Source: Natrinema caseinilyticum (GTDB lineage: Archaea > Halobacteriota > Halobacteria > Halobacteriales > Natrialbaceae). Taken from it: a stretch of DNA of 64,000 nt. This document shows positions 1 through 64,000 of this stretch, one piece after another. The notes beneath the pieces were generated by a model that searched no databases, was not told where the DNA came from, and was given only the letters and a program-made list of their open reading frames with translations. How positions within the stretch are numbered: the first letter of the stretch is position 1; each line of letters starts with the position of its first letter. Location of the stretch: assembly GCF_024227435.1 (NCBI RefSeq), contig NZ_CP100445.1, positions 3,593,369 through 3,657,368 on the forward strand, in the 5' to 3' direction. A program made the position numbers and the translations under genes.

Positions 1-2
1 AG

Positions 3-95
3 ATCGACGTCGACGAAATCGACGCCGTCGGGCGGCTCGCGGGGAGTCGATACGCCCGAACCGCAGACCGGTTCTCGCTCGAGCGGCCGCCGTAA
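3..95 (+). CDS. C-terminal end of a gene cut by the window edge; possible flavin reductase
   Basis: The first 30 codons read through without interruption to a TAA at 93-95 and give an acidic haloarchaeal-looking tail (…DAVGRLAGSRYARTADRFSLERPP). The GRLxGxxY-type ending recalls the C-terminus of flavin reductase-like (FMN-binding split barrel) proteins, but only the tail is visible, so the family is a guess. The rest of the gene lies before the window. Confidence 0.4.
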   Translation: MDVDEIDAVGRLAGSRYARTADRFSLERPP

Positions 96-249
96 GGCGA
101 GTTCCGCGAGGCGAAGGCGGCGACTGCTCTCGGACTGCGAAATCCGTTCAGCACACAGGCCGCTCTGTGTGCCCGCTTTCGTCCGATTTCGAGGGGTCAC
201 TCATATAGACAGTGACGTTTCAAGTGTCGCCTTTAGGATCGAAACCAGC

Positions 250-1350
250 GTGGAAGAGGCTCTGTCCGACGGCGACTCGCACCCGTCACACGAACGGAGC
301 GATATCGGCGTTCGAAGACGTGACCTCGTGGTTCTCGGCGCAGCGACGGCGCTCAGAACCGGATTTGGAACGGCTGGAGCGACGGCGTCCGCTTTCGAGA
401 CCGTCCAGGACGATGGTGGAGAACCGAGCGGGCTCTTCTTCGCCGCGTTGACCGGCGATCAGCAGCTGGAACCGGTCGAGACGACCGCGACGGGCGGGGC
501 GGTGGTCAGCCTGAGCAAGGACGGGAGCGAACTCGAGTACGCGGTGCTCGCGAACGCCATCCGGGACGCCACGCAGGCGCACATTCACCTCGGCTCCGAC
601 GGTGACGCGGGCCCCGTCGTCGCGTGGCTCTATCCCGGTCCTGACGCGACCGGGCCCGAACCGCAGGCTGGACGGTTCGACGGCGTTCTCGCGCCCGGCG
701 CGATCACCGCCGATACCCTCACCGGTGATCTCGAAGGAGAGTCTCTCGATGCGATCAGGGACGGATCCGCGTCCGTGATCGTCCACACCGAAACCCACCC
801 CGACGGCGAGATCGGCGGCCGACTCGTCGGCGTCGAGGAGGTCGCCGCCGCGCTTTCGAACACCGATTCGAACGACGAGGGAACGAACGCGGACGAGTCG
901 GTCGAACCCGTCGACGTTCCGGAAGACGCGACCTGTGCGGTCTGTAACATGGTTCTCGCGGAGTTCCCCGACCGGAACGCGCAACTCGTCTACGAGGACA
1001 GCGAGCGCGTCTACTTCTGCTCGCCCGGCCGCATGGCCGCGTACTACGTCGTTCCCGAGCAGTTTGGCGCCCCCGACGCGCCGGTCGCGGGGATCTGGGC
1101 GCGCGATTTCGAGACCCGCGAACTGATCGACGGGTTCGAGGCGAACTTCGTGCTCGAGACCGACCCCGACCGCGTCGAGGACCCGATGCGGTTGAACCCG
1201 CTTCCCTTCGCCGACGAGGCGGAGGCGACGGCGTACGTCGAACAGTACGACGACCTCGACCGGGACGACGTCGTGCCGATCGACGAGTTCGAACGGGACG
1301 TCGCGGACCTGTACCGGGGACGGTTACTCGACGGGACCGATTCCGGTTGA
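250..1350 (+). CDS. Tat-exported CHRD domain plus NosL domain protein
   Basis: About 366 aa. A twin-arginine signal (VRRRDLVVLGAATALRTGF) opens the protein, followed by a CHRD domain (roughly residues 60-200, with AHIHLGSDGDAGPVVAWL and the closing GEIGGRL) and a NosL-like domain (roughly 225-350, with CAVCNMVL and VYFCSPGRMAAYY). NosL proteins bind Cu(I) and serve nitrous-oxide reductase or copper delivery; CHRD domains occur in exported archaeal and bacterial proteins of uncertain role. A copper-handling surface protein is the inference. The open frame begins at a GTG at 169, but the GTG at 250 puts the RR motif about 20 residues from the start, as Tat signals require, so I prefer it. No nos genes are adjacent. 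Confidence 0.75.
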   Translation: MEEALSDGDSHPSHERSDIGVRRRDLVVLGAATALRTGFGTAGATASAFETVQDDGGEPSGLFFAALTGDQQLEPVETTATGGAVVSLSKDGSELEYAVLANAIRDATQAHIHLGSDGDAGPVVAWLYPGPDATGPEPQAGRFDGVLAPGAITADTLTGDLEGESLDAIRDGSASVIVHTETHPDGEIGGRLVGVEEVAAALSNTDSNDEGTNADESVEPVDVPEDATCAVCNMVLAEFPDRNAQLVYEDSERVYFCSPGRMAAYYVVPEQFGAPDAPVAGIWARDFETRELIDGFEANFVLETDPDRVEDPMRLNPLPFADEAEATAYVEQYDDLDRDDVVPIDEFERDVADLYRGRLLDGTDSG

Positions 1351-1583
1351 AGGGTGTCGAAGGACGTGGCGTCGCCGAGAAGCGTGGCGTCTCGAGCGGT
1401 CACGTCCGTCGGCCGCCGTTCGACCGGGTCGGGGAAGACGACGTCCAAACTCGAGTCCCGCCGACGGCCGTTCGACGAGCGAAGCCGACGGACCGAGTCG
1501 TCCGAGCGACGACGGTCACGGACGAGACCGCCGTCGTCTTCGTCGGTCTCGCCGGGTGAATGGGGAGCGAACGACAGGGGGAG

Positions 1584-2006
1584 TTAGCGAACGGCCGGTT
1601 TCCCGTCTTCGAGTATCGCCTCGAGATTCTCGAGCGATCGCAGGCTGATCGGCGCGTATCCCGCCTGGTGGAGTGGCAGTTCGAACGCGATCCGACAGCG
1701 ATCGTCGCCGAGGTCGTCGACGCGGTGGCCGGCGGCCGGAATTTCGGTCACTCGCCAGGTCCACCGGCGGTCCGCACACGAGGTGATCCGAAACGGAACC
1801 CAGACGCCGGGAAGCCGCACCCGACCGGTCGTCCCGGTTCGAATTCGACGGTCCGTCGCCTCGACGCCGAGGACGACCGGCGACCACTCGGGCCACAGCG
1901 TCGTGTCGACGATGGCCTCCCAGGCGTCGGTTGCGGGGACCGACAGGACGTTCGAGACCTCGAGACGGCTTCCCTCCGGCGTTCGCACGGTCCGGACTCG
2001 AGTCAT
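1584..2006 (-). CDS. SRPBCC/START-like domain protein
   Basis: 140 aa. The N-terminal pattern RLEVSNVLSVPATDAWEAIVDTTLWPEWSPVVLGVE is the usual opening of polyketide cyclase/START-like helix-grip proteins: a beta strand, then a helix, then a WPxW loop. The central strands (VPFRITSCADRRWTWRVTEIPAAGHRVDDL) fit the curved sheet that encloses a hydrophobic ligand. The family has no single activity, and the ligand cannot be predicted. The gene is a single unit lying tail to tail with the CHRD-NosL gene and back to back with the decayed ABC exporter. The start ATG at 2004-2006 is the only sensible one. Confidence 0.75.
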   Translation of the reverse strand: MTRVRTVRTPEGSRLEVSNVLSVPATDAWEAIVDTTLWPEWSPVVLGVEATDRRIRTGTTGRVRLPGVWVPFRITSCADRRWTWRVTEIPAAGHRVDDLGDDRCRIAFELPLHQAGYAPISLRSLENLEAILEDGKPAVR

Positions 2007-2142
2007 CGGGTAATCCTACGCGGTCCGTAACCATGGTGATTTGGACGAGAAAACCGCCGCCGGTCGGCCGGTCGTCGTCGCTCTCCTGACTGTCAATTGC
2101 CGCTAGATTTTACTGGGGCGGCTGCCTCGGTCGCGCTATCCA

Positions 2143-3201
2143 ATGGCGATACTCGAAGTGGACGACCTCCGAAAGGAGTACGGCGGCTTCGTCGCCGTCG
2201 AGGGGAGTTCCTTTTCGATAACGCGTGGCGAGGTCTTCGGCGTGGTCGGTCCGAACGGTGCGGAAAGACCACGACGCTGAAGATGCTGGCCGGGCTGATC
2301 GAGCCGTCCGCCGGAAGTGCCGTCGGCGCCGGCCACACACCCGGAGAGCCCGCGATGCAGCGCCGACTCGGATTTCTCCCGGAGGAGTCACCGCTGTACG
2401 AGGAGCTGACCGCGGTCGACTACCTCGAGTTCTTCGCGGACCTCTACGACGTTCCCCGGGACGTCGCCCGCGAGCGGATCCACGGGTCGCTGGACAGGTT
2501 GGATCTCGAGCATCGCGACCGCCGGATCGGCAACATGTCGAAGGGGATGCGACGGTAGGTCGCGATCGCGCGGGCGCTGGTGAACGATCCCGACGTCCTG
2601 ATCTTCGACGAGCCGGCGTCGGGGCTGGATCCGTTGACGACCAACTACATCATCGAGTTCACGCGCGAACTGAGCGACGAGGGGAAGACGATCGGTGTTC
2701 ATCAGCGGGTCGATCGCCGTCGACTCGCTGATCGAAGAACGACAGCGTGGCACCCTCGAACTCCTGCGGGTGGCTCCCCTCTCGCTCGCCGACGTGATCG
2801 ACGCGAAACTGCTCGCGACGGCAGCGCTCGCGCCGATTCAGGCGATCGCCTGGTTCCTTCTGCTGACGATCAACGGCACCGCCGTCGCGATGCCCGCCGC
2901 GCTGGTCGTACTGGTGGCCGCGCTCGTGCTGCTCGTCGTCGCCGTCGGTATCGCGACCGCACTGGTCGCTCCCGATCGCCGGCAGGCCCAGTTGGTCTAC
3001 TCCGTGGCCGCCGTGGGTGCGCTGGTCGTCTCGACGGTCCTTCCGGAACACCCCGCGAATACCGTTGCGAAGTTCGCGATCGGTAATCCGACCGCGACGA
3101 CGTGGGGCTTGCTCGCCGCCTACTGCGTCCTCGCGGTCGGCGCGTTCCTCGTCGCCAGACGGGGCGTCGGCCGACTCGACGCCGACTCGCTTCGGGTTTG
3201 A
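2143..3201 (+). pseudogene. Decayed ABC exporter: ATPase fused by deletion to its ABC-2 permease
   Basis: Three lesions are visible. The ATPase starts normally (MAILEVDDLRKEYGGF) and reaches the Walker A at GVVGPNGA, where one base is missing near 2262; GKTTTLKMLAGL continues in the next frame. In the ABC signature, where MSKGMRRQVAIARAL is expected, the Q codon is a TAG (2556-2558). After Walker B ([14 protein letters not shown]) the gene breaks off near 2690 at EGKTIG, and in another frame the C-terminal half of an ABC-2 permease begins ([29 protein letters not shown], several membrane helices, ending at 3201). About 100 residues of ATPase and the front of the permease are therefore gone. 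Such a pair usually exports drugs, lipids or peptides. It cannot make a working transporter as written. Confidence 0.9.
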
Positions 3202-3393
3202 TTCGGGGGCGAGTACCACCTCCGTTCGGTCCGCGGGCTCGAGGACGGGTTCGCTCGGGTCGAGTCGAACGGCCGGAGCGAGCCGACGTGGACGACTCGT
3301 CCATCCGGATCGTCAGATTGCCGTCGGAGCGACTGTAACAGGTTCTTATAGCAGGTACTTAACGCGTCGAGGCGCTATGATCCCTATCCGAGG

Positions 3394-5265
3394 ATGAGTA
3401 ATCGCGATCCACCCGAACAGCGTCGAGCGAACCACGATTCGCCCGACCAGCAGCGCGCAGATCGGACGCCGCCCGAACGGGAACCGGTCCGTGAGGCGGT
3501 CGAACGGGCCAGAAGCGGTGCACCGGCGGTCGGGGCGGTCGTTCGCGATCGGTTCTCGTCCGACGAAATCTTCCAGCGGATCGTCGCCGCGGCCGACGAG
3601 GAAATCACCTCCGGGAATCGCGAACTCTTCTTCAGCGGCCTCGCCGGGGGCTTTGCGATCACCATCACGTTTCTGCTGTACGCGTCGATGACGGCGTCGA
3701 CGGACGGCGATCCGATCTTGAGTTCGCTCCTGTATCCCCTGGGGTTCATCTACATCATTATCGGCGGTTACCAACTCTATACCGAGAACACGCTGCCGCC
3801 AGTTGCCCTGACACTCGAGCGACTCGCCAGCGTCCCTGCGCTGTTGCGCCACTGGACGATCGTGCTGGCGGGTAATTTCACGGGTGGCGGACTCGGCGCG
3901 ATGGCCCTCTCGTGGGGCGACGTCTTCGACGACGACGCGGCGGTTGCCGCGACGGAACTGGCGGAGAAAGGGATCGAGACGCCGTGGTGGACGCTGTTCT
4001 CGAAAGCGGCGTTCGCGGGTCTGATCGTCGCCGGCGTCGTCTGGATCGTCTACGCCTCTCGTGACACGATCTCGCGGCTCGTCGCCGTCTATCTGGCCTT
4101 CCTCGCGATCCCCCTCGGGAACCTGTTTCACGTCGTCGTCTCGTTTACCGAGATGGTCTACATGGTGCTCGGCGGTGAAATCGCCGTAGTCGTCGGCGTG
4201 ACCGAATTCGTTCTGCCGGTCCTGCTCGGAAACACCATCGGCGGCATCGCCCTCGTCACCGTCGTCAACTACTTCCAGACGAGCGAGCGCCGCCTCGAGT
4301 CGGCACGCTTCGAAGGCGCGGACCGACAGCTTTCGCTTCGAGAGTGGGTCCTCGGCAGTTACGGGGGACGGTCGTACGTCCCGTTGATAAACACCACCGA
4401 GACGCACGCGGCCGAGGACGGTGCGTATCGCATTCTCGTTCCGATCGCGAACCCGCGAACCGAAACGGGGATCGTCGATTTCGCCTGCACGCTCGCGGGC
4501 GGCCACGACAACGCGGTCATTCACGCCGTTCACATCGTCCAGATACCGGACCGATCGCCCATGCGATTCAGCGCGGGACAGACCGAGCGGATCGTTGCCG
4601 AATCGGAAGAACAGATGGACGGTGTCCGAGAACGGGCCGCCGCGTTCGACGTCGACTGCGAAACGTCGACGGTCGTCTCGTATCGCGCGTTCGAGGCCGT
4701 TTTCGACACCGCGGAGCGCGAACAGACAGATCTCGTTTTGCTGGGATGGGGTGCCGACCGTCCGTGGGGCGCCGGTCGCGTCGAACCTCGGATCGACGAG
4801 TTGACCAAAAACCTTCCCTGTGACTTCCTGATCCTCAAAGATCGGGATCTGGACACGTCGCGGGTCCTCCTCCCGACCGCCGGCGGCCCGGACGCGGACC
4901 TGAGCGCGGAGGTCGCGCGGACGCTCCGGACGGAGACCGACGCCGAGATCACGCTCTTGCACGTCGTCGCCGGTCGAGACGACCGCGCGGCGGGAGAACA
5001 GTTCCTCACCGAGTGGGCCGCGGACCACGACCTCGAGGACGCGACGATCACCGTCGACGAGTCCGGCGACGTCGAGGACGCCATCTGTCGTGCGTCCCCG
5101 GACCACTCGCTGATCCTCATCGGGGTGACCGAGGCGGGCGTACTCTCGCGGCTCATGCGAGATTCGTTACACATGGACGTCGTCAACGAGGTCGAGAGTT
5201 CGGTCCTGATCACGGAGCGACCGACCGACCGCACCGTGCTTCAACGACTGTTCGGGCGCAGGTAG
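3394..5265 (+). CDS. Formate/nitrite-type (FNT) channel fused to two UspA domains
   Basis: 623 aa. An acidic, proline-rich head (1-70) is followed by an FNT/FocA-type membrane domain (about 70-295: NRELFFSGLAGGFAITITFLL, FIIIGGYQLYTENTL-like, HWTIVLAGNFTGGGLGA, GNLFHVVVSFTEMVY, VLLGNTIGGIALVTVVNYFQ). Two universal-stress-protein folds follow (about 345-480, starting YRILVPIANPRTETG, and 485-615, starting RVLLPTAGGPDADLS). FNT proteins pass formate, nitrite or similar anions across the membrane; the cytoplasmic UspA pair probably senses nucleotides or stress and gates the pore, which is inference. ATG at 3394 sits just after an AT-rich stretch. The substrate cannot be read from the sequence. 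Confidence 0.85.
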   Translation: MSNRDPPEQRRANHDSPDQQRADRTPPEREPVREAVERARSGAPAVGAVVRDRFSSDEIFQRIVAAADEEITSGNRELFFSGLAGGFAITITFLLYASMTASTDGDPILSSLLYPLGFIYIIIGGYQLYTENTLPPVALTLERLASVPALLRHWTIVLAGNFTGGGLGAMALSWGDVFDDDAAVAATELAEKGIETPWWTLFSKAAFAGLIVAGVVWIVYASRDTISRLVAVYLAFLAIPLGNLFHVVVSFTEMVYMVLGGEIAVVVGVTEFVLPVLLGNTIGGIALVTVVNYFQTSERRLESARFEGADRQLSLREWVLGSYGGRSYVPLINTTETHAAEDGAYRILVPIANPRTETGIVDFACTLAGGHDNAVIHAVHIVQIPDRSPMRFSAGQTERIVAESEEQMDGVRERAAAFDVDCETSTVVSYRAFEAVFDTAEREQTDLVLLGWGADRPWGAGRVEPRIDELTKNLPCDFLILKDRDLDTSRVLLPTAGGPDADLSAEVARTLRTETDAEITLLHVVAGRDDRAAGEQFLTEWAADHDLEDATITVDESGDVEDAICRASPDHSLILIGVTEAGVLSRLMRDSLHMDVVNEVESSVLITERPTDRTVLQRLFGRR

Positions 5266-5552
5266 GTCGTCGCGTCGGGCGCGAAGACGTCCCGCTCGTC
5301 TGTCGCGGGCCGAAAAACCGAAGTCGCAACGAAACGGCCGATTTCGGCGCGCTCATCTGCGTCGGATCACGCCTGTCAGTCGCGAGACGATGCCGTTATC
5401 GTCGTTTGCGTTCGCGGTTCGGTCGTCACGTTCGTCTGCCATATCCGGCCGGTTCGCTATCGCTTCGACCAGTAAAATATAACCGCCGCGTCCGGCGCAC
5501 TATCTATTGCCGCACTGCATACAGTTTTGCCGGTCGTTTGCGTGCGGCCCGT

Positions 5553-6527
5553 ATGGAGTACACGACGCTCGGTTCGACCGGAATGCAAGTCAGTCGCATC
5601 TGCCTGGGCTGTATGAGCTTCGGCTCGGACGACTGGCGGGAGTGGGTGCTGGACGACGAGGAAAGCGAGGAGATCATCGACCGCGCGATCGACCTCGGGA
5701 TCAACTTCTTCGACACCGCGAACATGTACTCGATGGGCGAGTCGGAGCGCGTACTCGGGGAGGCACTCGAGGGCTACGAGGAGGAGTCGGTCGTCGCGAC
5801 GAAGGGGTTCTTCAGGATGCAGGAGGACGACCCCAACTCCGGTGGGCTCTCGCGGAAGGCGATCGAACAGGAACTGGCGGCGAGTCGCGACCGACTCGGG
5901 ATGGACACGATCGATCTCTACCAGATCCATCGGCTCGATCACAAGACGCCGATCGAGACGACGCTTCGGGCGCTCGACGACGCGGTCCGCCGGGGTCACG
6001 TTCGATACGTCGGCGCATCTTCGATGTGGGCCTACCAGTTCGCGGACGCGTTGCACACGAGCGACTCGCTTGGCCTCGAGCGGTTCGCGACGATGCAGAA
6101 CCACTACAACCTCGTCTATCGGGAGGAAGAACGGGAGATGCTCCCCCTCTGTCAGAAAGAGTCCGTCGGCGTCCTCCCGTGGTCGCCGCTGGCTCGCGGA
6201 TACTTGACGCGACCGCACGAGGAAATCGACGCGACGACACGCGGCGAGGCCGAGGAGCGAATGTACGAACACCCCTACCGCGAGGGCGGCGGAGCGACGG
6301 TCAACGAGCGCGTCGCCGAACTGGCCGACGACAGGGGAGTCACCATGGCTCAGATCGCGCTCTCGTGGCTGTTCCACAAGGAGTGGGTCGACGCGCCGAT
6401 CGTCGGCACCACCAGCGTCGAACACCTCGAGCAGGCCGTCGAAGCGCTCGATATTTCGCTGTCCGACTCTGATCTCGAGTACCTCGAAGAGCCGTACGAA
6501 CCGGTGCCCGTCTCCGGTCACGTCTGA
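5553..6527 (+). CDS. Aldo/keto reductase
   Basis: 324 aa, the family's usual length. It has MEYTTLGSTGMQVSRICLGCMSFG at the N-terminus, the catalytic Asp and Tyr in FFDTANMYSMGESE, the Lys in VVATKGFF, and the His in DLYQIHRLD. The NADP(H)-binding end carries IVGTTSVEHLEQAVEAL. The enzyme is an NADPH-dependent carbonyl reductase of the AKR (TIM-barrel) superfamily, closest in pattern to the AKR5/yajO-like oxidoreductases. The substrate is unknown. The reading frame is open upstream of the ATG, but the protein clearly begins at 5553. Confidence 0.88.
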   Translation: MEYTTLGSTGMQVSRICLGCMSFGSDDWREWVLDDEESEEIIDRAIDLGINFFDTANMYSMGESERVLGEALEGYEEESVVATKGFFRMQEDDPNSGGLSRKAIEQELAASRDRLGMDTIDLYQIHRLDHKTPIETTLRALDDAVRRGHVRYVGASSMWAYQFADALHTSDSLGLERFATMQNHYNLVYREEEREMLPLCQKESVGVLPWSPLARGYLTRPHEEIDATTRGEAEERMYEHPYREGGGATVNERVAELADDRGVTMAQIALSWLFHKEWVDAPIVGTTSVEHLEQAVEALDISLSDSDLEYLEEPYEPVPVSGHV

Positions 6528-6776
6528 CCCGCCTCCGATCTGCGTCGACAGGCCTCGGACCCGATGGCGGCCGAATCGGCCGACGGTACCCGCTCCGACA
6601 ACCCCTGACGACACGACCCACAGTCGATCGCGTCGATACTCACCTGGACGTTCCCGCCGCGTCCGCCCCCGCGCGACGATTCCGTCGTTCCTCTCGGTTG
6701 CGGAATCCGTCGTTCGTCCCGATGGCGGTGACCGTTCGGAGCAAGCGTTTTCGAACCGGTCATCGAAACTGTGGCC

Positions 6777-7433
6777 ATGAAACGCGTCCGCATCACGTTA
6801 CGTCCGCGAGGGGACTACGCGCCGCCGATATACGAACGGCTTGCGGGCGGAGCCAACTACCTCGAGCGAGCGCGAATCGTCAACTGGAACGTCTCGACTG
6901 CGCCGACCGGCTTTCTCTTCCGGCTCGAAGGCGACTACCGGCGCTTCGAACGCGAACTCGCCGAGAGTCCGATGGTCTCGGACTTCGAATTGCTCCCGGT
7001 GACCGACCGGACCTGCTACTGCTTTCTCGAGGGCGAGGTCTCGGCGGCCGCCCGCTCGTTGTTCGAGAATTTCACGCGCGGGAGCCTGATGACGGTACCG
7101 CCGATCGAGTACAACGACGACGGAACCAACACGTTCACCATCGTCGGAACGGAGACCGACATTCAGGCCGCCGTCGACTGCGTTCCCGACGGCGTCGGCG
7201 TGACGGTCGAGACGGTCGGCGCCACGAGGGTCGCCGCCGACAGCGCCGTCGGCCGGTTGTCCGACCGGCAGCGAGAAGCCGTCGAAACCGCACTCGAGCT
7301 CGGGTTCTACGACGTCCCCCGGACCGCGACGAGCGCGGACGTCGCTCGAGAACTGGGGTGTGCGACGGCGACCGCGGCGGAGCACCTCCAGAAGGCCGAA
7401 TCGACCGTGTTCGCGTTCCTGTTCGATCGGTGA
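6777..7433 (+). CDS. Bat-type helix-turn-helix transcriptional regulator
   Basis: 218 aa. The C-terminal 60 residues (LSDRQREAVETALELGFYDVPRTATSADVARELGCATATAAEHLQKAES) are the HTH_10 (bacterio-opsin activator, Bat) DNA-binding domain found almost only in haloarchaea. The N-terminal 150 residues form the matching BAT-type sensor half without a recognised ligand site. ATG at 6777 is taken; a GTG two codons upstream (6771) is possible. It stands alone between the aldo/keto reductase and a convergent gene, so its target is unknown. Confidence 0.85.
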   Translation: MKRVRITLRPRGDYAPPIYERLAGGANYLERARIVNWNVSTAPTGFLFRLEGDYRRFERELAESPMVSDFELLPVTDRTCYCFLEGEVSAAARSLFENFTRGSLMTVPPIEYNDDGTNTFTIVGTETDIQAAVDCVPDGVGVTVETVGATRVAADSAVGRLSDRQREAVETALELGFYDVPRTATSADVARELGCATATAAEHLQKAESTVFAFLFDR

Positions 7434-7525
7434 CCGTCGCGTCCGAGCAGCCGTCGGAGACCGAGTCCGCGGAATCGTCCGTTCGCCGTGTCGATTGGAG
7501 AGGTCGTTCGTTCGCCGCGTCGAAC

Positions 7526-8074
7526 TCACGGCAACGCTTCGACCGCCTCGACCAGTTCCGCTTCGGTTTCCCACCGGTACAGTCGCCCCTCCTCCTCGAG
7601 TAGTTCGAAGACGCCGTCTTGCATCCAGTCGAACGCCCGATCCTCGTCCTCGTACTCCCGCTTGAGGACGTGACTCTTCGAGAAGTAGTCGCTCGTACCC
7701 GCGAGCAGACCCTGTTCGACGAGGAAACCGCTCGGCTCTTTCTCGGCGACGCCGACGATGTGAGTGACCAGGTCCGCGAGCAGACAGAACTTCTGGATGC
7801 CGTTTTCCCACTCCCCGCGGACGTCGACCATTCGAAAGGCGTAGGCGTCCGCGCGGCGGTTCAACCGATCGACGACCAGGTTCAGCCGCCGGATCGGTTC
7901 GCGGTCGTAATTTCCGAGGACGAAGTACGAGCGATCGGTCTCGTAGATCGGACGGAGTTCACTCAGCGCGTGGAGGATCTCTTCGTTCTCCGCGAGCGTC
8001 ACCTCCTCGTCCTCGAGGCGCTCGCTCGCGCTCGTGAGGATCTCGTCGGGGACCGGCGGATCGTCGTTTCTCAT
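7526..8074 (-). CDS. Conserved-looking haloarchaeal protein of unknown function
   Basis: 182 aa, soluble and acidic, with no signal peptide, membrane helix or metal-binding cluster. It contains long amphipathic stretches (ERLEDEEVTLAENEEILHALSEL; VVDRLNRRADAYAFRMVDVRGEWENGIQKFCLLADLVTHIVG). Codon use matches the core genes around it, so it is surely translated. I do not recognise the family. It is convergent with the bat-type regulator and divergent from the winged-helix gene at 8258. Confidence 0.75.
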   Translation of the reverse strand: MRNDDPPVPDEILTSASERLEDEEVTLAENEEILHALSELRPIYETDRSYFVLGNYDREPIRRLNLVVDRLNRRADAYAFRMVDVRGEWENGIQKFCLLADLVTHIVGVAEKEPSGFLVEQGLLAGTSDYFSKSHVLKREYEDEDRAFDWMQDGVFELLEEEGRLYRWETEAELVEAVEALP

Positions 8075-8196
8075 ACTCGTCCGATTATCGCGAAATAGGG
8101 ATAGTCGTTACCGTGTCGTTTCCGTTTCCGATACCCAACGGCAAATCGGAGGCGCCGAGACGGCCCCGGGGCGTGGGATCGACCACCTACGGCGGG

Positions 8197-8230
8197 TTAC
8201 TCCAGAGTAGTTTACTCCAGGGAAAACTAC
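8197..8230 (+). promoter_or_regulatory. Probable operator: two TTACTCCAG direct repeats and two inverted repeats
   Basis: TTACTCCAG occurs at 8197-8205 and 8212-8220. The first copy lies in the palindrome TACTC-CA-GAGTA (8198-8209). The second lies in the larger inverted repeat GTAGTTT-N10-AAACTAC (8207-8230). The cluster ends 28 bases before the ATG of the winged-helix gene, where the TATA box of a leaderless gene would be. Binding there should block transcription, so autorepression is the simplest reading. Confidence 0.55.
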
Positions 8231-8257
8231 TTGGTGGCTCGACCCGTAGCCCGCCGT

Positions 8258-8674
8258 ATGAGTACCGATGTGGGGACTCCCGAGGGGGCGAACGCGCGCG
8301 AACTCGTCCACTTCGTCACCCAGCGGACGCGCTTCGCGCTCCTGACCAATATCGTCCAGCATCCGGCGCAACTCCCGTCGATGTACGAACTCGAGCAACT
8401 GAATCCGAGCGTGAGCGAGGCGACGGTGTACAAACACGTACAGAAGCTCGTCGACGCCGGCGTCGTCGAGGCGGTCTCGCTGCCCGAGGACGAGCGCCAG
8501 CAGGGGTACCCCTGGAAATTCTATCGGCTGACCGACGAGGGCCGGGCGTTCCTCGCGGAACACAACCTGCTCGAGGCCGAGGAAACCCTCCAGCGCATCT
8601 ACGAGACGATTTCCGATAAGTCCGACAAAATGGTCCGGTACGAGAACGCCCCTCGCCCCGACGTCGACACCTGA
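8258..8674 (+). CDS. Winged-helix transcriptional regulator
   Basis: 138 aa. The core (RFALLTNIVQHPAQLPSMYELEQLNPSVSEATVYKHVQKLVDAGVVEAV, then a wing in GYPWKFYRLTDEGRAFL) is a PadR/ArsR-like winged helix, with the C-terminal helix probably used for dimer formation. ATG at 8258 is chosen because the acidic head MSTDVGTPEGANARELVHFV starts there and the repeat cluster just upstream occupies the promoter. The regulated genes cannot be named. Confidence 0.82.
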   Translation: MSTDVGTPEGANARELVHFVTQRTRFALLTNIVQHPAQLPSMYELEQLNPSVSEATVYKHVQKLVDAGVVEAVSLPEDERQQGYPWKFYRLTDEGRAFLAEHNLLEAEETLQRIYETISDKSDKMVRYENAPRPDVDT

Positions 8675-8731
8675 TTCTCGGAACCGAACGGAGAGCGTCG
8701 ACGTGGACTGCGGGACGTTCCCGGGTCGCGG

Positions 8732-9271
8732 TCAGGACAACCGCGCAGCGATGTCCGCCTCGGTGATGATGCCGACGGTTTCGCCGGCCTGGGTGATCAT
8801 CACCGCCTTGTAGTGTTCGAGCAGGTTGCTAATCTCGTCCGACGTGGCATCTTTCGAGACGGTCGGAAAGCTTTCGCTCATGTGTTGCTCGACGGGCTCG
8901 TCTCGATCTTCGGAGTCGAGATGGACCAGATCGGTCTGACTGATCGAACCGACGGGAATGCCGTCCTGGATGACCGCGAGTTGCGAATAGGCCTCCTCTT
9001 CCATCTTTTGGGCGGCTTCCTTGACGGGGTCGTCGGGAGAGACGCTGACGACGGCCTCGTTCATCAAATCCTCCGCGCGGATGACGTCGTTCTCTGCCTT
9101 CTCGAGGGCGTTGACGATCCGTCGGAGCGTCGACAGGCGGGGATCGACGTCGCCGCCCTCGATGCGGGCGATCAGCGGCTGAGAGACGTCGGCTTTCTCG
9201 GCGAGTTCGCTCTGGGTGAGTTCGAGTTCGGTACGGCGCTGTCTGAGGTCCGCGGGCGTCGGGAGTTCCAT
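8732..9271 (-). CDS. XRE-family HTH fused to a CBS domain pair
   Basis: 179 aa. Residues 5-65 are an XRE/Cro helix-turn-helix (LRQRRTELELTQSELAEKADVSQPLIARIEGGDVDPRLSTLRRIVNAL). Residues 70-178 are two CBS motifs (MNEAVVSVSPDDPVKEAAQKM … GSISQTDLV and MSESFPTVSKDATSDEISNLL … VGIITEADIAARL). CBS pairs bind adenosyl nucleotides, so this is likely a DNA-binding switch tuned by energy state or S-adenosylmethionine; it is widespread in archaea. ATG at 9271 is used: a TATA-like CTATAA lies about 25 bases upstream, giving a leaderless message. Confidence 0.88.
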   Translation of the reverse strand: MELPTPADLRQRRTELELTQSELAEKADVSQPLIARIEGGDVDPRLSTLRRIVNALEKAENDVIRAEDLMNEAVVSVSPDDPVKEAAQKMEEEAYSQLAVIQDGIPVGSISQTDLVHLDSEDRDEPVEQHMSESFPTVSKDATSDEISNLLEHYKAVMITQAGETVGIITEADIAARLS

Positions 9272-9279
9272 ACTACACA

Positions 9280-9298
9280 ATAACCACGGGTTATAGAA
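9280..9298 (-). promoter_or_regulatory. TATA box with overlapping palindrome, promoter of the HTH-CBS gene
   Basis: On the minus strand a TATA-like CTATAA (9293-9298) precedes the ATG at 9271. The perfect palindrome ATAACC-CGT-GGTTAT (9280-9294) starts inside it and covers the expected initiation zone. This is where an XRE protein would bind to repress its own gene. Confidence 0.6.
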
Positions 9299-9343
9299 AG
9301 TCTTTGGGTGAGAGACGAATCGCGACCGTACTGTCGGACTCGA

Positions 9344-9697
9344 TTACTCGTCTTCGGGGACCTCTGCGATCTCGACGACCGACAGCGGAACGTCCCGCAG
9401 CGCACCGCCGACCTCGCTCTTCGCGATGCGAGAGGCGTGTTCCTCGCTGTCCGCGTTGAAGACTTCCATCTCGAGGCCGAGTCCGACGAGTGCGGTGTCG
9501 GCCGCGATAAACGCGGAGTCGAACGGCTCGCCGCAGGCCGGACAGCCCGTCGCGCCCACCTCGACTTCGACGTAGTCCATGTCTTCGCTGTTGAGTCGCT
9601 TTCCGGCTTCGCTGACGGCGACGCCAATCGCGTCGTCGATCGCTTCGACGTCACGAACGAGCCATGCGGCTTCCATCGCGACGAGATAATTACCCAT
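9344..9697 (-). CDS. UPF0212/DUF555 family protein
   Basis: 117 aa, beginning MGNYLVAMEAAWLVRDVEAIDDAIGVAVSEAGKRLN, with a zinc-knuckle-like CPACGEPF in the middle and a C-terminal LRDVPLSVVEIAEVPEDE. This is the conserved archaeal DUF555 family, whose function is not known. The frame stays open further upstream (to 9853), but that part is arginine- and serine-rich and unlike the family, so the ATG at 9697 is preferred. It is a single gene downstream of the HTH-CBS gene on the same strand. Confidence 0.85.
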   Translation of the reverse strand: MGNYLVAMEAAWLVRDVEAIDDAIGVAVSEAGKRLNSEDMDYVEVEVGATGCPACGEPFDSAFIAADTALVGLGLEMEVFNADSEEHASRIAKSEVGGALRDVPLSVVEIAEVPEDE

Positions 9698-9967
9698 ACG
9701 CGTTGGTCGTTCCGAGGGGTTTCCTGCTTTGCGGTTCGTCGGCGCGAACGGTCGCGCAGGGTTCGTTCCGCCGCCGGTGGAGTGCGCATGGGAGCAGAAT
9801 GATTCCCATAACTTACGGGAAATCCCCCGGTCGATTGCCGCCCGCTTAGCCATACATCGCCTCGAGTCCGCCCTCAGTTGCGTTCGTCGAAACCGAGCTT
9901 GAATCGCAAGACTGCGCCGACCCGATAAACTCGTATCAATCGTTATGAATGTAGGATTTCAAGAAGG

Positions 9968-9975
9968 CTTATATA
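9968..9975 (+). promoter_or_regulatory. TATA box of the small membrane protein gene
   Basis: The sequence CTTATATA lies 32-39 bases before the ATG at 10007, in a locally AT-rich stretch (9940-9975). It fits an archaeal TATA element serving a message with a leader of only a few bases. Confidence 0.5.
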
Positions 9976-10006
9976 GGCCCTCCGTCTGAGCATCGGCTGA
10001 ACGCTG

Positions 10007-10177
10007 ATGATATCCCGCGTGTACCGCGCGACGCTGTTCGCACTGTACCAGCTGTGCATTGTGACCGGTATCGTCGCAATGCCGCTTGCGATCGCCGCTC
10101 GACAGGCAGGGTTCACCCTGCCGATCCACCGGCTCCTCGCCAACGTCGAGGAAGCCTACGAGACTGCACAACCCTGA
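10007..10177 (+). CDS. Small haloarchaeal membrane protein
   Basis: 56 aa (MISRVYRATLFALYQLCIVT…), too short for most ORF lists. One strong hydrophobic segment (about residues 9-31) is followed by an arginine/histidine-bearing tail (LPIHRLLANVEEAYETAQP), so a single-pass membrane peptide is likely. A TATA box lies upstream, codon use is typical for this genome, and I recall similar small proteins encoded beside psmB in other haloarchaea, which would support a real gene. Its role is unknown. Confidence 0.7.
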   Translation: MISRVYRATLFALYQLCIVTGIVAMPLAIAARQAGFTLPIHRLLANVEEAYETAQP

Positions 10178-10360
10178 TGAACTCGATCACGCTGCCCTGA
10201 CGAACGAGACCGCGCGGCTGGATTTCCCGTTTTTCGCCCCTCGAGCGACCGCACCGGACGGCGTTCCCTGCGACGCTCGAACCGCGTTCCCCGCGACGCT
10301 CGAGGCCATCCCATCTCTCGGTGCGTGGAAGCGGAAACGACGGTCAGTGACCGCCGGTGT

Positions 10361-10366
10361 TTTATA
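10361..10366 (+). promoter_or_regulatory. TATA box of psmB
   Basis: TTTATA, within GTTTTATACC, lies 26-31 bases before the psmB ATG at 10392, so transcription should start at or only a few bases before the start codon. Confidence 0.6.
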
Positions 10367-10391
10367 CCGTCCCGGTCGTACGTTCCCAGCA

Positions 10392-11123
10392 ATGCGTACG
10401 CCTACACACGACTCCGACTTTTCTCGGACCGTCAACCAGTTGGCCGACGATCCGAATCCCTACGAACCGGAGGTCGGTTCCCTCCCACAGAACGATCTGA
10501 CGCGGGCCGACCTCGAGAACGTGAACAAAACCGGAACGACCACCATCGGGATTTCCACCGCCGACGGTGTCGTCATCGCCACTGATATGCGCGCCAGCCT
10601 CGGCGGTCGGTTCGTCTCGAACAAGAACGTCCAGAAGGTCGAACAGATCCACCCGACCGGCGCGCTCACGCTCGTCGGAAGCGTCGGCGGTGCCCAGTCG
10701 TTCATCTCGACGCTCCGCGCCGAGGTCAACCTCTACGAGGCGCGTCGCGGCGAACGGATGAACATCGACGCGCTGGCGACGCTCGCGGGCAACTTCGCTC
10801 GCGGTGGCCCGTTCTTCGCCATCCACCCGATCCTCGGCGGTGTCGACGAGGAAGGAAGCCACGTCTACAGCATCGACCCCGCCGGCGGCGTCATGGAAGA
10901 CGATTACACCGTCACCGGCAGCGGAATGCAACTCGCGTACGGTCACTTAGAGCAGTCCTACGAACCGGACATGTCCAACGAGGAGGCAAAGACGGTCGCA
11001 GCCCGCGGCATCAAATCCGCCGTCGAGCGCGATACCGGCTCCGGAAACGGCGTCTTCCTCTGTGAGATCACCGACGAGGGCGTCGATATCCACGGTCACC
11101 ACGACTTCGACGAAGTGCTGTAA
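10392..11123 (+). CDS. psmB: Proteasome beta subunit
   Basis: 243 aa. It starts MRTPTHDSDFSRTVNQL, like other haloarchaeal PsmB proteins, and carries a 48-residue propeptide. Self-cleavage is expected between Gly48 and Thr49 in VNKTG/TTTIGI, exposing the N-terminal threonine nucleophile of the 20S core particle. Family landmarks follow: GVVIATDMRASLGG, GALTLVGSVGGAQSF, RGERMNIDALATLAGNF, LGGVDEEGSHVYSIDPAGG, and YTVTGSGMQLAYG. The alpha subunits are not in the window. The frame is open upstream of 10392, but the TATA box and family alignment fix the start. Confidence 0.96.
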   Translation: MRTPTHDSDFSRTVNQLADDPNPYEPEVGSLPQNDLTRADLENVNKTGTTTIGISTADGVVIATDMRASLGGRFVSNKNVQKVEQIHPTGALTLVGSVGGAQSFISTLRAEVNLYEARRGERMNIDALATLAGNFARGGPFFAIHPILGGVDEEGSHVYSIDPAGGVMEDDYTVTGSGMQLAYGHLEQSYEPDMSNEEAKTVAARGIKSAVERDTGSGNGVFLCEITDEGVDIHGHHDFDEVL

Positions 11124-11460
11124 CCGGTTTCGCCTCTTCGTCTCTGTTTTCAGCCGCTTCCTCGCTCGTCGCCGCTGTCGACCGCAGCGGTTCCGATGCG
11201 ATCTCGCGACGACGGACGGATCGCAGGCAACGGGTATCCTACCGCCATCTCCGAGGAATAGTGAACTGAAGTCGGTTTTCAGGCGACTCGAGCGGGTCCC
11301 GACGGTCCGTCCGCGTTGCTCGAGACGACGTGTCACATTCGAGAGGGACGTCGGCCGGTTCGTCCTCGTACTCGAGAACGATGCGGGGAATCCTCGAACG
11401 AGAACTGCTGGACAGACGACTCCAGCGGTGTCTCCACCGGCATTCGAACGACGTTCGCCG
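11124..11460. other. Gene-poor spacer with a possible minus-strand relic
   Basis: No intact gene is seen between psmB and the oxidoreductase. On the minus strand an ATG at 11443 opens MPVETPLESSVQQFSFEDSP. A one-base shift near 11380 is then needed to continue as IVLEYEDEPADVPLECD. This may be a frameshifted small gene, or chance. Confidence 0.3.
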
Positions 11461-12561
11461 CTACCGTTTGGCTCGCGCGGCCGTTTCCCGGGGACTCTCC
11501 GCGAGCGTCACCGACCGGCCGCTCTCGCTCGAGCGGTAAATCGCGTCGATGACCCGCTGGACGGTCAGCGCCTCCTCGACGGTGTTGGTCTCCGGCGCCG
11601 TCCCCGCGGCGACGGCCGCGAGGAACGCTTCGTCCTGCTCGGCGTAGCCGGTCACGGTGGTGTCGCCGGTCATATCGACGTCGGCGTAGTAGTCGCTGCC
11701 GGCGGTTCCCGTCTCGAGGATCTCCAGGTTCGTGTCTCCGATGTCGAACTGCGCGCCCGCCTGAGTCCCGCGGACGCGAAAGTCCATGCTCTCCTGGCGG
11801 TTGGTCGCCCAGGCGGCCTCGAGCGAGATGGTCTGGCCGTCGGCACAGCGGACGAACGCGCTGACCGAATCGTCGACGTCGTACGTTTCGGCTTCAGCGT
11901 CCCAGTTGTCCCCGAAGCCGTCCGGATCCGCGTATTCCTCCCTGGTACCGAAGGTGGTCCGCGTGACGCCGCTCACCTCGACGATCTCGGGAAAGTCCAG
12001 CGTGTAGAGGGCGAGGTCGAGGGCGTGGACGCCGATGTCGAGGAGGGCACCGCCGCCCGCGAGTTCGGGGTCGGTAAACCACGACCCAGGACCCGGGACG
12101 CCGCGTCGACGGACGTAGTTGGCCTCGACGTGAGTCAGGTCGCCGAAGCGGCCGCGGGCGTGCTGTTCGTCGAACATGGCCATCGAGGCGGCGTAGCGGT
12201 TGTGAAATCCGACCATACAGATGCCGTCGGCTCTAGCCGCCGCGTCGACGATCCGTTCTGCGCTTTCTAGGGTATGCGCGAGCGGTTTTTCCACGAGGAC
12301 GTCACGGCCGGCCTCGAGGGCTGCGACGGCGATCGGTTCGTGGAACCGATTGGGCGTGGTCACGATGACGGCGTCGACCGCATCGTCGACGACGAGTTCC
12401 TCGTGGGTCTCGTACGTGACAGCGCCGAATTCGTCGGCGAATCGTCGTCGTTGTTCCGGGACGAGGTCCGCACCGGCGACGACGTCGGCGCCGAGATCCC
12501 GAACGCTTCGAGCGTGGAGGGTGCCCATACCGCCGAGGCCGACGATGCCGACGCCGATCAT
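11461..12561 (-). CDS. Gfo/Idh/MocA-family oxidoreductase
   Basis: 366 aa. The N-terminal Rossmann fold begins MIGVGIVGLGGMGTLHARSV and reaches the family signature VLVEKPLAHTLESAERI with its catalytic Lys. The C-terminal half supplies the substrate side (GPGSWFTDPELAGGGALLDIGVHALDLALY, with the paired Asp and His). These enzymes oxidise or reduce sugars, inositols and related polyols with NAD(P). It is divergent from the ThuA-like gene at 12839 across an AT-rich promoter region. ThuA and Gfo/Idh proteins are often neighbours in sugar catabolism, which supports a carbohydrate role. Confidence 0.88.
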   Translation of the reverse strand: MIGVGIVGLGGMGTLHARSVRDLGADVVAGADLVPEQRRRFADEFGAVTYETHEELVVDDAVDAVIVTTPNRFHEPIAVAALEAGRDVLVEKPLAHTLESAERIVDAAARADGICMVGFHNRYAASMAMFDEQHARGRFGDLTHVEANYVRRRGVPGPGSWFTDPELAGGGALLDIGVHALDLALYTLDFPEIVEVSGVTRTTFGTREEYADPDGFGDNWDAEAETYDVDDSVSAFVRCADGQTISLEAAWATNRQESMDFRVRGTQAGAQFDIGDTNLEILETGTAGSDYYADVDMTGDTTVTGYAEQDEAFLAAVAAGTAPETNTVEEALTVQRVIDAIYRSSESGRSVTLAESPRETAARAKR

Positions 12562-12746
12562 GTCTCGGCCCCCGATTTCGAGTCAGCAGAAACGAACGGA
12601 CGGTGAGAAACGAACCATTTCGACGACGTTTGAGTGCGATCCCGGTCCATAGAGAGAGGCAGTCGGCGATCGAAATAAGGGTTGTGACCGATTAATCTGT
12701 GCAATCATTTAGCAATTAATAACGAGCCATACTATTACGGAACGAA

Positions 12747-12765
12747 TATTCAAATATATTGAATA
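12747..12765. promoter_or_regulatory. AT-rich palindrome in the divergent Gfo/Idh-ThuA promoter
   Basis: TATTCAA-ATATA-TTGAATA is a perfect inverted repeat with 7-base arms. It lies in a 150-base AT-rich stretch (12640-12790) that must hold both promoters. A shared operator or paired TATA elements are both possible. Confidence 0.5.
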
Positions 12766-12838
12766 AATATGTTATTTACCGCATCCGTCCTCGCCCGCGT
12801 CCGGCCGAGCTAAGTTCACGACGGTCGACCGAACCGAT

Positions 12839-13534
12839 ATGGTCGCAGTCACGATCTGGAACGAATTTCGCCACGAACGCGAGGACGAGGCGGTCGGGGC
12901 CGTCTACCCAAATGGAATCCACGAGGTACTCGCCGCCGCACTCGCCGACGCACACGACGTCAGGACCGCGACGCTCGACGAACCCCACCACGGTCTCACT
13001 GCCGAGGTCCTCGAGGCGACCGACGTCCTCCTGTGGTGGGGCCACGAGGCCCACGACGAGGTCTCGGACGCGGTCGCCGACCGCGTTCACCGCCGTGTTC
13101 TCGAGGGGATGGGGTTTCTCCCGCTGCACTCGAGTCACTACGCGAAGCCCTTCGTACGGCTCATGGGAACGTCCTGCAGCCTGCAGTATCGCGAGGACGG
13201 CGCCACAGAGCGCCTGTGGGTCGTCGATCCCGGTCATCCGATCGCCGACGGACTCGACGAGTTCGTCGAACTACCCGAAACGGAGATGTACGGCGAACCG
13301 TTCGACGTCCCCGAACCCGACCGGCAGGTGTTCGTCAGCTGGTTCGAGGGCGGCGAGGTGTTTCGAAGCGGCTGCTGTTACCGGCGCGGCAACGGGCGAA
13401 TCTTCTATTTCCGGCCGGGCCACGAGACCTATCCGATCTACCACGACGCGGCGGTTCGCCGCGTGCTCCGCAACGCCGTCGAGTGGGCCAGTCCGACCGA
13501 GGGGGCACCACGGACGTTCGGGGAACGGGCGTAG
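12839..13534 (+). CDS. ThuA-like (trehalose utilisation) domain protein
   Basis: 231 aa. The fold is the class I glutamine amidotransferase-like domain of ThuA: MVAVTIWNEFRHEREDE, YPNGIHEVLAAAL, ATDVLLWWGHEAHDEV, GMGFLPLHSSHYAKPF, GHPIADGLDEFVELPETEMYGEPF, FRSGCCYRRGNGRIFYFRPGHETYPIYHD. ThuA acts in disaccharide catabolism in rhizobia, though the reaction is not settled. The position opposite a Gfo/Idh oxidoreductase suggests joint use on a sugar or sugar acid. ATG at 12839 is clear. Confidence 0.85.
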   Translation: MVAVTIWNEFRHEREDEAVGAVYPNGIHEVLAAALADAHDVRTATLDEPHHGLTAEVLEATDVLLWWGHEAHDEVSDAVADRVHRRVLEGMGFLPLHSSHYAKPFVRLMGTSCSLQYREDGATERLWVVDPGHPIADGLDEFVELPETEMYGEPFDVPEPDRQVFVSWFEGGEVFRSGCCYRRGNGRIFYFRPGHETYPIYHDAAVRRVLRNAVEWASPTEGAPRTFGERA

Positions 13535-13581
13535 CGCGCGCGTTCAGGGGATTTCTCACTCGCGGGGGCCCCTTCGTCCGT

Positions 13582-14433
13582 TCAGAACGTCTGTCGCCCT
13601 TCGTCGGTGATGACGCTCTCGAGCAGGTCGACCGGCGTCGCGTCGTAGGCGGGGTTCTTCACGTCGAAGCCGTCGGCCGGTTCGGCCATCACCTCGCTGT
13701 CGGGGCGGAATTCGTTCTCGAAGACGAACCCCTCGCTTACGATTTTCGAGGCCGAACCGAGGACGGTGACCGGGACGCCGACCTGCGCCGCCGTCGCGGC
13801 GATCGGGAACGTCCCGACGCGATTGTACAGCGTCTCGTTGACGATGCAATCCATCCCGACGACGACGCGGTCGCACTCCTCGAGGTAGATTCCGTGGGCG
13901 CTGTCGGTGACCAGCGTGGCGTCGACCCCCTCGAGATCGGCGAGCGTTCTGGCGGTCTTGCGTCCGAGATATCGGGGGCGTGCCTCGGTGACGTAGACGT
14001 CGAACGTCTTGCCCGCCTCGATGGCCTGCTCGAGGGCTTCGAGGACCGTCGAGGAGTAATCGTGAGTCAGCAAGGTCGCGCCGTCGGTGAGTTCGTCGAC
14101 GGCGTTTTCGGCCGCCAATCGCTTGCCGGATTCGATCCGCGTGACGACCTCGTCGATCTTCTCGCTCGTCAGCCGCCGCGCCTCATCGACGCTGTCGGGA
14201 TCCGCGTCGGCCACGTCGTCGACGACTTCCCGAACGGCGTTCTGGAGCGAAGCGTGAGAGGGGTTCGCCCGCCGCAGGACGGAGCCGTTGCGCTCGAGCG
14301 CGCGGGTGTACTCCTCGACGGTGGCGAACTCCCGCTCGACGAGTTCCTGGAGGGCTCGTGCGGCGTTTGCGGCTACTACCGAGGAGCTGTGCGTTTGCAT
14401 CTCCCTGATTTCCTCGGCGGTCTCGTCGATCAT
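13582..14433 (-). CDS. eIF2B-alpha/beta/delta-like protein (ribose-1,5-bisphosphate isomerase relative)
   Basis: 283 aa. The C-terminal Rossmann part carries the family marks: LLTHDYSSTVLEAL, FDVYVTEARPRYLGRKTARTL, VDATLVTDSAHGIYLEECDRVVVGMDCIVNETLYNRVGTFPIA, and the closing VKNPAYDATPVDLLESVITDEG. The family joins eIF2B regulatory subunits, methylthioribose-1-phosphate isomerase and the archaeal R15P isomerase of the AMP-salvage (RuBisCO III) pathway. At 283 aa it is shorter than the approximately 320-aa archaeal R15P isomerase and may act elsewhere. The frame is open up to 14715, but MIDETAEEIREMQTHSSSVV at 14433 is the natural start. Confidence 0.82.
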   Translation of the reverse strand: MIDETAEEIREMQTHSSSVVAANAARALQELVEREFATVEEYTRALERNGSVLRRANPSHASLQNAVREVVDDVADADPDSVDEARRLTSEKIDEVVTRIESGKRLAAENAVDELTDGATLLTHDYSSTVLEALEQAIEAGKTFDVYVTEARPRYLGRKTARTLADLEGVDATLVTDSAHGIYLEECDRVVVGMDCIVNETLYNRVGTFPIAATAAQVGVPVTVLGSASKIVSEGFVFENEFRPDSEVMAEPADGFDVKNPAYDATPVDLLESVITDEGRQTF

Positions 14434-14593
14434 ACGTTGACGAATTCCCGACAACGGCAAAGGTGTTCCGGGTATACGGACCGTCAGCGGGCGGGCATCT
14501 CGAGACGCGAGCCCGGAGACGGCCCGTCGATCCAGCCCGACGCTGGCGATAGACAGCGAACAGTATACGTCCTCGAACCACCTAGAGCCATCG

Positions 14594-14914
14594 ATGACCG
14601 TCACCGTCAGGTACACGTGCCCGCACTGCGGTGCCGTGGTGAGCGTCGAACGACGGCCCGACCTCGCGGATCGATCCGTCACCACGATCCCACAACCGGG
14701 GTGGGAGTACGCCACCCCGGACGGGGCCGTCGAGGAGGCCGACGGGATCGAGTTCCTCTGTGGCGAGGACGGACCCGTTACCGATCTGGAGGGCGATCCC
14801 GTCGAAGGCTGTGGCCGCCCGTTTTATCTCAATTTCGTCCGCTACGAGCAGGGCGTGGAACTCGAGCCCGATCCGCCGACCTACGGCGGGCCGCGGTTCG
14901 ATTTCAGGGGGTAG
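14594..14914 (+). CDS. Small zinc-ribbon protein
   Basis: 106 aa. A CPHCGAVV knuckle at residues 9-12 and a second Cys pair (FLCGEDG … VEGCGRPFYL) would bind one zinc. No other domain is visible. ATG at 14594 lies just downstream of the divergent eIF2B-like gene. It may bind nucleic acid or protein. Family not recognised. Confidence 0.75.
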   Translation: MTVTVRYTCPHCGAVVSVERRPDLADRSVTTIPQPGWEYATPDGAVEEADGIEFLCGEDGPVTDLEGDPVEGCGRPFYLNFVRYEQGVELEPDPPTYGGPRFDFRG

Positions 14915-15080
14915 GAACGGACGGCCACCGGAACCACGGACGAAGCGAGCAACGGGCAGCGAGAGCGGTACTCTCGCCGGACGGATCGTCGCGGCCGGTT
15001 CGAGCGAGCGGAGTGAGCGAGGACCGCCGGTAAAAAGGTGGGAACACAACCCTTTTCGAGGCCCGGAGGTACCTACCGAC

Positions 15081-16163
15081 ATGGACGAAGCCGCCGTTCG
15101 CGACCGCCTCCGGACGGTCGACGATCCGGAACTCGGCGACGACATCGTTTCGCTCGGCCTCGTAAACGACATCGACATCGACGGCGACGGCGACCGCGTC
15201 GCGGTCGATCTCGCCCTCGGGGCCCCCTACTCGCCCACCGAAAGTGACATCGCCGCCGCTGTTCGACGTGTACTGACGGATGCGGGGCTCGAACCGGATC
15301 TCACCGCGAGCGTTCCCGACCGGGACGATCTCACGAACGAGGAACAGGTCCTGCCGAACGTCAAGAACGTCATCGCAGTCGCCTCCGGAAAGGGCGGCGT
15401 CGGCAAATCCACCGTCGCGGTCAACCTCGCCGCCGGCCTCTCGCAGCTCGGTGCCCGCGTCGGCCTCTTCGACGCCGACGTCTACGGCCCGAACGTTCCG
15501 CGGATGGTCGCCGCCGACGAGCCGCCGATGGCCACCGAGGACGAAACTCTCGTTCCGCCCGAAAAGTACGGCGTGAAGCTGATGAGTATGGCGTTTCTCA
15601 CCGGCGAGGACGACCCCGTCATCTGGCGCGGCCCGATGGTCCACAAGGTAATCACGCAACTCACCGAGGACGTCGAGTGGGGCTACCTCGACTACCTCGT
15701 CGTCGATCTCCCGCCGGGAACCGGTGACACCCAGCTGACGATGCTTCAGACCATGCCCGTCACCGGCGCGGTCATCGTCACGACCCCGCAGGGCGTCGCG
15801 CTCGACGACGCCCGGAAGGGCCTCGAAATGTTCGCCAAACACGACACCGTCGTCCTGGGGATCGCCGAAAACATGTCGACGTTCGTCTGTCCCGATTGCG
15901 GCGGCGAACACGACATCTTCGGCTCCGGCGGTGGCGAGGAGTTCGCCGAGGAACACGACATGCCCTTCCTCGGATCGATTCCCCTCGATACCGCCGTCCG
16001 TGAGGGCGGCGACGGTGGGAAGCCGACCGTCCTGAAAGACGGGGGCGACACCAGCGACGCGCTCCGGACGCTCACCGAGAACGTCGCCAACAATACCGGC
16101 ATCGTCCACCGGCAAGGAATCTCTCAGACGCGCCGGAACGAAGCAGCGTCGCCCGACCGATGA
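15081..16163 (+). CDS. Mrp/NBP35-type Fe-S cluster carrier ATPase
   Basis: 360 aa. Residues 1-75 form a MIP18/DUF59-type domain (VDDPELGDDIVSLGLVNDI). The ATPase follows with a deviant Walker A GKGGVGKS (103-110), the switch GLFDADVYGPNVPRM, VVDLPPGTGDTQLT, and the cluster-binding pair C270-P-D-C273. Mrp/ApbC proteins assemble and hand on [4Fe-4S] clusters. The start at 15081 gives the standard DUF59-P-loop arrangement; the frame is open upstream without family similarity. The next gene overlaps it by four bases (ATGA), so the two are translationally coupled. Confidence 0.93.
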   Translation: MDEAAVRDRLRTVDDPELGDDIVSLGLVNDIDIDGDGDRVAVDLALGAPYSPTESDIAAAVRRVLTDAGLEPDLTASVPDRDDLTNEEQVLPNVKNVIAVASGKGGVGKSTVAVNLAAGLSQLGARVGLFDADVYGPNVPRMVAADEPPMATEDETLVPPEKYGVKLMSMAFLTGEDDPVIWRGPMVHKVITQLTEDVEWGYLDYLVVDLPPGTGDTQLTMLQTMPVTGAVIVTTPQGVALDDARKGLEMFAKHDTVVLGIAENMSTFVCPDCGGEHDIFGSGGGEEFAEEHDMPFLGSIPLDTAVREGGDGGKPTVLKDGGDTSDALRTLTENVANNTGIVHRQGISQTRRNEAASPDR

Positions 16164-16441
16164 CCGCCGACTCGAGCGACGGCGACGATTCCGACGTCGG
16201 TTCGAGCGGTGATACCCCGAACACGGGTTACGAATTCGAATCCGACGCCGAGCGCGTCGACTTCCTCCGAGACATCGCCGACGACATTCGCGGTGACTCG
16301 AGCGAGCGCGAGCAACTCGCGAACGTCCTGTACCGAACCAGCGACCTCTTCGACGAGCGCGAAGAGACCTCGCCCGAGGAGATCGTTCGCAATATGAAGG
16401 TCATCCTCGAGGTCACCGACCGCGGTGGCCTCGAGCGCTGA
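16160..16441 (+). CDS. Small acidic protein co-transcribed with mrp
   Basis: 93 aa; very acidic head (MTADSSDGDDSDVGSSGD), then a helical body (DAERVDFLRDIADDIRGDSSEREQLANVLYRTSDLFDEREETSPEEIVRNMKVILEV). Overlaps the mrp stop by four bases. No known domain; the coupling suggests a role near Fe-S assembly, but that is only context. Confidence 0.75.
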   Translation: MTADSSDGDDSDVGSSGDTPNTGYEFESDAERVDFLRDIADDIRGDSSEREQLANVLYRTSDLFDEREETSPEEIVRNMKVILEVTDRGGLER

Positions 16442-16635
16442 GTCGGTTCGCTCGATACGAGACCGGTTCTCGCCGTGTCGCCGTCGCAGGTCCCACGTGG
16501 CCCCAAGACCCACGATTTTGCGTACTCCTCGTCGCCCAGGTCACCGGTCGTTCGACGACGCATCGGTCGGTTCTCGGCGGCGACCGGGCCGGATTCGGAC
16601 GCGCCACTTTTGCGTCTGCCCCTCGAGGTGCGAGT

Positions 16636-17277
16636 GTGGACGCAAATCAACGGTCTCGAGCGAACCCCTTCGGTATGGACGAGGAGTGTCGGAACTGTCC
16701 GGCGCTTTGCGAGACGCGCACGCAGGTGGTACACGGCTACGGCGACGTCGGTGCGGACTTCCTGTTCGTCGGCGAGCGGCCGACGGCGCGAGCGGACGCC
16801 GTCGGCGTCCCGTTCGCCGGCGCGGGCGGACGCGACGGCGAGGGCGGGCTTCGGCGGATGCTCGAGCGCCTCGGCCTGTGTGACGTCACCTCGCCGGCCG
16901 ACGCGCCCGCGCTCGAGAACGCCTACCTGACGGATCTGACGCGCTGTCGCGATCCCGACCGGCGGCCGACCGACGACGAGATCGACGCGTGTGAGCCCTA
17001 CCTCAACGCCGAAATCCGGATGATCAACCCCGAGATTCTCGTTCCCGTCGGCGAGAGCGCGCTGACCGAACTGGGAACCGAGTACACGACGACGCCGACG
17101 GACGACCTCACGCTTCCAGGCGACCACGCGGCGCGGATTCGCGGTCGCGGGTTCGAACTGGTTCCGATGATCGATCCGCACGAACAGACCGACGAGCAAA
17201 CGCAGACCTGGATCGAGACCTTCGCACAGCTCATGGCGTCGGATTACCGGCAGACGAAGGGACGACAAGAACGGTAG
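16636..17277 (+). CDS. Uracil-DNA glycosylase, family 4-like with Fe-S cluster
   Basis: 213 aa, GTG start. All four cysteines of the family-4 [4Fe-4S] site are placed as expected: C-x2-C in EECRNCPALCETRTQVVHGYG, one in YLTDLTRCRDPD and one in DEIDACEPYL. The pocket motif is ADFLFVGERPTARADAVGVPFAGAGG, a little off the usual GEAPG, and the C-terminal motif is less clear. The enzyme should remove uracil (deaminated cytosine) from DNA. The changed GERPTA motif leaves some doubt about its exact activity. Confidence 0.85.
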   Translation: MDANQRSRANPFGMDEECRNCPALCETRTQVVHGYGDVGADFLFVGERPTARADAVGVPFAGAGGRDGEGGLRRMLERLGLCDVTSPADAPALENAYLTDLTRCRDPDRRPTDDEIDACEPYLNAEIRMINPEILVPVGESALTELGTEYTTTPTDDLTLPGDHAARIRGRGFELVPMIDPHEQTDEQTQTWIETFAQLMASDYRQTKGRQER

Positions 17278-17349
17278 GAACGGGAAGAACGATGGGCACG
17301 GGAGGAACGAGAGGACCGAACCGGTACCGGAGCGAAACCGAGCAGTCGA

Positions 17350-17565
17350 TCACCAGTACGGGTTCTCGCGCCAGCGTCTCGAGCCCGCACCGAGGGCGAT
17401 TAGCGCACCCACGGCGAGGACCGCGACGACGAGGGCGCCGATCGTCGACGTGAGGTATTCGGATGAGTCGATCAGGTAGCCGGTACCGAAGCCGTATCCG
17501 CCGAGGATGGCCAGCGCTGCGATCACGATCATCGCGAGCAGTCCGGCGATCGAGCGATCGTCCAT
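17350..17565 (-). CDS. Small two-helix membrane protein
   Basis: 71 aa with two hydrophobic spans (IAGLLAMIVIAALAILGGYG and TIGALVVAVLAVGALIAL), ending in the basic-aromatic tail SRRWRENPYW. A TATA element (ATTATAAT on the minus strand, about 17583-17590) sits 20-27 bases upstream of the ATG at 17565, so I take that start over the ATG at 17589, which would lie within the TATA box. Function unknown. Confidence 0.65.
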   Translation of the reverse strand: MDDRSIAGLLAMIVIAALAILGGYGFGTGYLIDSSEYLTSTIGALVVAVLAVGALIALGAGSRRWRENPYW

Positions 17566-17747
17566 GCTCGACCGATGACGCTCCTGCATTATAATTCGTC
17601 GCGATTTCCGCCGCGTCGGGATCGCTCGAGCCCCGACCCCGCAGCGTCCGATCCGCGAGAGCGGACGGACCGCGCACGATACCGAACGGACCGCACACGA
17701 TATCGGGAAGCGCCGCGTTCAATACCCGCGCGCCCCGAATGGTCGGT

Positions 17748-18488
17748 ATGATCGTCGTCGTTCCGGTCGACCCGCCGCGAGACGGTCTCGTGCTTCAGTC
17801 GCTCGCCGAGCAGTCCCCGCTTTCCGACGCGGAGACGGCGTCGCTGTACGAAGCCGCCCTCGCGGACGTCCTGTGGGCGGTCGCACGCAGCGGCGGCGAC
17901 CTGCTGGTCAACTATCGAGACGCCGAGACGCTGCCCGAAGCACAGGCAGACGGTGACCCGGAAGCGGAGATACGGTCCCTCGTCTCGAACGCTCTCGGCG
18001 AGACCGCCGACGTCCGATTCGAACGGCAGGTCGGCTCCAGCCGATCGGCTCGCGTCGGCAACACCGTCACCCACCTGTTAGAGCGCGAAGACGCACAGAG
18101 CGTCGGCGTCCTCGATCCGACCGTTCCGCTGGTCAACCGAACGGAGATCGACGGGGCGGCGATGTCGTTGCGTCGCCACGACGTCGTCCTCGGGCCGTCG
18201 ACCGGCGGGCGGATCTATTTCGCGGGGTTTTCCCAGCCGATCGACTTCACCGACGCGTACGCGACGCCCGAACTGCCGACGCTGGCCCGGCGTGGGACCG
18301 AGGCCGGTCTCGGCGTCGGTTTCGCACCGATGCTCCCGACGGTCACGTCGCCCGTCGGACTGCAAACGACGATCGCCGGGATCGAGGCGCGCCAGGCCGC
18401 CGATCGACCGGGTGCCGAGGCGACGGCGGCGCTGGTGGACGACCTCGGGCTTTCGATCGGAGAGGGCGACGCGCTCGAGCGCCGGTAG
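17748..18488 (+). CDS. DUF2064/CofC-like GT-A-fold protein
   Basis: 246 aa. Segments match the nucleotidyltransferase-like DUF2064/MobA/CofC fold: MIVVVPVDPPRDGLVLQSL, SLYEAALADVLWAVARSGGDLLVNY, SVGVLDPTVPLV and DVVLGPSTGGRIYFAGF (the last two stand for the GxDxP and vLGPaxDGG loops). The nucleotide-binding acidic residues are weaker than in true CofC, so activity is uncertain. The second of two near ATGs is chosen because the first beta strand begins there. Confidence 0.65.
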   Translation: MIVVVPVDPPRDGLVLQSLAEQSPLSDAETASLYEAALADVLWAVARSGGDLLVNYRDAETLPEAQADGDPEAEIRSLVSNALGETADVRFERQVGSSRSARVGNTVTHLLEREDAQSVGVLDPTVPLVNRTEIDGAAMSLRRHDVVLGPSTGGRIYFAGFSQPIDFTDAYATPELPTLARRGTEAGLGVGFAPMLPTVTSPVGLQTTIAGIEARQAADRPGAEATAALVDDLGLSIGEGDALERR

Positions 18489-18529
18489 ACCGACAACCCT
18501 TTTTGAACGTACGGCGAATCGAGAGACGA

Positions 18530-18613
18530 GGTGGGGTGGCAGAGCGGCCTAACGCGCCTGCCTTGAGAGCAGGTGGCTGTCAAGCCTCATGGGTTCAAAT
18601 CCCATCCCTACCG
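18530..18613 (+). tRNA. tRNA-Ser (anticodon UGA)
   Basis: 84 nt. The acceptor arms GGTGGGG and CCCTACC pair with one G-U wobble and G is the discriminator. The anticodon stem CCTGC/GCAGG encloses CT-TGA-GA (anticodon 18564-18566). A long variable arm marks it as a class II tRNA, and the T arm is TGGGTTCAAATCCCA. No intron and no encoded CCA. A T-run follows at once (18614-18618). Its 3' end is repeated 143 bases downstream. Confidence 0.96.
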
Positions 18614-18734
18614 TTTTTCGTGAAAGAACACGACGAAGGTAGTGAGGAGTCTCTCGATCGAAAAACGAAACGGCGGGATTTGAACTACGGAAGACGCACG
18701 TTCGTGAGCGAAGCGAACGAAACCGTCTTCAGGT

Positions 18735-18760
18735 GGTTCAAATCCCATCCCTACCGTTTT
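18735..18760 (+). repeat. Second copy of the tRNA-Ser 3' end (att-like)
   Basis: 26 bases covering the T loop, acceptor 3' strand, discriminator and T-run (GGTTCAAATCCCATCCCTAC and on) are identical to 18592-18617. The flanks that follow each copy are also related: 18642-18690 and 18774-18818 share GTGAGGAGxCTCTCGA and more. A copied tRNA tail is the usual footprint of a tyrosine-recombinase attachment site. Confidence 0.7.
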
Positions 18761-19127
18761 GCGACGAACGAACGTGAGGAGCCTCTCGAGCCGAAAACGA
18801 TACGTTGGGACTTGAAGGACGGAACGAGGGTGCGAAGCGGACAAACGCACGTGAGAACCTCTCGGTGACCGTCACGTAAAAAGCGACGCGTAGATGGTGG
18901 AACGTGGATCGAGGCCGGCGGTGGATCGACACCGGCGTCGCTCGAGGGTACACCCACTGTAGACACGATTCGCACTCCGATCATGCCGACGGCGAGTCGC
19001 CTCGGTTCGACGACGTCAGCTCGGCGCGGCCGTCGGCTTCGTTAACCGGTCGCAGCGGCTCGAGGTGGCAGAAAACCGAAAACCGTGCGGGGAATTCGCG
19101 AGGCGAGCGGCGTTAGCTGAAAGAGAG
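18761..19127. other. Non-coding stretch downstream of the tRNA-Ser repeat
   Basis: No convincing gene. The first hundred bases are a diverged copy of the sequence that follows the tRNA itself. A still weaker third copy of the CGTGAGGAGCCTCTCG motif is seen at about 18850-18867. The rest shows no start with sensible codon use. Confidence 0.5.
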
Positions 19128-19190
19128 GGTGCTACGCCCCCGTCCTTGAGGAGCGACCGACGGGAGCGAGGAGGGCGGGGATACAGCACC
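19128..19190. repeat. Nested stem-loop resembling a TnpB-element end
   Basis: An outer stem GGTGCT/AGCACC (19128-19133, 19185-19190) encloses a GC-rich inner stem (CCCCCGTCCT with GGAGGGCGGGG) and the text CTTGAGGAGCGACCGACGGG. The organisation is the same as in the right end of the tnpB element 1.3 kb away. It may be the left part of this element or the scar of another one. Confidence 0.5.
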
Positions 19191-19260
19191 CGCACGATTG
19201 TCACACACCGTTACTCGCAAACACTTAATAAAACACACTTCATAGACGAAAGCAAGTCGC

Positions 19261-20538
19261 ATGGAGTACAGTCCACGATACCGTCTCTTTCCCACCACCA
19301 CCCAACGGGAGAGTCTCGACTGGACTCGTGACACCGTGCGACAACTCTACAACCACGCCCTCCACGAATTCGACAAGATACCAGAAGACGAGGGGACGCT
19401 TCGACAGCGCGTCTGGCACGTCCGCGACGAACTCCCACAACTCAAGCAACAGTGGACAGACCTCAAACAGGTCTACTCAACCGTCTTGCAGAACGCTGTC
19501 GAGCGTATCCGAACCAACATCACCAACCTCGGCACACTCAAAGCCAAGGGCTACGATGTTGGCTCGTTGAACTGGAAGTCACCGCGTGAGTACCGGAGTT
19601 TTACGTACCGGCAATCGGGCTTCGAACTCGACACGAAGAGTGGTCCGAGAGATCGAGCGATACTCCGCCTCACAAAAGTACGCGGTGAAACCATCGAAAT
19701 CCCACTCCGCCTTCACCGTGACCTTCCCGACCACGATGCTATCAAAGAAGTCACGGTGAAGAAAGAACCCACAGGAGCGTGGTACGCTTCGTTCTGCATC
19801 AGCACCGACACGCCAGAGAAACCAGACCCAGCGGACATTGAGCCGGAAGACACGGTTGGGATCGACCTCGGCGTTCTCACCTTCGTCCACGATTCGGACG
19901 GACGCTCCGTCGGTCGTCTTGACCTGTCTGCGGAGCGTGAGCGCCTCGAGCGCGAGCAACGCTCGCTTTCTCGCAAACAGTACGAGTCGAACAACTGGGA
20001 GACGCAACGGCGGCGAGTCGCGACGGTCCATGCTCGCATGTCGAACAAGAAGCGAGATTATAAACACAAGCTCGCGCACTTTTACACGACCGAGCATGAT
20101 GCCGTGTTCGTTGAGGATTTGAACGTGACGTCACTGCTTGAAGCCAGTGGCAACGCGCGGAACAAGGCCGAAGTCGGCTGGCGAAACTTCATTACGATTC
20201 TGAAACATCACGGTCGGAAGAACGGGTGTCACGTCATCGAAGTCGAACCGAGTGGCACGACGAAAGAGTGTGCATCGTGTGGCGTGGAGACTGAGAAGCC
20301 GGTGTGGGTCCGCGAACATTCCTGCCCGTCGTGTGGGTTCGAGTTGGACAGGGATTGGAACGCGGCGTTGAACATCCAGTCGCGTGGTCTGGAGAACCTA
20401 GGAGTGGTTCACTCCGAAGCAACGCCTGTGGAGACCGCGACCGCTGTGGATACTTCTGAAGTGTCTGCAAGTCGCGTCGTCGAAGCAGGAAGCCCCGCCC
20501 TCAAGGAGTCGCCAAAGGCGACGAGTAGGGCGGGGTAG
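19261..20538 (+). mobile_element. tnpB: TnpB, RNA-guided nuclease of an IS200/IS605 (IS1341-type) element
   Basis: 425 aa and apparently intact. The N-terminal wedge-like region is followed by the RuvC-like nuclease: Asp202 in VGIDLGVLTF, Glu285 in AVFVEDLNV, and the final Asp in ELDRDWNAALNIQ. A zinc ribbon lies between them (C337, C340, C355, C358). TnpB cuts DNA guided by an omegaRNA made from the element's own right end. No tnpA transposase is nearby, so this is a solo-tnpB element dependent on another transposase or immobile. The C-terminal 60 codons overlap the structured right end, as usual. ATG at 19261 follows an AT-rich promoter (CTTAATAAAA). Confidence 0.93.
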
Positions 20539-20541
20539 TTC
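20460..20541 (+). ncRNA. omegaRNA-like right end of the tnpB element
   Basis: Nested hairpins: CCCCGCCCT (20493-20501) pairs with AGGGCGGGG (20527-20535), enclosing TCGCC-AAA-GGCGA (20509-20521). It overlaps the tnpB 3' end, the position from which sense-overlapping RNAs of Halobacterium tnpB genes and omegaRNAs are made. The 5' boundary is my estimate. Sequence beyond about 20541 would act as guide, and here that is the 3' end of citE. Confidence 0.6.
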
Positions 20542-21583
20542 ACCGGTAGGAGAGTTCGAGGTCGCGCGCTCGAGAGAGCAGATCCGCGTCGTAGTACTCC
20601 TCGGTCTGGGACGGTCGGATGTCGTCGATCGCGCGGACCTGTCGAACCGTGTTGCGGAAGTTCTTGAACGTCGCTTCGTCGACCATCTGGCCGTCGATGG
20701 TGACCGCGCCGGTGCCCTCGCGTTTGGCCTCGTTGAAGCGCTCGATCTTGTGGACGTCGCGCTCGAGTTCGTCGGGGGTGGGCATGTGGACCGTGTTGGC
20801 CTGGATGGTCTGTTTGGGGTACAGCGACCAGGAGCCGTCGAGGCCGAGCATCGCTTCGTGTTCGACCTGATCGGCGTAGTCGTCGGCGTTGTAGTACGTC
20901 AGGCCGGCGCGTTCCTTGAACAGGTCGTCGAAGGGGCCGCCGATCGAGAGCAGGCCAGCGGCGCTGGACTCGTTCGAGAGAGCCTCGAGCAGGCCGTCCC
21001 AGCGGGGCATGCCGTCGCCGAGGTCGCGGCCGCCGAGTTCGGCGGCGTAGTCGACGGGACCGAAGACGAGTGCGGTGAGACGGGAGTCCTCACCGAACTT
21101 GGAAATTTCGCGCAGGTCGGAGCGGGCGCGGCCGGTTTCGATGATGATCGAGAGGCCGATCGAGCCGTCCTCGTAGCCGTGTTCGGCCTCGGCTTCGGCG
21201 ACGACCTCGGCGGCGCGCTCGACGTCCTCGAGGCGACCGACCTTGGGAACCACGACACCTTCGATCTCGTCGCCGATCTCGGCGACGAGTCGGTCGATCT
21301 GGTTGCGTCCCTTCTCGCAGTACTCCTCGTCCTCGTAGCTCCACTCGACGCGAGGCCAGATTTCGCCCGGGAAGTCGTACTGCGGGACCTTCTCGATGGT
21401 GTTCTCGAGTCCCTCGGCTTTCATGTCCGGGGCGGTCCCGTCTTCCATGTCGGGGACGAGCCAGTCGGGAGCCTGAAAGCCCTCGGCCTCGAGGGCGGAG
21501 ACGAGATACTTCGCCGAGTCCTCTTTGGGGACGGCGGCCGGTGCGGTCTGGAACGTGCGGCAGAGTCGGATATCGTCGGTCAT
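20540..21583 (-). CDS. citE: Beta-methylmalyl-CoA lyase (CitE-like)
   Basis: 347 aa of the HpcH/HpaI/CitE lyase family. Seen are the opening RLCRTFQTAPAAVPKEDSAKYLVSAL, DWLVPDMEDGTAP with the metal-binding acidic residues, VVVPKVGRLEDVERAAEVV, LSIIIETGRARSDLREI, and TALVFGPVDYAAELGG. In the methylaspartate cycle it splits beta-methylmalyl-CoA into glyoxylate and propionyl-CoA. It is the last gene of the minus-strand operon. Its TGA stop lies at 20540-20542, two bases beyond the tnpB stop, so the mobile element sits hard against its end. Confidence 0.9.
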   Translation of the reverse strand: MTDDIRLCRTFQTAPAAVPKEDSAKYLVSALEAEGFQAPDWLVPDMEDGTAPDMKAEGLENTIEKVPQYDFPGEIWPRVEWSYEDEEYCEKGRNQIDRLVAEIGDEIEGVVVPKVGRLEDVERAAEVVAEAEAEHGYEDGSIGLSIIIETGRARSDLREISKFGEDSRLTALVFGPVDYAAELGGRDLGDGMPRWDGLLEALSNESSAAGLLSIGGPFDDLFKERAGLTYYNADDYADQVEHEAMLGLDGSWSLYPKQTIQANTVHMPTPDELERDVHKIERFNEAKREGTGAVTIDGQMVDEATFKNFRNTVRQVRAIDDIRPSQTEEYYDADLLSRARDLELSYR

Positions 21584-21631
21584 GTGTCTGAATTCGTAAT
21601 CGTCTGCGATCGTTTCTGATTATCGTTCGTG

Positions 21632-22699
21632 TTAGTTAGAACGCTTTCGAATCTCGGCGGTTCGCGTCCCGGAATAGACGGGCTCGTCGTGCTGGTTGAA
21701 CGCGATGTGTTCGAAGGTGACGGTGCCGGCTTCGTCGCTCGAGGCGTCGTTCTCGGCCTCGATGACGCGCGTAAAGGCGTAGACGGTGTCGCCGACGGCA
21801 ACGAAGGTGTGGAAGGACTCGTCGTCGAAGCCGACTTCGCGCCAGGTCTGCTCGTCCGAGCGGGCGTGGCCAAGCGCGGTCGAGCGGGTGACGTCGCCGT
21901 ACGTGACGATGTTGCCGGAGGGCGAGTCAGACATCACGTCGACGTTGTGGTGCTGTTTGGCAGTGTTGAGCGTCGAAAGCGGCAGCGAAGCGACGGTAAC
22001 GTCGTCCTGGGTTCGGCCGCGTTCGTGGCGGTAGGCGACCGCGGCGTCGCGGTCTTCGGCTTCCGCGAGCGCGTCGACGAAATCCTCGAAGTACCCTCCC
22101 TCGGGGGTGACGAACTCGTCGGGGAGGTCGGGACCGTCGTCGCCGTCGTCTTCGGCGGCCGCGGCACCGCTCCCGTCCGTCGCGACGGGTTCGCGGCGGG
22201 GAATCATGTTCGTCCGCTCGTAGGAGCACAGCACGTCGCCGGTCTCGGCGTCCTTGCCGCGGGTGCGCCAGGAGACGATGCCGTATTCCGGGCGGGAACT
22301 CGAGGTGGCGCAGTTGACGACTTCGCTCTCGACGTGGAGTTCGGTGCCGGTGTAGACCGGCGCGGTGGGGAACCGCACGTCGGTCCGACCGAGGAAGTAG
22401 CCGCCTTTCTCACTGAGGTCCTCGACGGTGATGCCGAGCGTCGCGGCGGTCAGGTAGTCGGGATGGACCGGCGGTTCGTCGAAGCCGCGCTCTTCGGCGG
22501 CGTCGGTCCGCCAGTAGGCGGGATCGTGGTTGAGCGTCTGGCCCATCCAGGACTCGTTGCCGAACTGGGTGAGGGTGAGCCCGGGTGCGTGTTCGATGAC
22601 GTCCCCTTCCTCGAAGTCCTCGAAGCAGTTCCCCTTCTCCCTGGTTTCGACCTGTTCGAGCGCCTGTGCGAACGTCTCGGGATCGGTCCACTCAGTCAT
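21632..22699 (-). CDS. mch: Mesaconyl-CoA hydratase
   Basis: 355 aa with two MaoC-like hot-dog halves: NCFEDFEEGDVIEHAPGLTLT … GQTLNHDPAYW in the first and SPSGNIVTYGDVTRSTALGHARSD … FVAVGDTVYAFTRVIEA in the second. An acidic low-complexity linker (GSGAAAAEDDGDDGPD) joins them. It hydrates mesaconyl-C1-CoA to beta-methylmalyl-CoA. Its start codon overlaps the end of mal by eight bases, so the two are coupled. Identity rests on fold plus the surrounding pathway genes. Confidence 0.9.
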   Translation of the reverse strand: MTEWTDPETFAQALEQVETREKGNCFEDFEEGDVIEHAPGLTLTQFGNESWMGQTLNHDPAYWRTDAAEERGFDEPPVHPDYLTAATLGITVEDLSEKGGYFLGRTDVRFPTAPVYTGTELHVESEVVNCATSSSRPEYGIVSWRTRGKDAETGDVLCSYERTNMIPRREPVATDGSGAAAAEDDGDDGPDLPDEFVTPEGGYFEDFVDALAEAEDRDAAVAYRHERGRTQDDVTVASLPLSTLNTAKQHHNVDVMSDSPSGNIVTYGDVTRSTALGHARSDEQTWREVGFDDESFHTFVAVGDTVYAFTRVIEAENDASSDEAGTVTFEHIAFNQHDEPVYSGTRTAEIRKRSN

Positions 22700-23969
22700 C
22701 TGCTGTCACCTCGTCAGTGTCCGCCGTTAACTGTTCCCGTTTCCGTCGGGCGATCGTCCGGCGCATCTCGTTTTCGACGATCATGTACCCCTCGTCGAAT
22801 CCCATGCCGGGCTTTGCGAGCACCTGCGCGGCGTTCGTCGCGAGTGCGACGTGGGCGCAGGCGCGTGCGGACGTCTCCGTCTCGTTGCAGGTACCACCGA
22901 GGTACGCCCGCGTGTCGGTCCCCTCGCAGTAGCGAACCGCCTGTCCGCTGCGGTGGATGCCGCCGAGATCGGGCGTTTTGACCTGTACGACGTCGGCGGC
23001 TTCGGCGTCGACGAACGCCTGCACGTCCTCGAACGTGTTACACCACTCGTCGGCGACGATGTCGACGCCGACGTTGGCCTCGGCCAGCCCCTGACGAAGC
23101 TCGACCATCGCCGCGATCTGGTCCTCGCGATTCCCGACGTCCATCGGCCCCTCGATCTGGATCGGATACGGCGCGGCGGCCTCCTCGAGCGCGGCGAAGT
23201 ACTCGACCACCTCGTCGCGGTCGTACGGTGCGTCGAAAATCTCGCCGATCATCCCGTAGACGTCGATGTGGAAACGCGGTTCGTACCCCTCGGGGCCGAG
23301 CTCTTGGGAACGGCGGGTGAGCCACTCGACGTACTCGAGCAGCGTCTCGCCGTCTTCGCCGATCTTCTCGACGCTGTTGATGAGCGCGTGGGGCAAGACG
23401 GGAACGCCCTTGACGAACATCTTCTCCGTGTTGGTGTAGCGATCGTCCCCGGACTGTCCGAAAACGGGAACCGGCTCCGTCGCGGGCTCGGTGCCGAGTG
23501 CGTCAGCCACGACGTCCGTCCGCGTGGCCCCCGTGGCCGACCCGGCGGCCGCGAGCAGCGCCTGCGAGACGCCGTAGCGGATCGCGGTGTGGAGCCGATC
23601 GCCCTCGACTCGCATCTCCTCGAGTAACTCGGCGTTCGACAGGAAGTCGGTCGCATCGCGGCCCTCGAGTTCGTCGGCGACGGGGCCCTCGATGACGGGG
23701 GCGTATTCGTCGGCTTTGAAAAGCGGGTCGCGCCCGCCGGCGCCGGAGTACTGAACCGCGGCGCAGTCGCCCCGAACGACGGAGCCGTCCGCGAGTTCGA
23801 TGTCGACGATGATCGACTCGCCGGCCTGTCGAATCTCGTCGAACCCCTCGGTGACGGGTTCACCTTCGTAGGTGAAGCCGTCTTGCGTTGCTCCCTGCTT
23901 GATCGCGCGCTGGTCGTCGAAAAAGAACCCGGAGTAGCCGGGCGTGGCGTACACTCCTGTGATTTCCAT
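22692..23969 (-). CDS. mal: Methylaspartate ammonia-lyase
   Basis: 425 aa, enolase superfamily. Metal ligands are visible as Asp in RFHIDVYGMIGEIF, Glu in YPIQIEGPMDVGN, and Asp in VDIVADEWCNTFEDV; the catalytic Lys lies in VVQVKTPDLGGIH. It removes ammonia from (2S,3S)-3-methylaspartate to give mesaconate. The ATG at 23969 (MEITGVYATPGYSGFFFDDQ) is the family start, two bases before the end of glmE. The C-terminus has a basic helix RRTIARRKREQL. Confidence 0.95.
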   Translation of the reverse strand: MEITGVYATPGYSGFFFDDQRAIKQGATQDGFTYEGEPVTEGFDEIRQAGESIIVDIELADGSVVRGDCAAVQYSGAGGRDPLFKADEYAPVIEGPVADELEGRDATDFLSNAELLEEMRVEGDRLHTAIRYGVSQALLAAAGSATGATRTDVVADALGTEPATEPVPVFGQSGDDRYTNTEKMFVKGVPVLPHALINSVEKIGEDGETLLEYVEWLTRRSQELGPEGYEPRFHIDVYGMIGEIFDAPYDRDEVVEYFAALEEAAAPYPIQIEGPMDVGNREDQIAAMVELRQGLAEANVGVDIVADEWCNTFEDVQAFVDAEAADVVQVKTPDLGGIHRSGQAVRYCEGTDTRAYLGGTCNETETSARACAHVALATNAAQVLAKPGMGFDEGYMIVENEMRRTIARRKREQLTADTDEVTADD

Positions 23970-23970
23970 G

Positions 23971-25404
23971 TTAGACGTCACCCTGTGGTCGGCCGATGAG
24001 CTTTCCGTCGCTGATCGCGTCGACGTCGTCTGCAACCATCCGGAACGACTGGTCGCGGCCTTCGGTGTCGGCGCGTCGCGAGAGTCGAGCCTTGTGAATC
24101 TCCTTGATGTCGTCGTCCATCTCGAGGTCGGCCCACTCGAAGATGCGGACCCGACCGTCGTCGTCCCGCGCCGGGAGGATGGCTCCCCGTGCGCTGTCGC
24201 TGGGTGCGAACGGGACGTCGAGCGCACCGGTGTCGAACGCATTGAGCGTCCCCTGGACGACGTCGCCGTCGCCGTGTTCGAAGATCGTATCCATCAGACA
24301 GCGCGTTTCGCGCTCGATCAGGTCCTGTTCCTCCTCGATACCATCGATGTCGATCTTCTGCTCGATCGCCATGTCGATGACCTGCCGCGTGGTGCGCAGT
24401 CCGGACGCGTTTGCCTCCTTGGTCGGGACCCCCTGGAACTCCTGGGGCGACTTGGTAATTACCTTGTCGGGCTTCGCGATGGCGGCGGTCATCCCGCCGA
24501 GGCTGATGACGCCGTTGGCACGCGCTTCGTCCGGCGGGAACCCGCCCATCCACTCGTGGAAGACCGTCGTAACGACGACCTCGTCGGGCAGGTACTCGTT
24601 GCCGAGCTTCTTCAGCGCGTTCAGGGCGGCCACGTCCTGCACGACGTTCCCGACCTGTCCGTAGCCGAGCGTGATCGAGCGCACGCCCTGTGTCGCGGCC
24701 AGCTTGCCTTCGACCAGCATGATCGCGATCGCGATCGATGGTGGGACCAGCGTCCCCGTGAGGGGCCCGAACGGCTCGCGGTTGATCCGCACGCCGCGTT
24801 CGGTGTACGCCCCCGCCAGCCGGTCGACGAACTGCCACTTCTCGATGGTCTCTTCGAGCCCGTGGCGTTTCGTGTAGGGGATGTTGTACGAGATCGGACC
24901 GCCCTCGAAGCTCTGGAAACCGCCGGCGAAGGTGATCGCCGCGAGCAGTCGGGCGTCCGGCGTGCCGTGGCGGACCTCGATCGGCGCGTCGACCGCGTCG
25001 ATCAGCTGACGGCAGCCGTCGACGCCGTGATTGACCGCCGGGAAGCCGTTGAGCGTATCGTCGCCCGTCTCTCGGGCCTTCTCCAGTCCTTGCTGGGCCT
25101 TTTCGTACTCGTTATCGCGCGTGTACGAGTCGATGGTCGTCGGCAGTAGATCCGCCTGGCCTTCTCGGTGAAGGTACTGTAAGAGTTCGATCTGGTCGTC
25201 GAGCCGCGGAACCCCGGCCCGAGGCTGGAGGAGCGGTTTGTCGGCCGACTCGAGAACGTCGGCGAACCGTTTGTGCTCCGGAAGCGATTCGTGGTACTCG
25301 ATCGCGTCCTCGAAGTCGACGTCTGCTCCCGTCGGCCAGTCCGACCGAATTTCCTCGTCGATACGCCGTAGCTCATCGGATGGTATGCGTTCGTCTCGTA
25401 TCAT
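23971..25404 (-). CDS. glmE: Glutamate mutase epsilon subunit
   Basis: 477 aa (MIRDERIPSDELRRIDEEIRSDW …). Substrate-side motifs of the TIM barrel are present: LLQPRAGVPRLDDQIELL, GFPAVNHGVDGCRQLID, PIEVRHGTPDARLL, EGGPISYNIPYTK, and TVFHEWMGGFPPDEARANGVI. With the sigma subunit and coenzyme B12 it converts glutamate to 3-methylaspartate. It starts eight bases after the glmS stop. Confidence 0.95.
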   Translation of the reverse strand: MIRDERIPSDELRRIDEEIRSDWPTGADVDFEDAIEYHESLPEHKRFADVLESADKPLLQPRAGVPRLDDQIELLQYLHREGQADLLPTTIDSYTRDNEYEKAQQGLEKARETGDDTLNGFPAVNHGVDGCRQLIDAVDAPIEVRHGTPDARLLAAITFAGGFQSFEGGPISYNIPYTKRHGLEETIEKWQFVDRLAGAYTERGVRINREPFGPLTGTLVPPSIAIAIMLVEGKLAATQGVRSITLGYGQVGNVVQDVAALNALKKLGNEYLPDEVVVTTVFHEWMGGFPPDEARANGVISLGGMTAAIAKPDKVITKSPQEFQGVPTKEANASGLRTTRQVIDMAIEQKIDIDGIEEEQDLIERETRCLMDTIFEHGDGDVVQGTLNAFDTGALDVPFAPSDSARGAILPARDDDGRVRIFEWADLEMDDDIKEIHKARLSRRADTEGRDQSFRMVADDVDAISDGKLIGRPQGDV

Positions 25405-25412
25405 CTAGTCAT

Positions 25413-25853
25413 CTACGAACTGATAGTTGCCCGTTCCGACTCCGTCGGTTTGATCTGGAGGTCTTCGCGAAGTGCGGCGATCGCCTCCTCTGGATCCGTT
25501 TCAGAGTCGAAGACGCGGTCGAATCCGAGCTCACGGAACGTCCGCCGGGTCTGCTCGAAGTCGTCCTGACCGACGGCGAGGTTGCCGCCGATGTAACTGA
25601 CCGCGTCGACGCCCGCGTCCTCGAGGACGCTGTGGAATCCCTGGCAGTCCTGTTCGGCGTGGCCGTAGAGCGAAGAAACCAGTACAGCCTCGGCGTCGTG
25701 GGCTACCGCGGCCTCGGCGAACTCCTCCTGGGAGGTCTGGACGCCGAGGTTCACGACTTCGAAGCCGGCTGCACTGAGGGCTTGCTCGAGTATTGTGATG
25801 CCAACGACGTGGGCATCGGAGCCGATCACGCCGAGGACGACCGTTTGGGACAT
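25413..25853 (-). CDS. glmS: Glutamate mutase sigma subunit (B12-binding)
   Basis: 146 aa. The cobalamin-binding signature DxHxxG is seen in VLGVIGSDAHVVGITIL, with SSLYGHAEQDCQGF and the IGGNLAVG loop downstream. First gene of the operon. An ATG five codons upstream (25868) also fits the frame, but the TATA box at 25881-25886 places transcription start near 25857, so MSQTVVLGV at 25853 is preferred. Confidence 0.93.
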   Translation of the reverse strand: MSQTVVLGVIGSDAHVVGITILEQALSAAGFEVVNLGVQTSQEEFAEAAVAHDAEAVLVSSLYGHAEQDCQGFHSVLEDAGVDAVSYIGGNLAVGQDDFEQTRRTFRELGFDRVFDSETDPEEAIAALREDLQIKPTESERATISS

Positions 25854-25880
25854 CGTATGCAGAACCATGAGGAACTCCCG

Positions 25881-25886
25881 TATAAA
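25881..25886 (-). promoter_or_regulatory. TATA box of the methylaspartate operon
   Basis: TTTATA on the minus strand, about 28 bases before the glmS ATG. The 180-base gap to mct must hold both divergent promoters. Confidence 0.55.
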
Positions 25887-26033
25887 CCTAATGATCTTCA
25901 ATGATAATACCCCTTAAACATCCTAGCAGCGTCTCTATGGTGGTTGTTCACACGAGATATGGTATCCGGGCCCAAACTACATGATCGATGGTAAGGGTTT
26001 TGGCTGTGGTTTCGGAAGGAGGGTGTACAGACA

Positions 26034-27209
26034 ATGGGAGCCCTTTCGAATTTACGCGTGCTTGATCTGACGCAGGTGCTCGCCGGGCCGTACTGTACGA
26101 TGTTGCTCGCAGACCTGGGTGCGGACGTCGTCAAAATCGAGCGGCCGGGTGGCGACATGATTCGGTCGAACCCGCCGTTCGTCGACGACCCCGAGGCGGA
26201 AGCCTACGGCGGCTACTTCCAGAGCGTCAACCGCGGTAAGAAGAGCATCGAACTGAACTTCGGCGAGGAAGCCGACCGCGAGGACTTTCTCTCGCTCGTC
26301 GAGGAGGCCGACGTCGTCGTCGAGAATTACCGCTCGGGCACGATGGAGAAGTACGGCCTGGGCTACGAGACGCTCACCGAGTACAACCCCGACATCATCT
26401 ACTCGTCGATCCGCGGCTTCGGCGACCCGCGAACGGGCGAAACGGACCGCCAGGGCCAACCCTCGTTCGACCTCATCGCGCAGGCGCTCGGCGGCGTGAT
26501 GGAAATTACCGGTCAGGAAGACGGGCCGCCGACGAAGGTCGGGCCCGGCATCGGGGACCTCTTTACCGCGACGCTGAACTGCATCGGAATACTGGCCGCG
26601 GTCAACCACCGCGAGCAGACCGGCGAGGGCCAGTACGTCGACACCGGGATGTACGACTCGATGATCAGTTTCACCGAACGGGCCATCTACCAGCAGTCGT
26701 ACACCGGCGAGGCACCGACCCGACAGGGCAACTCCCACCCGACGCTGTTCCCGTACAACGCCTTCGAAACCGACGACGGCTACGCCGTCATCGCCGCCTT
26801 CAACGACAACCACTGGGCGGAACTCTGCGATGCCATGGACCGCGAGGACCTCGCCGAGGACTACCCCACCACCCCGGAACGACTGCGAAACCGTGAGATC
26901 CTCCGCGAAGAACTCGCAGACTGGGCCGCCACCCTGACCAACGACGAACTCGTCGGTACGCTCGAGGGACGCGTCCCCGCCGCCCCCGTCCAGACGACCC
27001 AGGAAATCTTCGAGGACCCGCACGTCCACGCTCGAGACATGCTCGTTCCCGTCGAACAGCCCGGTGCCGACACGGACGTCGAAATCGCGGGGAACCCGAT
27101 CAAGATGAGCGAAACGAATCCCGAACCTCGCGATCGCGCGCCGCTGCTCGACGAACACCGCGAGGAAGTACTGGGAGAACACGCCGACGCCGAGACGGCC
27201 GACGACTGA
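26034..27209 (+). CDS. mct: Succinyl-CoA:mesaconate CoA-transferase (CaiB/BaiF family)
   Basis: 391 aa of class III CoA-transferase. It opens MGALSNLRVLDLTQVLAGPYCTMLLADLGADVVKIERP, carries the catalytic Asp region in GPGIGDLFTATLNCIGILAA, and closes with NPIKMSETNPEPRDRAPLLDEHREEVL. It moves CoA from succinyl-CoA to mesaconate. The family is large, so the specific role is read from its place opposite the glm-mal-mch-citE operon. A GGAGG lies 13-18 bases before the ATG. Confidence 0.9.
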   Translation: MGALSNLRVLDLTQVLAGPYCTMLLADLGADVVKIERPGGDMIRSNPPFVDDPEAEAYGGYFQSVNRGKKSIELNFGEEADREDFLSLVEEADVVVENYRSGTMEKYGLGYETLTEYNPDIIYSSIRGFGDPRTGETDRQGQPSFDLIAQALGGVMEITGQEDGPPTKVGPGIGDLFTATLNCIGILAAVNHREQTGEGQYVDTGMYDSMISFTERAIYQQSYTGEAPTRQGNSHPTLFPYNAFETDDGYAVIAAFNDNHWAELCDAMDREDLAEDYPTTPERLRNREILREELADWAATLTNDELVGTLEGRVPAAPVQTTQEIFEDPHVHARDMLVPVEQPGADTDVEIAGNPIKMSETNPEPRDRAPLLDEHREEVLGEHADAETADD

Positions 27210-27489
27210 CCGCGAGCCGCGGGATCGATCCGTTCAATCGGTCGTTCACCGCGTGCTCGAGCCACGAGCGAGGACGGTTGAGGTGACCGATCACCGCGCT
27301 CGATTTCGAGCGGGCAGCCTGAAACGGTTCTTCGGGTTCTTAGATTCCACGAGCGAGAGAACCCGTCGTCCCATCGAACGGTAGCGCAGTCCCCGCCGAA
27401 GCGTGAGTCGCGGTTGCGCGTCGTCTCCGCCGATCAGTCTCGAGGACGCCGATCACAACCTCTAATATCCCACTGGCGACAGCAGAATT

Positions 27490-28656
27490 GTGATACCCGG
27501 CTACTGGAAGCTCGTTTTTCAGGTCACTGGCTGGCACATCGCAGCGAGCATTTGCTACTATGCGGTCTACGCTGGAACGCCGTTCTTCCGGGACGAATTC
27601 TCACTCAGCGGCGTTGCCGTCGGCCTCGTCATCACGTCGTTGACGCTCGGATACGCGACGTTTCTCCTCCCGATCGGCGTCGCGACCGATCGATTCGGCG
27701 AACGTCGAACGCTGTCGGTCGGGTTAGCCGGACTCGGGATCGGTTCGATCCTCGTCGCGGTCGCGCCGACGTACGGACTGTTACTCGTCGCAGTCTTCCT
27801 CCTCGGATCGACGTACGGCACCGCGACGCCGGGCACCAACAAAGCGATTTTCGACGGCGTCAAACCCTCACTGCACCACCGCGCCATCGGCATCAAGCAG
27901 ATCGGTCCCACGATGGGAAGCGCGATCAGTACGCTCCTCGTGACCGGTCTGGTCGGCTTCTTCTTCTGGCAACTGGGTTTTCTCGTCGCCGCGGTCGGTG
28001 GCCTCGCCGTAGCCGCGGTATTCTACGTCACGTATTCGGGGACCGCGACACGCGAAGCGACGTATCCGGACTTCGGGGGACTGGTGGGGAATCGGTCCTA
28101 CCTTCTGCTCGTGACCGCGGGGATCTGTATCGGAGCCGGATTTTACACGACGACCGGATACACGATTCTCTACCTCGAGGAGTCGGTCGGTGCGGCGGTC
28201 GCCACCGGCGGGATCATCCTCGCGATATTGCAAGTGTGTAGCAGCGTCGGCAAAATTGCAGCGGGGTGGGTTGCGGATACCGTCCCGCGGGACCGACGGG
28301 TGACGACGCACTCGATTCTACTCGTTCAGACCGTCGCCGGCGGCGTTCTCTTTTTCGTCCTCACCGCCGTCGAGACGGCACACGCGGCGAGCATCGTCTT
28401 TTCGGCACTCGGCGTCTTCGCGCTCGGTTCGACGGGGCTGTATTATTCGTGCATCTCGACGGTCGTTCCCGACACAGAGATCGGAGCCGCCTCCGCCGTC
28501 GGTCAGTTCACGGTCACGATCGGCGGACTCCTCGCGCCGCCGCTTTTCGGGTACCTGATCGATGCCGTCAGCTATACGGCGGGGTGGTCGTTTCTCGGCG
28601 GCCTGTCGTTCGTCGCCTCGCTGTTCGTACTCGCCGTCCTGACCACGTCACGATAA
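27490..28656 (+). CDS. MFS transporter
   Basis: 388 aa, GTG start, 12 predicted membrane helices. The loop-2 motif is GVATDRFGERRTLSVG, and the matching loop in the second half is GWVADTVPRDRRVTTH. The substrate is unknown; the pattern resembles nitrate/oxalate-formate-type or drug antiporters. It lies beyond mct on the same strand with a 280-base gap and no shared operon signs. That gap shows no gene. Confidence 0.8.
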   Translation: MIPGYWKLVFQVTGWHIAASICYYAVYAGTPFFRDEFSLSGVAVGLVITSLTLGYATFLLPIGVATDRFGERRTLSVGLAGLGIGSILVAVAPTYGLLLVAVFLLGSTYGTATPGTNKAIFDGVKPSLHHRAIGIKQIGPTMGSAISTLLVTGLVGFFFWQLGFLVAAVGGLAVAAVFYVTYSGTATREATYPDFGGLVGNRSYLLLVTAGICIGAGFYTTTGYTILYLEESVGAAVATGGIILAILQVCSSVGKIAAGWVADTVPRDRRVTTHSILLVQTVAGGVLFFVLTAVETAHAASIVFSALGVFALGSTGLYYSCISTVVPDTEIGAASAVGQFTVTIGGLLAPPLFGYLIDAVSYTAGWSFLGGLSFVASLFVLAVLTTSR

Positions 28657-28868
28657 GACGGCCACCTCGTGAGCAGTCGCCAGCGATTCGAATCACCGCC
28701 GAGTCGTCTCTCGGTACCGACGACTTCGTCGGATCCTCCGATTCTCGTCGACTCGGCGACCGAACGAAGTGCCCCCGTGCGGTCAGAGTCGGCAGACGGA
28801 GGCCGAAAGGCAGTCGTCTCGGCGAAAATCCAGAACCGATAACTATCTGGCGGCGCTTTCGAGAACCT

Positions 28869-30944
28869 ATGGCGCCTGGGACCGGGGTCGTTTCGGACGT
28901 CGGCGGACGACGGTCGATCCTCTCTCTCGGCGCGTTGTACTCCGCGATCGGCGTGATCTGGCCGCTCACACCGATCGGCGGTGCGAGGTCGATAGCGGAA
29001 TCCCTCGTCGTTTTCTTCCTCGTCGCCGGCTCCGGCATCGTCCTCCTCCTGGGTGGGTATCGCCTCCCCGACGCCGATATCGATTCCGAGTTCGTTCCGC
29101 CTATCGCCACCTGGTGTCTCCTGGCCGTCGGTGCGATGGGGACGACCCTCGGCTTCGTCGCCCTCGCCGGACACGTATCCGACCCGGCGAGCAAATTCTT
29201 CATCTTTTCGGCGCTCGCTGCCGTCACCGGCTTCGGGGCGGGGAGACGCGATGCGAGAGCCAAGTCGCGAGCGTCCGTTCTCGAACGGCGCAACGAGGAC
29301 CTTCGACGGACGAACGCGGAACTCGAGGAATCGGTCGATCGGCTCGAAGAATCCGAGCGGCGATACCGTCTCCTCGCCGAGAACGTCCCGAATGGGGGAG
29401 TCGCGCTTCTCGACGACGAGTTGCGCCACGTCCTCGTCGCCGGACAGGGCTTCGAACTGGTCGGCTCCAGTCCCGAAGACCTCGAAGGCGCCCGACTCCG
29501 AGACGTCTACGCTGCCGACATCGTCGATCGCCTCGAACCACAGTATCGCGCGGCGCTCGACGGCGAACCGACCGGTTTCGAACTCGAGATCGGCGAGCGA
29601 ACGTTCGAGTTCCATACACACCCGTTGTCCACCGAAAATGGAGAGGTGTGCGCCGTATTGGTGATGTGTCAGGATATCACTAGACGGAAGAACCGCGAAC
29701 GGGAACTCACGAAACGGATCCGCCAACAACGGGTCGTGGCCGACCTCGGACAGTACGCCCTCGAGACCGACGACCTCGACGAACTCATGCACGAAGCAGC
29801 GACGCGGGTGGCAGCGGTTCTCGATACCGAGTACTGCAAAGTGCTCGACCTCGACGAGGAGACGAACGAACTCCTCCTGCGTCAGGGTGTCGGGTGGAAA
29901 AACGGCCTCGTTGGGGCGGAGACGGTCTCCGCCGTCGAATCCGATTCACAGGCTGCGTACACCCTGGCACACGATCGCCCCGTCGTCGTCGAGGACCTCG
30001 AGACCGAATCGCGATTTAGCGGCCCTGAACTGCTGTCCTCCCACGGCGTCCGGAGCGGAGTCAGCACCGTCATCGGCCCGTTCGACGATCCGTGGGGGAT
30101 CCTGGGCGTCCACGATACCGACCCCAAGCGTTTCAGCGAGGAGGACGTTACCTTCGTCCAGAACATCGCGAACGTCCTCGCGGAGACGATCGAACGCCAC
30201 CAGTACCAGCACGACCTCGAGCGATCGGTTGCGGACCTGAAAGAATCCAACGAGCGCCTCGAACAGTTCGCCTACGCGGCATCTCACGACCTCCAGGAAC
30301 CGCTTCGAATGATTTCGAGCTACCTCCAACTCATCGAACGGCGATACAGTGACGCGTTCGACGAGGACGGACTGGAATTTCTCGAGTTTGCGATCGATGG
30401 GGCAGACCGGATGCGGGGGATGGTCGACGGCTTGCTCGAATATTCTCGGGTGGAGACACGTGGCGACCCGCTCGAACCGGTCGATCTCGACGAGGTTTTC
30501 GCAGACGCGAGAGACGATCTTCGACTGGAGATTTCACGATCCGACGCAGAGATTTCGAGCGAGTCGCTTCCGACCGTCGACGGCGACGCGGACCAGTTAC
30601 GGCACGTGTTCCAGAACCTGCTGAGCAACGCGATTCGATACAGCGGTGACGACCCCCCGACGATTCACGTCTCGGCCGAGCGAACCGGTTCACAGCGGGT
30701 GATTTCGGTCCGGGACGAAGGCATCGGGATGGATACCGACGAAGCGGATCGCGTATTCGACGTCTTCCAGCGGCTTCATAGCCGAGAAGACTACGAGGGA
30801 AGCGGGATCGGACTGGCCGTCTGTGAGCGTATCGTCGAGCGACACGGCGGCGAGATCTGGGTGGAGACGGCCCCCGGTGAGGGAGCGACCGTCTCGTTTA
30901 CGTTGCTCGCTGTCGGCGAGCATCCTCCGAAGTCCGCTCCGTGA
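28869..30944 (+). CDS. Membrane sensor histidine kinase with PAS and GAF domains
   Basis: 691 aa. Residues 15-125 hold four membrane spans, then a coiled coil (about 130-160, ERRNEDLRRTNAELEESVDRL), PAS (about 165-275), GAF (about 285-435), and HisKA with His473 in YAASHDLQEPLRMISSYLQL. The ATPase domain has the N box NLLSNAIRYS, G1 DEGIGMDTDEADRVFDVF and G2 YEGSGIGLAVCERIV. No response regulator is adjacent, as often in haloarchaea. The signal is unknown. The frame is open upstream, but MAPGTGVVSD at 28869 precedes the first membrane span well. Confidence 0.88.
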   Translation: MAPGTGVVSDVGGRRSILSLGALYSAIGVIWPLTPIGGARSIAESLVVFFLVAGSGIVLLLGGYRLPDADIDSEFVPPIATWCLLAVGAMGTTLGFVALAGHVSDPASKFFIFSALAAVTGFGAGRRDARAKSRASVLERRNEDLRRTNAELEESVDRLEESERRYRLLAENVPNGGVALLDDELRHVLVAGQGFELVGSSPEDLEGARLRDVYAADIVDRLEPQYRAALDGEPTGFELEIGERTFEFHTHPLSTENGEVCAVLVMCQDITRRKNRERELTKRIRQQRVVADLGQYALETDDLDELMHEAATRVAAVLDTEYCKVLDLDEETNELLLRQGVGWKNGLVGAETVSAVESDSQAAYTLAHDRPVVVEDLETESRFSGPELLSSHGVRSGVSTVIGPFDDPWGILGVHDTDPKRFSEEDVTFVQNIANVLAETIERHQYQHDLERSVADLKESNERLEQFAYAASHDLQEPLRMISSYLQLIERRYSDAFDEDGLEFLEFAIDGADRMRGMVDGLLEYSRVETRGDPLEPVDLDEVFADARDDLRLEISRSDAEISSESLPTVDGDADQLRHVFQNLLSNAIRYSGDDPPTIHVSAERTGSQRVISVRDEGIGMDTDEADRVFDVFQRLHSREDYEGSGIGLAVCERIVERHGGEIWVETAPGEGATVSFTLLAVGEHPPKSAP

Positions 30945-31245
30945 GACGAACTCTCCCGTTTTCGCTTCCTTTCGTTCTCGTTTTTCGAGGAGTGATTCGA
31001 ACAGCCGACCTGGAACACCGAAACCCGAGGAGACCGTACTGGCATCTCACGCCGAAATTCGACCGCGGACGGACAGTCGTCGTGGGGGCGGTGCCGGAAC
31101 CCGAGCGATCGATCTGCGAATCGTTTCGTCCGGAACGACACGGTCTCGCCGGATCGAAACGACACCACCCGTCTCGTTCGAACGTGTACCGACACCGATC
31201 GGTACACGGTCGGTCGGATCTCCCGTACAGAAACCGGAGCGGCAG

Positions 31246-31389
31246 CTACAGCGTGTCGATATCGTCCGGAAGGTCCTCGACGCCGTAGGCCTGTATCACC
31301 TGGCGAATGTGGAAATCCTTCTCCGCCGGATCGTCGTTCTGTAACGCCTTCTCGAGGTGTCTCTTGCTCCCCTTACTTAATCCCGTCAT
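31246..31389 (-). CDS. Small conserved-looking haloarchaeal protein
   Basis: 47 aa, too short for most ORF lists: MTGLSKGSKRHLEKALQNDD, then a segment ending YGVEDLPDDIDTL. It is helical, starts basic and ends acidic, with typical codon use. The upstream AT-rich tract (ATAATTGTG-like, 31390-31440) can serve as promoter. Function unknown. The 300 bases between it and the histidine kinase hold no gene I can support. Confidence 0.65.
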   Translation of the reverse strand: MTGLSKGSKRHLEKALQNDDPAEKDFHIRQVIQAYGVEDLPDDIDTL

Positions 31390-31652
31390 CTATCACAATG
31401 ATACGCAATTCCATCGTTAAATAATGTACGATTTACTATAGATCTCTCCTTCGGTCATCGGCCTCGGAGACGCTTGCCCGCTCGATTCCGCAGAGGTCCG
31501 GCACTCGTGACGCCTCGTTCTTTCGATCGGGGGCGTCCGAACGATGCGTCAACTCGAGAATACGTCGGCGACGGCGCTGTGTGCCCGCCGCCACACTGCC
31601 GTCCGACGCGCGGTGGCGACCAGTGCCCGCTCGCCGTCTCGAGGCGGCGTTC

Positions 31653-31712
31653 GCATTCGCTGGACGCTGCTCGTGTTCGCTGGACGCGGTCCGCGTTCGC
31701 TGAACACCGCCC
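31653..31712 (+). repeat. Three imperfect 20-base tandem repeats
   Basis: Units at 31653, 31673 and 31693 follow GxxTTCGCTGGACGCxxxxC. They differ at a few positions. They sit in a 416-base gene-free spacer (31390-31805) ahead of the antiporter, where nothing else stands out. Confidence 0.6.
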
Positions 31713-31805
31713 CGCGGACCGCTCACGACGACAACCGTCACAGAGCGCCTGCGGTCCGTTCGCTGCCGGCACAGAGTATTACTGTGCGGTACGTCTATCC
31801 CCATC

Positions 31806-33569
31806 ATGGCAGTCGAAGTAGCCGCAGAATTGCTCGATCTGCTCTCCGTGTTTATCATCGCCGCGGGGGTGGGGATCTTCGTCGCCAAGGTCGGCCGGTT
31901 CCCGTACACCATCGCCTTGCTTCTCGCGGGGGTGACCGCTTCCATTCTCGAGTTGGGAATCGACATCGAGCTCAGCCACGATCTCATCTTGCTCGTGTTG
32001 TTACCGCCGCTTCTCTTCGAGGGCGCTGCCACGACCGATCTCGAGTACTTCCGCCGATATCTGGGCCCGATCCTGGCACTGGCGGTCCCCGGACTGATAC
32101 TGGCGGTCCTCATCCTCGGCGTCTTCGGACAGTTCGTCTTCGGAATCCCGCTGCTCGTGGCGCTTTTGTTCGCTGCGATGATCCTGCCGACCGACCCCGT
32201 GTCGGTACTCGCGCTGTTCGAGGAACTCGGCGCGCCCGACCGATTGACCGTTATCGTGGAGGGCGAAAGTCTCGTCAACGACGGCGTCGGCGTCGTCATC
32301 TTCTCGACGTTGCTGGCCATCATCGTCGAATACGGCCCCGATACGGCGGCGCTGTTAGAGCCATCACGGCTCGTCGATTTCACGGTGGATATCGTCGTCG
32401 CGATCCTCGGTGGACTGGTCGTCGGCCTCGCAGCCGGGTACGCGGTGTATCGGGTGATGATCAACCTGGACGAGTACACGACCGAGATCGTCCTGACGCT
32501 CATCCTCGCGTACGGGAGCTTCCTGCTGGCCGAGCACATCCTCAGCAACGCGGTGCCCGGCGTTCAGTTCAGCGGCGTCATCGCGACCGTGGTCGCCGGC
32601 CTCTTCATCGGCAACCGCGGCGCGGAATACGCGATGAGCCCGCAAACGAAGATCGGCGTCTTCAACACCTGGGAGACGGCCGCGTTTCTGGTGAATACGC
32701 TCATCTTCTTGCTCATCGGTGCGAAAACCCCGATCGGCCAGCTCCGTACGCACGCCCAGCTCATCGCCCTGGCCATCGGTCTGGTCCTGCTCGCGCGTGC
32801 GCTGGTGGTTTACCCCGTCGTGGGCGTCGCCAATCGGCTCGTCGACGTGGACGTCTCCCTGCGGGACCAGCACGTCCTCGTGTGGGGCGGCCTGCACGCT
32901 TCGATCCCGATCGCGCTCGTTCTCGGGTTACCGGCGACGACCGCATCCGGCGCTCCGTTCCCGTTCCGGGAGGAACTCCGGGCGATGGTCTTCGGGGTGG
33001 CGGCGTTCAGCCTCGTCGTTCAGGGGTTGACGATGGGGCGGCTCCTGGATCGCCTCGACGTGATCCGCCGGTCGGAGGCCGAGGAACTGTACGAGACGCT
33101 CGTCGGTCGCGCCCGGATGGTCGATAGCGCGCTCGAGGCCGCCGACGAACTGCACGACAACAACCGGCTCCCGGGCGACGTCTACGACGACTTTCGCGCC
33201 GAGTACGGTCGGGAAAAGGAAGCGCTGCAGGAGGCGATCTCCGAGCTGTTGTCCGAACATCCCGAAATCCGTCGAGAGGAACTGCTCATCGGGGAGCGCC
33301 AGGTTCTCAAACGGGAAAAGAGCGCGATCATGGACGCGATGCGAACGGGCGTCATCGGCGACGAGGTGGGCCGGCCGTTGCTCGAGGAGGTCAATCTCAA
33401 ACTGTCCCAGGTCGACCAGGGGCGGAGTACGGTCGACGAAACCGAAGAGGAGTACGACGAGTTCTGGCGCCAGCGGGCCCAGGAGTTCGGTCTTCGGTCC
33501 GCTTCGCTGTCCGAGCGAGACGAGTCGCGTGACGTTCGGTCGGCGGGCGACGGCGAGCCAACGGAGTGA
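31806..33569 (+). CDS. CPA1-type Na+/H+ antiporter
   Basis: 587 aa. About 12 membrane helices fill residues 8-410, including LLPPLLFEGAATTDLEYF, the ion-site motif ILPTDPVSVLALFEELG and VEGESLVNDGVGVVIFS, with the conserved acidic residues of NhaP/NHE exchangers. A hydrophilic tail of about 170 residues (coiled-coil-like, EYGREKEALQEAISELLSEHPEIRREELLI) follows and probably tunes activity. It exports Na+ in exchange for protons, central to life in high salt. ATG at 31806 follows a TATA-like TATTACT. Confidence 0.9.
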   Translation: MAVEVAAELLDLLSVFIIAAGVGIFVAKVGRFPYTIALLLAGVTASILELGIDIELSHDLILLVLLPPLLFEGAATTDLEYFRRYLGPILALAVPGLILAVLILGVFGQFVFGIPLLVALLFAAMILPTDPVSVLALFEELGAPDRLTVIVEGESLVNDGVGVVIFSTLLAIIVEYGPDTAALLEPSRLVDFTVDIVVAILGGLVVGLAAGYAVYRVMINLDEYTTEIVLTLILAYGSFLLAEHILSNAVPGVQFSGVIATVVAGLFIGNRGAEYAMSPQTKIGVFNTWETAAFLVNTLIFLLIGAKTPIGQLRTHAQLIALAIGLVLLARALVVYPVVGVANRLVDVDVSLRDQHVLVWGGLHASIPIALVLGLPATTASGAPFPFREELRAMVFGVAAFSLVVQGLTMGRLLDRLDVIRRSEAEELYETLVGRARMVDSALEAADELHDNNRLPGDVYDDFRAEYGREKEALQEAISELLSEHPEIRREELLIGERQVLKREKSAIMDAMRTGVIGDEVGRPLLEEVNLKLSQVDQGRSTVDETEEEYDEFWRQRAQEFGLRSASLSERDESRDVRSAGDGEPTE

Positions 33570-33974
33570 GTGTCCAGTCGAACGGTGATTCGACGGCGTC
33601 ACGCATCCGTTCGAACGAGACCGGACCCCGGCCCCGAACCGATCGACCTCGCGACGGTCGCTGAGGATCGTTGGGGCACGGAGCGACGGCCGATGCGGCG
33701 CGTCGCATCGAGACGGACGCTGTCGTTCGAGCCGAGCGATCCCGACTCGAACTGCTCCTCGAACGTCACGATCACGGTCGGTGACCTCACCGGCGATCGG
33801 AACCCGGGTTTTACGTGGCCGACGACGGCCGGGATATTCCGCGAACGGGATCGCGTGTTCGAGAGCGACTACTCGAGCACCAGCGACGAGACCGGTTTCG
33901 GGCTGTCGATCGAAGAGGAGGTCGCGGCGGGACGCAACTGGATCGTAACCGTCACCGACGGCGACGGAGAGTAA
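33570..33974 (+). pseudogene. Relic of a histidine kinase ATPase domain
   Basis: Pieces of a haloarchaeal kinase C-terminus can be read: PIDLATVAEDRWGT, RVASRRTLSFEPSD, SNVTITVGDLTGDRNPGF, then in the next frame YVADDGRDIP, then back in the first frame VFESDYSSTSDETGFGLSIEEEVAAG and WIVTVTDGDGE. The N box is missing and two shifts surround the G1 box. It starts directly after the antiporter stop. The dimerisation and sensor parts are gone. Confidence 0.75.
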
Positions 33975-34006
33975 TCCTTTTGCGGGACCCCTGCACACGT
34001 CCGGGT

Positions 34007-34333
34007 ATGAGCAACGATTGGCCGGTCGATCCCGACGGTGAAGAGGGCAGCGAGGGGATGCGTAAGTTCGATATGCGGATCATCGCGGACAAAGTCGACG
34101 AGGAGGAGGACTTCCCGATGAACCGCGACGAGTTCGTCGACGAATACGGCGACTATCCGATCCGGATCAACTACAAGGAAGTCGTCCCCATGCGCGAAAT
34201 CTTCGAGTACGTCGAACCCGAGGAGTTCGAGACGATGGTCGACATGCACAAGGCCGTCGGCGCGGCGATGCGCGCCGGCGATTTCTGGGACTACCACCCG
34301 AAGGGTGCGGACCCGGAGAAGAAACACGCCTAA
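34007..34333 (+). CDS. Conserved haloarchaeal protein (DUF5785-like)
   Basis: 108 aa, acidic: MSNDWPVDPDGEEGSEGMRKFDMRIIADKVDEEEDFPM, RINYKEVVPMREIFEYVEPEEFETMVDMHKAVGAAMRAGDFWDYHPKG. No metal site or membrane span. I believe it belongs to a small haloarchaea-specific family without known function. It is preceded by a leaderless-type promoter region at 33970-34000. Confidence 0.75.
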   Translation: MSNDWPVDPDGEEGSEGMRKFDMRIIADKVDEEEDFPMNRDEFVDEYGDYPIRINYKEVVPMREIFEYVEPEEFETMVDMHKAVGAAMRAGDFWDYHPKGADPEKKHA

Positions 34334-34411
34334 ACGGGCGCGTTCTCGACCCGTATCACGAATCTGGATTACGTATCACTTATACGACGCCGTTCGAAAG
34401 AATCGAGCACA

Positions 34412-35182
34412 GTGACCAACACGCAGGTAACGCTCGTTCAGATCGATAACTACGGTCCGTGGACGGTGACGCCCGAACCACGACGGGAGGCCGACCTCCA
34501 GACGATGCAATCGCGGCTGTACGCGGACATCTCTCAGTTCGTCGGCAATCGCGGCGGCTACACGTTCTTCACCCGGTTCGACAATATGATCGCCGTTACG
34601 AACGGCTGTTCGTTCGAGGATCACGCGCTTCTCCAGGAGTCGGTCGGCAACCGGTACCCGGTGACCTTGAGTCTCGGCGTCGCGACCGGAACGAACCCGG
34701 TCCAGGCGCTGTCAGACGCGACGGAACTCATCCAGGACGCCGGCAGCGCACAGGACAAGAACCGACGCGAGTGCCTCGAGGGCCGGGTCATCGAACCGCC
34801 CCATCGGGCCGACGGAGACGTTCAGATCGCACACTTCGACGTGATCAACGCGACCGGCAACTACACGGACGAACTCAACGCCTTCGATACGTTCATCGAG
34901 ATCGAGCAGGGCTACGCGGAACTCATGCGACACATGCGCTACGCCCACGACAGTCTCTCGTTTTTCGTCGGCGGCGACAACGTCATCGTCGTCTGTCCCG
35001 ACCTCGGGAGCGACGAGTACGAGGAAGCCCTCTCCCACGTCGAAGATGCGGTCGACGTCGAAATGCAAGTCGGCGTCGGTCGCGGAACGAGCGCCCACGA
35101 GGCCGGTTACGCTGCGAAACACGCCCTCGAGACCTGCCGATCCGACGGGACCCGGGTCGAACTCGAGTGGGAAACGGCCTGA
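34412..35182 (+). CDS. gch3: GTP cyclohydrolase III
   Basis: 256 aa, GTG start. Two ferredoxin-like halves carry the family motifs: VTLVQIDNYGPWTVTPEPRREADLQTMQSRLYADI with FTRFDNMIAVTNG, and IAHFDVINATGNYTDELNAFDTFIEIEQGYAELM with FFVGGDNVIVVCPDL. It opens the guanine ring of GTP to give FAPy-ribosyl phosphate, the first step toward riboflavin and F420 in archaea. The next enzyme, the ArfB deformylase, may be the creatininase-family gene at 62207. Confidence 0.92.
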   Translation: MTNTQVTLVQIDNYGPWTVTPEPRREADLQTMQSRLYADISQFVGNRGGYTFFTRFDNMIAVTNGCSFEDHALLQESVGNRYPVTLSLGVATGTNPVQALSDATELIQDAGSAQDKNRRECLEGRVIEPPHRADGDVQIAHFDVINATGNYTDELNAFDTFIEIEQGYAELMRHMRYAHDSLSFFVGGDNVIVVCPDLGSDEYEEALSHVEDAVDVEMQVGVGRGTSAHEAGYAAKHALETCRSDGTRVELEWETA

Positions 35183-35192
35183 TTCCCGGCGA

Positions 35193-35217
35193 CGGTGAAC
35201 TTCACCGCCGTTTTTCT
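35193..35217 (+). terminator. Hairpin and T-run after gch3
   Basis: CGGTGA-ACTT-style hairpin (arms 35193-35198 and 35202-35207) followed by TTTTT at 35211-35215, placed 10-35 bases past the gch3 stop. Archaeal termination needs the T-run; the hairpin may help. Confidence 0.5.
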
Positions 35218-35266
35218 TAAGTGTAGCGGGGGTAGCTTTTAGCCCGTCCGTGCGAATCGTTCACAC

Positions 35267-35875
35267 ATGGAATCGGAACTGTCCGTCGGAGATGTCTTGA
35301 CGACCGATTACATCGGCGTCAGCGAGTCGGACACCGTTCTCGGCGTCGTTCGACTCATGCGCGCGGAGCGAGCGAGTTGCACACTGGTCGTCCGCGGCAC
35401 GGAACCGGTCGGCATCGTGACCGAGTGGGACGTCCTCGGCCTCGTCGCGGACGAGTCCGATCCCGCCGAAACGACCGTCGGGGCGGTGATGACGACACCG
35501 GTGATTACGGTCAATCCCGACCGATCGCTCACCGACGTCGCCACGACGATGGCCCGCGAGAACATTCGCAACGTCGTCGTCGAAACCGAAGACGGGATCG
35601 CGGGTGTCGTCACTCAGCGGGACGTCATCGCCGCCGCGGGCTCGTTCCAGTCGACGGTGGCCGCCGCTCGCTCGAGCGAGCCGCCGATCGACAGGGAACG
35701 CGAACTCGCCGAACCCGCGTCCGCCCGCGTGACTCCGGAGGCCGAAGGCCGGCTCGTGCCGAACGGCGGCGACGAGTACACGACACAGGGCGTCTGTGAA
35801 GCGTGCGGCTCGCTCGCGGATTCGCTGTGGGACGCCAACGGCCAACTGGTCTGTGCGGACTGCCGTGCGGTGTGA
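35267..35875 (+). CDS. CBS-pair protein with C-terminal zinc ribbon
   Basis: 202 aa. Two CBS motifs (VGDVLTTDYIGVSESDTVLGVV … GIVTEWDVLGLV; VGAVMTTPVITVNPDRSLTDVA … GVVTQRDVIAAA) fill residues 6-125. A linker leads to a rubredoxin-like knuckle, CEACGSLADSLWDANGQLVCADC, at 176-199. CBS pairs sense adenosine nucleotides, and the zinc ribbon may contact a partner or nucleic acid. Single gene. Confidence 0.85.
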   Translation: MESELSVGDVLTTDYIGVSESDTVLGVVRLMRAERASCTLVVRGTEPVGIVTEWDVLGLVADESDPAETTVGAVMTTPVITVNPDRSLTDVATTMARENIRNVVVETEDGIAGVVTQRDVIAAAGSFQSTVAAARSSEPPIDRERELAEPASARVTPEAEGRLVPNGGDEYTTQGVCEACGSLADSLWDANGQLVCADCRAV

Positions 35876-35977
35876 TCGGTCGCTCGCCCCGCCGACGGCG
35901 TGCGTTGTGCCACCAGCCACCGTGGCCTATTTCTCCGATAGAAAGACCTTTCGGGTGTCGCGGTGGAGAAATCGACA

Positions 35978-37201
35978 ATGATCGAGACCCTCGACGACCT
36001 GGACGTCGAAGGGACTACCGTCGGTGTACGCGTCGACGTCAATAGTCCGATCGACGACGATGGCAGGCTCGCAGACGACGCCCGACTGCGCGCCCACGTC
36101 GATACACTCTCGGAACTGCTCGACCGCAACGGCCGAGTCGCCGTTCTCGCCCATCAGGGTCGCCCCGGCGGCGACGACTTCGTCTCCCTCGAATCCCACG
36201 CCGACCGACTCTCGGACCTGCTCGGACAGCCCGTCGAATACGTCGATTCGACGTTCAGCACCGCCGCCCGCGAGGCAGTCAGGGACCTCTCGAACGGCGA
36301 TTGCGTCGTCCTCGAGAATACGCGCTTCTACAGCGAGGAGTACATGGAATTCGACCCCGAGCGGGCCGCTCAGACCCACCTCGTCGCCGGACTCGAGTCC
36401 GTTCTCGACGCCTACGTCAACGATGCATTCGCCGCGTCCCACCGCTCGCAACCGTCGCTCGTCGGTCTCCCCACGGTCCTTCCCGGCTACGCCGGTCGGG
36501 TTATGGAAGCAGAACTGGACGTCCTGGGATCGATCGAAGAGACTCCCGAACCGCGCGTCTACGTCATCGGCGGCGCGAAAGTGTCCGACTCGATCGACGT
36601 CGCCTGGAGCGTCCTCGAGAAGGGGCTGGCGGACCACGTCCTCACCGCGGGCGTCGTCGGTAACGTCTTTCTCATCGCCGACGGCGTGGACCTGGGCGAC
36701 GCCAGTTCCGATTTCATTTACGATCAAGGATACTGGGACGAAATCGATCGCGCTGCCGACCTGCTCGACGCCTACGGCGACCGGATCGCGCTCCCGCGAG
36801 ACGTCGCCGTCGGTCGCAACGGCGAGCGCTACGAACTCGGCATCAACGCACTCCCACCCGGTGACGGCGAGTCCGCGATGGATATCGGCGGATCGACGCT
36901 GGAGTACTACCGGCGCATCCTCGACGACGCGGAGACGGTCATCCTCAACGGCCCCGCCGGCGTCTTCGAAGACGATCGCTTCCAGACGGGCACCCGACAG
37001 CTCTACGACGCCGCGACGGATATCTCCACGAGCATCGTTGGCGGCGGCGATACCGCCTCCGCGCTGCGCAAACTCGGCGTCGAGGGCTTCTCGCACGTCA
37101 GTACCGGTGGCGGAGCCGCGCTGCGAATGCTCACCGCCGAACCGTTGCCCGCCGTAACGGCGCTCCAGAATGCCCCGGAACAACCCGCAGCCGACGATTG
37201 A
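35978..37201 (+). CDS. pgk: Phosphoglycerate kinase
   Basis: 407 aa. N-domain substrate motifs VRVDVNSPIDD and VLAHQGRPGGDDFVSL, the arginine-bearing VVLENTRFYSEEY, and AYVNDAFAASHRSQPS are seen. The C-domain has RVYVIGGAKVSDSIDV, VILNGPAGVFED and the nucleotide loop SIVGGGDTASALRKLG with STGGGAALRML. It makes ATP from 1,3-bisphosphoglycerate, or the reverse in gluconeogenesis. ATG at 35978 is taken over the in-frame GTG at 35963. The next gene overlaps its end by 32 bases. Confidence 0.94.
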   Translation: MIETLDDLDVEGTTVGVRVDVNSPIDDDGRLADDARLRAHVDTLSELLDRNGRVAVLAHQGRPGGDDFVSLESHADRLSDLLGQPVEYVDSTFSTAAREAVRDLSNGDCVVLENTRFYSEEYMEFDPERAAQTHLVAGLESVLDAYVNDAFAASHRSQPSLVGLPTVLPGYAGRVMEAELDVLGSIEETPEPRVYVIGGAKVSDSIDVAWSVLEKGLADHVLTAGVVGNVFLIADGVDLGDASSDFIYDQGYWDEIDRAADLLDAYGDRIALPRDVAVGRNGERYELGINALPPGDGESAMDIGGSTLEYYRRILDDAETVILNGPAGVFEDDRFQTGTRQLYDAATDISTSIVGGGDTASALRKLGVEGFSHVSTGGGAALRMLTAEPLPAVTALQNAPEQPAADD

Positions 37202-37685
37202 ACCCGCCTCGCAGGACGACCTCGAGACTATCGCGGAGCTGTGGGTCCGGTTGGCTCGTGACCAGCGCGCGTACGATTCAGCCGTTCTCCCCGACGCGAA
37301 CCGGGACACGATGCGCGACACGCTCGCAGCCTACCGGGTAACCGGCGAATTGCTCGTCGCACGGCTGCGCCGCGAGATCGTCGGCTTCGTCTCCGTGTCC
37401 GTCGAACGCGGCTCCCTCGAACTCGACGCCACCCGCGGGTTGCTCACGAACATCTACGTCGAGCCGGCCGTCCGGGACCAGGGGATCGGAACCGCGCTGC
37501 TCGAGGCCGCCGAGGACACGCTCGCCGAACAGGGCGCCGACGTCGTGCTACTCGAGGTGATGGCCGGCAACGTCGACGCCCACCGGTTCTATCGTCGGCG
37601 CGGGTACGACGAGTTCCGCGTGACGATGCGCCGGTCGCTCGAGGATCGGGACGAAAACGATACACACTCAAAGGAGGACGGCTAA
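37170..37685 (+). CDS. GNAT-family N-acetyltransferase
   Basis: 171 aa. The acetyl-CoA loop is VRDQGIGTALLEAAEDTL (the R/Q-x-x-G-x-G/A motif), preceded by the strand TNIYVEPAV and followed by VVLLEVMAGNVDAHRFYRRRGYDEFRVTMRRSL. It overlaps pgk by 32 bases in another frame and is likely co-transcribed. The acceptor is unknown. Confidence 0.85.
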   Translation: MPRNNPQPTIEPASQDDLETIAELWVRLARDQRAYDSAVLPDANRDTMRDTLAAYRVTGELLVARLRREIVGFVSVSVERGSLELDATRGLLTNIYVEPAVRDQGIGTALLEAAEDTLAEQGADVVLLEVMAGNVDAHRFYRRRGYDEFRVTMRRSLEDRDENDTHSKEDG

Positions 37686-37696
37686 TCTCGGCCTGC

Positions 37697-37770
37697 GCCA
37701 GGGGAGCATGGGCGGTTCATGCACTCGACTTGTAATCGAGACTTCGTGGGTTCGAATCCCACCCCTGGCT
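37697..37770 (+). tRNA. tRNA-Thr (anticodon UGU)
   Basis: 74 nt. Acceptor GCCAGGG/CCCTGGC with discriminator T; anticodon stem CTCGA/TCGAG around CT-TGT-AA (anticodon 37731-37733); T arm GTGGGTTCGAATCCCAC. No intron and no encoded CCA. It marks the left edge of an accessory region and is a plausible integration target. Confidence 0.96.
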
Positions 37771-38245
37771 TGGTGGCGCGAACAAATCGTAAACGCCACT
37801 CCTGTCTCTATCGGAGTTTTGAACAGTCGTCTCAAAAAGGCCAGCAGGCGCGGCCACGGTTGGGTTTTCCGACAGCACTCGTAGTGACACCCATCAGCCA
37901 GCTGTCGGAATCGCGTCACCCACAGGAGGTGTCGCGACACGATCGGTCGTTGGCGCGTGCGTTCCTCGAGGCTGCCGATGGGTGTTCGGTGACGGTTCGC
38001 GATAGCTACATCGAATCCGGGTGTGACTCGGTGGGTCTGCTCCAGGAGAGTCCGGATCGGATTGTACTCGATCACTGCGAGATCAACGGCGGTATCGATC
38101 TTGGAGAGGGCGAGTCGGTGGAGGGTACTTCAGTTAGCTCACTGCGATGCCCGTCAGGTAGGGGGGCGTGGACTGGTGATCGTGGGGAGGATAATGTGGC
38201 GTATTTGGCGGTGGACTCGAGTCCGGGTCTCGAGGAGCACCGACG
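37771..38245. other. Gene-poor border after tRNA-Thr
   Basis: No gene can be supported. A plus-strand open frame (about 37960-38130) reads ADGCSVTVRDSYIESGCDSV and LDHCEINGGIDLGEGE, reminiscent of a parallel beta-helix protein, but it has no start or promoter and is probably a relic. A 22-base motif at 37928 recurs at 48261. Confidence 0.4.
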
Positions 38246-38626
38246 TTAGTAAGAAATTGTCTCGAGTTCGTCGACGACCTCGAAATCGCTGTCGCGAGTG
38301 ACCAGAGATGCGCCGTGATGCCGACAGACGCCAGCGATCATCACGTCCGCCACATTAATCGGATTTCCGTCCGTCAATAGTTCAGCGTGAATCTCCGCTG
38401 CTTCTCGAGTTGCACCAGCATCGAACGGCAATGGCTCGGTCCAACCGAGACCGTCTACAACAGCCCCAACTGAACCAGTGTCGGACCACGCGGCGTCCCG
38501 ATATAGCTCGAAAAGAACGATGGTCGGTGTGTAGTATACCGGTTCCGTTTCTCTCTCCAAGAACGACCGGGTGTCGTCGTCTCCGCGAAGATAGTCGATA
38601 AGAAACGACGAATCCAGTGCGATCAT
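38246..38626 (-). CDS. vapC: PIN-domain toxin VapC
   Basis: 126 aa. Acidic residues of the PIN ribonuclease site are present: Asp5 in MIALDSSFLIDYL, Glu in TIVLFELYRDA, Asp in NPINVADVMIAGVC, and Asp in ASLVTRDSDFEVVDEL. VapC toxins cleave tRNA or rRNA. It overlaps vapB by four bases (ATGA), so the antitoxin is made first. Confidence 0.9.
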   Translation of the reverse strand: MIALDSSFLIDYLRGDDDTRSFLERETEPVYYTPTIVLFELYRDAAWSDTGSVGAVVDGLGWTEPLPFDAGATREAAEIHAELLTDGNPINVADVMIAGVCRHHGASLVTRDSDFEVVDELETISY

Positions 38627-38865
38627 GACTGGGTCTGCTCACGCCGCTTACGCCGCTCGTCGAACGCGTCCTCGAGTTCGTCTCGTGTACGGCCTGCGGC
38701 CTCGGCGAAGCCCTCGTCGTCGGCTACCATCCCGAATCCCCGCATGACGTCCTGGTTGCCCTCCGTTAGTCGGAGCACGGTATCTGTGAAACTCTCGCCC
38801 TTTCGTTTATGTGATTTCAGTCGCTCGTACGCTTCTTCCGTAATGGTCAGGGTCTTGGTAGCCAT
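38623..38865 (-). CDS. vapB: Antitoxin VapB
   Basis: 80 aa. The DNA-binding head MATKTLTITEEAYERLKSHKRKGESFTDTVLRL is the archaeal VapB (DUF217-type) form. The acidic-basic tail TRDELEDAFDERRKRREQ would wrap the toxin. An AT-rich promoter (GTTTTAATAAACG) lies about 30 bases upstream. The pair probably represses itself. Confidence 0.88.
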   Translation of the reverse strand: MATKTLTITEEAYERLKSHKRKGESFTDTVLRLTEGNQDVMRGFGMVADDEGFAEAAGRTRDELEDAFDERRKRREQTQS

Positions 38866-38971
38866 ACGTGCACACGTAAACGTACGTCTAGCGTTTTAAT
38901 AAACGTGTCGTCTGCTGGCAGCGCTCCGTGAATGCTAGACGTTTGGTTCGCCTCGAGCGACCGGGAACGGC

Positions 38972-39535
38972 GTGGTGGATCACACGCATGGCCATGCACA
39001 GACCGCGCCGCTTGCAGACGTTGCACCGAGTCGGCGCGTTCTGAAGAAGATCCAGATCGCTCGTGCATTCACCGCGTACCAGCACTACACGTTGTGCTCG
39101 AGGCTTCTGAAAGATCCCGACTACGGTGCTCTTGCGAGCGTCGATCAGGACGACGTCGGCCTGATCGTGGCACCGGCGGTGGATGTCCTCTATCGCGACG
39201 ACGATCTCGACGAGAGTGAGTCACAGAGGATGGTCGTGTCGGCGCTGGCTCGATTGGCAGTTGCGACTCGACGATACGAGTGTCCGGTGCTGATCTCGAA
39301 GGCTCGAGACGACGAGTTCGCGGCGCCGATCGACACCCCCGTCGACGAGCGGATCCAGTGTCTCGAGACCGACGAGGGGGCTCGATTCATTGGTGGGAAG
39401 TTCGAATCGCTGATCTACCCAGTCGGCAACGGAATGGTGCAGATGACGCTCGCGTTCTGGAAGCAGATACTCGAGACCCGTGAGCCGGCGTATCCGACGC
39501 CGATCACAGCGGAATCGATCCAGGAGGTGGCATAG
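38972..39535 (+). CDS. RecA/RadA-like element protein lacking its Walker A end
   Basis: 187 aa with a GTG start. HAQTAPLADVAPSRRVLKKIQIARAFTAYQHYTL, then VGLIVAPAVDVLYRDDDL (Walker B-like) and ALARLAVATRRYECPVLISKARDDEFAAPI and FESLIYPVGNGMVQMTLAFWKQIL match a P-loop protein common in haloarchaeal proviruses and plasmids, as I recall it. The N-terminal third, with the P-loop, is missing: the frame is stopped at 38936-38938. A 5' truncation is likely, so activity is doubtful. It leads a run of closely packed tiny genes. Confidence 0.6.
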   Translation: MVDHTHGHAQTAPLADVAPSRRVLKKIQIARAFTAYQHYTLCSRLLKDPDYGALASVDQDDVGLIVAPAVDVLYRDDDLDESESQRMVVSALARLAVATRRYECPVLISKARDDEFAAPIDTPVDERIQCLETDEGARFIGGKFESLIYPVGNGMVQMTLAFWKQILETREPAYPTPITAESIQEVA

Positions 39536-39694
39536 ATGGGGAAGACGAACCCCACCTATCGCGACCAGTTGCGTCGACTCGAGGAGGACTGGCAGCCATT
39601 CCGGCGGGCACTTCGTGTGCAGTACCAGGAGGAATTCGACCAGTTATTTGACGAGGCGCGACAGTTCGCGGATGCAGCGGGGGATTCAAAATGA
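39536..39694 (+). CDS. Tiny element protein
   Basis: 52 aa: MGKTNPTYRDQLRRLEEDWQ, then PFRRALRVQYQEEFDQLFDE and a short tail. Its ATG begins the base after the preceding stop, so it is co-transcribed. Helical and charged. Such peptides follow the RecA-like gene in haloarchaeal elements; function unknown. Confidence 0.65.
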   Translation: MGKTNPTYRDQLRRLEEDWQPFRRALRVQYQEEFDQLFDEARQFADAAGDSK

Positions 39695-39695
39695 G

Positions 39696-39794
39696 ATGGC
39701 GGTGATGGAGCCGTTCTTACTGAGCGTGTGTCTCGCTCAAGAGCGTCGGATTAGGGAACTTGAAACGCGCCTCGAGGATGGCCAAAGTGGGTGA
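39696..39794 (+). CDS. Tiny element protein
   Basis: 32 aa, MAVMEPFLLSVCLAQERRIR then ELETRLEDGQSG. It starts one base after the preceding stop. Short hydrophobic head and a charged helix. Given with modest confidence because of its size; the tight packing supports it. Confidence 0.5.
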   Translation: MAVMEPFLLSVCLAQERRIRELETRLEDGQSG

Positions 39795-40615
39795 AATTGG
39801 GTACATTAGGTGGCGCGGCAAATCAGTGTTCGTTCAACCTAGTGTTGATCACCGCTACGGTGTCGCCAAGGCGACAACGCTAAAAAATTACAGCACCTAC
39901 CCCCTATCGCTGCACACAGATCTCCAGTTGATGCACATGAAACAAGAGTTATGCGAACTTTTTCTCGAGAGGAGTTGCAAACTCTGAACGCAATTTTCCA
40001 TCATATCGATGCTCCACGGCGGGGCTTTCGTGGTTTCACAACGAGTGAATATACAACGTCACCCATAACAATCGAGGATATGGCAGATATACCGGATAAG
40101 TTATCAACTCCTATCAACGAACTTTGGCGTGAAGCAGGTAGGAGTGAAGGCACCCCTCAATTTGAAAAGGGTAAATGGATCGGGCCGGACGTGTAGCGTC
40201 GTAGAGTAGAAGTCCTTCTTCACCCCCTGGGCTTGGATGGCGATAGAAACCCCTTCCTCGAATGCACACAAGCCGTGGCTCGTCGTGTGCATTTCTTGAT
40301 CCGATTTACCACTTGAACCTTTTTTACATATTCGATTGACCACGCTCTCCGTCCCTTCTGGACAGAAATGACCTGTTTTGTAAGTCGAAAAACGAAGATT
40401 TCGAGTGTCGTATGTGCGAGTATGTAGATCAGGGTCGACAGCAACGATGCCGATTGGACGCAATCAATCGAGTAGTCGACTTCTGCAACTGTAACAACAC
40501 GAAAGCAATCATGAGTACTTTCGACAGAGTTCCACGTTCGCTCAGGTTGCTCGCCGCGTTCTTTAGCGCAAAAACTTAACGCTCGAGGCGGAGGTTGATG
40601 CCGACAGACAGCTGG
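39795..40615. other. Low-GC stretch without a convincing gene
   Basis: Base composition drops and codon patterns typical of this genome vanish. Open frames exist (for instance 39951-40196 plus and 40104-40463 minus), but they have poor third-position bias and no recognisable product. It probably holds decayed element or insertion-sequence DNA. Confidence 0.5.
40261..40293. repeat. Perfect inverted repeat, 9-base arms
   Basis: AATGCACAC (40261-40269) and GTGTGCATT (40285-40293) enclose a 15-base loop. It is inside the low-GC stretch and could be a terminator, an IS end or a protein site. Confidence 0.55.
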
Positions 40616-40891
40616 CTACTTATCATCTATTCCCTCGCGTGGATCCTCAACGAACCTGAACTCTCGAGTTGGTTCGTGGATGAGTTCAACGAAGCCTGCA
40701 GCTTCGAGTACCTCGAGACGGTTGTAAACGCTGTTTCTCGAGAAATCAGTCTCGTCGACGAGACGGCCCTTCGTAGCGATTCCCCACGGTTCATCGCCTC
40801 CGTGCCCCTCCTTAAGTACATCAAGGATGGCACGATCCGTCCGTGTCAGGTCATCCGCATCCATTTCTTCGGGTGACAGTGCAGTCGCCAT
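40616..40891 (-). CDS. Winged-helix regulator of the element
   Basis: 91 aa: MATALSPEEMDADDLTRTDRAILDVLKEGHGGDEPWGIATKGRLVDETDFSRNSVYNRLEVLEAAGFVELIHEPTREF is a clear winged helix with recognition helix SRNSVYNRLEVLEAAG. In haloarchaeal plasmids and proviruses such a gene faces away from the early operon and represses it, and that is its arrangement here. In-frame ATGs at 40897 and 40906 are alternatives. Confidence 0.78.
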   Translation of the reverse strand: MATALSPEEMDADDLTRTDRAILDVLKEGHGGDEPWGIATKGRLVDETDFSRNSVYNRLEVLEAAGFVELIHEPTREFRFVEDPREGIDDK

Positions 40892-41073
40892 AGGCATAAG
40901 TCCCATTTGTGCGCACTAAACCGTTTTGGAATAGATTGGTTGTATAGGTGGGCATAATGCACAAATATTATGTTACTGGCGAATAGACTATGAAGTAGAG
41001 ACACAGGGTGGCCGGGAAAACCGATTCTCGGCCGGGTGCTGGTACACCCGACCTGTGTCCTCAGAGAAGGACA

Positions 41074-41454
41074 ATGTCGACTACAACCCCATCAACGGAA
41101 GAAGTTTCGGATAGAGACGCACAGACCGACAACCCACCCCTCGAGCGGCGTTCGTGGAACTACGGCTACGTCAGCGAAGACACCGAAGGCCGACACCACC
41201 ACGTCGACCGAAAGCTCGACCGCATCGTCGTCACGGAATCCCGAGCCAACCGCGACGACTCCGGCGCCGTTCCGGTATTCTCACTCGAGGACCCGATCAT
41301 GCACACAGAAGCCATCGAACTCGGACCGATGGGCGAAGGTTGTGAGGACCTTCAGCGCTGGATCCAGTTCATCAACCAGGAGTGTGGCGGCTGGGCCGAC
41401 CGACCCGTCTCGGCAGCCGACCAGGCACAGGACATCCTCGAGGAGGCCCTCTAA
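41074..41454 (+). CDS. Element protein of unknown function
   Basis: 126 aa; hydrophilic MSTTTPSTEEVSDRDAQTDNPP followed by a compact part (WNYGYVSEDTEGRHHHVDRKLDRIVVTESRANRD … MHTEAIELGPMGEGCEDLQRWIQFINQECGGWADRPV). First of four tightly packed small genes facing the repressor. ATG at 41074 is preferred to the GTG at 41008. No family recognised. Confidence 0.7.
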   Translation: MSTTTPSTEEVSDRDAQTDNPPLERRSWNYGYVSEDTEGRHHHVDRKLDRIVVTESRANRDDSGAVPVFSLEDPIMHTEAIELGPMGEGCEDLQRWIQFINQECGGWADRPVSAADQAQDILEEAL

Positions 41455-41456
41455 CG

Positions 41457-41633
41457 ATGGCCGCCAGAGACCGACACCAGAGCCTCCGCAGTGAGCAACT
41501 CGAGCGCGAAGCCACACGCCAAATCCGACTCCTCGCAGAAGCGAAGGCGGTCGCCGGCCCAGAGCCCGACGGCTCCACCCCCACGACGACCGACAACCCA
41601 ACGATTAACGAGAGCCCGGAGGTCGAAGCATGA
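41457..41633 (+). CDS. Small element protein
   Basis: 58 aa: MAARDRHQSLRSEQLEREAT, then RQIRLLAEAKAVAGP and a polar, threonine-rich tail. It starts two bases after the previous stop, and its TGA overlaps the next ATG. A charged helix and nothing more. Confidence 0.65.
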   Translation: MAARDRHQSLRSEQLEREATRQIRLLAEAKAVAGPEPDGSTPTTTDNPTINESPEVEA

Positions 41634-41818
41634 CCTCCGGACCCGACCATCCGATTCGCGTCCGTCTCGAGGAGGTCCTCGCAGACGTGTGGGTTCTCGA
41701 CGGTGAGATAATCGAGCCGCTGTCGCTCGAGCCTGCAATCCGAAATATCGAGGAGACCATCGAGGTGTACAAGCGCATCGAGGCAGACGACTCTTACTCC
41801 ACGGAGGACGACCAATGA
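41630..41818 (+). CDS. Small acidic element protein
   Basis: 62 aa: MTSGPDHPIRVRLEEVLADV, then WVLDGEIIEPLSLEPAIRNI and an acidic tail. ATGA overlaps at both ends tie it to its neighbours. No family recognised. Confidence 0.68.
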   Translation: MTSGPDHPIRVRLEEVLADVWVLDGEIIEPLSLEPAIRNIEETIEVYKRIEADDSYSTEDDQ

Positions 41819-42213
41819 CGGACTCCTCCCTTTGGCTGGCGTCAGTCTGTGACGACGCTCTCGAGTCACTCGACGACCAGCCACAACCGAAGCCTACCGA
41901 GACCCTCCATCAGTATTTCCTCAAGCAGCAGTTCGAGGGCGCACGCATTGCGGGAGGAGAGACCGTCCCCTGCTACGACTGCGGGGACCACCTCTACGAA
42001 GGACGTCCAGTAAGCGTTCGAGCCTGCCGGCACTCCGACGAGCCAGCCTACACGATCGCGGCTGTCTACTGTGCCGGCTGCGCTCCGACGGAGCTGACGG
42101 AGACCGCGCACGGACGGGAGGACGTCCTCCTCGAGGCCGATCTCGGGCTTGCGATGGCGGGTCAGACGCACTGGACGATCCTCGTCGATCCGACAGTCGT
42201 GGCCACTGCCTGA
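41815..42213 (+). CDS. Element protein with cysteine knuckles
   Basis: 132 aa. Two pairs of cysteines (VPCYDCGDHL and VYCAGCAPTEL), plus RACRHSDEP, could bind zinc. N-terminal helix SLWLASVCDDALESLDD. Last of the overlapping set; 195 bases without a gene follow. Probably a DNA- or protein-binding accessory factor. Confidence 0.7.
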   Translation: MTDSSLWLASVCDDALESLDDQPQPKPTETLHQYFLKQQFEGARIAGGETVPCYDCGDHLYEGRPVSVRACRHSDEPAYTIAAVYCAGCAPTELTETAHGREDVLLEADLGLAMAGQTHWTILVDPTVVATA

Positions 42214-42408
42214 GCACCACTCCCTCGCATAGCCTCCCTGAACGGTGCTTCCCTCACGAACGGCCAGTCACCAGTGGCCACGTCGCCAGCAGTCGCCTCG
42301 CCCTCGAGACGGGCACAGTTCCCGTCGCGATAGCGGCCGCTCCGTGACTTCTGGTCGACCTCCGAACTCCGTTCTGGCGCACGATTTTCGACTTCATCCA
42401 CTTTCCCG

Positions 42409-43257
42409 ATGACACCTAACACACCCGACAGCGACGCATCGATTCACGACCGACTCGAGCAGCTCGAGGCACGTATCGACGATCTCGAGAGCGAGAACGA
42501 CGCCCTTCGAGAGACCGTCACCGAGCAGAGCGATCAGATCGAAGCCCAGCAGGAACAGATCGAGACCCTCGAGACGGAGAACACACGCCTCGAAGCAGTC
42601 GCGCAGGCCGCCCTGAAGAAAGGAGGTGCGAACAAAGCGCGTATCGCCGAACTCCAGACCAGAGAACTCGAGAAAGGTGCCCATTTCCTCGCCGATCACG
42701 TCGACCCCGACTCGCTTACAGACGGAGTCGATCGTCTCGAGCGATTCACCAAAGAGGACGACACCTACATGCGGATCCCCGACTCCGATGACCCACTCGA
42801 CCGCAGTGGATCGGTCACGCTATCCTACGGCGATCTCCTGCCGATCCAGCAACTCGCACAGATGGACGACGACATGCTCCGGTCGTCGACGAACTCCTTG
42901 CCGTCACGATTGGCCGCGAAACTCTGGCGTGCGCGGAGTGATCCCAGCGTAGGCGACAACCCGTGGCAGAAGGGGTGCAAGGATGTCCGTGAATACGTCA
43001 AAGCCAGCGAGATGAAACACTGGATTCGCCGCGAGGAGAGCGGCGTCAACGACGCCTACGCGAAGAAGCTCGTCTCGAGGACGATCGATGCCCTGCTCGA
43101 GTTATCGAAGAATCGGCTGGCGATTCGCAAGCGGACCGAACGAAAGAACGGCCTGCCGTACACGGAGCGTCGAGTGCTGCTGAAGGCGGGTGTGTCGATC
43201 CCTGGGGAAACTGCTGAATCGGCTGACTCACCGGAGACGGCTGACGTCCACGGATAG
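42409..43257 (+). CDS. Coiled-coil protein with C-terminal winged-helix-like part
   Basis: 282 aa. Residues 10-75 form a strong coiled coil (DRLEQLEARIDDLESENDALRETVTEQSDQ and on), then SLTDGVDRLERFTKEDDTYM and GDLLPIQQLAQMDDDML. From about 165, AKLWRARSDPSVGDNPWQKGCKDVREYVKASEMKHW and AKKLVSRTIDALLELSKNRLAIRKR look like DNA-binding helices. Proteins of this build occur in haloarchaeal plasmids and proviruses; a replication or partition role is possible but unproven. Confidence 0.72.
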   Translation: MTPNTPDSDASIHDRLEQLEARIDDLESENDALRETVTEQSDQIEAQQEQIETLETENTRLEAVAQAALKKGGANKARIAELQTRELEKGAHFLADHVDPDSLTDGVDRLERFTKEDDTYMRIPDSDDPLDRSGSVTLSYGDLLPIQQLAQMDDDMLRSSTNSLPSRLAAKLWRARSDPSVGDNPWQKGCKDVREYVKASEMKHWIRREESGVNDAYAKKLVSRTIDALLELSKNRLAIRKRTERKNGLPYTERRVLLKAGVSIPGETAESADSPETADVHG

Positions 43258-43618
43258 GACTGACCACAGGGATCGGCCACCACACAACCGGGCTCGTTCA
43301 GGTTTCCGGGACGAGTGATACACTGCGATCGAGGTTGTACGTGTGGTCTCGTTACGTGTTAGTCTCTCGTTCGATCGGTCGACGTCGGCCCGAACTCGAG
43401 ACGGGGTTGGCGTGTTCCCCGAGGACATCAGGTGTCACTGGCTCTCGAGGACGACTGTCGGAACGCAATCGAGGATCGAAGATAGTCACGCCGGTGTAAC
43501 GTCTCGGGAGTGGTGGCCGATCGGAAGACCGATATCGATTTCGTCGGTCGTGTTGGAATCTTCAATCGACGACAATTCTCAGAGGTCGTGTTGAATACAC
43601 AGCGCGTATCGTCACTGG
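43258..43618. other. Spacer without a supported gene
   Basis: Only short frames with poor codon bias. It separates the element cassette from the convergent DUF998 membrane gene. No repeat or tRNA seen. Confidence 0.45.
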
Positions 43619-44281
43619 TCAGAACGACGCAGAGTTGGTATCAGCGATTCCCAACAGGTAGCCTCCAAAGGCGAGAATCCAAAGAACGAGTGGATAGACG
43701 ACCCAGCGCTCGATTCCCCCGCTCCCAAGAAACGCCAGCGGGTGCGGGCCACCGATAACGAGTCCATAGACGAAGACGCTCACGAGGACGAGAAGGGAGA
43801 TGCCACCGAAGAGGCCACAAAGAACGGAGAACGGTCCGGAGACGACCCGTGACGAGAGAACGACTGTGATACCGCCACTAAAGAAAGTCAGAAGCGCGAA
43901 CAACCCGTGCCACGGAGTCACGTTGCCTGGAAACACGCCGACGCCGAATATGCTGACTCCAAAAATAACGAGTCCAATCGGGAAGTCACGGCGATCCATA
44001 GCGCGAGAGACGAAATAGGCGGCAACCAGCACGAGTGCCCCCGTTACCAGCATCGTACTATTAAAGATCGTTGCGGAGGGCTCGTGAATAATCGGATCTG
44101 GTGGCCGCGTCGATCCGAGGTCACTGATGTCCTGTCGCGTCGAATAATTCGGATAGAGGACTTCTGCCGTGATGATCCCCATGAAGGCAACGAATCCGGA
44201 CAACACCATGCTGAATCCTGCGATCGTCACTTCCGAATCCACGGGTCGTGGCGGAGTTCCAGTAGGGGTAGAATCACTCAT
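43619..44281 (-). CDS. DUF998 membrane protein
   Basis: 220 aa with six hydrophobic spans. DUF998 marks are EVTIAGFSMVLSGFVAFMGIITAEVLYPNYSTRQDISDLGS near the N-terminus and later GVGVFPGNVTPWHGLFALLTFFSGGI. Function unknown. Start MSDSTPTGTPPRPVDSE at 44281; the frame runs farther upstream without similarity. Codons are less biased than in the core genes. Confidence 0.8.
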   Translation of the reverse strand: MSDSTPTGTPPRPVDSEVTIAGFSMVLSGFVAFMGIITAEVLYPNYSTRQDISDLGSTRPPDPIIHEPSATIFNSTMLVTGALVLVAAYFVSRAMDRRDFPIGLVIFGVSIFGVGVFPGNVTPWHGLFALLTFFSGGITVVLSSRVVSGPFSVLCGLFGGISLLVLVSVFVYGLVIGGPHPLAFLGSGGIERWVVYPLVLWILAFGGYLLGIADTNSASF

Positions 44282-44490
44282 TGACGAGCAAACGTACTTC
44301 CGCTCGGGAGATAAGACTATGCGGGGGTGAACTGAGTGCATTCCTGCTGACCACCCTCTGTATGCAGCACGCAGATCTTGGCAAAAACTCGGTAGTTCGA
44401 ACAGGTTCCCGTTTCTTACAGCATGGAGGTACTCACAGTAGTCGTACAATCGATCTTCCCTGTAGTGAGGGCTGCCAAGATATCACGATG

Positions 44491-44997
44491 CTATATGGCC
44501 GCATAAATGACGACCAACACGACCGGGACGGCCATCAACGTGATTGCGCTCACGATCGGTCGATCACGTCGAGACGCCGCTGCAGTGTAGAACCCGGCAA
44601 AGACGGCGACCGTTCCGAGATACCGTAACAACTCCGCTAGACGGAGTTCAGCGCCACCTGACAACAGGATGGCCGAGACCCCGACCGCTCCCGCTAATGC
44701 GGGCCCAGCGATGAACCAGGCGATATCCACAATCCGCTGGGCAAGGAACCCCCATACTGCGACGGCGCCGATTTCCCAGGCCGCCGCTGTTGGACGGGTG
44801 CGGACGTACGCGAGGGTTGCGACTACGATGGGCGCCAAAGTGACGATTCGTCCCAGTTCGATCGACAAGGTCGTCGGTTGTGTCGATAAGAACACCTGCA
44901 ACGCCAGCCCGAGCACGATGATGCCGCTCAGCAAGCCAGCAAACGTTCGCCTGTCCAGGTCGGCAACTGACGAGCGAGACAACACTGAATCCGACAT
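44491..44997 (-). CDS. Membrane protein of unknown function
   Basis: 168 aa; about five hydrophobic spans (FAGLLSGIIVLGLALQVFL, IVTLAPIVVATLAYV, EIGAVAVWGFLAQRIVDIAW, GAVGVSAILLSG, PIVSAITLMAVPVVLVVIYAAI). No motif recognised. It lies upstream of the DUF998 gene on the same strand, with a 209-base gap. An AT-rich promoter (AATACTTATTGC-like) lies just before its ATG. Confidence 0.7.
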   Translation of the reverse strand: MSDSVLSRSSVADLDRRTFAGLLSGIIVLGLALQVFLSTQPTTLSIELGRIVTLAPIVVATLAYVRTRPTAAAWEIGAVAVWGFLAQRIVDIAWFIAGPALAGAVGVSAILLSGGAELRLAELLRYLGTVAVFAGFYTAAASRRDRPIVSAITLMAVPVVLVVIYAAI

Positions 44998-45670
44998 ACT
45001 ACACTATCTTGAAAGAGCAATAAGTATTTTCTGTATTATAAGAACGTGAAGAGAATCGGCTGTTGTCATCGTCGCTCGAGCATCCAGTTCCTCGGACGAA
45101 GGACGAACGATCAATGCGCACGTGTGGTGTGCGGATGGCTCACCGCTTTCGGCGTGAAACGAACGAAGTCGTCGTGCTGCACTACTGCTCTGTATTCAGC
45201 GGTCCATTGCCCCTCAGAATTACGGACAATCGCTCTCCTCGTGTGAAATAGCAAGGGTTCACTCCGAGTTGTGGACCACGCACGTAATGACGAGTTCGCG
45301 GCGGCGAGGCTCCCGCCCGCGAACTCGCCACCGACAGTGTCGACGGGTCGATCAGCACGCTTCCGTGGCACCGTGATCCAGAGGAGGGCCCACGCGTCGA
45401 CGTCCGCGCGTCACATCTCGTCGACAAGTTGGGATTTGGACGCCCGAAAGCTCCTCGAGAACGTCGAGGTCCGCTCGCGGTCGCCCGCCGGCAGCCGAAT
45501 AGTCGCCGCCGGCAACCCTGAATACCCAGCGGACGACGACGTCGTCGAGGTCGTCACTCGAGTCCACGAACGTGATGGTGCCGAAGGCGACGAATTGGGT
45601 GGGGTAGTTCACGGGGCCTGCGAAGTAAACGAGTGCAAATATTCTTGCTCGTGGGTTCGGAAATCACACT
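44998..45670. other. Gene-poor spacer with a long inverted repeat
   Basis: No gene is supported; a minus-strand frame at 45352-45612 begins MNYPTQFVAFGTITFVDSSD but then loses plausible coding character. The region holds the inverted repeat at 45291-45327. Confidence 0.45.
45291..45327. repeat. Perfect inverted repeat, 11-base arms
   Basis: CGAGTTCGCGG and CCGCGAACTCG flank a 15-base loop. It might end transcription or mark a vanished mobile element. Confidence 0.6.
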
Positions 45671-46195
45671 ATGGGCGACGATTCCGCACCTGAGAGACAG
45701 ACGGAAGTTGACGCGGAGACCGATGCGGAGGTCGCGTTAGACGAGGTAGATCGGGGAGTCCTGTACGCGCTTCAGCGGGACGCGCGCAACATCACGATCC
45801 AGGAAATCGCAGACGAGGTGGCAGTTTCCGCAAGCACGGTTCGAAACCGAATCGACAAGTTGGAAGGTTCGAACGTGATAGAGGGCTACGCCCCCCAGAT
45901 CAACTACGAACGCGCTGGCTTTCCGTTAAAACTCCTGTTCGTTTGCACGGCTGATCCCGACTCCCGTTCGACCGCCGCACGGGAGATACTGGAAGTCGGA
46001 GGCGTCATCGACGTAAACGAGATGGTCACCGGCGAGCGTAACCTCCACGTTCAGGCCGTCGCCACGGCCACCAACGATCTCACGCGCATGACCGCGCAGT
46101 TGAACGAGTACGGTATCACGATCCACAGTTCGGAGATCATCACCAACCACTACGCTCAACCCTGGGGCCACTTCGAGATGTCCGCAAACGACTAG
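45671..46195 (+). CDS. Lrp/AsnC-family regulator
   Basis: 174 aa. After an acidic head, the HTH is ALDEVDRGVLYALQRDARNITIQEIADEVAVSASTVRNRIDKLEGSNVIEGYAPQINYERAG. The C-terminal ligand-binding RAM/ACT-like half is LKLLFVCTADPDSRSTAAREILEVGGVIDVNEMVTGERNLHVQAVA. Lrp/AsnC proteins respond to amino acids or related effectors. No obvious target adjoins it, and its partner gene may have been lost from this decaying region. Confidence 0.87.
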   Translation: MGDDSAPERQTEVDAETDAEVALDEVDRGVLYALQRDARNITIQEIADEVAVSASTVRNRIDKLEGSNVIEGYAPQINYERAGFPLKLLFVCTADPDSRSTAAREILEVGGVIDVNEMVTGERNLHVQAVATATNDLTRMTAQLNEYGITIHSSEIITNHYAQPWGHFEMSAND

Positions 46196-46319
46196 CGATT
46201 CTACGGATCGCGGGTGGAAAATTCCGTACGATATCCCGATTTAGCTGCGGAATTTGCAACGTATTGGTTGTGTTATGCACAACACTCTTAACGATATAAT
46301 TGGTACGCACACGTGTGTC

Positions 46320-46666
46320 ATGACTAATGAAAAGGGGAGATGGAGCGCGCCGATGTTGGATGACGCGTTCGACGCATTGGCGAGTCGTCACCGACGGCGG
46401 ATACTCGTCGCACTCCTCGAGCACAATCCCCGATCAGATGGAGTCCAGGCCGAAGGGGCACGGAAGGAGAGCTACTCAGAGGGGAACGTGACCGCCTGCA
46501 GACTGCCATGCACCACAAGCACCTCCCAAAATTAGAGGCGTATGGATTCATTCGCTGGGACAAGAACAGACACGAGGTAGAGAAGGGGCCCGAGTTCGAG
46601 CACATCCGACCACTCCTGGAGTTGCTCGACAGCCATGCGACTGAATTCACGGGCGAACAGCCGTAA
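46320..46666 (+). pseudogene. Frameshifted haloarchaeal winged-helix protein (DUF7344-like)
   Basis: MTNEKGRWSAPMLDDAFDALASRHRRRILVALLEHNPRSDG opens a normal ArsR-like helix-turn-helix. One base is missing near 46488, after SYSEG, and the rest continues in another frame: RDRLQTAMHHKHLPKLEAYGFIRWDKNRHEVEKGPEFEHI … LLDSHATEFTGEQP, ending with TAA. A single lesion, so recent loss or a sequencing error is possible. Confidence 0.82.
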
Positions 46667-46717
46667 GTGAGCTGCGACACTACTGGAACAATCTTCTGAA
46701 AACGACAGTGGAGGCGG

Positions 46718-46975
46718 TCCCAGGTAGACGACTGCCGAGAATTCGAACACATCGGCGACGCCGCTCGGCACACGCGTTCTCGAAGCCGTCGCAGAACGCG
46801 ACGGCGTCACTCCGACCGACCTTCCCTTCCCCTCTCCGAAGGCAACGATCCAGAGGCGCTCGACTCGATTTTCACCGTTGGCGTTGGTCACTTCGTGTTC
46901 CGTATTGCGGGGACAGGATAACTAACGGTGTACGGTGACGGACGGATCGAGATCGACCACAGCGACAACGCGTGA
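46718..46975 (+). pseudogene. Relic of a HalOD1 output-domain protein
   Basis: HalOD1 pieces appear across frames: PLGTRVLEAVAERDGVTPTDLP, then LSEGNDPEALDSIFTVGVGHFVFR, then YCGDRIT, and finally TVYGDGRIEIDHSDNA ending in TGA. At least three shifts are needed. HalOD1 domains are short haloarchaeal output modules. It follows the DUF7344-like relic directly. Confidence 0.7.
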
Positions 46976-47287
46976 GTAAATGGGTATGGGTAGTCGAAAG
47001 GGAGCCCCGCCGAACGATTGGATTCTGTTTCGAGTTGGGTGGCAACGGCTCCGCACTCGTTCACGCAACTCTCACTGGTCCTCGAATCGTCCCGACCTTG
47101 CGACTCATCTGTGATCGCGCTCGTGTCAGCCGTATGCCTACTGAGGAGGCACGGAACCTCGTCACCGCGATCAGCCCGCATCGAATGGGACGACAGCCCC
47201 GCCGTCTCCCAGTTGTTGCCACTTCGAGAGTGACCTGTTGGCCTCTCGGTCGATCGGACGACGACCGGATGATTGTCCGAGCGGGTG
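46976..47287. other. Spacer without a supported gene
   Basis: Short frames only; no repeats or RNA genes recognised. Confidence 0.4.
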
Positions 47288-47968
47288 TCATTTGATTCGG
47301 TGACGTTGTCCTCGGAGGACCAGTATCACACCGATAATCCCGAGCAGCCACTGCAACACGACGACCGTCAGGCGCCGCTCTGTTCCTCGATACTCGTGAT
47401 ACGCAGTCGGGTAGACGACGTAGTAGCGGTCACCGGCCTGGACGAGTTCGTGAGTGCCGGAGAGTTCGTCGCTCGTCTCGTACGCGCCCGTCTCGATAGC
47501 CGTTCGGACGCCCCGATTAGTTCTCGAAAGCGGCGTTGCGATACCATCGAGTGCGTCCTCCCGAGGGACGGACTCGAGTCCGTACCAGACGGTCCCGTTG
47601 TGGCCCACCTCGGTCGTGGGCTGGAAGAATCCCTCTCCCCAGACGTGGACGTAACTGTATTCGTGGTCCATGATGAGCCTCGTCGGCCCGTCGTACGTGA
47701 TGCCACCGTTCGCGTAGATGGCTCGCTCGAGGGCACAGGACCGACTCGGTGAATCACCAAAACACGCAACATCGGAGTCGAGAGGAGGGGCCTCGATCGA
47801 GTGCGTGTAGGTGTCATTGGCAAAGAACTCGGCTTCACTCGCTTCGTATCGATACCTGTCCGGATCGCCGATGTCGTACGCGCTCACGACCAGCGGGTTC
47901 AGGACGAAGACGAATCCGACGACGATTGCGGCCTCACCGCGATATCGCGTAATAGAGGACCAATCCAT
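47288..47968 (-). CDS. Membrane-anchored extracellular protein, unknown
   Basis: 226 aa. An N-terminal span (AAIVVGFVFVLNPLVVSAY) and a C-terminal span (LTVVVLQWLLGIIGVILVL) enclose about 170 residues that should lie outside the cell (DPDRYRYEASEAEFF … VACFGDSPSRSCALERAIYANGG … VVYPTAYHEYRGTER), with two cysteines that may form a disulfide. I do not recognise the family. MDWSSITRYRGEA at 47968 is the best start. Confidence 0.7.
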   Translation of the reverse strand: MDWSSITRYRGEAAIVVGFVFVLNPLVVSAYDIGDPDRYRYEASEAEFFANDTYTHSIEAPPLDSDVACFGDSPSRSCALERAIYANGGITYDGPTRLIMDHEYSYVHVWGEGFFQPTTEVGHNGTVWYGLESVPREDALDGIATPLSRTNRGVRTAIETGAYETSDELSGTHELVQAGDRYYVVYPTAYHEYRGTERRLTVVVLQWLLGIIGVILVLRGQRHRIK

Positions 47969-48570
47969 GGGGAATCCCGTTCGTCGATCGTGTAAGTAGC
48001 TACGGATAAAAAAGATGTACTGTCCGTTCGCCACGATCTCGCCAAACTATCACCGGTCGAAGGTTGCATCTCTGCAGAACGTCCCCAACGAGGCCTCGTC
48101 ACCGTTTTCCGGTTGGAGGGAAGGTTCCACGACCCCAGCTCAGACGGACTTTTGAATACTCCGTACTAAAGCGGCCGGTAGATGAACCCGAGGACGGACT
48201 TTCGATACCACCTCTCGTGACGTACACCACCCGGATCCCGTAATAGCCTCGTCCGATGGTGGTGTCGCGGCACGATCGGTCGGCGTCGGATAGTGCTCGA
48301 GACGGACTGTGGAGTGTTTCCGGACGACGTCGGGTGTCTGATCCTCGTCGTCACTCGAGTGCCGACGACTCTGTCTCGAAAAAGGCGCTCCAGGGGGCCG
48401 TTCTCCGAAACTCGAGTGTAGGGGCACTCCCAGATGAGTCGCGGCGAACGGCAGGAACCGGTTCGGGTGGCCCTATGGTAGTCGTTGAAACGATTTACCC
48501 ACTGCTCGCCGGACGGCGGCCAGCGAGCACTCGCTGGCCGCGAATTCGCGGGCGGGGTATGCAATGACTT
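47969..48570. other. Gene-poor spacer
   Basis: No supported gene. It contains, at 48261-48282, a near copy of a 22-base motif found beyond tRNA-Thr at 37928-37949. Confidence 0.45.
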
Positions 48571-48975
48571 TCAACGTCTACTATGGCCGTCGATGAGTTC
48601 GCAGATCTTGAGTCGCGCGTTCTCACCGAGGTCGTGGATCTCGACTGCACCACTGCCGGAGTGATATTCGTATGCGTCGTAGATTGGTGCCGCCGAGTCG
48701 TTGACGTAGCCCTCGACGATCGCCTCGTCCCGCCGATAATTCCGCTGGATACTGTCGTTCCCTTCCACGTTGATAACCTCGACGTTCGCATCGGGAATCA
48801 GGAGTCCGTAGTGTGCTCGCCCGCCGTCGGCCTCGATGCGCGCAGTCCGTTTGTGCGTGTGGTCGGCGGCAGCACTGGACGTCGCGAACGCTCCGCCAGT
48901 GGCGACTGCGGCGGTCGCGGCGCCTTTTTTCAGTACCGATCGTCGATCGAACGGAAGGATACCATCATTCGACAT
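48571..48975 (-). CDS. Tat-exported small protein, unknown
   Basis: 134 aa. Tat signal FDRRSVLKKGAATAAVATGG ending near ATSSAAA. The mature part (THKRTARIEADGGRAHYGLLIPDANVEVINVEGNDSIQRNYRRDEAIVEGYVNDSAAPIYDAYEYHSGSGAVEI) looks like a small beta-rich domain. Family not recognised. ATG at 48975 places the RR motif well; another lies at 48993. A low-GC promoter stretch lies upstream. Confidence 0.7.
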   Translation of the reverse strand: MSNDGILPFDRRSVLKKGAATAAVATGGAFATSSAAADHTHKRTARIEADGGRAHYGLLIPDANVEVINVEGNDSIQRNYRRDEAIVEGYVNDSAAPIYDAYEYHSGSGAVEIHDLGENARLKICELIDGHSRR

Positions 48976-49378
48976 GCAAGACGCAGCGTTCATGTTACCG
49001 TATAATAGTGTAGTCCTACTATTGCTTTCAGTTGTAGTTATTACTAGCACAAGTTGTCTATAGATATTGACAATAGCAACGAAAGTGTTTCGTGCGAACC
49101 GATTGCAAACGTGGTCCGTCGAGGAATTCGGTACCCGGATGACGACGGGGTACCGAAGAGTCGACTCGGGTCAGGAACTGTGGACTCTCGAGGCCGAGAT
49201 CGATGCACCTCAGAACAACGCCGTTCGCAGGCCTTCTCGGTCCTTCGGAAGGAGTTGTGAGAGCAGGAGATGCACCCGTCCACGCGGAAATCGACCGGTG
49301 ACTCTTCTCCAAAGGCTACGTCGGCCGATATCTCGTGGTGGCTTCGGTCCCCGTTTCGAACGGTGGTTCCGGAATCGG
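48976..49378. other. Spacer without a supported gene
   Basis: AT-rich at 49000-49075, promoter of the Tat protein. The rest shows short frames only. Confidence 0.4.
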
Positions 49379-51004
49379 TCACTGCGGCCGCTGGGGGAGA
49401 CGGATTTCCGACTGGGACGGGAGGACCGTCACGCCGTCGGTATGAGTCGATTCCTCGAACAGAAGGCTCGTGACGCTGATCTGTAACGAGAGGGTATCAC
49501 CGGCCGAGAAGAACCGTTGAAAGACCGGGAACTCGAACTGGACGCGCTGGCGGCCCGGTCCGTCGACGCGGGCGGCCTCTCCGACGGATTTTCCGATCGC
49601 GTCCAGGTCGGATCCGTCGTGTCTGATATCGAAGAACAACCGCGCTTCGGGGCCCGCGACGTCGACCGCGAGGTCGAATTCGGGCGTGCCGACGACTTCG
49701 ATGTCCCGACCGACGTGCCACTCGTAGGTCACCTCGGTGTCGTGGAACCAACTCCACCGTTCGATGTGCGGGTTTCCGCGTTCAACGGCGTTCTCGAGGC
49801 CGTAGGCGGTCATCGAGACGTCCGCGGGCGGGAACTGTGAGCCGGTCCGCCACTCGTCGCGTTGCTTGAGGTACGTCGAAACCGTCGGGACGTCGGTCGA
49901 TTCGCCCCGGAGGTGTTTGTCCATCCAGGTGACGGCCAGGTCGTTCATGTATTTGCGCTGGTCAAGTGGGACCACGATCTCCTCGATGGCGTGGCCACCC
50001 TCGTAGAACGCGACGGCCGACTCGACGCCGCGGGCACAGAGGCCACGAAAACCACGGAGGGCTTCGTTGGGTTTGAACAACGTGTCGTCCCAGCCCTGAA
50101 TAAAGAACGTCGGCGTGTCGAACCCCTCGAGGTTGTACGCGAGCGAACGCTGCTCGAATCCGGCTTCGACGGTCGGGGGAAGTCCGTTGCTCCAGATGAC
50201 GTCGCCATACCACTCGTACAGCCTGTCCGAGAGGCGCGTGTCCGTATCGAAGTCGAACGTTTGAACGACGCCAGCCGCCAGCATGATAGTGAGCCAGCTA
50301 TTCTTGACGACGCCGTTTGGCACGAACGAGTAGGAAAGGTCGTACCAGGTCATCCGCGGGACGATCGCGTCCACCCGATCGTCCGCCAGCGCGACGAGCG
50401 GCTGAAGCCCGCCCGCGTACGAGATGCCGTCCATCCCGAGTTTGGGATCGTTCGGCCCCTCGGTTTCGACGTCCGAACGCCCCGCGAGCCAGTCGATGAG
50501 GTGGCGTGCGTCTTCGATCTCGTTTTCGCCGTTCAGCGTCGAAACCCCTCCGGATCCGTAGGCACCGCGGGAATCGTATGTCAACACCACGTACCCGTTC
50601 TTCGCGTAATGTGCCGCTTTCAGTGTTGTCAGCGGTGACTGCCTGCTGAGTCCCCATCCGTGAGTCATCAAAATCGCCGGATTCGGACCGCCGGCGTCGG
50701 GCGTATACAACGTCGTCGCGAGGTCTGTCCCGTCGAACGACGATATCGTCCGATCGGTCGTGGAGTAGCTTCCCCCTGAAGCCCACGCCGCCACCGTTCC
50801 CGATCCACCGGTCAACAATGCAGCAGTCCCGCCCGTGGCCCGCAGGAATCGACGTCTGCCGGCCGCGTTCGGATCGAACAGTTTGGCGTGCTCGTCGGAC
50901 GGGGGTGTCGCTGCTTCATCACGGGGCGTCCCACCGGCCCCGTCGTCCGACGCGCGTGCCCCACTACTGTGTTGTGGTATCCCATCGTTGTGGTGTGAAA
51001 CCAT
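49379..51004 (-). CDS. Tat-exported CocE/NonD-family hydrolase (S15-like)
   Basis: 541 aa. A long polar head leads to the Tat signal AGRRRFLRATGGTAALLTGGSGTVAAWA. The alpha/beta hydrolase follows: PAILMTHGWGLSRQSPL, VLTYDSRGAYGSGG, the nucleophile in LGMDGISYAGGLQ, Asp in FIQGWDDTLF, and His in YEGGHAIEEI. The C-terminal beta-rich part (about 405-535) is the X-Pro dipeptidyl-peptidase C-terminal domain. It probably cleaves an ester or proline peptide outside the cell. Start at MVSHHNDGIPQHSS (51004); the frame extends to 51139 without family likeness. Confidence 0.87.
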   Translation of the reverse strand: MVSHHNDGIPQHSSGARASDDGAGGTPRDEAATPPSDEHAKLFDPNAAGRRRFLRATGGTAALLTGGSGTVAAWASGGSYSTTDRTISSFDGTDLATTLYTPDAGGPNPAILMTHGWGLSRQSPLTTLKAAHYAKNGYVVLTYDSRGAYGSGGVSTLNGENEIEDARHLIDWLAGRSDVETEGPNDPKLGMDGISYAGGLQPLVALADDRVDAIVPRMTWYDLSYSFVPNGVVKNSWLTIMLAAGVVQTFDFDTDTRLSDRLYEWYGDVIWSNGLPPTVEAGFEQRSLAYNLEGFDTPTFFIQGWDDTLFKPNEALRGFRGLCARGVESAVAFYEGGHAIEEIVVPLDQRKYMNDLAVTWMDKHLRGESTDVPTVSTYLKQRDEWRTGSQFPPADVSMTAYGLENAVERGNPHIERWSWFHDTEVTYEWHVGRDIEVVGTPEFDLAVDVAGPEARLFFDIRHDGSDLDAIGKSVGEAARVDGPGRQRVQFEFPVFQRFFSAGDTLSLQISVTSLLFEESTHTDGVTVLPSQSEIRLPQRPQ

Positions 51005-52489
51005 AGTGCATCCACCTGCCACCCGACAATCACCGACGGACCGAATGTAATTTTCGCATTCCATGCGAGGGAATATAAATGTCTCCGGGATTGATAGCAC
51101 CGGTTGTCTCGTGCTTACGTCGCGCCGACGGTCGATCACAAAGATGCACGGAGGAAGCCCACGGCTTTAGTCGTGGGAGAAATCCGACAGTCCGGAGGAA
51201 CACCCCCGAACGAGGATCGTCCCGGTGCTTTGCGAGCGTATCGTCGACCGACGTGGCGGCGGGTTCCGGATCGGCGCCGACTTTGACGAGGGTCGACGGT
51301 TTCGTTCACCCGTCCGGTAGCGAACACACCCGTCCGACGCTGCGAGTGCGTGCCGACACGACTCGGGGCCGACCGCGCAGATTCGGGTTGCGCTGCGAGG
51401 CGGGGTGGAAGTCTGATTGTTCACGTTTCACCGGCACCGTCTCGAGACGGCGCCACTATCACGGGTCCGACAAAAACCCATTTCGCGTTTGAGTAGGTTT
51501 ATCCTTCCAGCCTTCTCCCCTGTAACTGCCCGTGGGGTTGTTCTCGAAACCACACCACCACCACCATCTACCGCCCCATGGGCGGCGACTTCGGGCTCGC
51601 GCCCGAGTCGATTCCGATCGATTTCTACAGACGGAACAGGGCGAGTGCCTCGGGGCTCGACCCCAAGGATGAGGCCCGTCGAGAGTTTAGTAAAAAAGTC
51701 ACGTATAATGCCGTAACGGCCGCGACGGATAGTGAAGACCTCACGATGAAGCGATCGTTTGACTGATGGAAATGCGGCTCCTCTCGACACCCTGCTACGG
51801 CAGGTGAGACGGGAGTTGTCGGGTCGTGGTTGAGCGACCGGCCCTCACGGACACCAGCGGGGTGTTCGGGTGTTCCTTCCAACCGACCTCGCAAGGGGAA
51901 GGCCGAGGGGTGCTAAATTCGCCTGCGTCCGACCGTCCGTTTCTGGGCACACGGGCAAAACGGTGAAGCCTCGAGGCTCGTCCCCGAGGTACTTCACGAC
52001 TGCCGTCCGCACGGGGTGCGAACTCGTCGGTGTCGTTTCGCAATCGGTGGCCCGTTCACCCCTCTCCGTTGCCCATTCTCGTTCGAGGATCCGTCGTCGA
52101 GAGCGGAGCGGTGACAGCCGCAGTTGCGACCCGAAAGCAGGGTCCAGGAGCCCGGATTCGAGCCGTGACGAGTGTCGCGTTGGAAGCCGGCCGGCGATCG
52201 ACGGTGGCCGAGATTTCTGGTCGGCGACCGAGGGACGGTGTCTCCGTGCCGGGCCCCACTCGCGGAGGCGGTTCGCCCCTCGCGATACGGTCTACGGAGC
52301 CAGGTTCGGATAGCGCGACTCGCCGCCGTCATTCGAACGCCGTCCCTCCGGATTTCGAATCGAGAGAGACCGACGTCTCACCGGTTCGATATCGGTCGGT
52401 ACTCTTCCAAGGTCAAGTGATTCGTTCAGTTTACACCAAGCTTATGCCAATCTGCTCGAGACACCGATGCGAGATATCTAGGATGGACG
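51005..52489. other. Long gene-poor region
   Basis: About 1.5 kb. The only frame with fair codon use is 51578-51766 plus (62 aa, MGGDFGLAPESIPIDFYRRN and on), which has no recognised family and no clear promoter. A stem-loop of mobile-element type is at 51158-51177. No rRNA, SRP RNA or RNase P RNA pattern was recognised. Confidence 0.5.
51158..51177 (+). repeat. Hairpin typical of IS200/IS605 ends
   Basis: CCCACG and CGTGGG arms around GCTTTAGT, in the context GGAAGCCCACGGCTTTAGTC. This is the kind of subterminal hairpin seen at haloarchaeal tnpB element ends, but no tnpA or tnpB is near. Probably a scar of a lost element. Confidence 0.55.
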
Positions 52490-54052
52490 ATGACTGAGCG
52501 AAGTTCCTCACCCAGGTCGGATCGGAGACTGACGAACGCAGTCGATCGGATTTCGCTGGCGATCACGCGTCGATTTGCCGTGGATACGCGAGCCCTGGCC
52601 GCGTTTCGAATCGCGCTCGGGCTCTTGCTGCTCGCGGACCTCGTCGGCCGATCACGGAATCTCGGGGCGTTCTATACGGATTCGGGAGTCCTCCCGCGGA
52701 GAGCACTGTTTTCCGACTACTCGAGCGCCTATTCGCTTCACGCCGTCTCCGGCGAGGCGTGGGTGATCGGTCTCCTCTTCGTCGTCGCGGCCGCGTTCGC
52801 CGTGGCCATGATCGTCGGCTATCGAACGAGGGTCGCGACGGTTTGCTCGTGGCTCTTGCTCGTCTCGCTACACGTTCGCAATCCGATGGTACTCAACGGC
52901 GGGGACGTGCTGTTACGGATGCTGGTGTTTTGGGCGATGTTTCTCCCGCTCGACGAACGATGGGCGGTCGACGGCCGTCGATCGGATCGCGATCGGGAGA
53001 CCGTCTCGACCGTGGCGACGATGGCACTGTTGCTCCAGGTCGTCGTGATGTACGTCGCAAACGCCATCCACAAGACCGAGGGGGAGATGTGGCTGAACGG
53101 GGAGGCCGTCGTTTACGTGTTCAGCCTCGACTATCAGTTCACGATCCTCCTGGGTAACGTTCTGGCCGAGTACCACGATTTACTGCGGCTCGCGACGTTC
53201 TTCTGGGTCGCGCTGGTTATTTCAGCGCCGCTGTTACTCGTCCTCACCGGGCTGCCGCGAGCAGCGCTCGCATCGGCGTTCGTCGGCATGCACTTCGGAA
53301 TGCTGGCGACGATGCGAATCGGGCTCTTTCCCCTGATCGTCGTCGCCGCGTTCATCCCGTTCTATCCGAGCGGCGTCTGGGACGCGGGCGCCGCGTTCGC
53401 CTCCCGCATCGGTCTCGCAGCCCCGCTGCACCGCTGGGCGAGCAGACTCGAGGCCGCCGTCCCCGGTCGGGCCGTGACCGATCGCGTCGGCGCCTCCGCT
53501 TCCCCCTCGCGTCGACTCGTTTCGGACGGCCTCGATCGCGGACGAAGCCTGTTTTCGGCGACGGTACCGGCGGTGTTTCTCGTCCTCGTGGTCCTCTCGA
53601 ACGCCCAGGCGGTTGGCTATACGCAGGTTCCGGACCCGGGTCAGTCGGTACTCGATGCGACTGAAACGGACCAGAGTTGGCGCATGTTCGCCCCCGAACC
53701 GCTCCAGACGGACGGCTGGTACGTCGTTCCGGGGGAACTCGAAAACGGGTCCGAGGTCGACGCCATGTACGGATCCGAGGTGAGCTGGGAGCCGCCGCCG
53801 GACGGGAACGCCGTGTACCCCAACTCCCGGTGGCGAAAATACCTCTCGAACGTCTGGGGGGCGGATAACGAGAACCACCGGTCGTATCTGGCGAATTACC
53901 TCTGTGACCGGCGGAATCGCACCCATCGGACGGACCTCGAACGTATCCAGCTATACTACGTGGCCCAGCCGTCGGAACCGTACAACGAGACCGAGCCGAC
54001 CAACGAGATCATGCTGCAACAGTACAACTGCAGCGGCGATTTCCGCCAGTAA
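52490..54052 (+). CDS. HTTM-domain membrane protein
   Basis: 520 aa with many membrane spans. The HTTM (vitamin K-dependent gamma-carboxylase-like) pattern is ALAAFRIALGLLLLADLVGRSRNLGAFYTDSGVLPRRAL, then VATVCSWLLLVSLHVRNPMVLNGGDVLLRMLVFWAMFLPL and YVANAIHKTEGEMWLNGEAVVYVFSL. A soluble C-terminal tail (DQSWRMFAPEPLQTDGWYVVPGEL) matches other prokaryotic HTTM proteins. The reaction in prokaryotes is unknown. The ATG is at 52490. Confidence 0.87.
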   Translation: MTERSSSPRSDRRLTNAVDRISLAITRRFAVDTRALAAFRIALGLLLLADLVGRSRNLGAFYTDSGVLPRRALFSDYSSAYSLHAVSGEAWVIGLLFVVAAAFAVAMIVGYRTRVATVCSWLLLVSLHVRNPMVLNGGDVLLRMLVFWAMFLPLDERWAVDGRRSDRDRETVSTVATMALLLQVVVMYVANAIHKTEGEMWLNGEAVVYVFSLDYQFTILLGNVLAEYHDLLRLATFFWVALVISAPLLLVLTGLPRAALASAFVGMHFGMLATMRIGLFPLIVVAAFIPFYPSGVWDAGAAFASRIGLAAPLHRWASRLEAAVPGRAVTDRVGASASPSRRLVSDGLDRGRSLFSATVPAVFLVLVVLSNAQAVGYTQVPDPGQSVLDATETDQSWRMFAPEPLQTDGWYVVPGELENGSEVDAMYGSEVSWEPPPDGNAVYPNSRWRKYLSNVWGADNENHRSYLANYLCDRRNRTHRTDLERIQLYYVAQPSEPYNETEPTNEIMLQQYNCSGDFRQ

Positions 54053-54128
54053 ATGTCGACCCGCCGCGCCGTCCCGACACTGACGTCTCGGTGAACGGAT
54101 TTCCACACTGACGTCCCGGAACGCAGCG

Positions 54129-54746
54129 TTATTCCCTCGGGCCCTTCGCGATCCGGGCCTCGCTCGTCACGGCGTCGACGTGGACGTGGATGGGGCCGGT
54201 ATCGGTCTCGAGTGGGACGATCCAGGACGCGCTGGTTCGGTGCGGGTCCTCGAGGACGGCGACCTCGTCGTATCCCTCCTGTTCGGCGGTCGAGCGCGCG
54301 ATCCGTGCGGCTTCGTCGGTGTCCTCGACCCGAATCTCGTCGGTCAGTCGGACGGTCACGACCGGGACGTCGGCCATTCGAACGACTCGTTCGGTGACGC
54401 TGCCGACCAGCACCCGGTCGAGTCCGGTCCGGCCCTGCGTTCCCATGACGATCAGGTCGATTCCGTGTTCGTCCGCGAACGCGAGGATTTCTTCGTGCGG
54501 AACTCCCTGTTCGACCGCAGTCACGACGTCGACGCCCATTCGAGACGCTTCAGTTTCGACCCGTTCGACCGCCCGCTGGGCGGCCGGAATCGCGTCGTCG
54601 GTCTGGAGCGTCCCGAGCGGCCCCTCTGGAACGACGGACAGCGCGTGGATCGTCGCGTCGAAGCAATCCGCGATCGTCATCCCGTGGTTGATCGATCGGC
54701 GGGCTCCGTCGCTTCCGTCCGTCGGGATGAGGACGTCCTGATACAT
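54129..54746 (-). CDS. Universal stress protein
   Basis: 205 aa. The UspA domain (1-140) starts MYQDVLIPTDGSDGARRSINHGMTIADCFDA and has the ATP-binding loop VMGTQGRTGLDRVLVGSVTERVVRMADVPVVTV. About 60 extra residues follow (DEAARIARSTAEQEGYDEVAVLEDPHRTSASWIVPLETDTGPIHVHVDAVT). The UspA part likely binds ATP or AMP. ATG at 54746 is the family start. Divergent from the acyl-CoA ligase. Confidence 0.88.
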   Translation of the reverse strand: MYQDVLIPTDGSDGARRSINHGMTIADCFDATIHALSVVPEGPLGTLQTDDAIPAAQRAVERVETEASRMGVDVVTAVEQGVPHEEILAFADEHGIDLIVMGTQGRTGLDRVLVGSVTERVVRMADVPVVTVRLTDEIRVEDTDEAARIARSTAEQEGYDEVAVLEDPHRTSASWIVPLETDTGPIHVHVDAVTSEARIAKGPRE

Positions 54747-54928
54747 GACACACCCTGCTTGGGAGCGGGGTCGTAAATACCCTCGATTCGAACGTCGGCC
54801 GTCGACGGCCGTCCCACCGTTCTGATGACAACAAATCGGAAAAGAATTATCGCTGGAAAGTATTTTCGCCGTATTCACCGAACGATGTAAATCTTTTTTA
54901 CAGTACACGCAAACGTATCGCACGGAGT

Positions 54929-56497
54929 ATGACAAATCTTGTCACTAACGTCGCGGGTGCTGTCGAGGAGTACGGAGACAACACCGCGATCGGATTCAAG
55001 GGGTCCGAAATCAGTTACGAAGAGTTCTGGGGGCAAACGGGTGCGTTCGCGGCAGCACTCGAAGAACGCGGACTCGGTGCGGGCGACCGGGTTGCACTCT
55101 ATCTACCGAATCTTCCCCAGTTCGTGATCGCGTTCCACGGGACGCTTCGCGCCGGCGGGGTCGTGGTTCCGATGAACCCGCAGTACAAATCCCGAGAGAT
55201 CGGCCACTTGCTCGGCGACAGCGAGGCCAAGGTCGTCGTAGCGCTTTCCGACCTCGTCCCCTTCGTCGATCAGGTGCGAGACGACACGCACGTCGAACAC
55301 GTCGTCAGCGTCGGTGGCGAAGCCGAGGGCGCGACCGAGTTCGAGGATTTCCTGGAGCCGGCCAACCCCGAAATCACGGCCCGCGACGACGACGACGTGG
55401 CGGTCCAGCCGTACACGTCGGGGACGACCGGCCAGCCGAAGGGCGTCCAGTTGACCCACGCGAATCTCGGATCGAACGCGAATTCCGCTTCCAAACTCAT
55501 TCCGGACGGGATTCGATCGGACGACAAAACACTGGGCGTGTTGCCGCTGTTTCACATCTACGGGATGACCGTCGTGATGAACGCGTCGCTGTTCCACGGA
55601 GGCGCGTACTACCCGTTGCCGTCGTGGGACGCACAGGAGGCCGTCTCGCTCGTCGAGGACGAGCAGTTGACGATCATGCACGGCGTGCCGGCGATGTACA
55701 ACGACGTCATCAACCAGCCGAACGCCGAGGAATTCGACATGTCCTCGCTGCGCCTGTGCGGCGTCGGCGGTTCCGGCATTCCGGTCGAGGTCCTGCGCCG
55801 CTTCGAGGAACTCTACGAGCCGAAGATTTACGAGGGATACGGCCTGACCGAGACCAGTCCGATCACCCACTTCAACAGCCCGATCGAAGGGCGTCGCGTC
55901 GGAAGCGTGGGCAAGACCGTCCCCGACGTCGACTCGAAGGTCGTCGACGAGGACTTCAACGAAATCCCGCCGGTCGAGAAGGGGCCGATCGACGAGGAGA
56001 ACGCCGACCTTCGCGAAATCACCGGCGAGATCGTCGTCGCCGGGCCGAACGTGATGAAAGGCTACTACGGTCTGCCGGAGGCCAACGAGGAAGTCTTCAC
56101 CGAGGACGGCGGCAGACGCTGGTTCCACACCGGCGACATCGGCTATCAGGACGAAGACGGCTTCTTCTACGTCGTCGACCGCGAGAAACACATGATCGTC
56201 ACCGGTGGCTACAACGTCTACCCGCGCGAGGTCGAGGAACTCCTCTTCGAACATCCCGCCGTCGCGGACGCCGCCGTCGCGGGGATTCCCGACGAACGCC
56301 GCGGCGAGACCGTGAAAGCGTTCGTCGTTCGCACGCCCGATGCGGACGTCACAGAGGACGAAATCAAGGAGTACTGCCTGACCAACCTCGCGGAGTACAA
56401 ACACCCGCGCGAGGTCGAGTTCGTCGAGGAACTTCCGCGAACCACGACCGGAAAGGTCCAGAAATTCAAGCTCCGCGAGCAGGAGGGAGACGACTGA
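54929..56497 (+). CDS. Acyl-CoA ligase (AMP-forming)
   Basis: 522 aa. ANL-superfamily motifs: P-loop YTSGTTGQPKGVQLTH, IYEGYGLTETSPITH, RWFHTGDIGYQDEDGFFYVVDREKHMIVTGGYNVYPREVEE, and the catalytic Lys in PRTTTGKVQKFKLR. It activates a fatty or aromatic acid as acyl-AMP and then acyl-CoA. It shares its stop with the start of the enoyl-CoA hydratase gene (TGATG), so the two form an operon for acid breakdown. Chain length cannot be told. Confidence 0.92.
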   Translation: MTNLVTNVAGAVEEYGDNTAIGFKGSEISYEEFWGQTGAFAAALEERGLGAGDRVALYLPNLPQFVIAFHGTLRAGGVVVPMNPQYKSREIGHLLGDSEAKVVVALSDLVPFVDQVRDDTHVEHVVSVGGEAEGATEFEDFLEPANPEITARDDDDVAVQPYTSGTTGQPKGVQLTHANLGSNANSASKLIPDGIRSDDKTLGVLPLFHIYGMTVVMNASLFHGGAYYPLPSWDAQEAVSLVEDEQLTIMHGVPAMYNDVINQPNAEEFDMSSLRLCGVGGSGIPVEVLRRFEELYEPKIYEGYGLTETSPITHFNSPIEGRRVGSVGKTVPDVDSKVVDEDFNEIPPVEKGPIDEENADLREITGEIVVAGPNVMKGYYGLPEANEEVFTEDGGRRWFHTGDIGYQDEDGFFYVVDREKHMIVTGGYNVYPREVEELLFEHPAVADAAVAGIPDERRGETVKAFVVRTPDADVTEDEIKEYCLTNLAEYKHPREVEFVEELPRTTTGKVQKFKLREQEGDD

Positions 56498-57297
56498 TGG
56501 CCCTCGGCGACGCAGTCCTCCTCGAGATAGAGGACGACGGCCTGGCGACCATCACGCTCAACCGGCCGGACCGACGCAATCCCCTCTCCGAAGAGATCAG
56601 CACCGGTCTCTCCGAAGCGCTCGACGAAATCGAGGGCAGCGACGCCCGCTGTGTCCTCCTCGAGGGCTCCGGCGGGTCGTTCTCGGCCGGCGGTGACATC
56701 GAACGAATGATCGAGGGGATCGAGAACGACGTCCCCGCCGACGATCGAGTTCGCAGACTCCAGCGCTCGACGAACGAACTCTTCGGCCGGCTGATCGAAT
56801 TCCCGATCCCGACGATCGCGCTGGTGGACGGGCCGGCGGTCGGCGCCGGTGCGAACCTCGCGCTGGCCTGTGACATGCAACTCGCGACCGAAGACGCCGT
56901 CTTCGGGTTCGTCTTCCGGCAGGTCGGCCTGAGCGTCGACGCGGGCACCTCCTATCTGCTCCCGCGAGTCGTCGGCGAGAACGTCGCGAAGGAACTCGTC
57001 CTCACGGGCGACATCGTCGGTGCCGACCGCGCAAAGGAAATCGGCCTCGTCAACCACGTCTACGACAGCGACGAGGTCGACGAGCAGGTCGAGGCGTTCG
57101 TCGAGAAGATCGTCTCCGGGCCACCGATCGCGCTGCGCCACGCGAACAGGCTCGTCGGCGAGGGTCTCGAGAAGTCGCTCGATCAGGCGTTGACCGACGA
57201 GGCGATCGCGCAGGGTATCGTCTTCGACACCGCGGATCACGAGGAGGGAGTGAGCGCCTTCTTCGACGATCGCGATCCCGAATACGAAGGACGATAA
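56497..57297 (+). CDS. Enoyl-CoA hydratase/isomerase family protein
   Basis: 266 aa. Crotonase-fold marks: ATITLNRPDRRNPLSEEISTGL, the oxyanion-hole stretch GSGGSFSAGGDIERMI, and IPTIALVDGPAVGAGANLALACDMQLATEDAVFGFVFRQVGLSVDAGTSYLLPRVVG. One of the two catalytic glutamates of hydratases seems replaced (Asp/Ala region), so isomerase or other crotonase chemistry is possible. Coupled to the ligase by a TGATG overlap. Confidence 0.88.
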   Translation: MALGDAVLLEIEDDGLATITLNRPDRRNPLSEEISTGLSEALDEIEGSDARCVLLEGSGGSFSAGGDIERMIEGIENDVPADDRVRRLQRSTNELFGRLIEFPIPTIALVDGPAVGAGANLALACDMQLATEDAVFGFVFRQVGLSVDAGTSYLLPRVVGENVAKELVLTGDIVGADRAKEIGLVNHVYDSDEVDEQVEAFVEKIVSGPPIALRHANRLVGEGLEKSLDQALTDEAIAQGIVFDTADHEEGVSAFFDDRDPEYEGR

Positions 57298-57300
57298 GTT

Positions 57301-57681
57301 TCACCCCTCACTTTTCGCCCGTCGTAGTAGTCGGCTGGAGACTCGCCGTCCCGCCTTTCCCGACCGACCCACCATCTGCCGCACGTCGTCCAGAAACGAC
57401 GGCTCCTGTCGATATCCAGCGTGATGCGGGAGGGCCTGATCGAGCGCGTCGATCACCGTCTCGAGGCCGTCGCGGAATCGACTCGCGGGGTCGGTCACAG
57501 ATCCCGGTAGGTGTCTGGCGACGACCGATCCGACGACGAACTGTCCACTCCCGCTGGGGACGTCACCGGTCGCTATCACCCCGTCGAACGCGCCGCCAGG
57601 GACGAACGAAATCGGCGGCGTGGGCGTGGTTGCGCTCCACAGCCGCAGGACGACCGCGAGACGATTTCGCGGGCCCCGCAC
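57301..57681 (-). CDS. Uncertain small protein or relic
   Basis: 126 aa frame convergent with the hydratase. Readable parts are FVPGGAFDGVIATGDVPSGS, GQFVVGSVVARHLPGSVTDP and SRFRDGLETVIDALDQALP. The N-terminal 25 residues look non-coding, and no family is recognised. It may be the tail of a vanished gene. Confidence 0.3.
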   Translation of the reverse strand: MRGPRNRLAVVLRLWSATTPTPPISFVPGGAFDGVIATGDVPSGSGQFVVGSVVARHLPGSVTDPASRFRDGLETVIDALDQALPHHAGYRQEPSFLDDVRQMVGRSGKAGRRVSSRLLRRAKSEG

Positions 57682-57720
57682 GCACAGCCACGCGAACCGA
57701 CAAATTACGTGATTTACGGT

Positions 57721-58179
57721 CTATAAATCGGAATTTTGTCTGTTGCGCTCGACCGGAACGAGCGTCGAAATCCGCGCGTTCTCCTTGATACTGAGTCCGT
57801 CACCGGCGACGGAAAGGGGCATCAGCGGCAAGTGATCTCGAACCCGTACCGACGGATGCGAGCCGCCGCGGGCGAGCAGTTCGTTTCGCGCCTGGAGCTG
57901 TGCCGGCTCGGCCAGGTCCGTCAGGAATTCGTTGTGCTGGACGACGTACTGGCCGCCCTCCAAGTACCACCAGCCGAATTCGTCGTCGGGGCCCTCGAGT
58001 TCCGTCGGGACGGGCTCCAAGTCGGCGTCCTCGAGTTCGTCGCCGCCGAAGTCGAGGCGGCCCGGGGCGGCCACCTCGTAGATGGCGCTGACCGTCAGGT
58101 CGATCCCGTTTTCGTGAACCTGTACCGGTTCGTACACCAGATTGTCGACGCTTTCGGCGAGGGGGTGTTCGGAAGACAT
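57721..58179 (-). CDS. dCTP deaminase/dUTPase-like protein
   Basis: 152 aa: GIDLTVSAIYEVAAPGRLDFGGDEL, EFGWWYLEGGQYVVQHNEFLTDLAEPAQLQARNELLARGGSHPSVRV and PLMPLSVAGDGLSIKENARISTLVPV follow the beta barrel of the dCTP deaminase/dUTPase superfamily, in a form often annotated as dCTP deaminase in haloarchaea. Key catalytic residues of true Dcd enzymes are not obvious, so substrate is uncertain. ATG at 58179 (MSSEHPLAES); another lies 10 codons upstream. Confidence 0.72.
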   Translation of the reverse strand: MSSEHPLAESVDNLVYEPVQVHENGIDLTVSAIYEVAAPGRLDFGGDELEDADLEPVPTELEGPDDEFGWWYLEGGQYVVQHNEFLTDLAEPAQLQARNELLARGGSHPSVRVRDHLPLMPLSVAGDGLSIKENARISTLVPVERNRQNSDL

Positions 58180-58342
58180 ATCGGGTGAACTGATGGTTTC
58201 GAACGTCAAAAGGGTGGTGTCGGCGACGTACCAGCGGCGGCTTCGGCGCTCGAAGTACGGGGGACGGTGACGCGTTCACGCGTGGCGCGATACACCCGTC
58301 GGTACCGCGACCGAGGTTCGATCGACGAGCGTCCCCCAACCC

Positions 58343-58347
58343 TATAT
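58343..58347 (+). promoter_or_regulatory. TATA box of the O-methyltransferase gene
   Basis: TATAT in CCTATATGC, 23-27 bases before the ATG at 58370; predicts a leaderless message and supports that start over the ATG at 58346. Confidence 0.6.
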
Positions 58348-58369
58348 GCTGGCCGGCGTACCGTCGCCT

Positions 58370-59038
58370 ATGACCGACGTCCTCAGGGACGATGTCGCGC
58401 GCTTCGTTCGCGCGGTCGGCCCGGACCCGGACGAGACGCTGATCGAGATGGACGAGTACGCGGCCGCCGAGGGGTTCCCGCACGTCGGCCCCGACGTCGG
58501 CGCGTTCCTCCGGTTCGTCGCCCGCCTGAACGGTGCCGAGCGAATTTTCGAGTTCGGCTCGGGCTATGGCTACTCCGCGTACTGGTTCGCCGACGCACTG
58601 CCGGACGACGGCGAAATCGTCCTCACCGAGGTCGACGACGCCGAACTCGAGCTGGCTCGCGAGTACATGGCCGCGGGCGGCTACGACGGGCTCGCGAGAT
58701 TCGAACTCGGCGACGCGATGGAAACGATCGAGGACGTCGATGGGCCGTTCGACGTCGTTCTGATCGACCACCAAAAGAGCAGGTACGCCGACGCGTTCGA
58801 CGCCGTCCGGCCGAAAGTACCGGTCGGGGGCGCCGTCATCGCCGACAACGCCGTTACGGCCAGCGTCGTCGACTTCGAGACGTTACTCGAGTGGTCCGAG
58901 GGCGGTTCGCCGACCGGGGTCGACGAGCACACGCGGGGCGTCATCGAGTATCTCTCGACGGTTCGCGCAGATCCGGCGTTCGAGACGATGGTCGTGCCCC
59001 TCGGTGAAGGAATCGCCGTGAGTTACCGCGTCGAGTAA
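58370..59038 (+). CDS. O-methyltransferase (family 3-like)
   Basis: 222 aa. The SAM site is RIFEFGSGYGYSAYWFADAL with the acidic residue in IVLTEVDDAELE. Then FELGDAMETIEDVDGPFDVVLIDHQKSRYADAFDAVRPKVPVGGAVIADNAV matches the catechol/caffeoyl-CoA O-methyltransferase pattern of metal-binding Asp and Asn. The acceptor is unknown. It overlaps the convergent membrane gene by 16 bases. Confidence 0.88.
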   Translation: MTDVLRDDVARFVRAVGPDPDETLIEMDEYAAAEGFPHVGPDVGAFLRFVARLNGAERIFEFGSGYGYSAYWFADALPDDGEIVLTEVDDAELELAREYMAAGGYDGLARFELGDAMETIEDVDGPFDVVLIDHQKSRYADAFDAVRPKVPVGGAVIADNAVTASVVDFETLLEWSEGGSPTGVDEHTRGVIEYLSTVRADPAFETMVVPLGEGIAVSYRVE

Positions 59039-59502
59039 TCCGGCGTCTCGCCGTCGAGCACCTGATCGTCGGCCGGGGCCGGGGAACCGTATTCCCGAAA
59101 CCCGAGGAAGATAGTCGACCCGGTCGCAGACAGGAGCGTCGACCACGTGACTGCGGTGAGCGCGACGACCGTTATTCGGGTCGGGCCCGGCGCGACCGAA
59201 CCGATCGTCTCGGGGCCGACCGCGTGGCTGCCGGCGATAGTGAGGAATCCGAGCCACAGTCCAAGTGCCGTTTGTGCCAACGTTCGACGGTCGACGGACG
59301 CGGCGTAGCGGGCGACACAGTAAACTCCGCCAACGGCGAGGACAGTCGCTCCAAGCGTTAGTTCGAGCGCGTCGTCGGCGACGGTGGCGACACCGGCAAC
59401 GGCGAAACAGGCGAGCGAGGCGGCGAGCAAGTACCCGTCCGAACCGTGTATTGTCGGAATCACGTCGTGCACCGCTTTGCCGGGTTGAGTAGGTGCCGGC
59501 AT
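59023..59502 (-). CDS. Membrane protein, unknown
   Basis: 159 aa with four hydrophobic spans (YLLAASLACFAVAGVATVA, LTLGATVLAVGGVYCVARYA, TALGLWLGFLTIAGSHAVG, ITVVALTAVTWSTLLSATGSTIFLGF). The TATATA at 59504-59509 almost touches the ATG at 59502, so the real start may be the GTG at 59472. No family recognised. Confidence 0.68.
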   Translation of the reverse strand: MPAPTQPGKAVHDVIPTIHGSDGYLLAASLACFAVAGVATVADDALELTLGATVLAVGGVYCVARYAASVDRRTLAQTALGLWLGFLTIAGSHAVGPETIGSVAPGPTRITVVALTAVTWSTLLSATGSTIFLGFREYGSPAPADDQVLDGETPDYSTR

Positions 59503-59557
59503 ATATACCTGTTGCCTGGTCCCGCAGATCGAACCGGTTCCGGCGTCCCTTCGTGGG

Positions 59558-60001
59558 TCACTCCTCGAGCAGGATGCGCTCCTCGGGGGTGGGCCGTCCG
59601 GGGTGGATGCCGTACCAGGCGAAACCGTACAGTACCGTCATCGACACCGCACAGAGAACCACCGCGCCGGCTGTTGCCTCGAGCGAGAGGCTGACGACCG
59701 GGCCGGCAAAGGCGTCGCCGACGGCGGCCGCGGATTCGCTGTCGGGAGCCGTCCCCAGCGCGTAGGGAACGAACGTTACGAACGCGAGGAGCCACCACCG
59801 CTTCGCGCTGTCCAACAGTCGTGCAGTGGTGTGTTCCCGTGCGGTGCTCGTGACGAGTGCGACTCCGAGCGTAATCAACAGAAGCGCAGGTATCGTCCGA
59901 ATCGAGGAGTCAAATCCGGTATTAACCGCGACGCCGGCGGCGACGATTGCGACGCCGCCAGCGCGTTTGAGAACCGATGGGCCGAACCTTGTTCGTGGCA
60001 T
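59558..60001 (-). CDS. Membrane protein, unknown
   Basis: 147 aa with about four hydrophobic spans (GGVAIVAAGVAVNTG, TIPALLLITLGVALVTST, WWLLAFVTFVPYALG, ATAGAVVLCAVSMTVLYGFAWYGI) and an acidic end EERILLEE. It precedes the previous membrane gene on the same strand with a 55-base gap, so the two may be co-transcribed. Confidence 0.7.
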   Translation of the reverse strand: MPRTRFGPSVLKRAGGVAIVAAGVAVNTGFDSSIRTIPALLLITLGVALVTSTAREHTTARLLDSAKRWWLLAFVTFVPYALGTAPDSESAAAVGDAFAGPVVSLSLEATAGAVVLCAVSMTVLYGFAWYGIHPGRPTPEERILLEE

Positions 60002-60141
60002 TTCGCTCTCCGGTAGTCACGGATTGTACAAAACTCTCGCGGACCGTCGGCGAGGGTGGGTCGCGGGGGGCTATCGGACGCGAACCGCGACGAACAACAA
60101 AGGATGTATTACCGGCGACAGCAAGTCCCCGGTGAGAACGA

Positions 60142-60663
60142 ATGGGCGAACGCTACGACGCCGAATCCGAGACGTCGACTCGAGGGGGCGCTGCCGTCGC
60201 GACCGATCGAGTACGGCACCTCGTTTCGCGACTATCCGACGGTGACGTCGTCCAGTTCGCGCGGGGGCTCTGGAGACGATACGTCCGTGAGGACCCAGCC
60301 GACTGCCGCGTATCGATCACGTTTCCGACGGGACCCGACCGGCCGACGGTCGGCCGCATCCACGACTGGATCGCGGACCTCGAGGTCGCCTTCGAAGGCC
60401 GAGTCGACGTCTACGCCCGGCGGCGAAGCATCGCGGTCGTGACGGACACCGTTCCGGCCGATCGGGTCGACGTCGACGCGGTCGAGTCGATCATCGAGCG
60501 AATCGAGGCAGGATACGCGGAAACGCATTCGCTGGCACATCTCGAAAAAGTGCGACCGCGAAACGGACGCCTCGTCAGAACCGACGTCGTCGTTCCGGTC
60601 AAACCGCTTTTTCCGCGCGATCGGGCCACCGAACCGAAACGCGTTCGATCGGCGGCCGACTGA
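60142..60663 (+). CDS. Conserved-looking haloarchaeal protein, unknown
   Basis: 173 aa, soluble. VRHLVSRLSDGDVVQFARGLWRRYV, VGRIHDWIADLEVAFEGRVDVYARRRSIAVVTDTVPADRVDVDAVESIIERIEAGYAETHSLAHLEKV. Balanced helix and strand content; basic C-terminus. Good codon bias. Convergent with the channel-like gene. No family recognised. Confidence 0.68.
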   Translation: MGERYDAESETSTRGGAAVATDRVRHLVSRLSDGDVVQFARGLWRRYVREDPADCRVSITFPTGPDRPTVGRIHDWIADLEVAFEGRVDVYARRRSIAVVTDTVPADRVDVDAVESIIERIEAGYAETHSLAHLEKVRPRNGRLVRTDVVVPVKPLFPRDRATEPKRVRSAAD

Positions 60664-60680
60664 GCGATATCGGCTCCGGA

Positions 60681-61478
60681 TCAGTCGTCGTCACCGGGTC
60701 CGGGCCCGGGCTCGGAGCCCGGTTCGCGGTCCTGGCGCTGGCGCTGATTGCCGCTCGAGCGCCCGCCGGTGGACTGCTCGCTCGGCGTGATCTCGTTCGT
60801 TCGGCCCATCCAGCCCCCGATGTTTTCGGCGACGTAGTCTTTGCCACCCCAACCGAAGGCGACGCCGACGCCGATCGCGACGGCCGCGCCGAGGCCCCAC
60901 GCGAGCGCTCGCGCGAACACGTAGAGGATGCCGACGTCGATCCCCATCGTATCGAGGCCGATAACGATCGCCGTGAAGTACAGGAACACCCGGGCACCGG
61001 TGGCGAACCAGGTGGTGTAAGCGGTCTGGGTCGCCGCGCGGGTCCGCTCGATCGCATCGCCGATGAAGTCAGCGACGACGAACCCGAGGACGATGACCAG
61101 CAACCCGGCGACGAACGCCGGGAGGTACGACACCGCCGTCGAAACCCACTCCGATAGCGTGGCGATGGCGAGCGCGTTCGCGGCGGCCAGCACCGCTAGG
61201 CCGTACACGAACCACTTCGCGAGTTTTCCGAACGCTCCCGAAACGGCCTGTTCCGTCCCCCCGAGGATGCGACCGAGCGGCGTCTCGAGCACCATTCGAT
61301 CGAGTTCGATACCGTCGGCGATTCGCCGGACGACGCGTCCTGCCAGCCGACCGACGATCCAACCGATGGCGAGGATTATCACCGCACCGAGCAGTCGAGG
61401 GAGGAACGTGACGAACTCGGCGACGGGGTCTTGCAGCCATTCGGGTACCTGTGCCTGTGCGGGATAGTACGGTAACAT
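60681..61478 (-). CDS. Mechanosensitive-channel-like TM-helix protein
   Basis: 265 aa. Repeated TM-helix units (LLGAVIILAIGWIVGRLAGRVVRRI; YLPAFVAGLLVIVLGFVVADFIGDAIERT; GLGAAVAIGVGVAFGWGGKDYVAENIG) are those of the conserved-TM-helix channel family. The glycine-rich pore-like last helix recalls MscS, but the MscS beta domain is absent. The tail is low-complexity (GSEPGPGPGDDD). The frame is open to 61529 by a TTG; the ATG at 61478 (MLPYYPAQAQVPEW) is preferred. Confidence 0.83.
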   Translation of the reverse strand: MLPYYPAQAQVPEWLQDPVAEFVTFLPRLLGAVIILAIGWIVGRLAGRVVRRIADGIELDRMVLETPLGRILGGTEQAVSGAFGKLAKWFVYGLAVLAAANALAIATLSEWVSTAVSYLPAFVAGLLVIVLGFVVADFIGDAIERTRAATQTAYTTWFATGARVFLYFTAIVIGLDTMGIDVGILYVFARALAWGLGAAVAIGVGVAFGWGGKDYVAENIGGWMGRTNEITPSEQSTGGRSSGNQRQRQDREPGSEPGPGPGDDD

Positions 61479-62206
61479 GTCCGACTCGATGTTGACGCCG
61501 ACCGCCTTTCGTAATTGCGTGGCTATCAATTATCTGTGAAACCAACTGTTTTCGACCCGTGTCGGTGCGTCCGTTGAAGTGTCCGTTACGGCGAATTGCG
61601 CCTTCGAGATACCGTGATAGATCGATATGAGTTCCGGCCGATACCACGCGCCGACCCGCACCGAGTGCGGGTCCGACCACCGAGCGGACGGGCGATAAAA
61701 CGATAATTGTGAGTGAACGTGACAGTCGGCTTCTCTGGCCCCGCGACCAGCGTCGGACGCGTCCGTCCGCGGTGGTTCAAACGTGTCCAGTTTCACTCAT
61801 AGCGCGCCCTCGTCGCTCGCTCGACCGTCGCCGGCCGTATCGAGTCTCGACCGGGCCGGTCGACCCCGAAGGGCAGGCGATCGGTTCCGGTGGCGACGAT
61901 TCCGATTGTCGTTTCGAAATCCGGCGAGGGATGCCTGTCCTCGTCGAATACTGGTCGAAGACGGTTCGCCGATATCGCCCGGATACCTCGAACTCGGTAA
62001 TACGGAATTACCGCGCCCGGCTTTTTCGGCGCGTCCGTCCGCTCGTGATTCGCCTCCTGTTCGGTCTGGAGACCGTCTCGAACTCGAGTCCGGTTTTCTG
62101 ACCCCGTTTTCCGGGTGGAGTGGATGCCCGCTCCGTCCCGCGTTCGCTCGCTCGCCCGTCTGCCGTTTGCACCACGCTATTGGTGGTTCGCTCACGATAG
62201 TCTTTC
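61479..62206. other. Gene-free spacer
   Basis: Over 700 bases without a supported gene. Short frames on both strands lack the usual codon bias. It separates two divergent core genes and shows no repeat I can name. Confidence 0.45.
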
Positions 62207-62977
62207 ATGTACCTCGGAAACGAAGCCTGGCCCGACCTCGAGACGTACTTCGAAACGGAATCGCTCGCGCTCGTCCCGCTTGGATCGACGGAACAGCACG
62301 GCCCGCATCTGCCCGAAGCGACCGATCACCTGATCGCGGAGGCCTTCGCGAGGGAAGCCGCGGACCGGACCGGATACCTCTGTACCCCGACGATCAACGT
62401 CGGCGTCAGCGGCCACCACCGTCAGTTTCACGGAACGATGTGGGTCGACCCGCCGGCGTTCAGACAATACGTGGAATCGCTGACTCGAAACCTCACGTCT
62501 CACGGGATCGATCGGGTAATCTACGTCAATGCCCACGGCGGAAACGTTTCCCACCTGCGGGAGGTCGGGGCGCGACTCCGAGGGGACGGGACCGCGTACG
62601 CTATCGAGTGGATGTGGGACGAATCGATTCCCGACCTCGTCGACGGCCTCTTCGCTCAGAACGGCCCCCACGGGGGCCCGAAGGAAACCGCCATGATCCA
62701 GTACCTCGAGCCGGAACTGGTCCACGAGGACCGACTCGAGGAGGCCAGGGATACCGGCGTCCCCGACGTCGAAGCCGCCGAGACGATCAAGCACGGCTCG
62801 CGGACCTTCTACGACGCGGCGGACAACACGGAAAACGGCGTGTTGGGCGACCAGACGGACGCGACGCCGGAGAAAGGGGAGCAACTGTTCGAGGCCGCGA
62901 GCGATCAGCTCGTTCAGCTCTGCGAGTGGCTCGCGGACCAGCCTTTCGAGGATCTGCTCCCGGAGGCACACGTTTGA
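62207..62977 (+). CDS. Creatininase-family amidohydrolase (possible ArfB deformylase)
   Basis: 256 aa. Metal-site motifs are LVPLGSTEQHGPHLPEATDH, NVGVSGHHRQFHGTMW, VIYVNAHGGNVSHL and the Glu in GPHGGPKETAMIQYL. The family includes creatininase and the archaeal FAPy deformylase ArfB, step two of archaeal riboflavin/F420 synthesis after GTP cyclohydrolase III. A haloarchaeal single-gene member and gch3 in the same window make ArfB reasonable but not shown. ATG at 62207. Confidence 0.85.
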   Translation: MYLGNEAWPDLETYFETESLALVPLGSTEQHGPHLPEATDHLIAEAFAREAADRTGYLCTPTINVGVSGHHRQFHGTMWVDPPAFRQYVESLTRNLTSHGIDRVIYVNAHGGNVSHLREVGARLRGDGTAYAIEWMWDESIPDLVDGLFAQNGPHGGPKETAMIQYLEPELVHEDRLEEARDTGVPDVEAAETIKHGSRTFYDAADNTENGVLGDQTDATPEKGEQLFEAASDQLVQLCEWLADQPFEDLLPEAHV

Positions 62978-63014
62978 TGACAAGCCTTACTAACGACGAT
63001 TCTCGAGTTATTAC

Positions 63015-63440
63015 ATGGCAGTTGTCAGCGTCTCGATGCCGGACGAACTCCTCGACCGAATCGACCAGTTCGCCGAGGAACACGGATACACCGGTCGGAG
63101 CGAAGTCGTCAGGGAAGCCTCCCGAAATCTCCTCGGGGAGTTCGAGGACACTCGGCTCGAGGACCGCGATCTGATGGGAATCGTCACGGTGCTGTTCGAC
63201 TACGAGACCACCAGCGTCGAAGAGCGAATGATGCACCTGCGCCACGAACACGAAGATCTCGTCGCGTCGAACTTTCACAGTCACGTCGGCAATCACTACT
63301 GCATGGAGCTGTTCGTTCTCGAAGGCGAACTCGAGGACATCTCGGCGTTCGTGGGAAAGATCCGGGCGACCAAAGACGCCCTGACCGTCGACTACTCCGT
63401 TATTCCGGTCGATAGCTTCGATCCGCTCGCACAGTCGTAA
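63015..63440 (+). CDS. nikR: Nickel-responsive regulator NikR
   Basis: 141 aa. Ribbon-helix-helix head [40 protein letters not shown]. The C-terminal ACT-like domain has the metal ligands [26 protein letters not shown] (His-x-His … Cys) as in NikR. It should bind Ni(II) and repress nickel uptake genes, none of which is in view. Starts 38 bases after the previous stop. Confidence 0.9.
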
Positions 63441-63552
63441 CGTCCGGAGGCGAGGCGGGATCGGCGGCGAATCGTTTCCTCGATCGCCGCCAAAATCGCA
63501 CGGACCGAAACGGAACGCGTAGTTTTACTGTCGGCCTCTCCAATGGGTACGT

Positions 63553-63930
63553 ATGACATACCGGAAGGTGAACTACGAGAAAGTGGAGCAGGTCTCGAGC
63601 GCTATGCACTTCTTGAGCGACCCGCTCGAGACCGAACGGGTCGGCGTGACCGTCGCGCGCTGTGATCCGGGCTGGAACAGCAAGCCCCACGACCACACGG
63701 ACAACGACCACGAGGAGGTGTACGTCCTCATCGAGGGGAACGCGACGGTCGTCGTCGACGACGAGCCTGTCACGATGGAGACGGGTGACGCGCTGTGGAT
63801 CCCGCCGACGTCGACGCGGCAGATCCGAAACGGCGACACGGAGAGCGCGTTCGTCCTCGTGAGCGCGCCGAGCATCGCGGACGAAGACGGGAACGGCGAC
63901 GAGTGGTTGCTTACCGGATTCGCCGGATAA
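63553..63930 (+). CDS. Cupin-domain protein
   Basis: 125 aa, single cupin fold. Motif 1 is PGWNSKPHDHTDNDHEEVYVLIEGNATVVV (His, His, Glu ligands) and motif 2 is GDALWIPPTSTRQIRNG with the fourth ligand altered. It binds a metal. Function unknown; such small cupins may be isomerases, dioxygenases or sensors. The final 70 bases of the window hold no gene. Confidence 0.82.
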   Translation: MTYRKVNYEKVEQVSSAMHFLSDPLETERVGVTVARCDPGWNSKPHDHTDNDHEEVYVLIEGNATVVVDDEPVTMETGDALWIPPTSTRQIRNGDTESAFVLVSAPSIADEDGNGDEWLLTGFAG

Positions 63931-64000
63931 CGTCGCCTCCTCGGGCGACGATCGGCCGGCTCGGTGGCCTGCTGAAACGCCGTTTCCCGTTTCCCGTTTC

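What the first reader, a model, noticed from the sequence alone, without database searches (positions are those of the whole stretch)
19128..20541. Solo TnpB element whose guide end runs into citE
tnpB is intact in its catalytic residues and zinc ribbon, lacks tnpA, and its nested-hairpin right end stops within a base or two of the citE stop codon. An omegaRNA from this copy would carry the 3' end of citE as guide, and the convergent transcript could affect citE expression.
Basis: partly seen in the sequence, partly recalled or inferred. Interest (0 to 1): 0.55.

Follow-up and report, generated by a model that had tools for sequence, protein, structure and literature searches.

The report
TnpB element replacing a gene's stop
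A small mobile element carrying an RNA-guided DNA cutter has inserted exactly on the stop codon of a metabolic gene in a salt-loving archaeon and supplies a new stop from its own end, leaving the protein unchanged; in a survey of the element's relatives, about a quarter of the insertions sit on a neighbouring gene's stop in the same way.

Summary
A TnpB-only IS200/IS605 element lies at 19117-20543, just 3' of a TTAG target (19113-19116), in a Natrinema-group haloarchaeon. TnpB is intact and no TnpA gene lies in the window. The right-end hairpins show strong covariation in 52 diverse relatives. "citE" is L-malyl-CoA/beta-methylmalyl-CoA lyase (mcl), in a methylaspartate-cycle cluster.

The right end does not merely approach the stop codon: it contains it. 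The target TTAG read backwards is C-TAA and the right end GTTCAC read backwards is G-TGA, so insertion turned ...CG|C TAA into ...CG|G TGA with the protein unchanged. One relative keeps the empty TTAG allele; its protospacer differs from the predicted guide at 1 of 20 bases. The predicted guide is antisense to mcl.

The arrangement recurs: 23 of 98 distinct family junctions lie exactly on a convergent gene's stop, including PCNA, AglM and RaSEA, against 28 of 331 TTAG sites in 464 kb of the own genome (p=1.5e-4). The excess over other intergenic TTAG is modest (p=0.015) and over near-3'-UTR TTAG not significant (p=0.49). I read it as TnpA target geometry plus tolerance at gene ends. Likely function is ordinary TnpB retention or homing. 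Regulation of mcl is untested.

The parts
19113..19116 (+). TTAG target retained in the left flank; presumed TAM; its reverse complement CTAA held the original host stop TAA
   Evidence: Common to the left junctions of the aligned family copies; the same TTAG sits at the end of mcl in the empty allele of genome G016.
19117..20543 (+). TnpB-only IS200/IS605 element
   Evidence: Similarity of 13 other G004 copies begins at or near 19113 or inside the element and ends at 20543 or within a few bases.
19136..19180 (+). left-end hairpin; the four bases 5' of it (19132-19135) are CTAC here, CTAA in 35 of 47 TTAG copies with a mapped left end
   Evidence: sequence and count
19261..20538 (+). tnpB, 425 aa RNA-guided endonuclease, catalytic motifs and zinc ribbon present; TAG stop at 20536-20538
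20422..20543 (+). predicted omegaRNA scaffold overlapping the 3' end of tnpB
   Evidence: conserved block and covarying pairs in 52 diverse right ends; expression not tested
20492..20535 (+). right-end nested hairpin
   Evidence: covariation, e.g. G-C/U-A/A-U at one outer pair and G-C/A-U/C-G at one inner pair
20539..20543 (+). terminal TTCAC; reverse complement G-TGA-A supplies the host stop codon TGA (20540-20542) in frame
   Evidence: GTTCAC ends 98 of 98 retained junctions (a G or A plus TTCAC was required for retention)
20544..20563 (+). predicted guide region, antisense to the last codons of mcl (length of 16-20 nt assumed from ISDra2)
   Evidence: sequence; matches among 29 genus genomes
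   Evidence: NF041626 620 bits
21632..27209 (.). rest of the methylaspartate-cycle cluster: 2-methylfumaryl-CoA hydratase, methylaspartate ammonia-lyase, methylaspartate mutase E and S (all minus), succinyl-CoA:mesaconate CoA-transferase (plus)

Best explanation
This is a TnpB-only IS200/IS605 element that was inserted, by a TnpA acting in trans, 3' of a TTAG tetranucleotide formed by the end of mcl on the opposite strand (C-TAA). Because the element's right end is TTCAC (G-TGA-A on the other strand), the lost stop TAA was replaced at the same codon by TGA, and the last codon changed from CGC to CGG, both Arg, so the enzyme is unchanged. The right-end RNA is predicted to carry the mcl 3' end as an antisense guide; with TnpB it would cut alleles that have TTAG plus the matching sequence and no element, so that repair copies the element back. 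Shown: ends, target, stop swap, a matching empty allele in one relative, an intact and constrained tnpB, a covarying scaffold. Inferred: trans TnpA, TAM identity, omegaRNA expression, cleavage and homing.
For: Ends from multicopy alignment. Empty allele in G016: TTAG then protospacer with 1 mismatch in 20, stop TAA, last codon CGC. All 27 other genus genomes carry mcl without the element at this site; in two of them TTAG overlaps the mcl stop: G016, and G018 with 5 mismatches. The four bases 5' of the left hairpin are CTAA, complementary to TTAG, in 35 of 47 TTAG copies, as expected if guide bases select the target as in IS608 (PMC5934647, passages). A related complete element with tnpA, tnpB and homologous ends exists in G016. 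tnpB at the same site in G000 and G004: dN/dS 0.118, dS 0.212, like mch 0.237, mal 0.214 and mamB 0.240, so long residence under constraint is plausible. The stop swap recurs in 23 of 98 junctions.
Against: No RNA, cleavage or transposition data. The two own-genome tnpA loci show no detectable match to this right end, so the mobilising enzyme in this genome is unknown. The copies at this site in G000 and G004 are not sisters in the element tree, which points to gene conversion or separate insertions and weakens the constraint argument. The window copy's left guide is CTAC, not CTAA. Only one genus relative of 27 has a credible target, so homing at this site has little to act on among the genomes searched.
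Confidence: 0.72

Rival explanations
1. Inert relic: the element is stuck, TnpB and its RNA do nothing here, and the open frame persists by chance or by gene conversion from active copies.
For: No matching TnpA element found in the own genome; the element tree is mosaic, consistent with gene conversion in multicopy genomes; the own genome also holds degraded TnpB fragments.
Against: Open frame with motifs intact and dN/dS about 0.12 against the copy at the same site. The own genome has only one full-length copy of this subfamily, so conversion from a sister copy is less available there.
Confidence: 0.22
2. Convergent antisense regulation: the tnpB/omegaRNA transcript or the RNP bound to the mcl end lowers mcl expression.
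For: tnpB and mcl stops are one base apart (20536-20538 and 20540-20542) and the predicted guide is antisense to mcl.
Against: No expression data. In the occupied allele the sequence next to the guide match is TTCAC, not TTAG, so the presumed TAM is absent. The same geometry occurs at many unrelated genes, arguing against a selected role at mcl.
Confidence: 0.08
3. Nuclease-dead TnpB turned transcription regulator (TldR type) acting on mcl.
For: A single copy next to a metabolic operon.
Against: The aligned RuvC motifs are present; relatives sit next to unrelated genes.
Confidence: 0.02
4. The family actively prefers stop codons as insertion sites (for example through transcription termination or exposed single strands at gene ends).
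For: 23 of 98 junctions against 28 of 331 genomic TTAG, p=1.5e-4; against other intergenic TTAG odds 2.3, p=0.015.
Against: Against TTAG within 150 bases beyond a convergent stop the excess is not significant (23:11 versus 28:20, p=0.49). Loss of insertions that damage genes or promoters could give the same pattern.
Confidence: 0.15

Closest known systems
Haloarchaeal IS200/IS605 (IS1341-type) elements, e.g. the ISHma12 family named in NZ_CP034941
   Same: TnpB, near-terminal palindromes, right end homologous to the query; solo tnpB copies outnumber tnpA in Natronomonas and Haloquadratum (PMC3119063, sections 27-29 read)
   Different: This copy lacks tnpA; the passages and sections I read there do not mention insertion on host stop codons
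IS608 of Helicobacter pylori
   Same: Insertion 3' of a tetranucleotide kept in the left flank; cleavage sites TTAC and TCAA (PMC5934647, passages) whose reverse complements G-TAA and T-TGA have the same stop-for-stop geometry (my inference)
   Different: Target TTAC instead of TTAG; carries tnpA; bacterial
ISDra2 TnpB and reRNA
   Same: TnpB homologous along residues 8-382; guide from the right-end flank, TAM equal to the insertion target (PMC8612924, passages)
   Different: Target TTGAT, whose reverse complement carries no stop codon, so no stop swap
Halobacterium salinarum sotRNA/omegaRNA
   Same: Haloarchaeal right-end RNAs overlapping tnpB, shown to be expressed (PMC12558985, section 3.3.3)
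   Different: Different host and element copies; expression of this one is untested

Membership tests
RNA-guided TnpB family (NF040570) | Score over the curated cut-off | tested here: met
   241.5 bits, cut-off 100
RNA-guided TnpB family (NF040570) | RuvC acidic motifs and zinc ribbon | tested here: met
   aligned to 8bf8
RNA-guided TnpB family (NF040570) | Guide-dependent DNA cleavage | not testable with these tools
   needs protein and RNA
IS200/IS605 element | Insertion 3' of a fixed short target without target duplication | tested here: met
   TTAG in 47 of 56 mapped left junctions, TTAC 6, TTAA 3 (the search pattern required TTA plus a base); empty allele shows a simple insertion
IS200/IS605 element | Subterminal hairpins at both ends with guide bases 5' of them | tested here: met
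   the window copy has CTAC where most have CTAA
IS200/IS605 element | Y1 transposase TnpA in the element | tested here: not met
   none in the element or window; hence a TnpB-only derivative, a recognised sub-type, not a complete IS605
omegaRNA | Conserved structured right-end RNA ending at the element end | tested here: met
   alifold consensus with covariation over 52 of 98 right ends, after dropping those at least 85% alike and any incomplete or with N
omegaRNA | Expressed and bound by TnpB | not testable with these tools
   no RNA data
TldR (nuclease-dead TnpB regulator) | Loss of RuvC catalytic residues | tested here: not met
   motifs kept

The most novel reading that the evidence does not exclude
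In this family, and possibly in other IS605-type elements with TTAN targets and TCAN right cleavage sites, the two cleavage sequences form a built-in stop-codon exchanger: any insertion at a convergent N-TAA stop restores N-TGA at the same codon. This lets the element occupy the very ends of genes, essential ones included, without damage, and gives TnpB a guide drawn from conserved coding sequence, which should widen the range of empty alleles it can home into.
Probability: 0.35. Interest if true: 0.72.

Novelty: new member of a known kind. Interest (0 to 1): 0.5.

Why it matters
It explains how TnpB-only elements can accumulate in gene-dense, GC-rich archaeal genomes: the target tetranucleotide is itself a stop codon on the other strand and the element brings a replacement. 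It makes a clear prediction (guide taken from conserved coding sequence, TAM overlapping the host stop) that can be tested in culturable haloarchaea, and warns annotators that the last codons and stops of many haloarchaeal genes belong to mobile elements.

Tried and rejected
Flank background: my first control, TTAG sites in the flanks of the elements, gave 19 of 637 convergent stops and p=3.7e-11 (a similar first version 20 of 558, and 30 of 515 by a simpler rule). I consider it too lenient, since flanks of mobile elements are poor in called genes; the 464 kb own-genome control (28 of 331) is the one to use. It mixes genomes, because the insertions come from many species and the control from one.

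Rows dropped: one search counts 50 unique of 53 junctions (9 gene-like). One search classified 36 of those 50; 12 are printed as left end not mapped and L107 and L120 were skipped without a line. One search took 137 sequences: 28 had no acceptable right end, 11 were duplicates of a junction, 98 remained. The left end was mapped by pattern in 56 of 98 and may be wrong in some, TTAA cases above all; the other 42 were judged from the right flank alone, which undercounts insertions inside genes. 13 of 56 with a mapped left end are convergent stops, 23 of 98 in all. Three of the 23 change the last codon TAC to TAG and so drop a final Tyr. The gene caller was my own codon-usage script; of ten of the 23 given to NCBIfam, seven matched (three, PCNA, AglM and RaSEA, aligned to the last profile position; 3 of 10 had no match). 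The last five residues of each protein were not compared with relatives except for mcl.

The right end is one inherited trait, so 98 copies ending GTTCAC are not 98 independent cases of stop mimicry; IS608 is the only second case I noted, and ISDra2 is a counter-example.

Annotated plasmids: I opened 8 of the 60 listed hits, mostly chosen because a second gene lay under the match, so they are examples and not a rate. Five show a convergent gene ending at the same offset (L297, L299, L300, L302, L303), one a same-direction gene whose annotated end lies at the left junction (L298), two other arrangements. L299 is in the same plasmid as L222 and is not independent of it.

In one search seven or more rows are wrong because minus-oriented loci were not turned; replace them. 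In one search the row called mrp-like used guessed coordinates, is out of frame and is ignored. One search's tree has some weak nodes (0.806 for window with L089).

Literature: searches found no paper describing IS605/TnpB insertion on stop codons; only open-licence papers are held, so this is weak evidence of novelty.

Full report
What is there. The window lies in a 4.77 Mb haloarchaeal genome whose genus mates include Natrinema gelatinilyticum BND6 (genome G004; the identification rests on matching contig lengths and coordinates). A 425-aa tnpB is open at 19261-20538. It passes the NCBIfam guided_TnpB cut-off and aligns to ISDra2 TnpB with its RuvC and zinc-ribbon motifs. No Y1 transposase is in the window.

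Exact ends. The own genome has one full-length copy of this subfamily, but G004 has many at 93-97% protein identity. Aligning 13 other G004 copies, the copy at the same site, and six from further genomes shows that similarity ends at TAGTTCAC (20543) and starts after a TTAG shared by the left junctions (19113-19116), with unrelated flanks. The element is therefore 19117-20543.

The stop swap. Its stop TGA (20540-20542) is inside the element. Joining the flanks gives TTAG|CGGTAGG, which on the mcl strand reads TAC CGC TAA; the occupied site reads TAC CGG TGA. All 27 other genus genomes searched carry mcl without the element at this site (stops). G016 has the predicted empty allele, TTAG followed by a protospacer with one mismatch in 20; G018 also has TTAG but five mismatches; the other 25 lack TTAG there. 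In a 22-base search of 29 genus genomes with up to 3 mismatches, six matched, all at the coordinates of the mcl end (one search read): the two occupied alleles, G016, and three with TCAG in place of TTAG.

Is it general? I collected 137 sequences (window, 56, 80), kept 98 distinct junctions, and called genes with a codon-usage script. In 23 of 98 a convergent gene ends exactly at the element's TGA. In the distance table, restricted to the 90 of 98 with a called opposite-strand gene, the offset of that stop is -4 in 20 and -1 in 3 (the TAC to TAG cases); no other offset below 150 occurs more than once. Host genes include a UspA-like protein, an SDR, a ZIP transporter, PCNA, AglM, RaSEA and a uracil-DNA glycosylase-like protein. 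Because the target is TTAN, a frame that meets the new TGA necessarily met TAA before, so the swap cannot truncate that frame, except for the loss of a final Tyr.

How surprising is the frequency? In 464 kb of the own genome, 28 of 331 TTAG sites are convergent stops, 147 lie inside called genes, 20 within 150 bases beyond a convergent stop, 135 are other intergenic and 1 is a same-direction stop. The insertions split 23, 14, 11, 48 and 2. The overall excess is 3.3-fold (p=1.5e-4); against other intergenic sites 2.3-fold (p=0.015); against near 3' UTR sites 1.5-fold (p=0.49). So TTAG availability and removal of harmful insertions explain much of it, and active preference for stops is not shown.

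Mechanism. The four bases 5' of the left hairpin are CTAA in 35 of 47 TTAG copies, complementary to TTAG. In IS608 such guide bases select target and cleavage sites (PMC5934647, passages), and its sites TTAC and TCAA have the same stop-for-stop geometry. A complete tnpA+tnpB relative with homologous ends is in G016, so mobilisation in trans is plausible; the own genome's two tnpA loci do not show this right end. The right-end RNA structure covaries across 52 diverse members. By homology to ISDra2 (PMC8612924, passages) the bases after 20543 would be the guide and TTAG the TAM; the occupied allele has TTCAC there and would be spared.

Age and constraint. tnpB at this site differs between G000 and G004 with dS 0.212 and dN 0.025, dN/dS 0.118. 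dS of mch, mal and mamB is 0.21-0.24, of mcl 0.10. That fits residence since the species split with TnpB kept functional, but the two copies are not sisters in the element tree, so gene conversion or separate insertion cannot be excluded.

Verdict. The finding holds with corrected coordinates and gene name. The element is a member of a known kind. The stop exchange and its recurrence are what I would pass on; I found no description of it in the open-licence papers searched.

Noticed in passing
window 18592-18620 and 18735-18763: The 3' end of the tRNA-Ser(TGA) gene plus flank (29 bases) is repeated 143 bases downstream with 28 of 29 identical: possibly the att remnant of a tRNA-targeting integrative element.
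   Followed up: partly
L052/L100 and L089, L090 (G004): The copies at the same mcl site in two species are not each other's closest relatives in the element tree and the elements look mosaic, suggesting gene conversion among copies.
   Followed up: partly
G004 (Natrinema gelatinilyticum BND6): About 17 near-identical solo tnpB copies of this subfamily, several with in-frame stops, against one full-length copy in the own genome: a recent expansion without tnpA inside the copies.
   Followed up: no
window, TTAG sites: TTAG is scarce: 49 matches against a mean of 124 in shuffles.
   Followed up: no
L221, about 3000 bases downstream of the element: An element of this family ends on the stop codon of the PCNA sliding-clamp gene.
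   Followed up: partly
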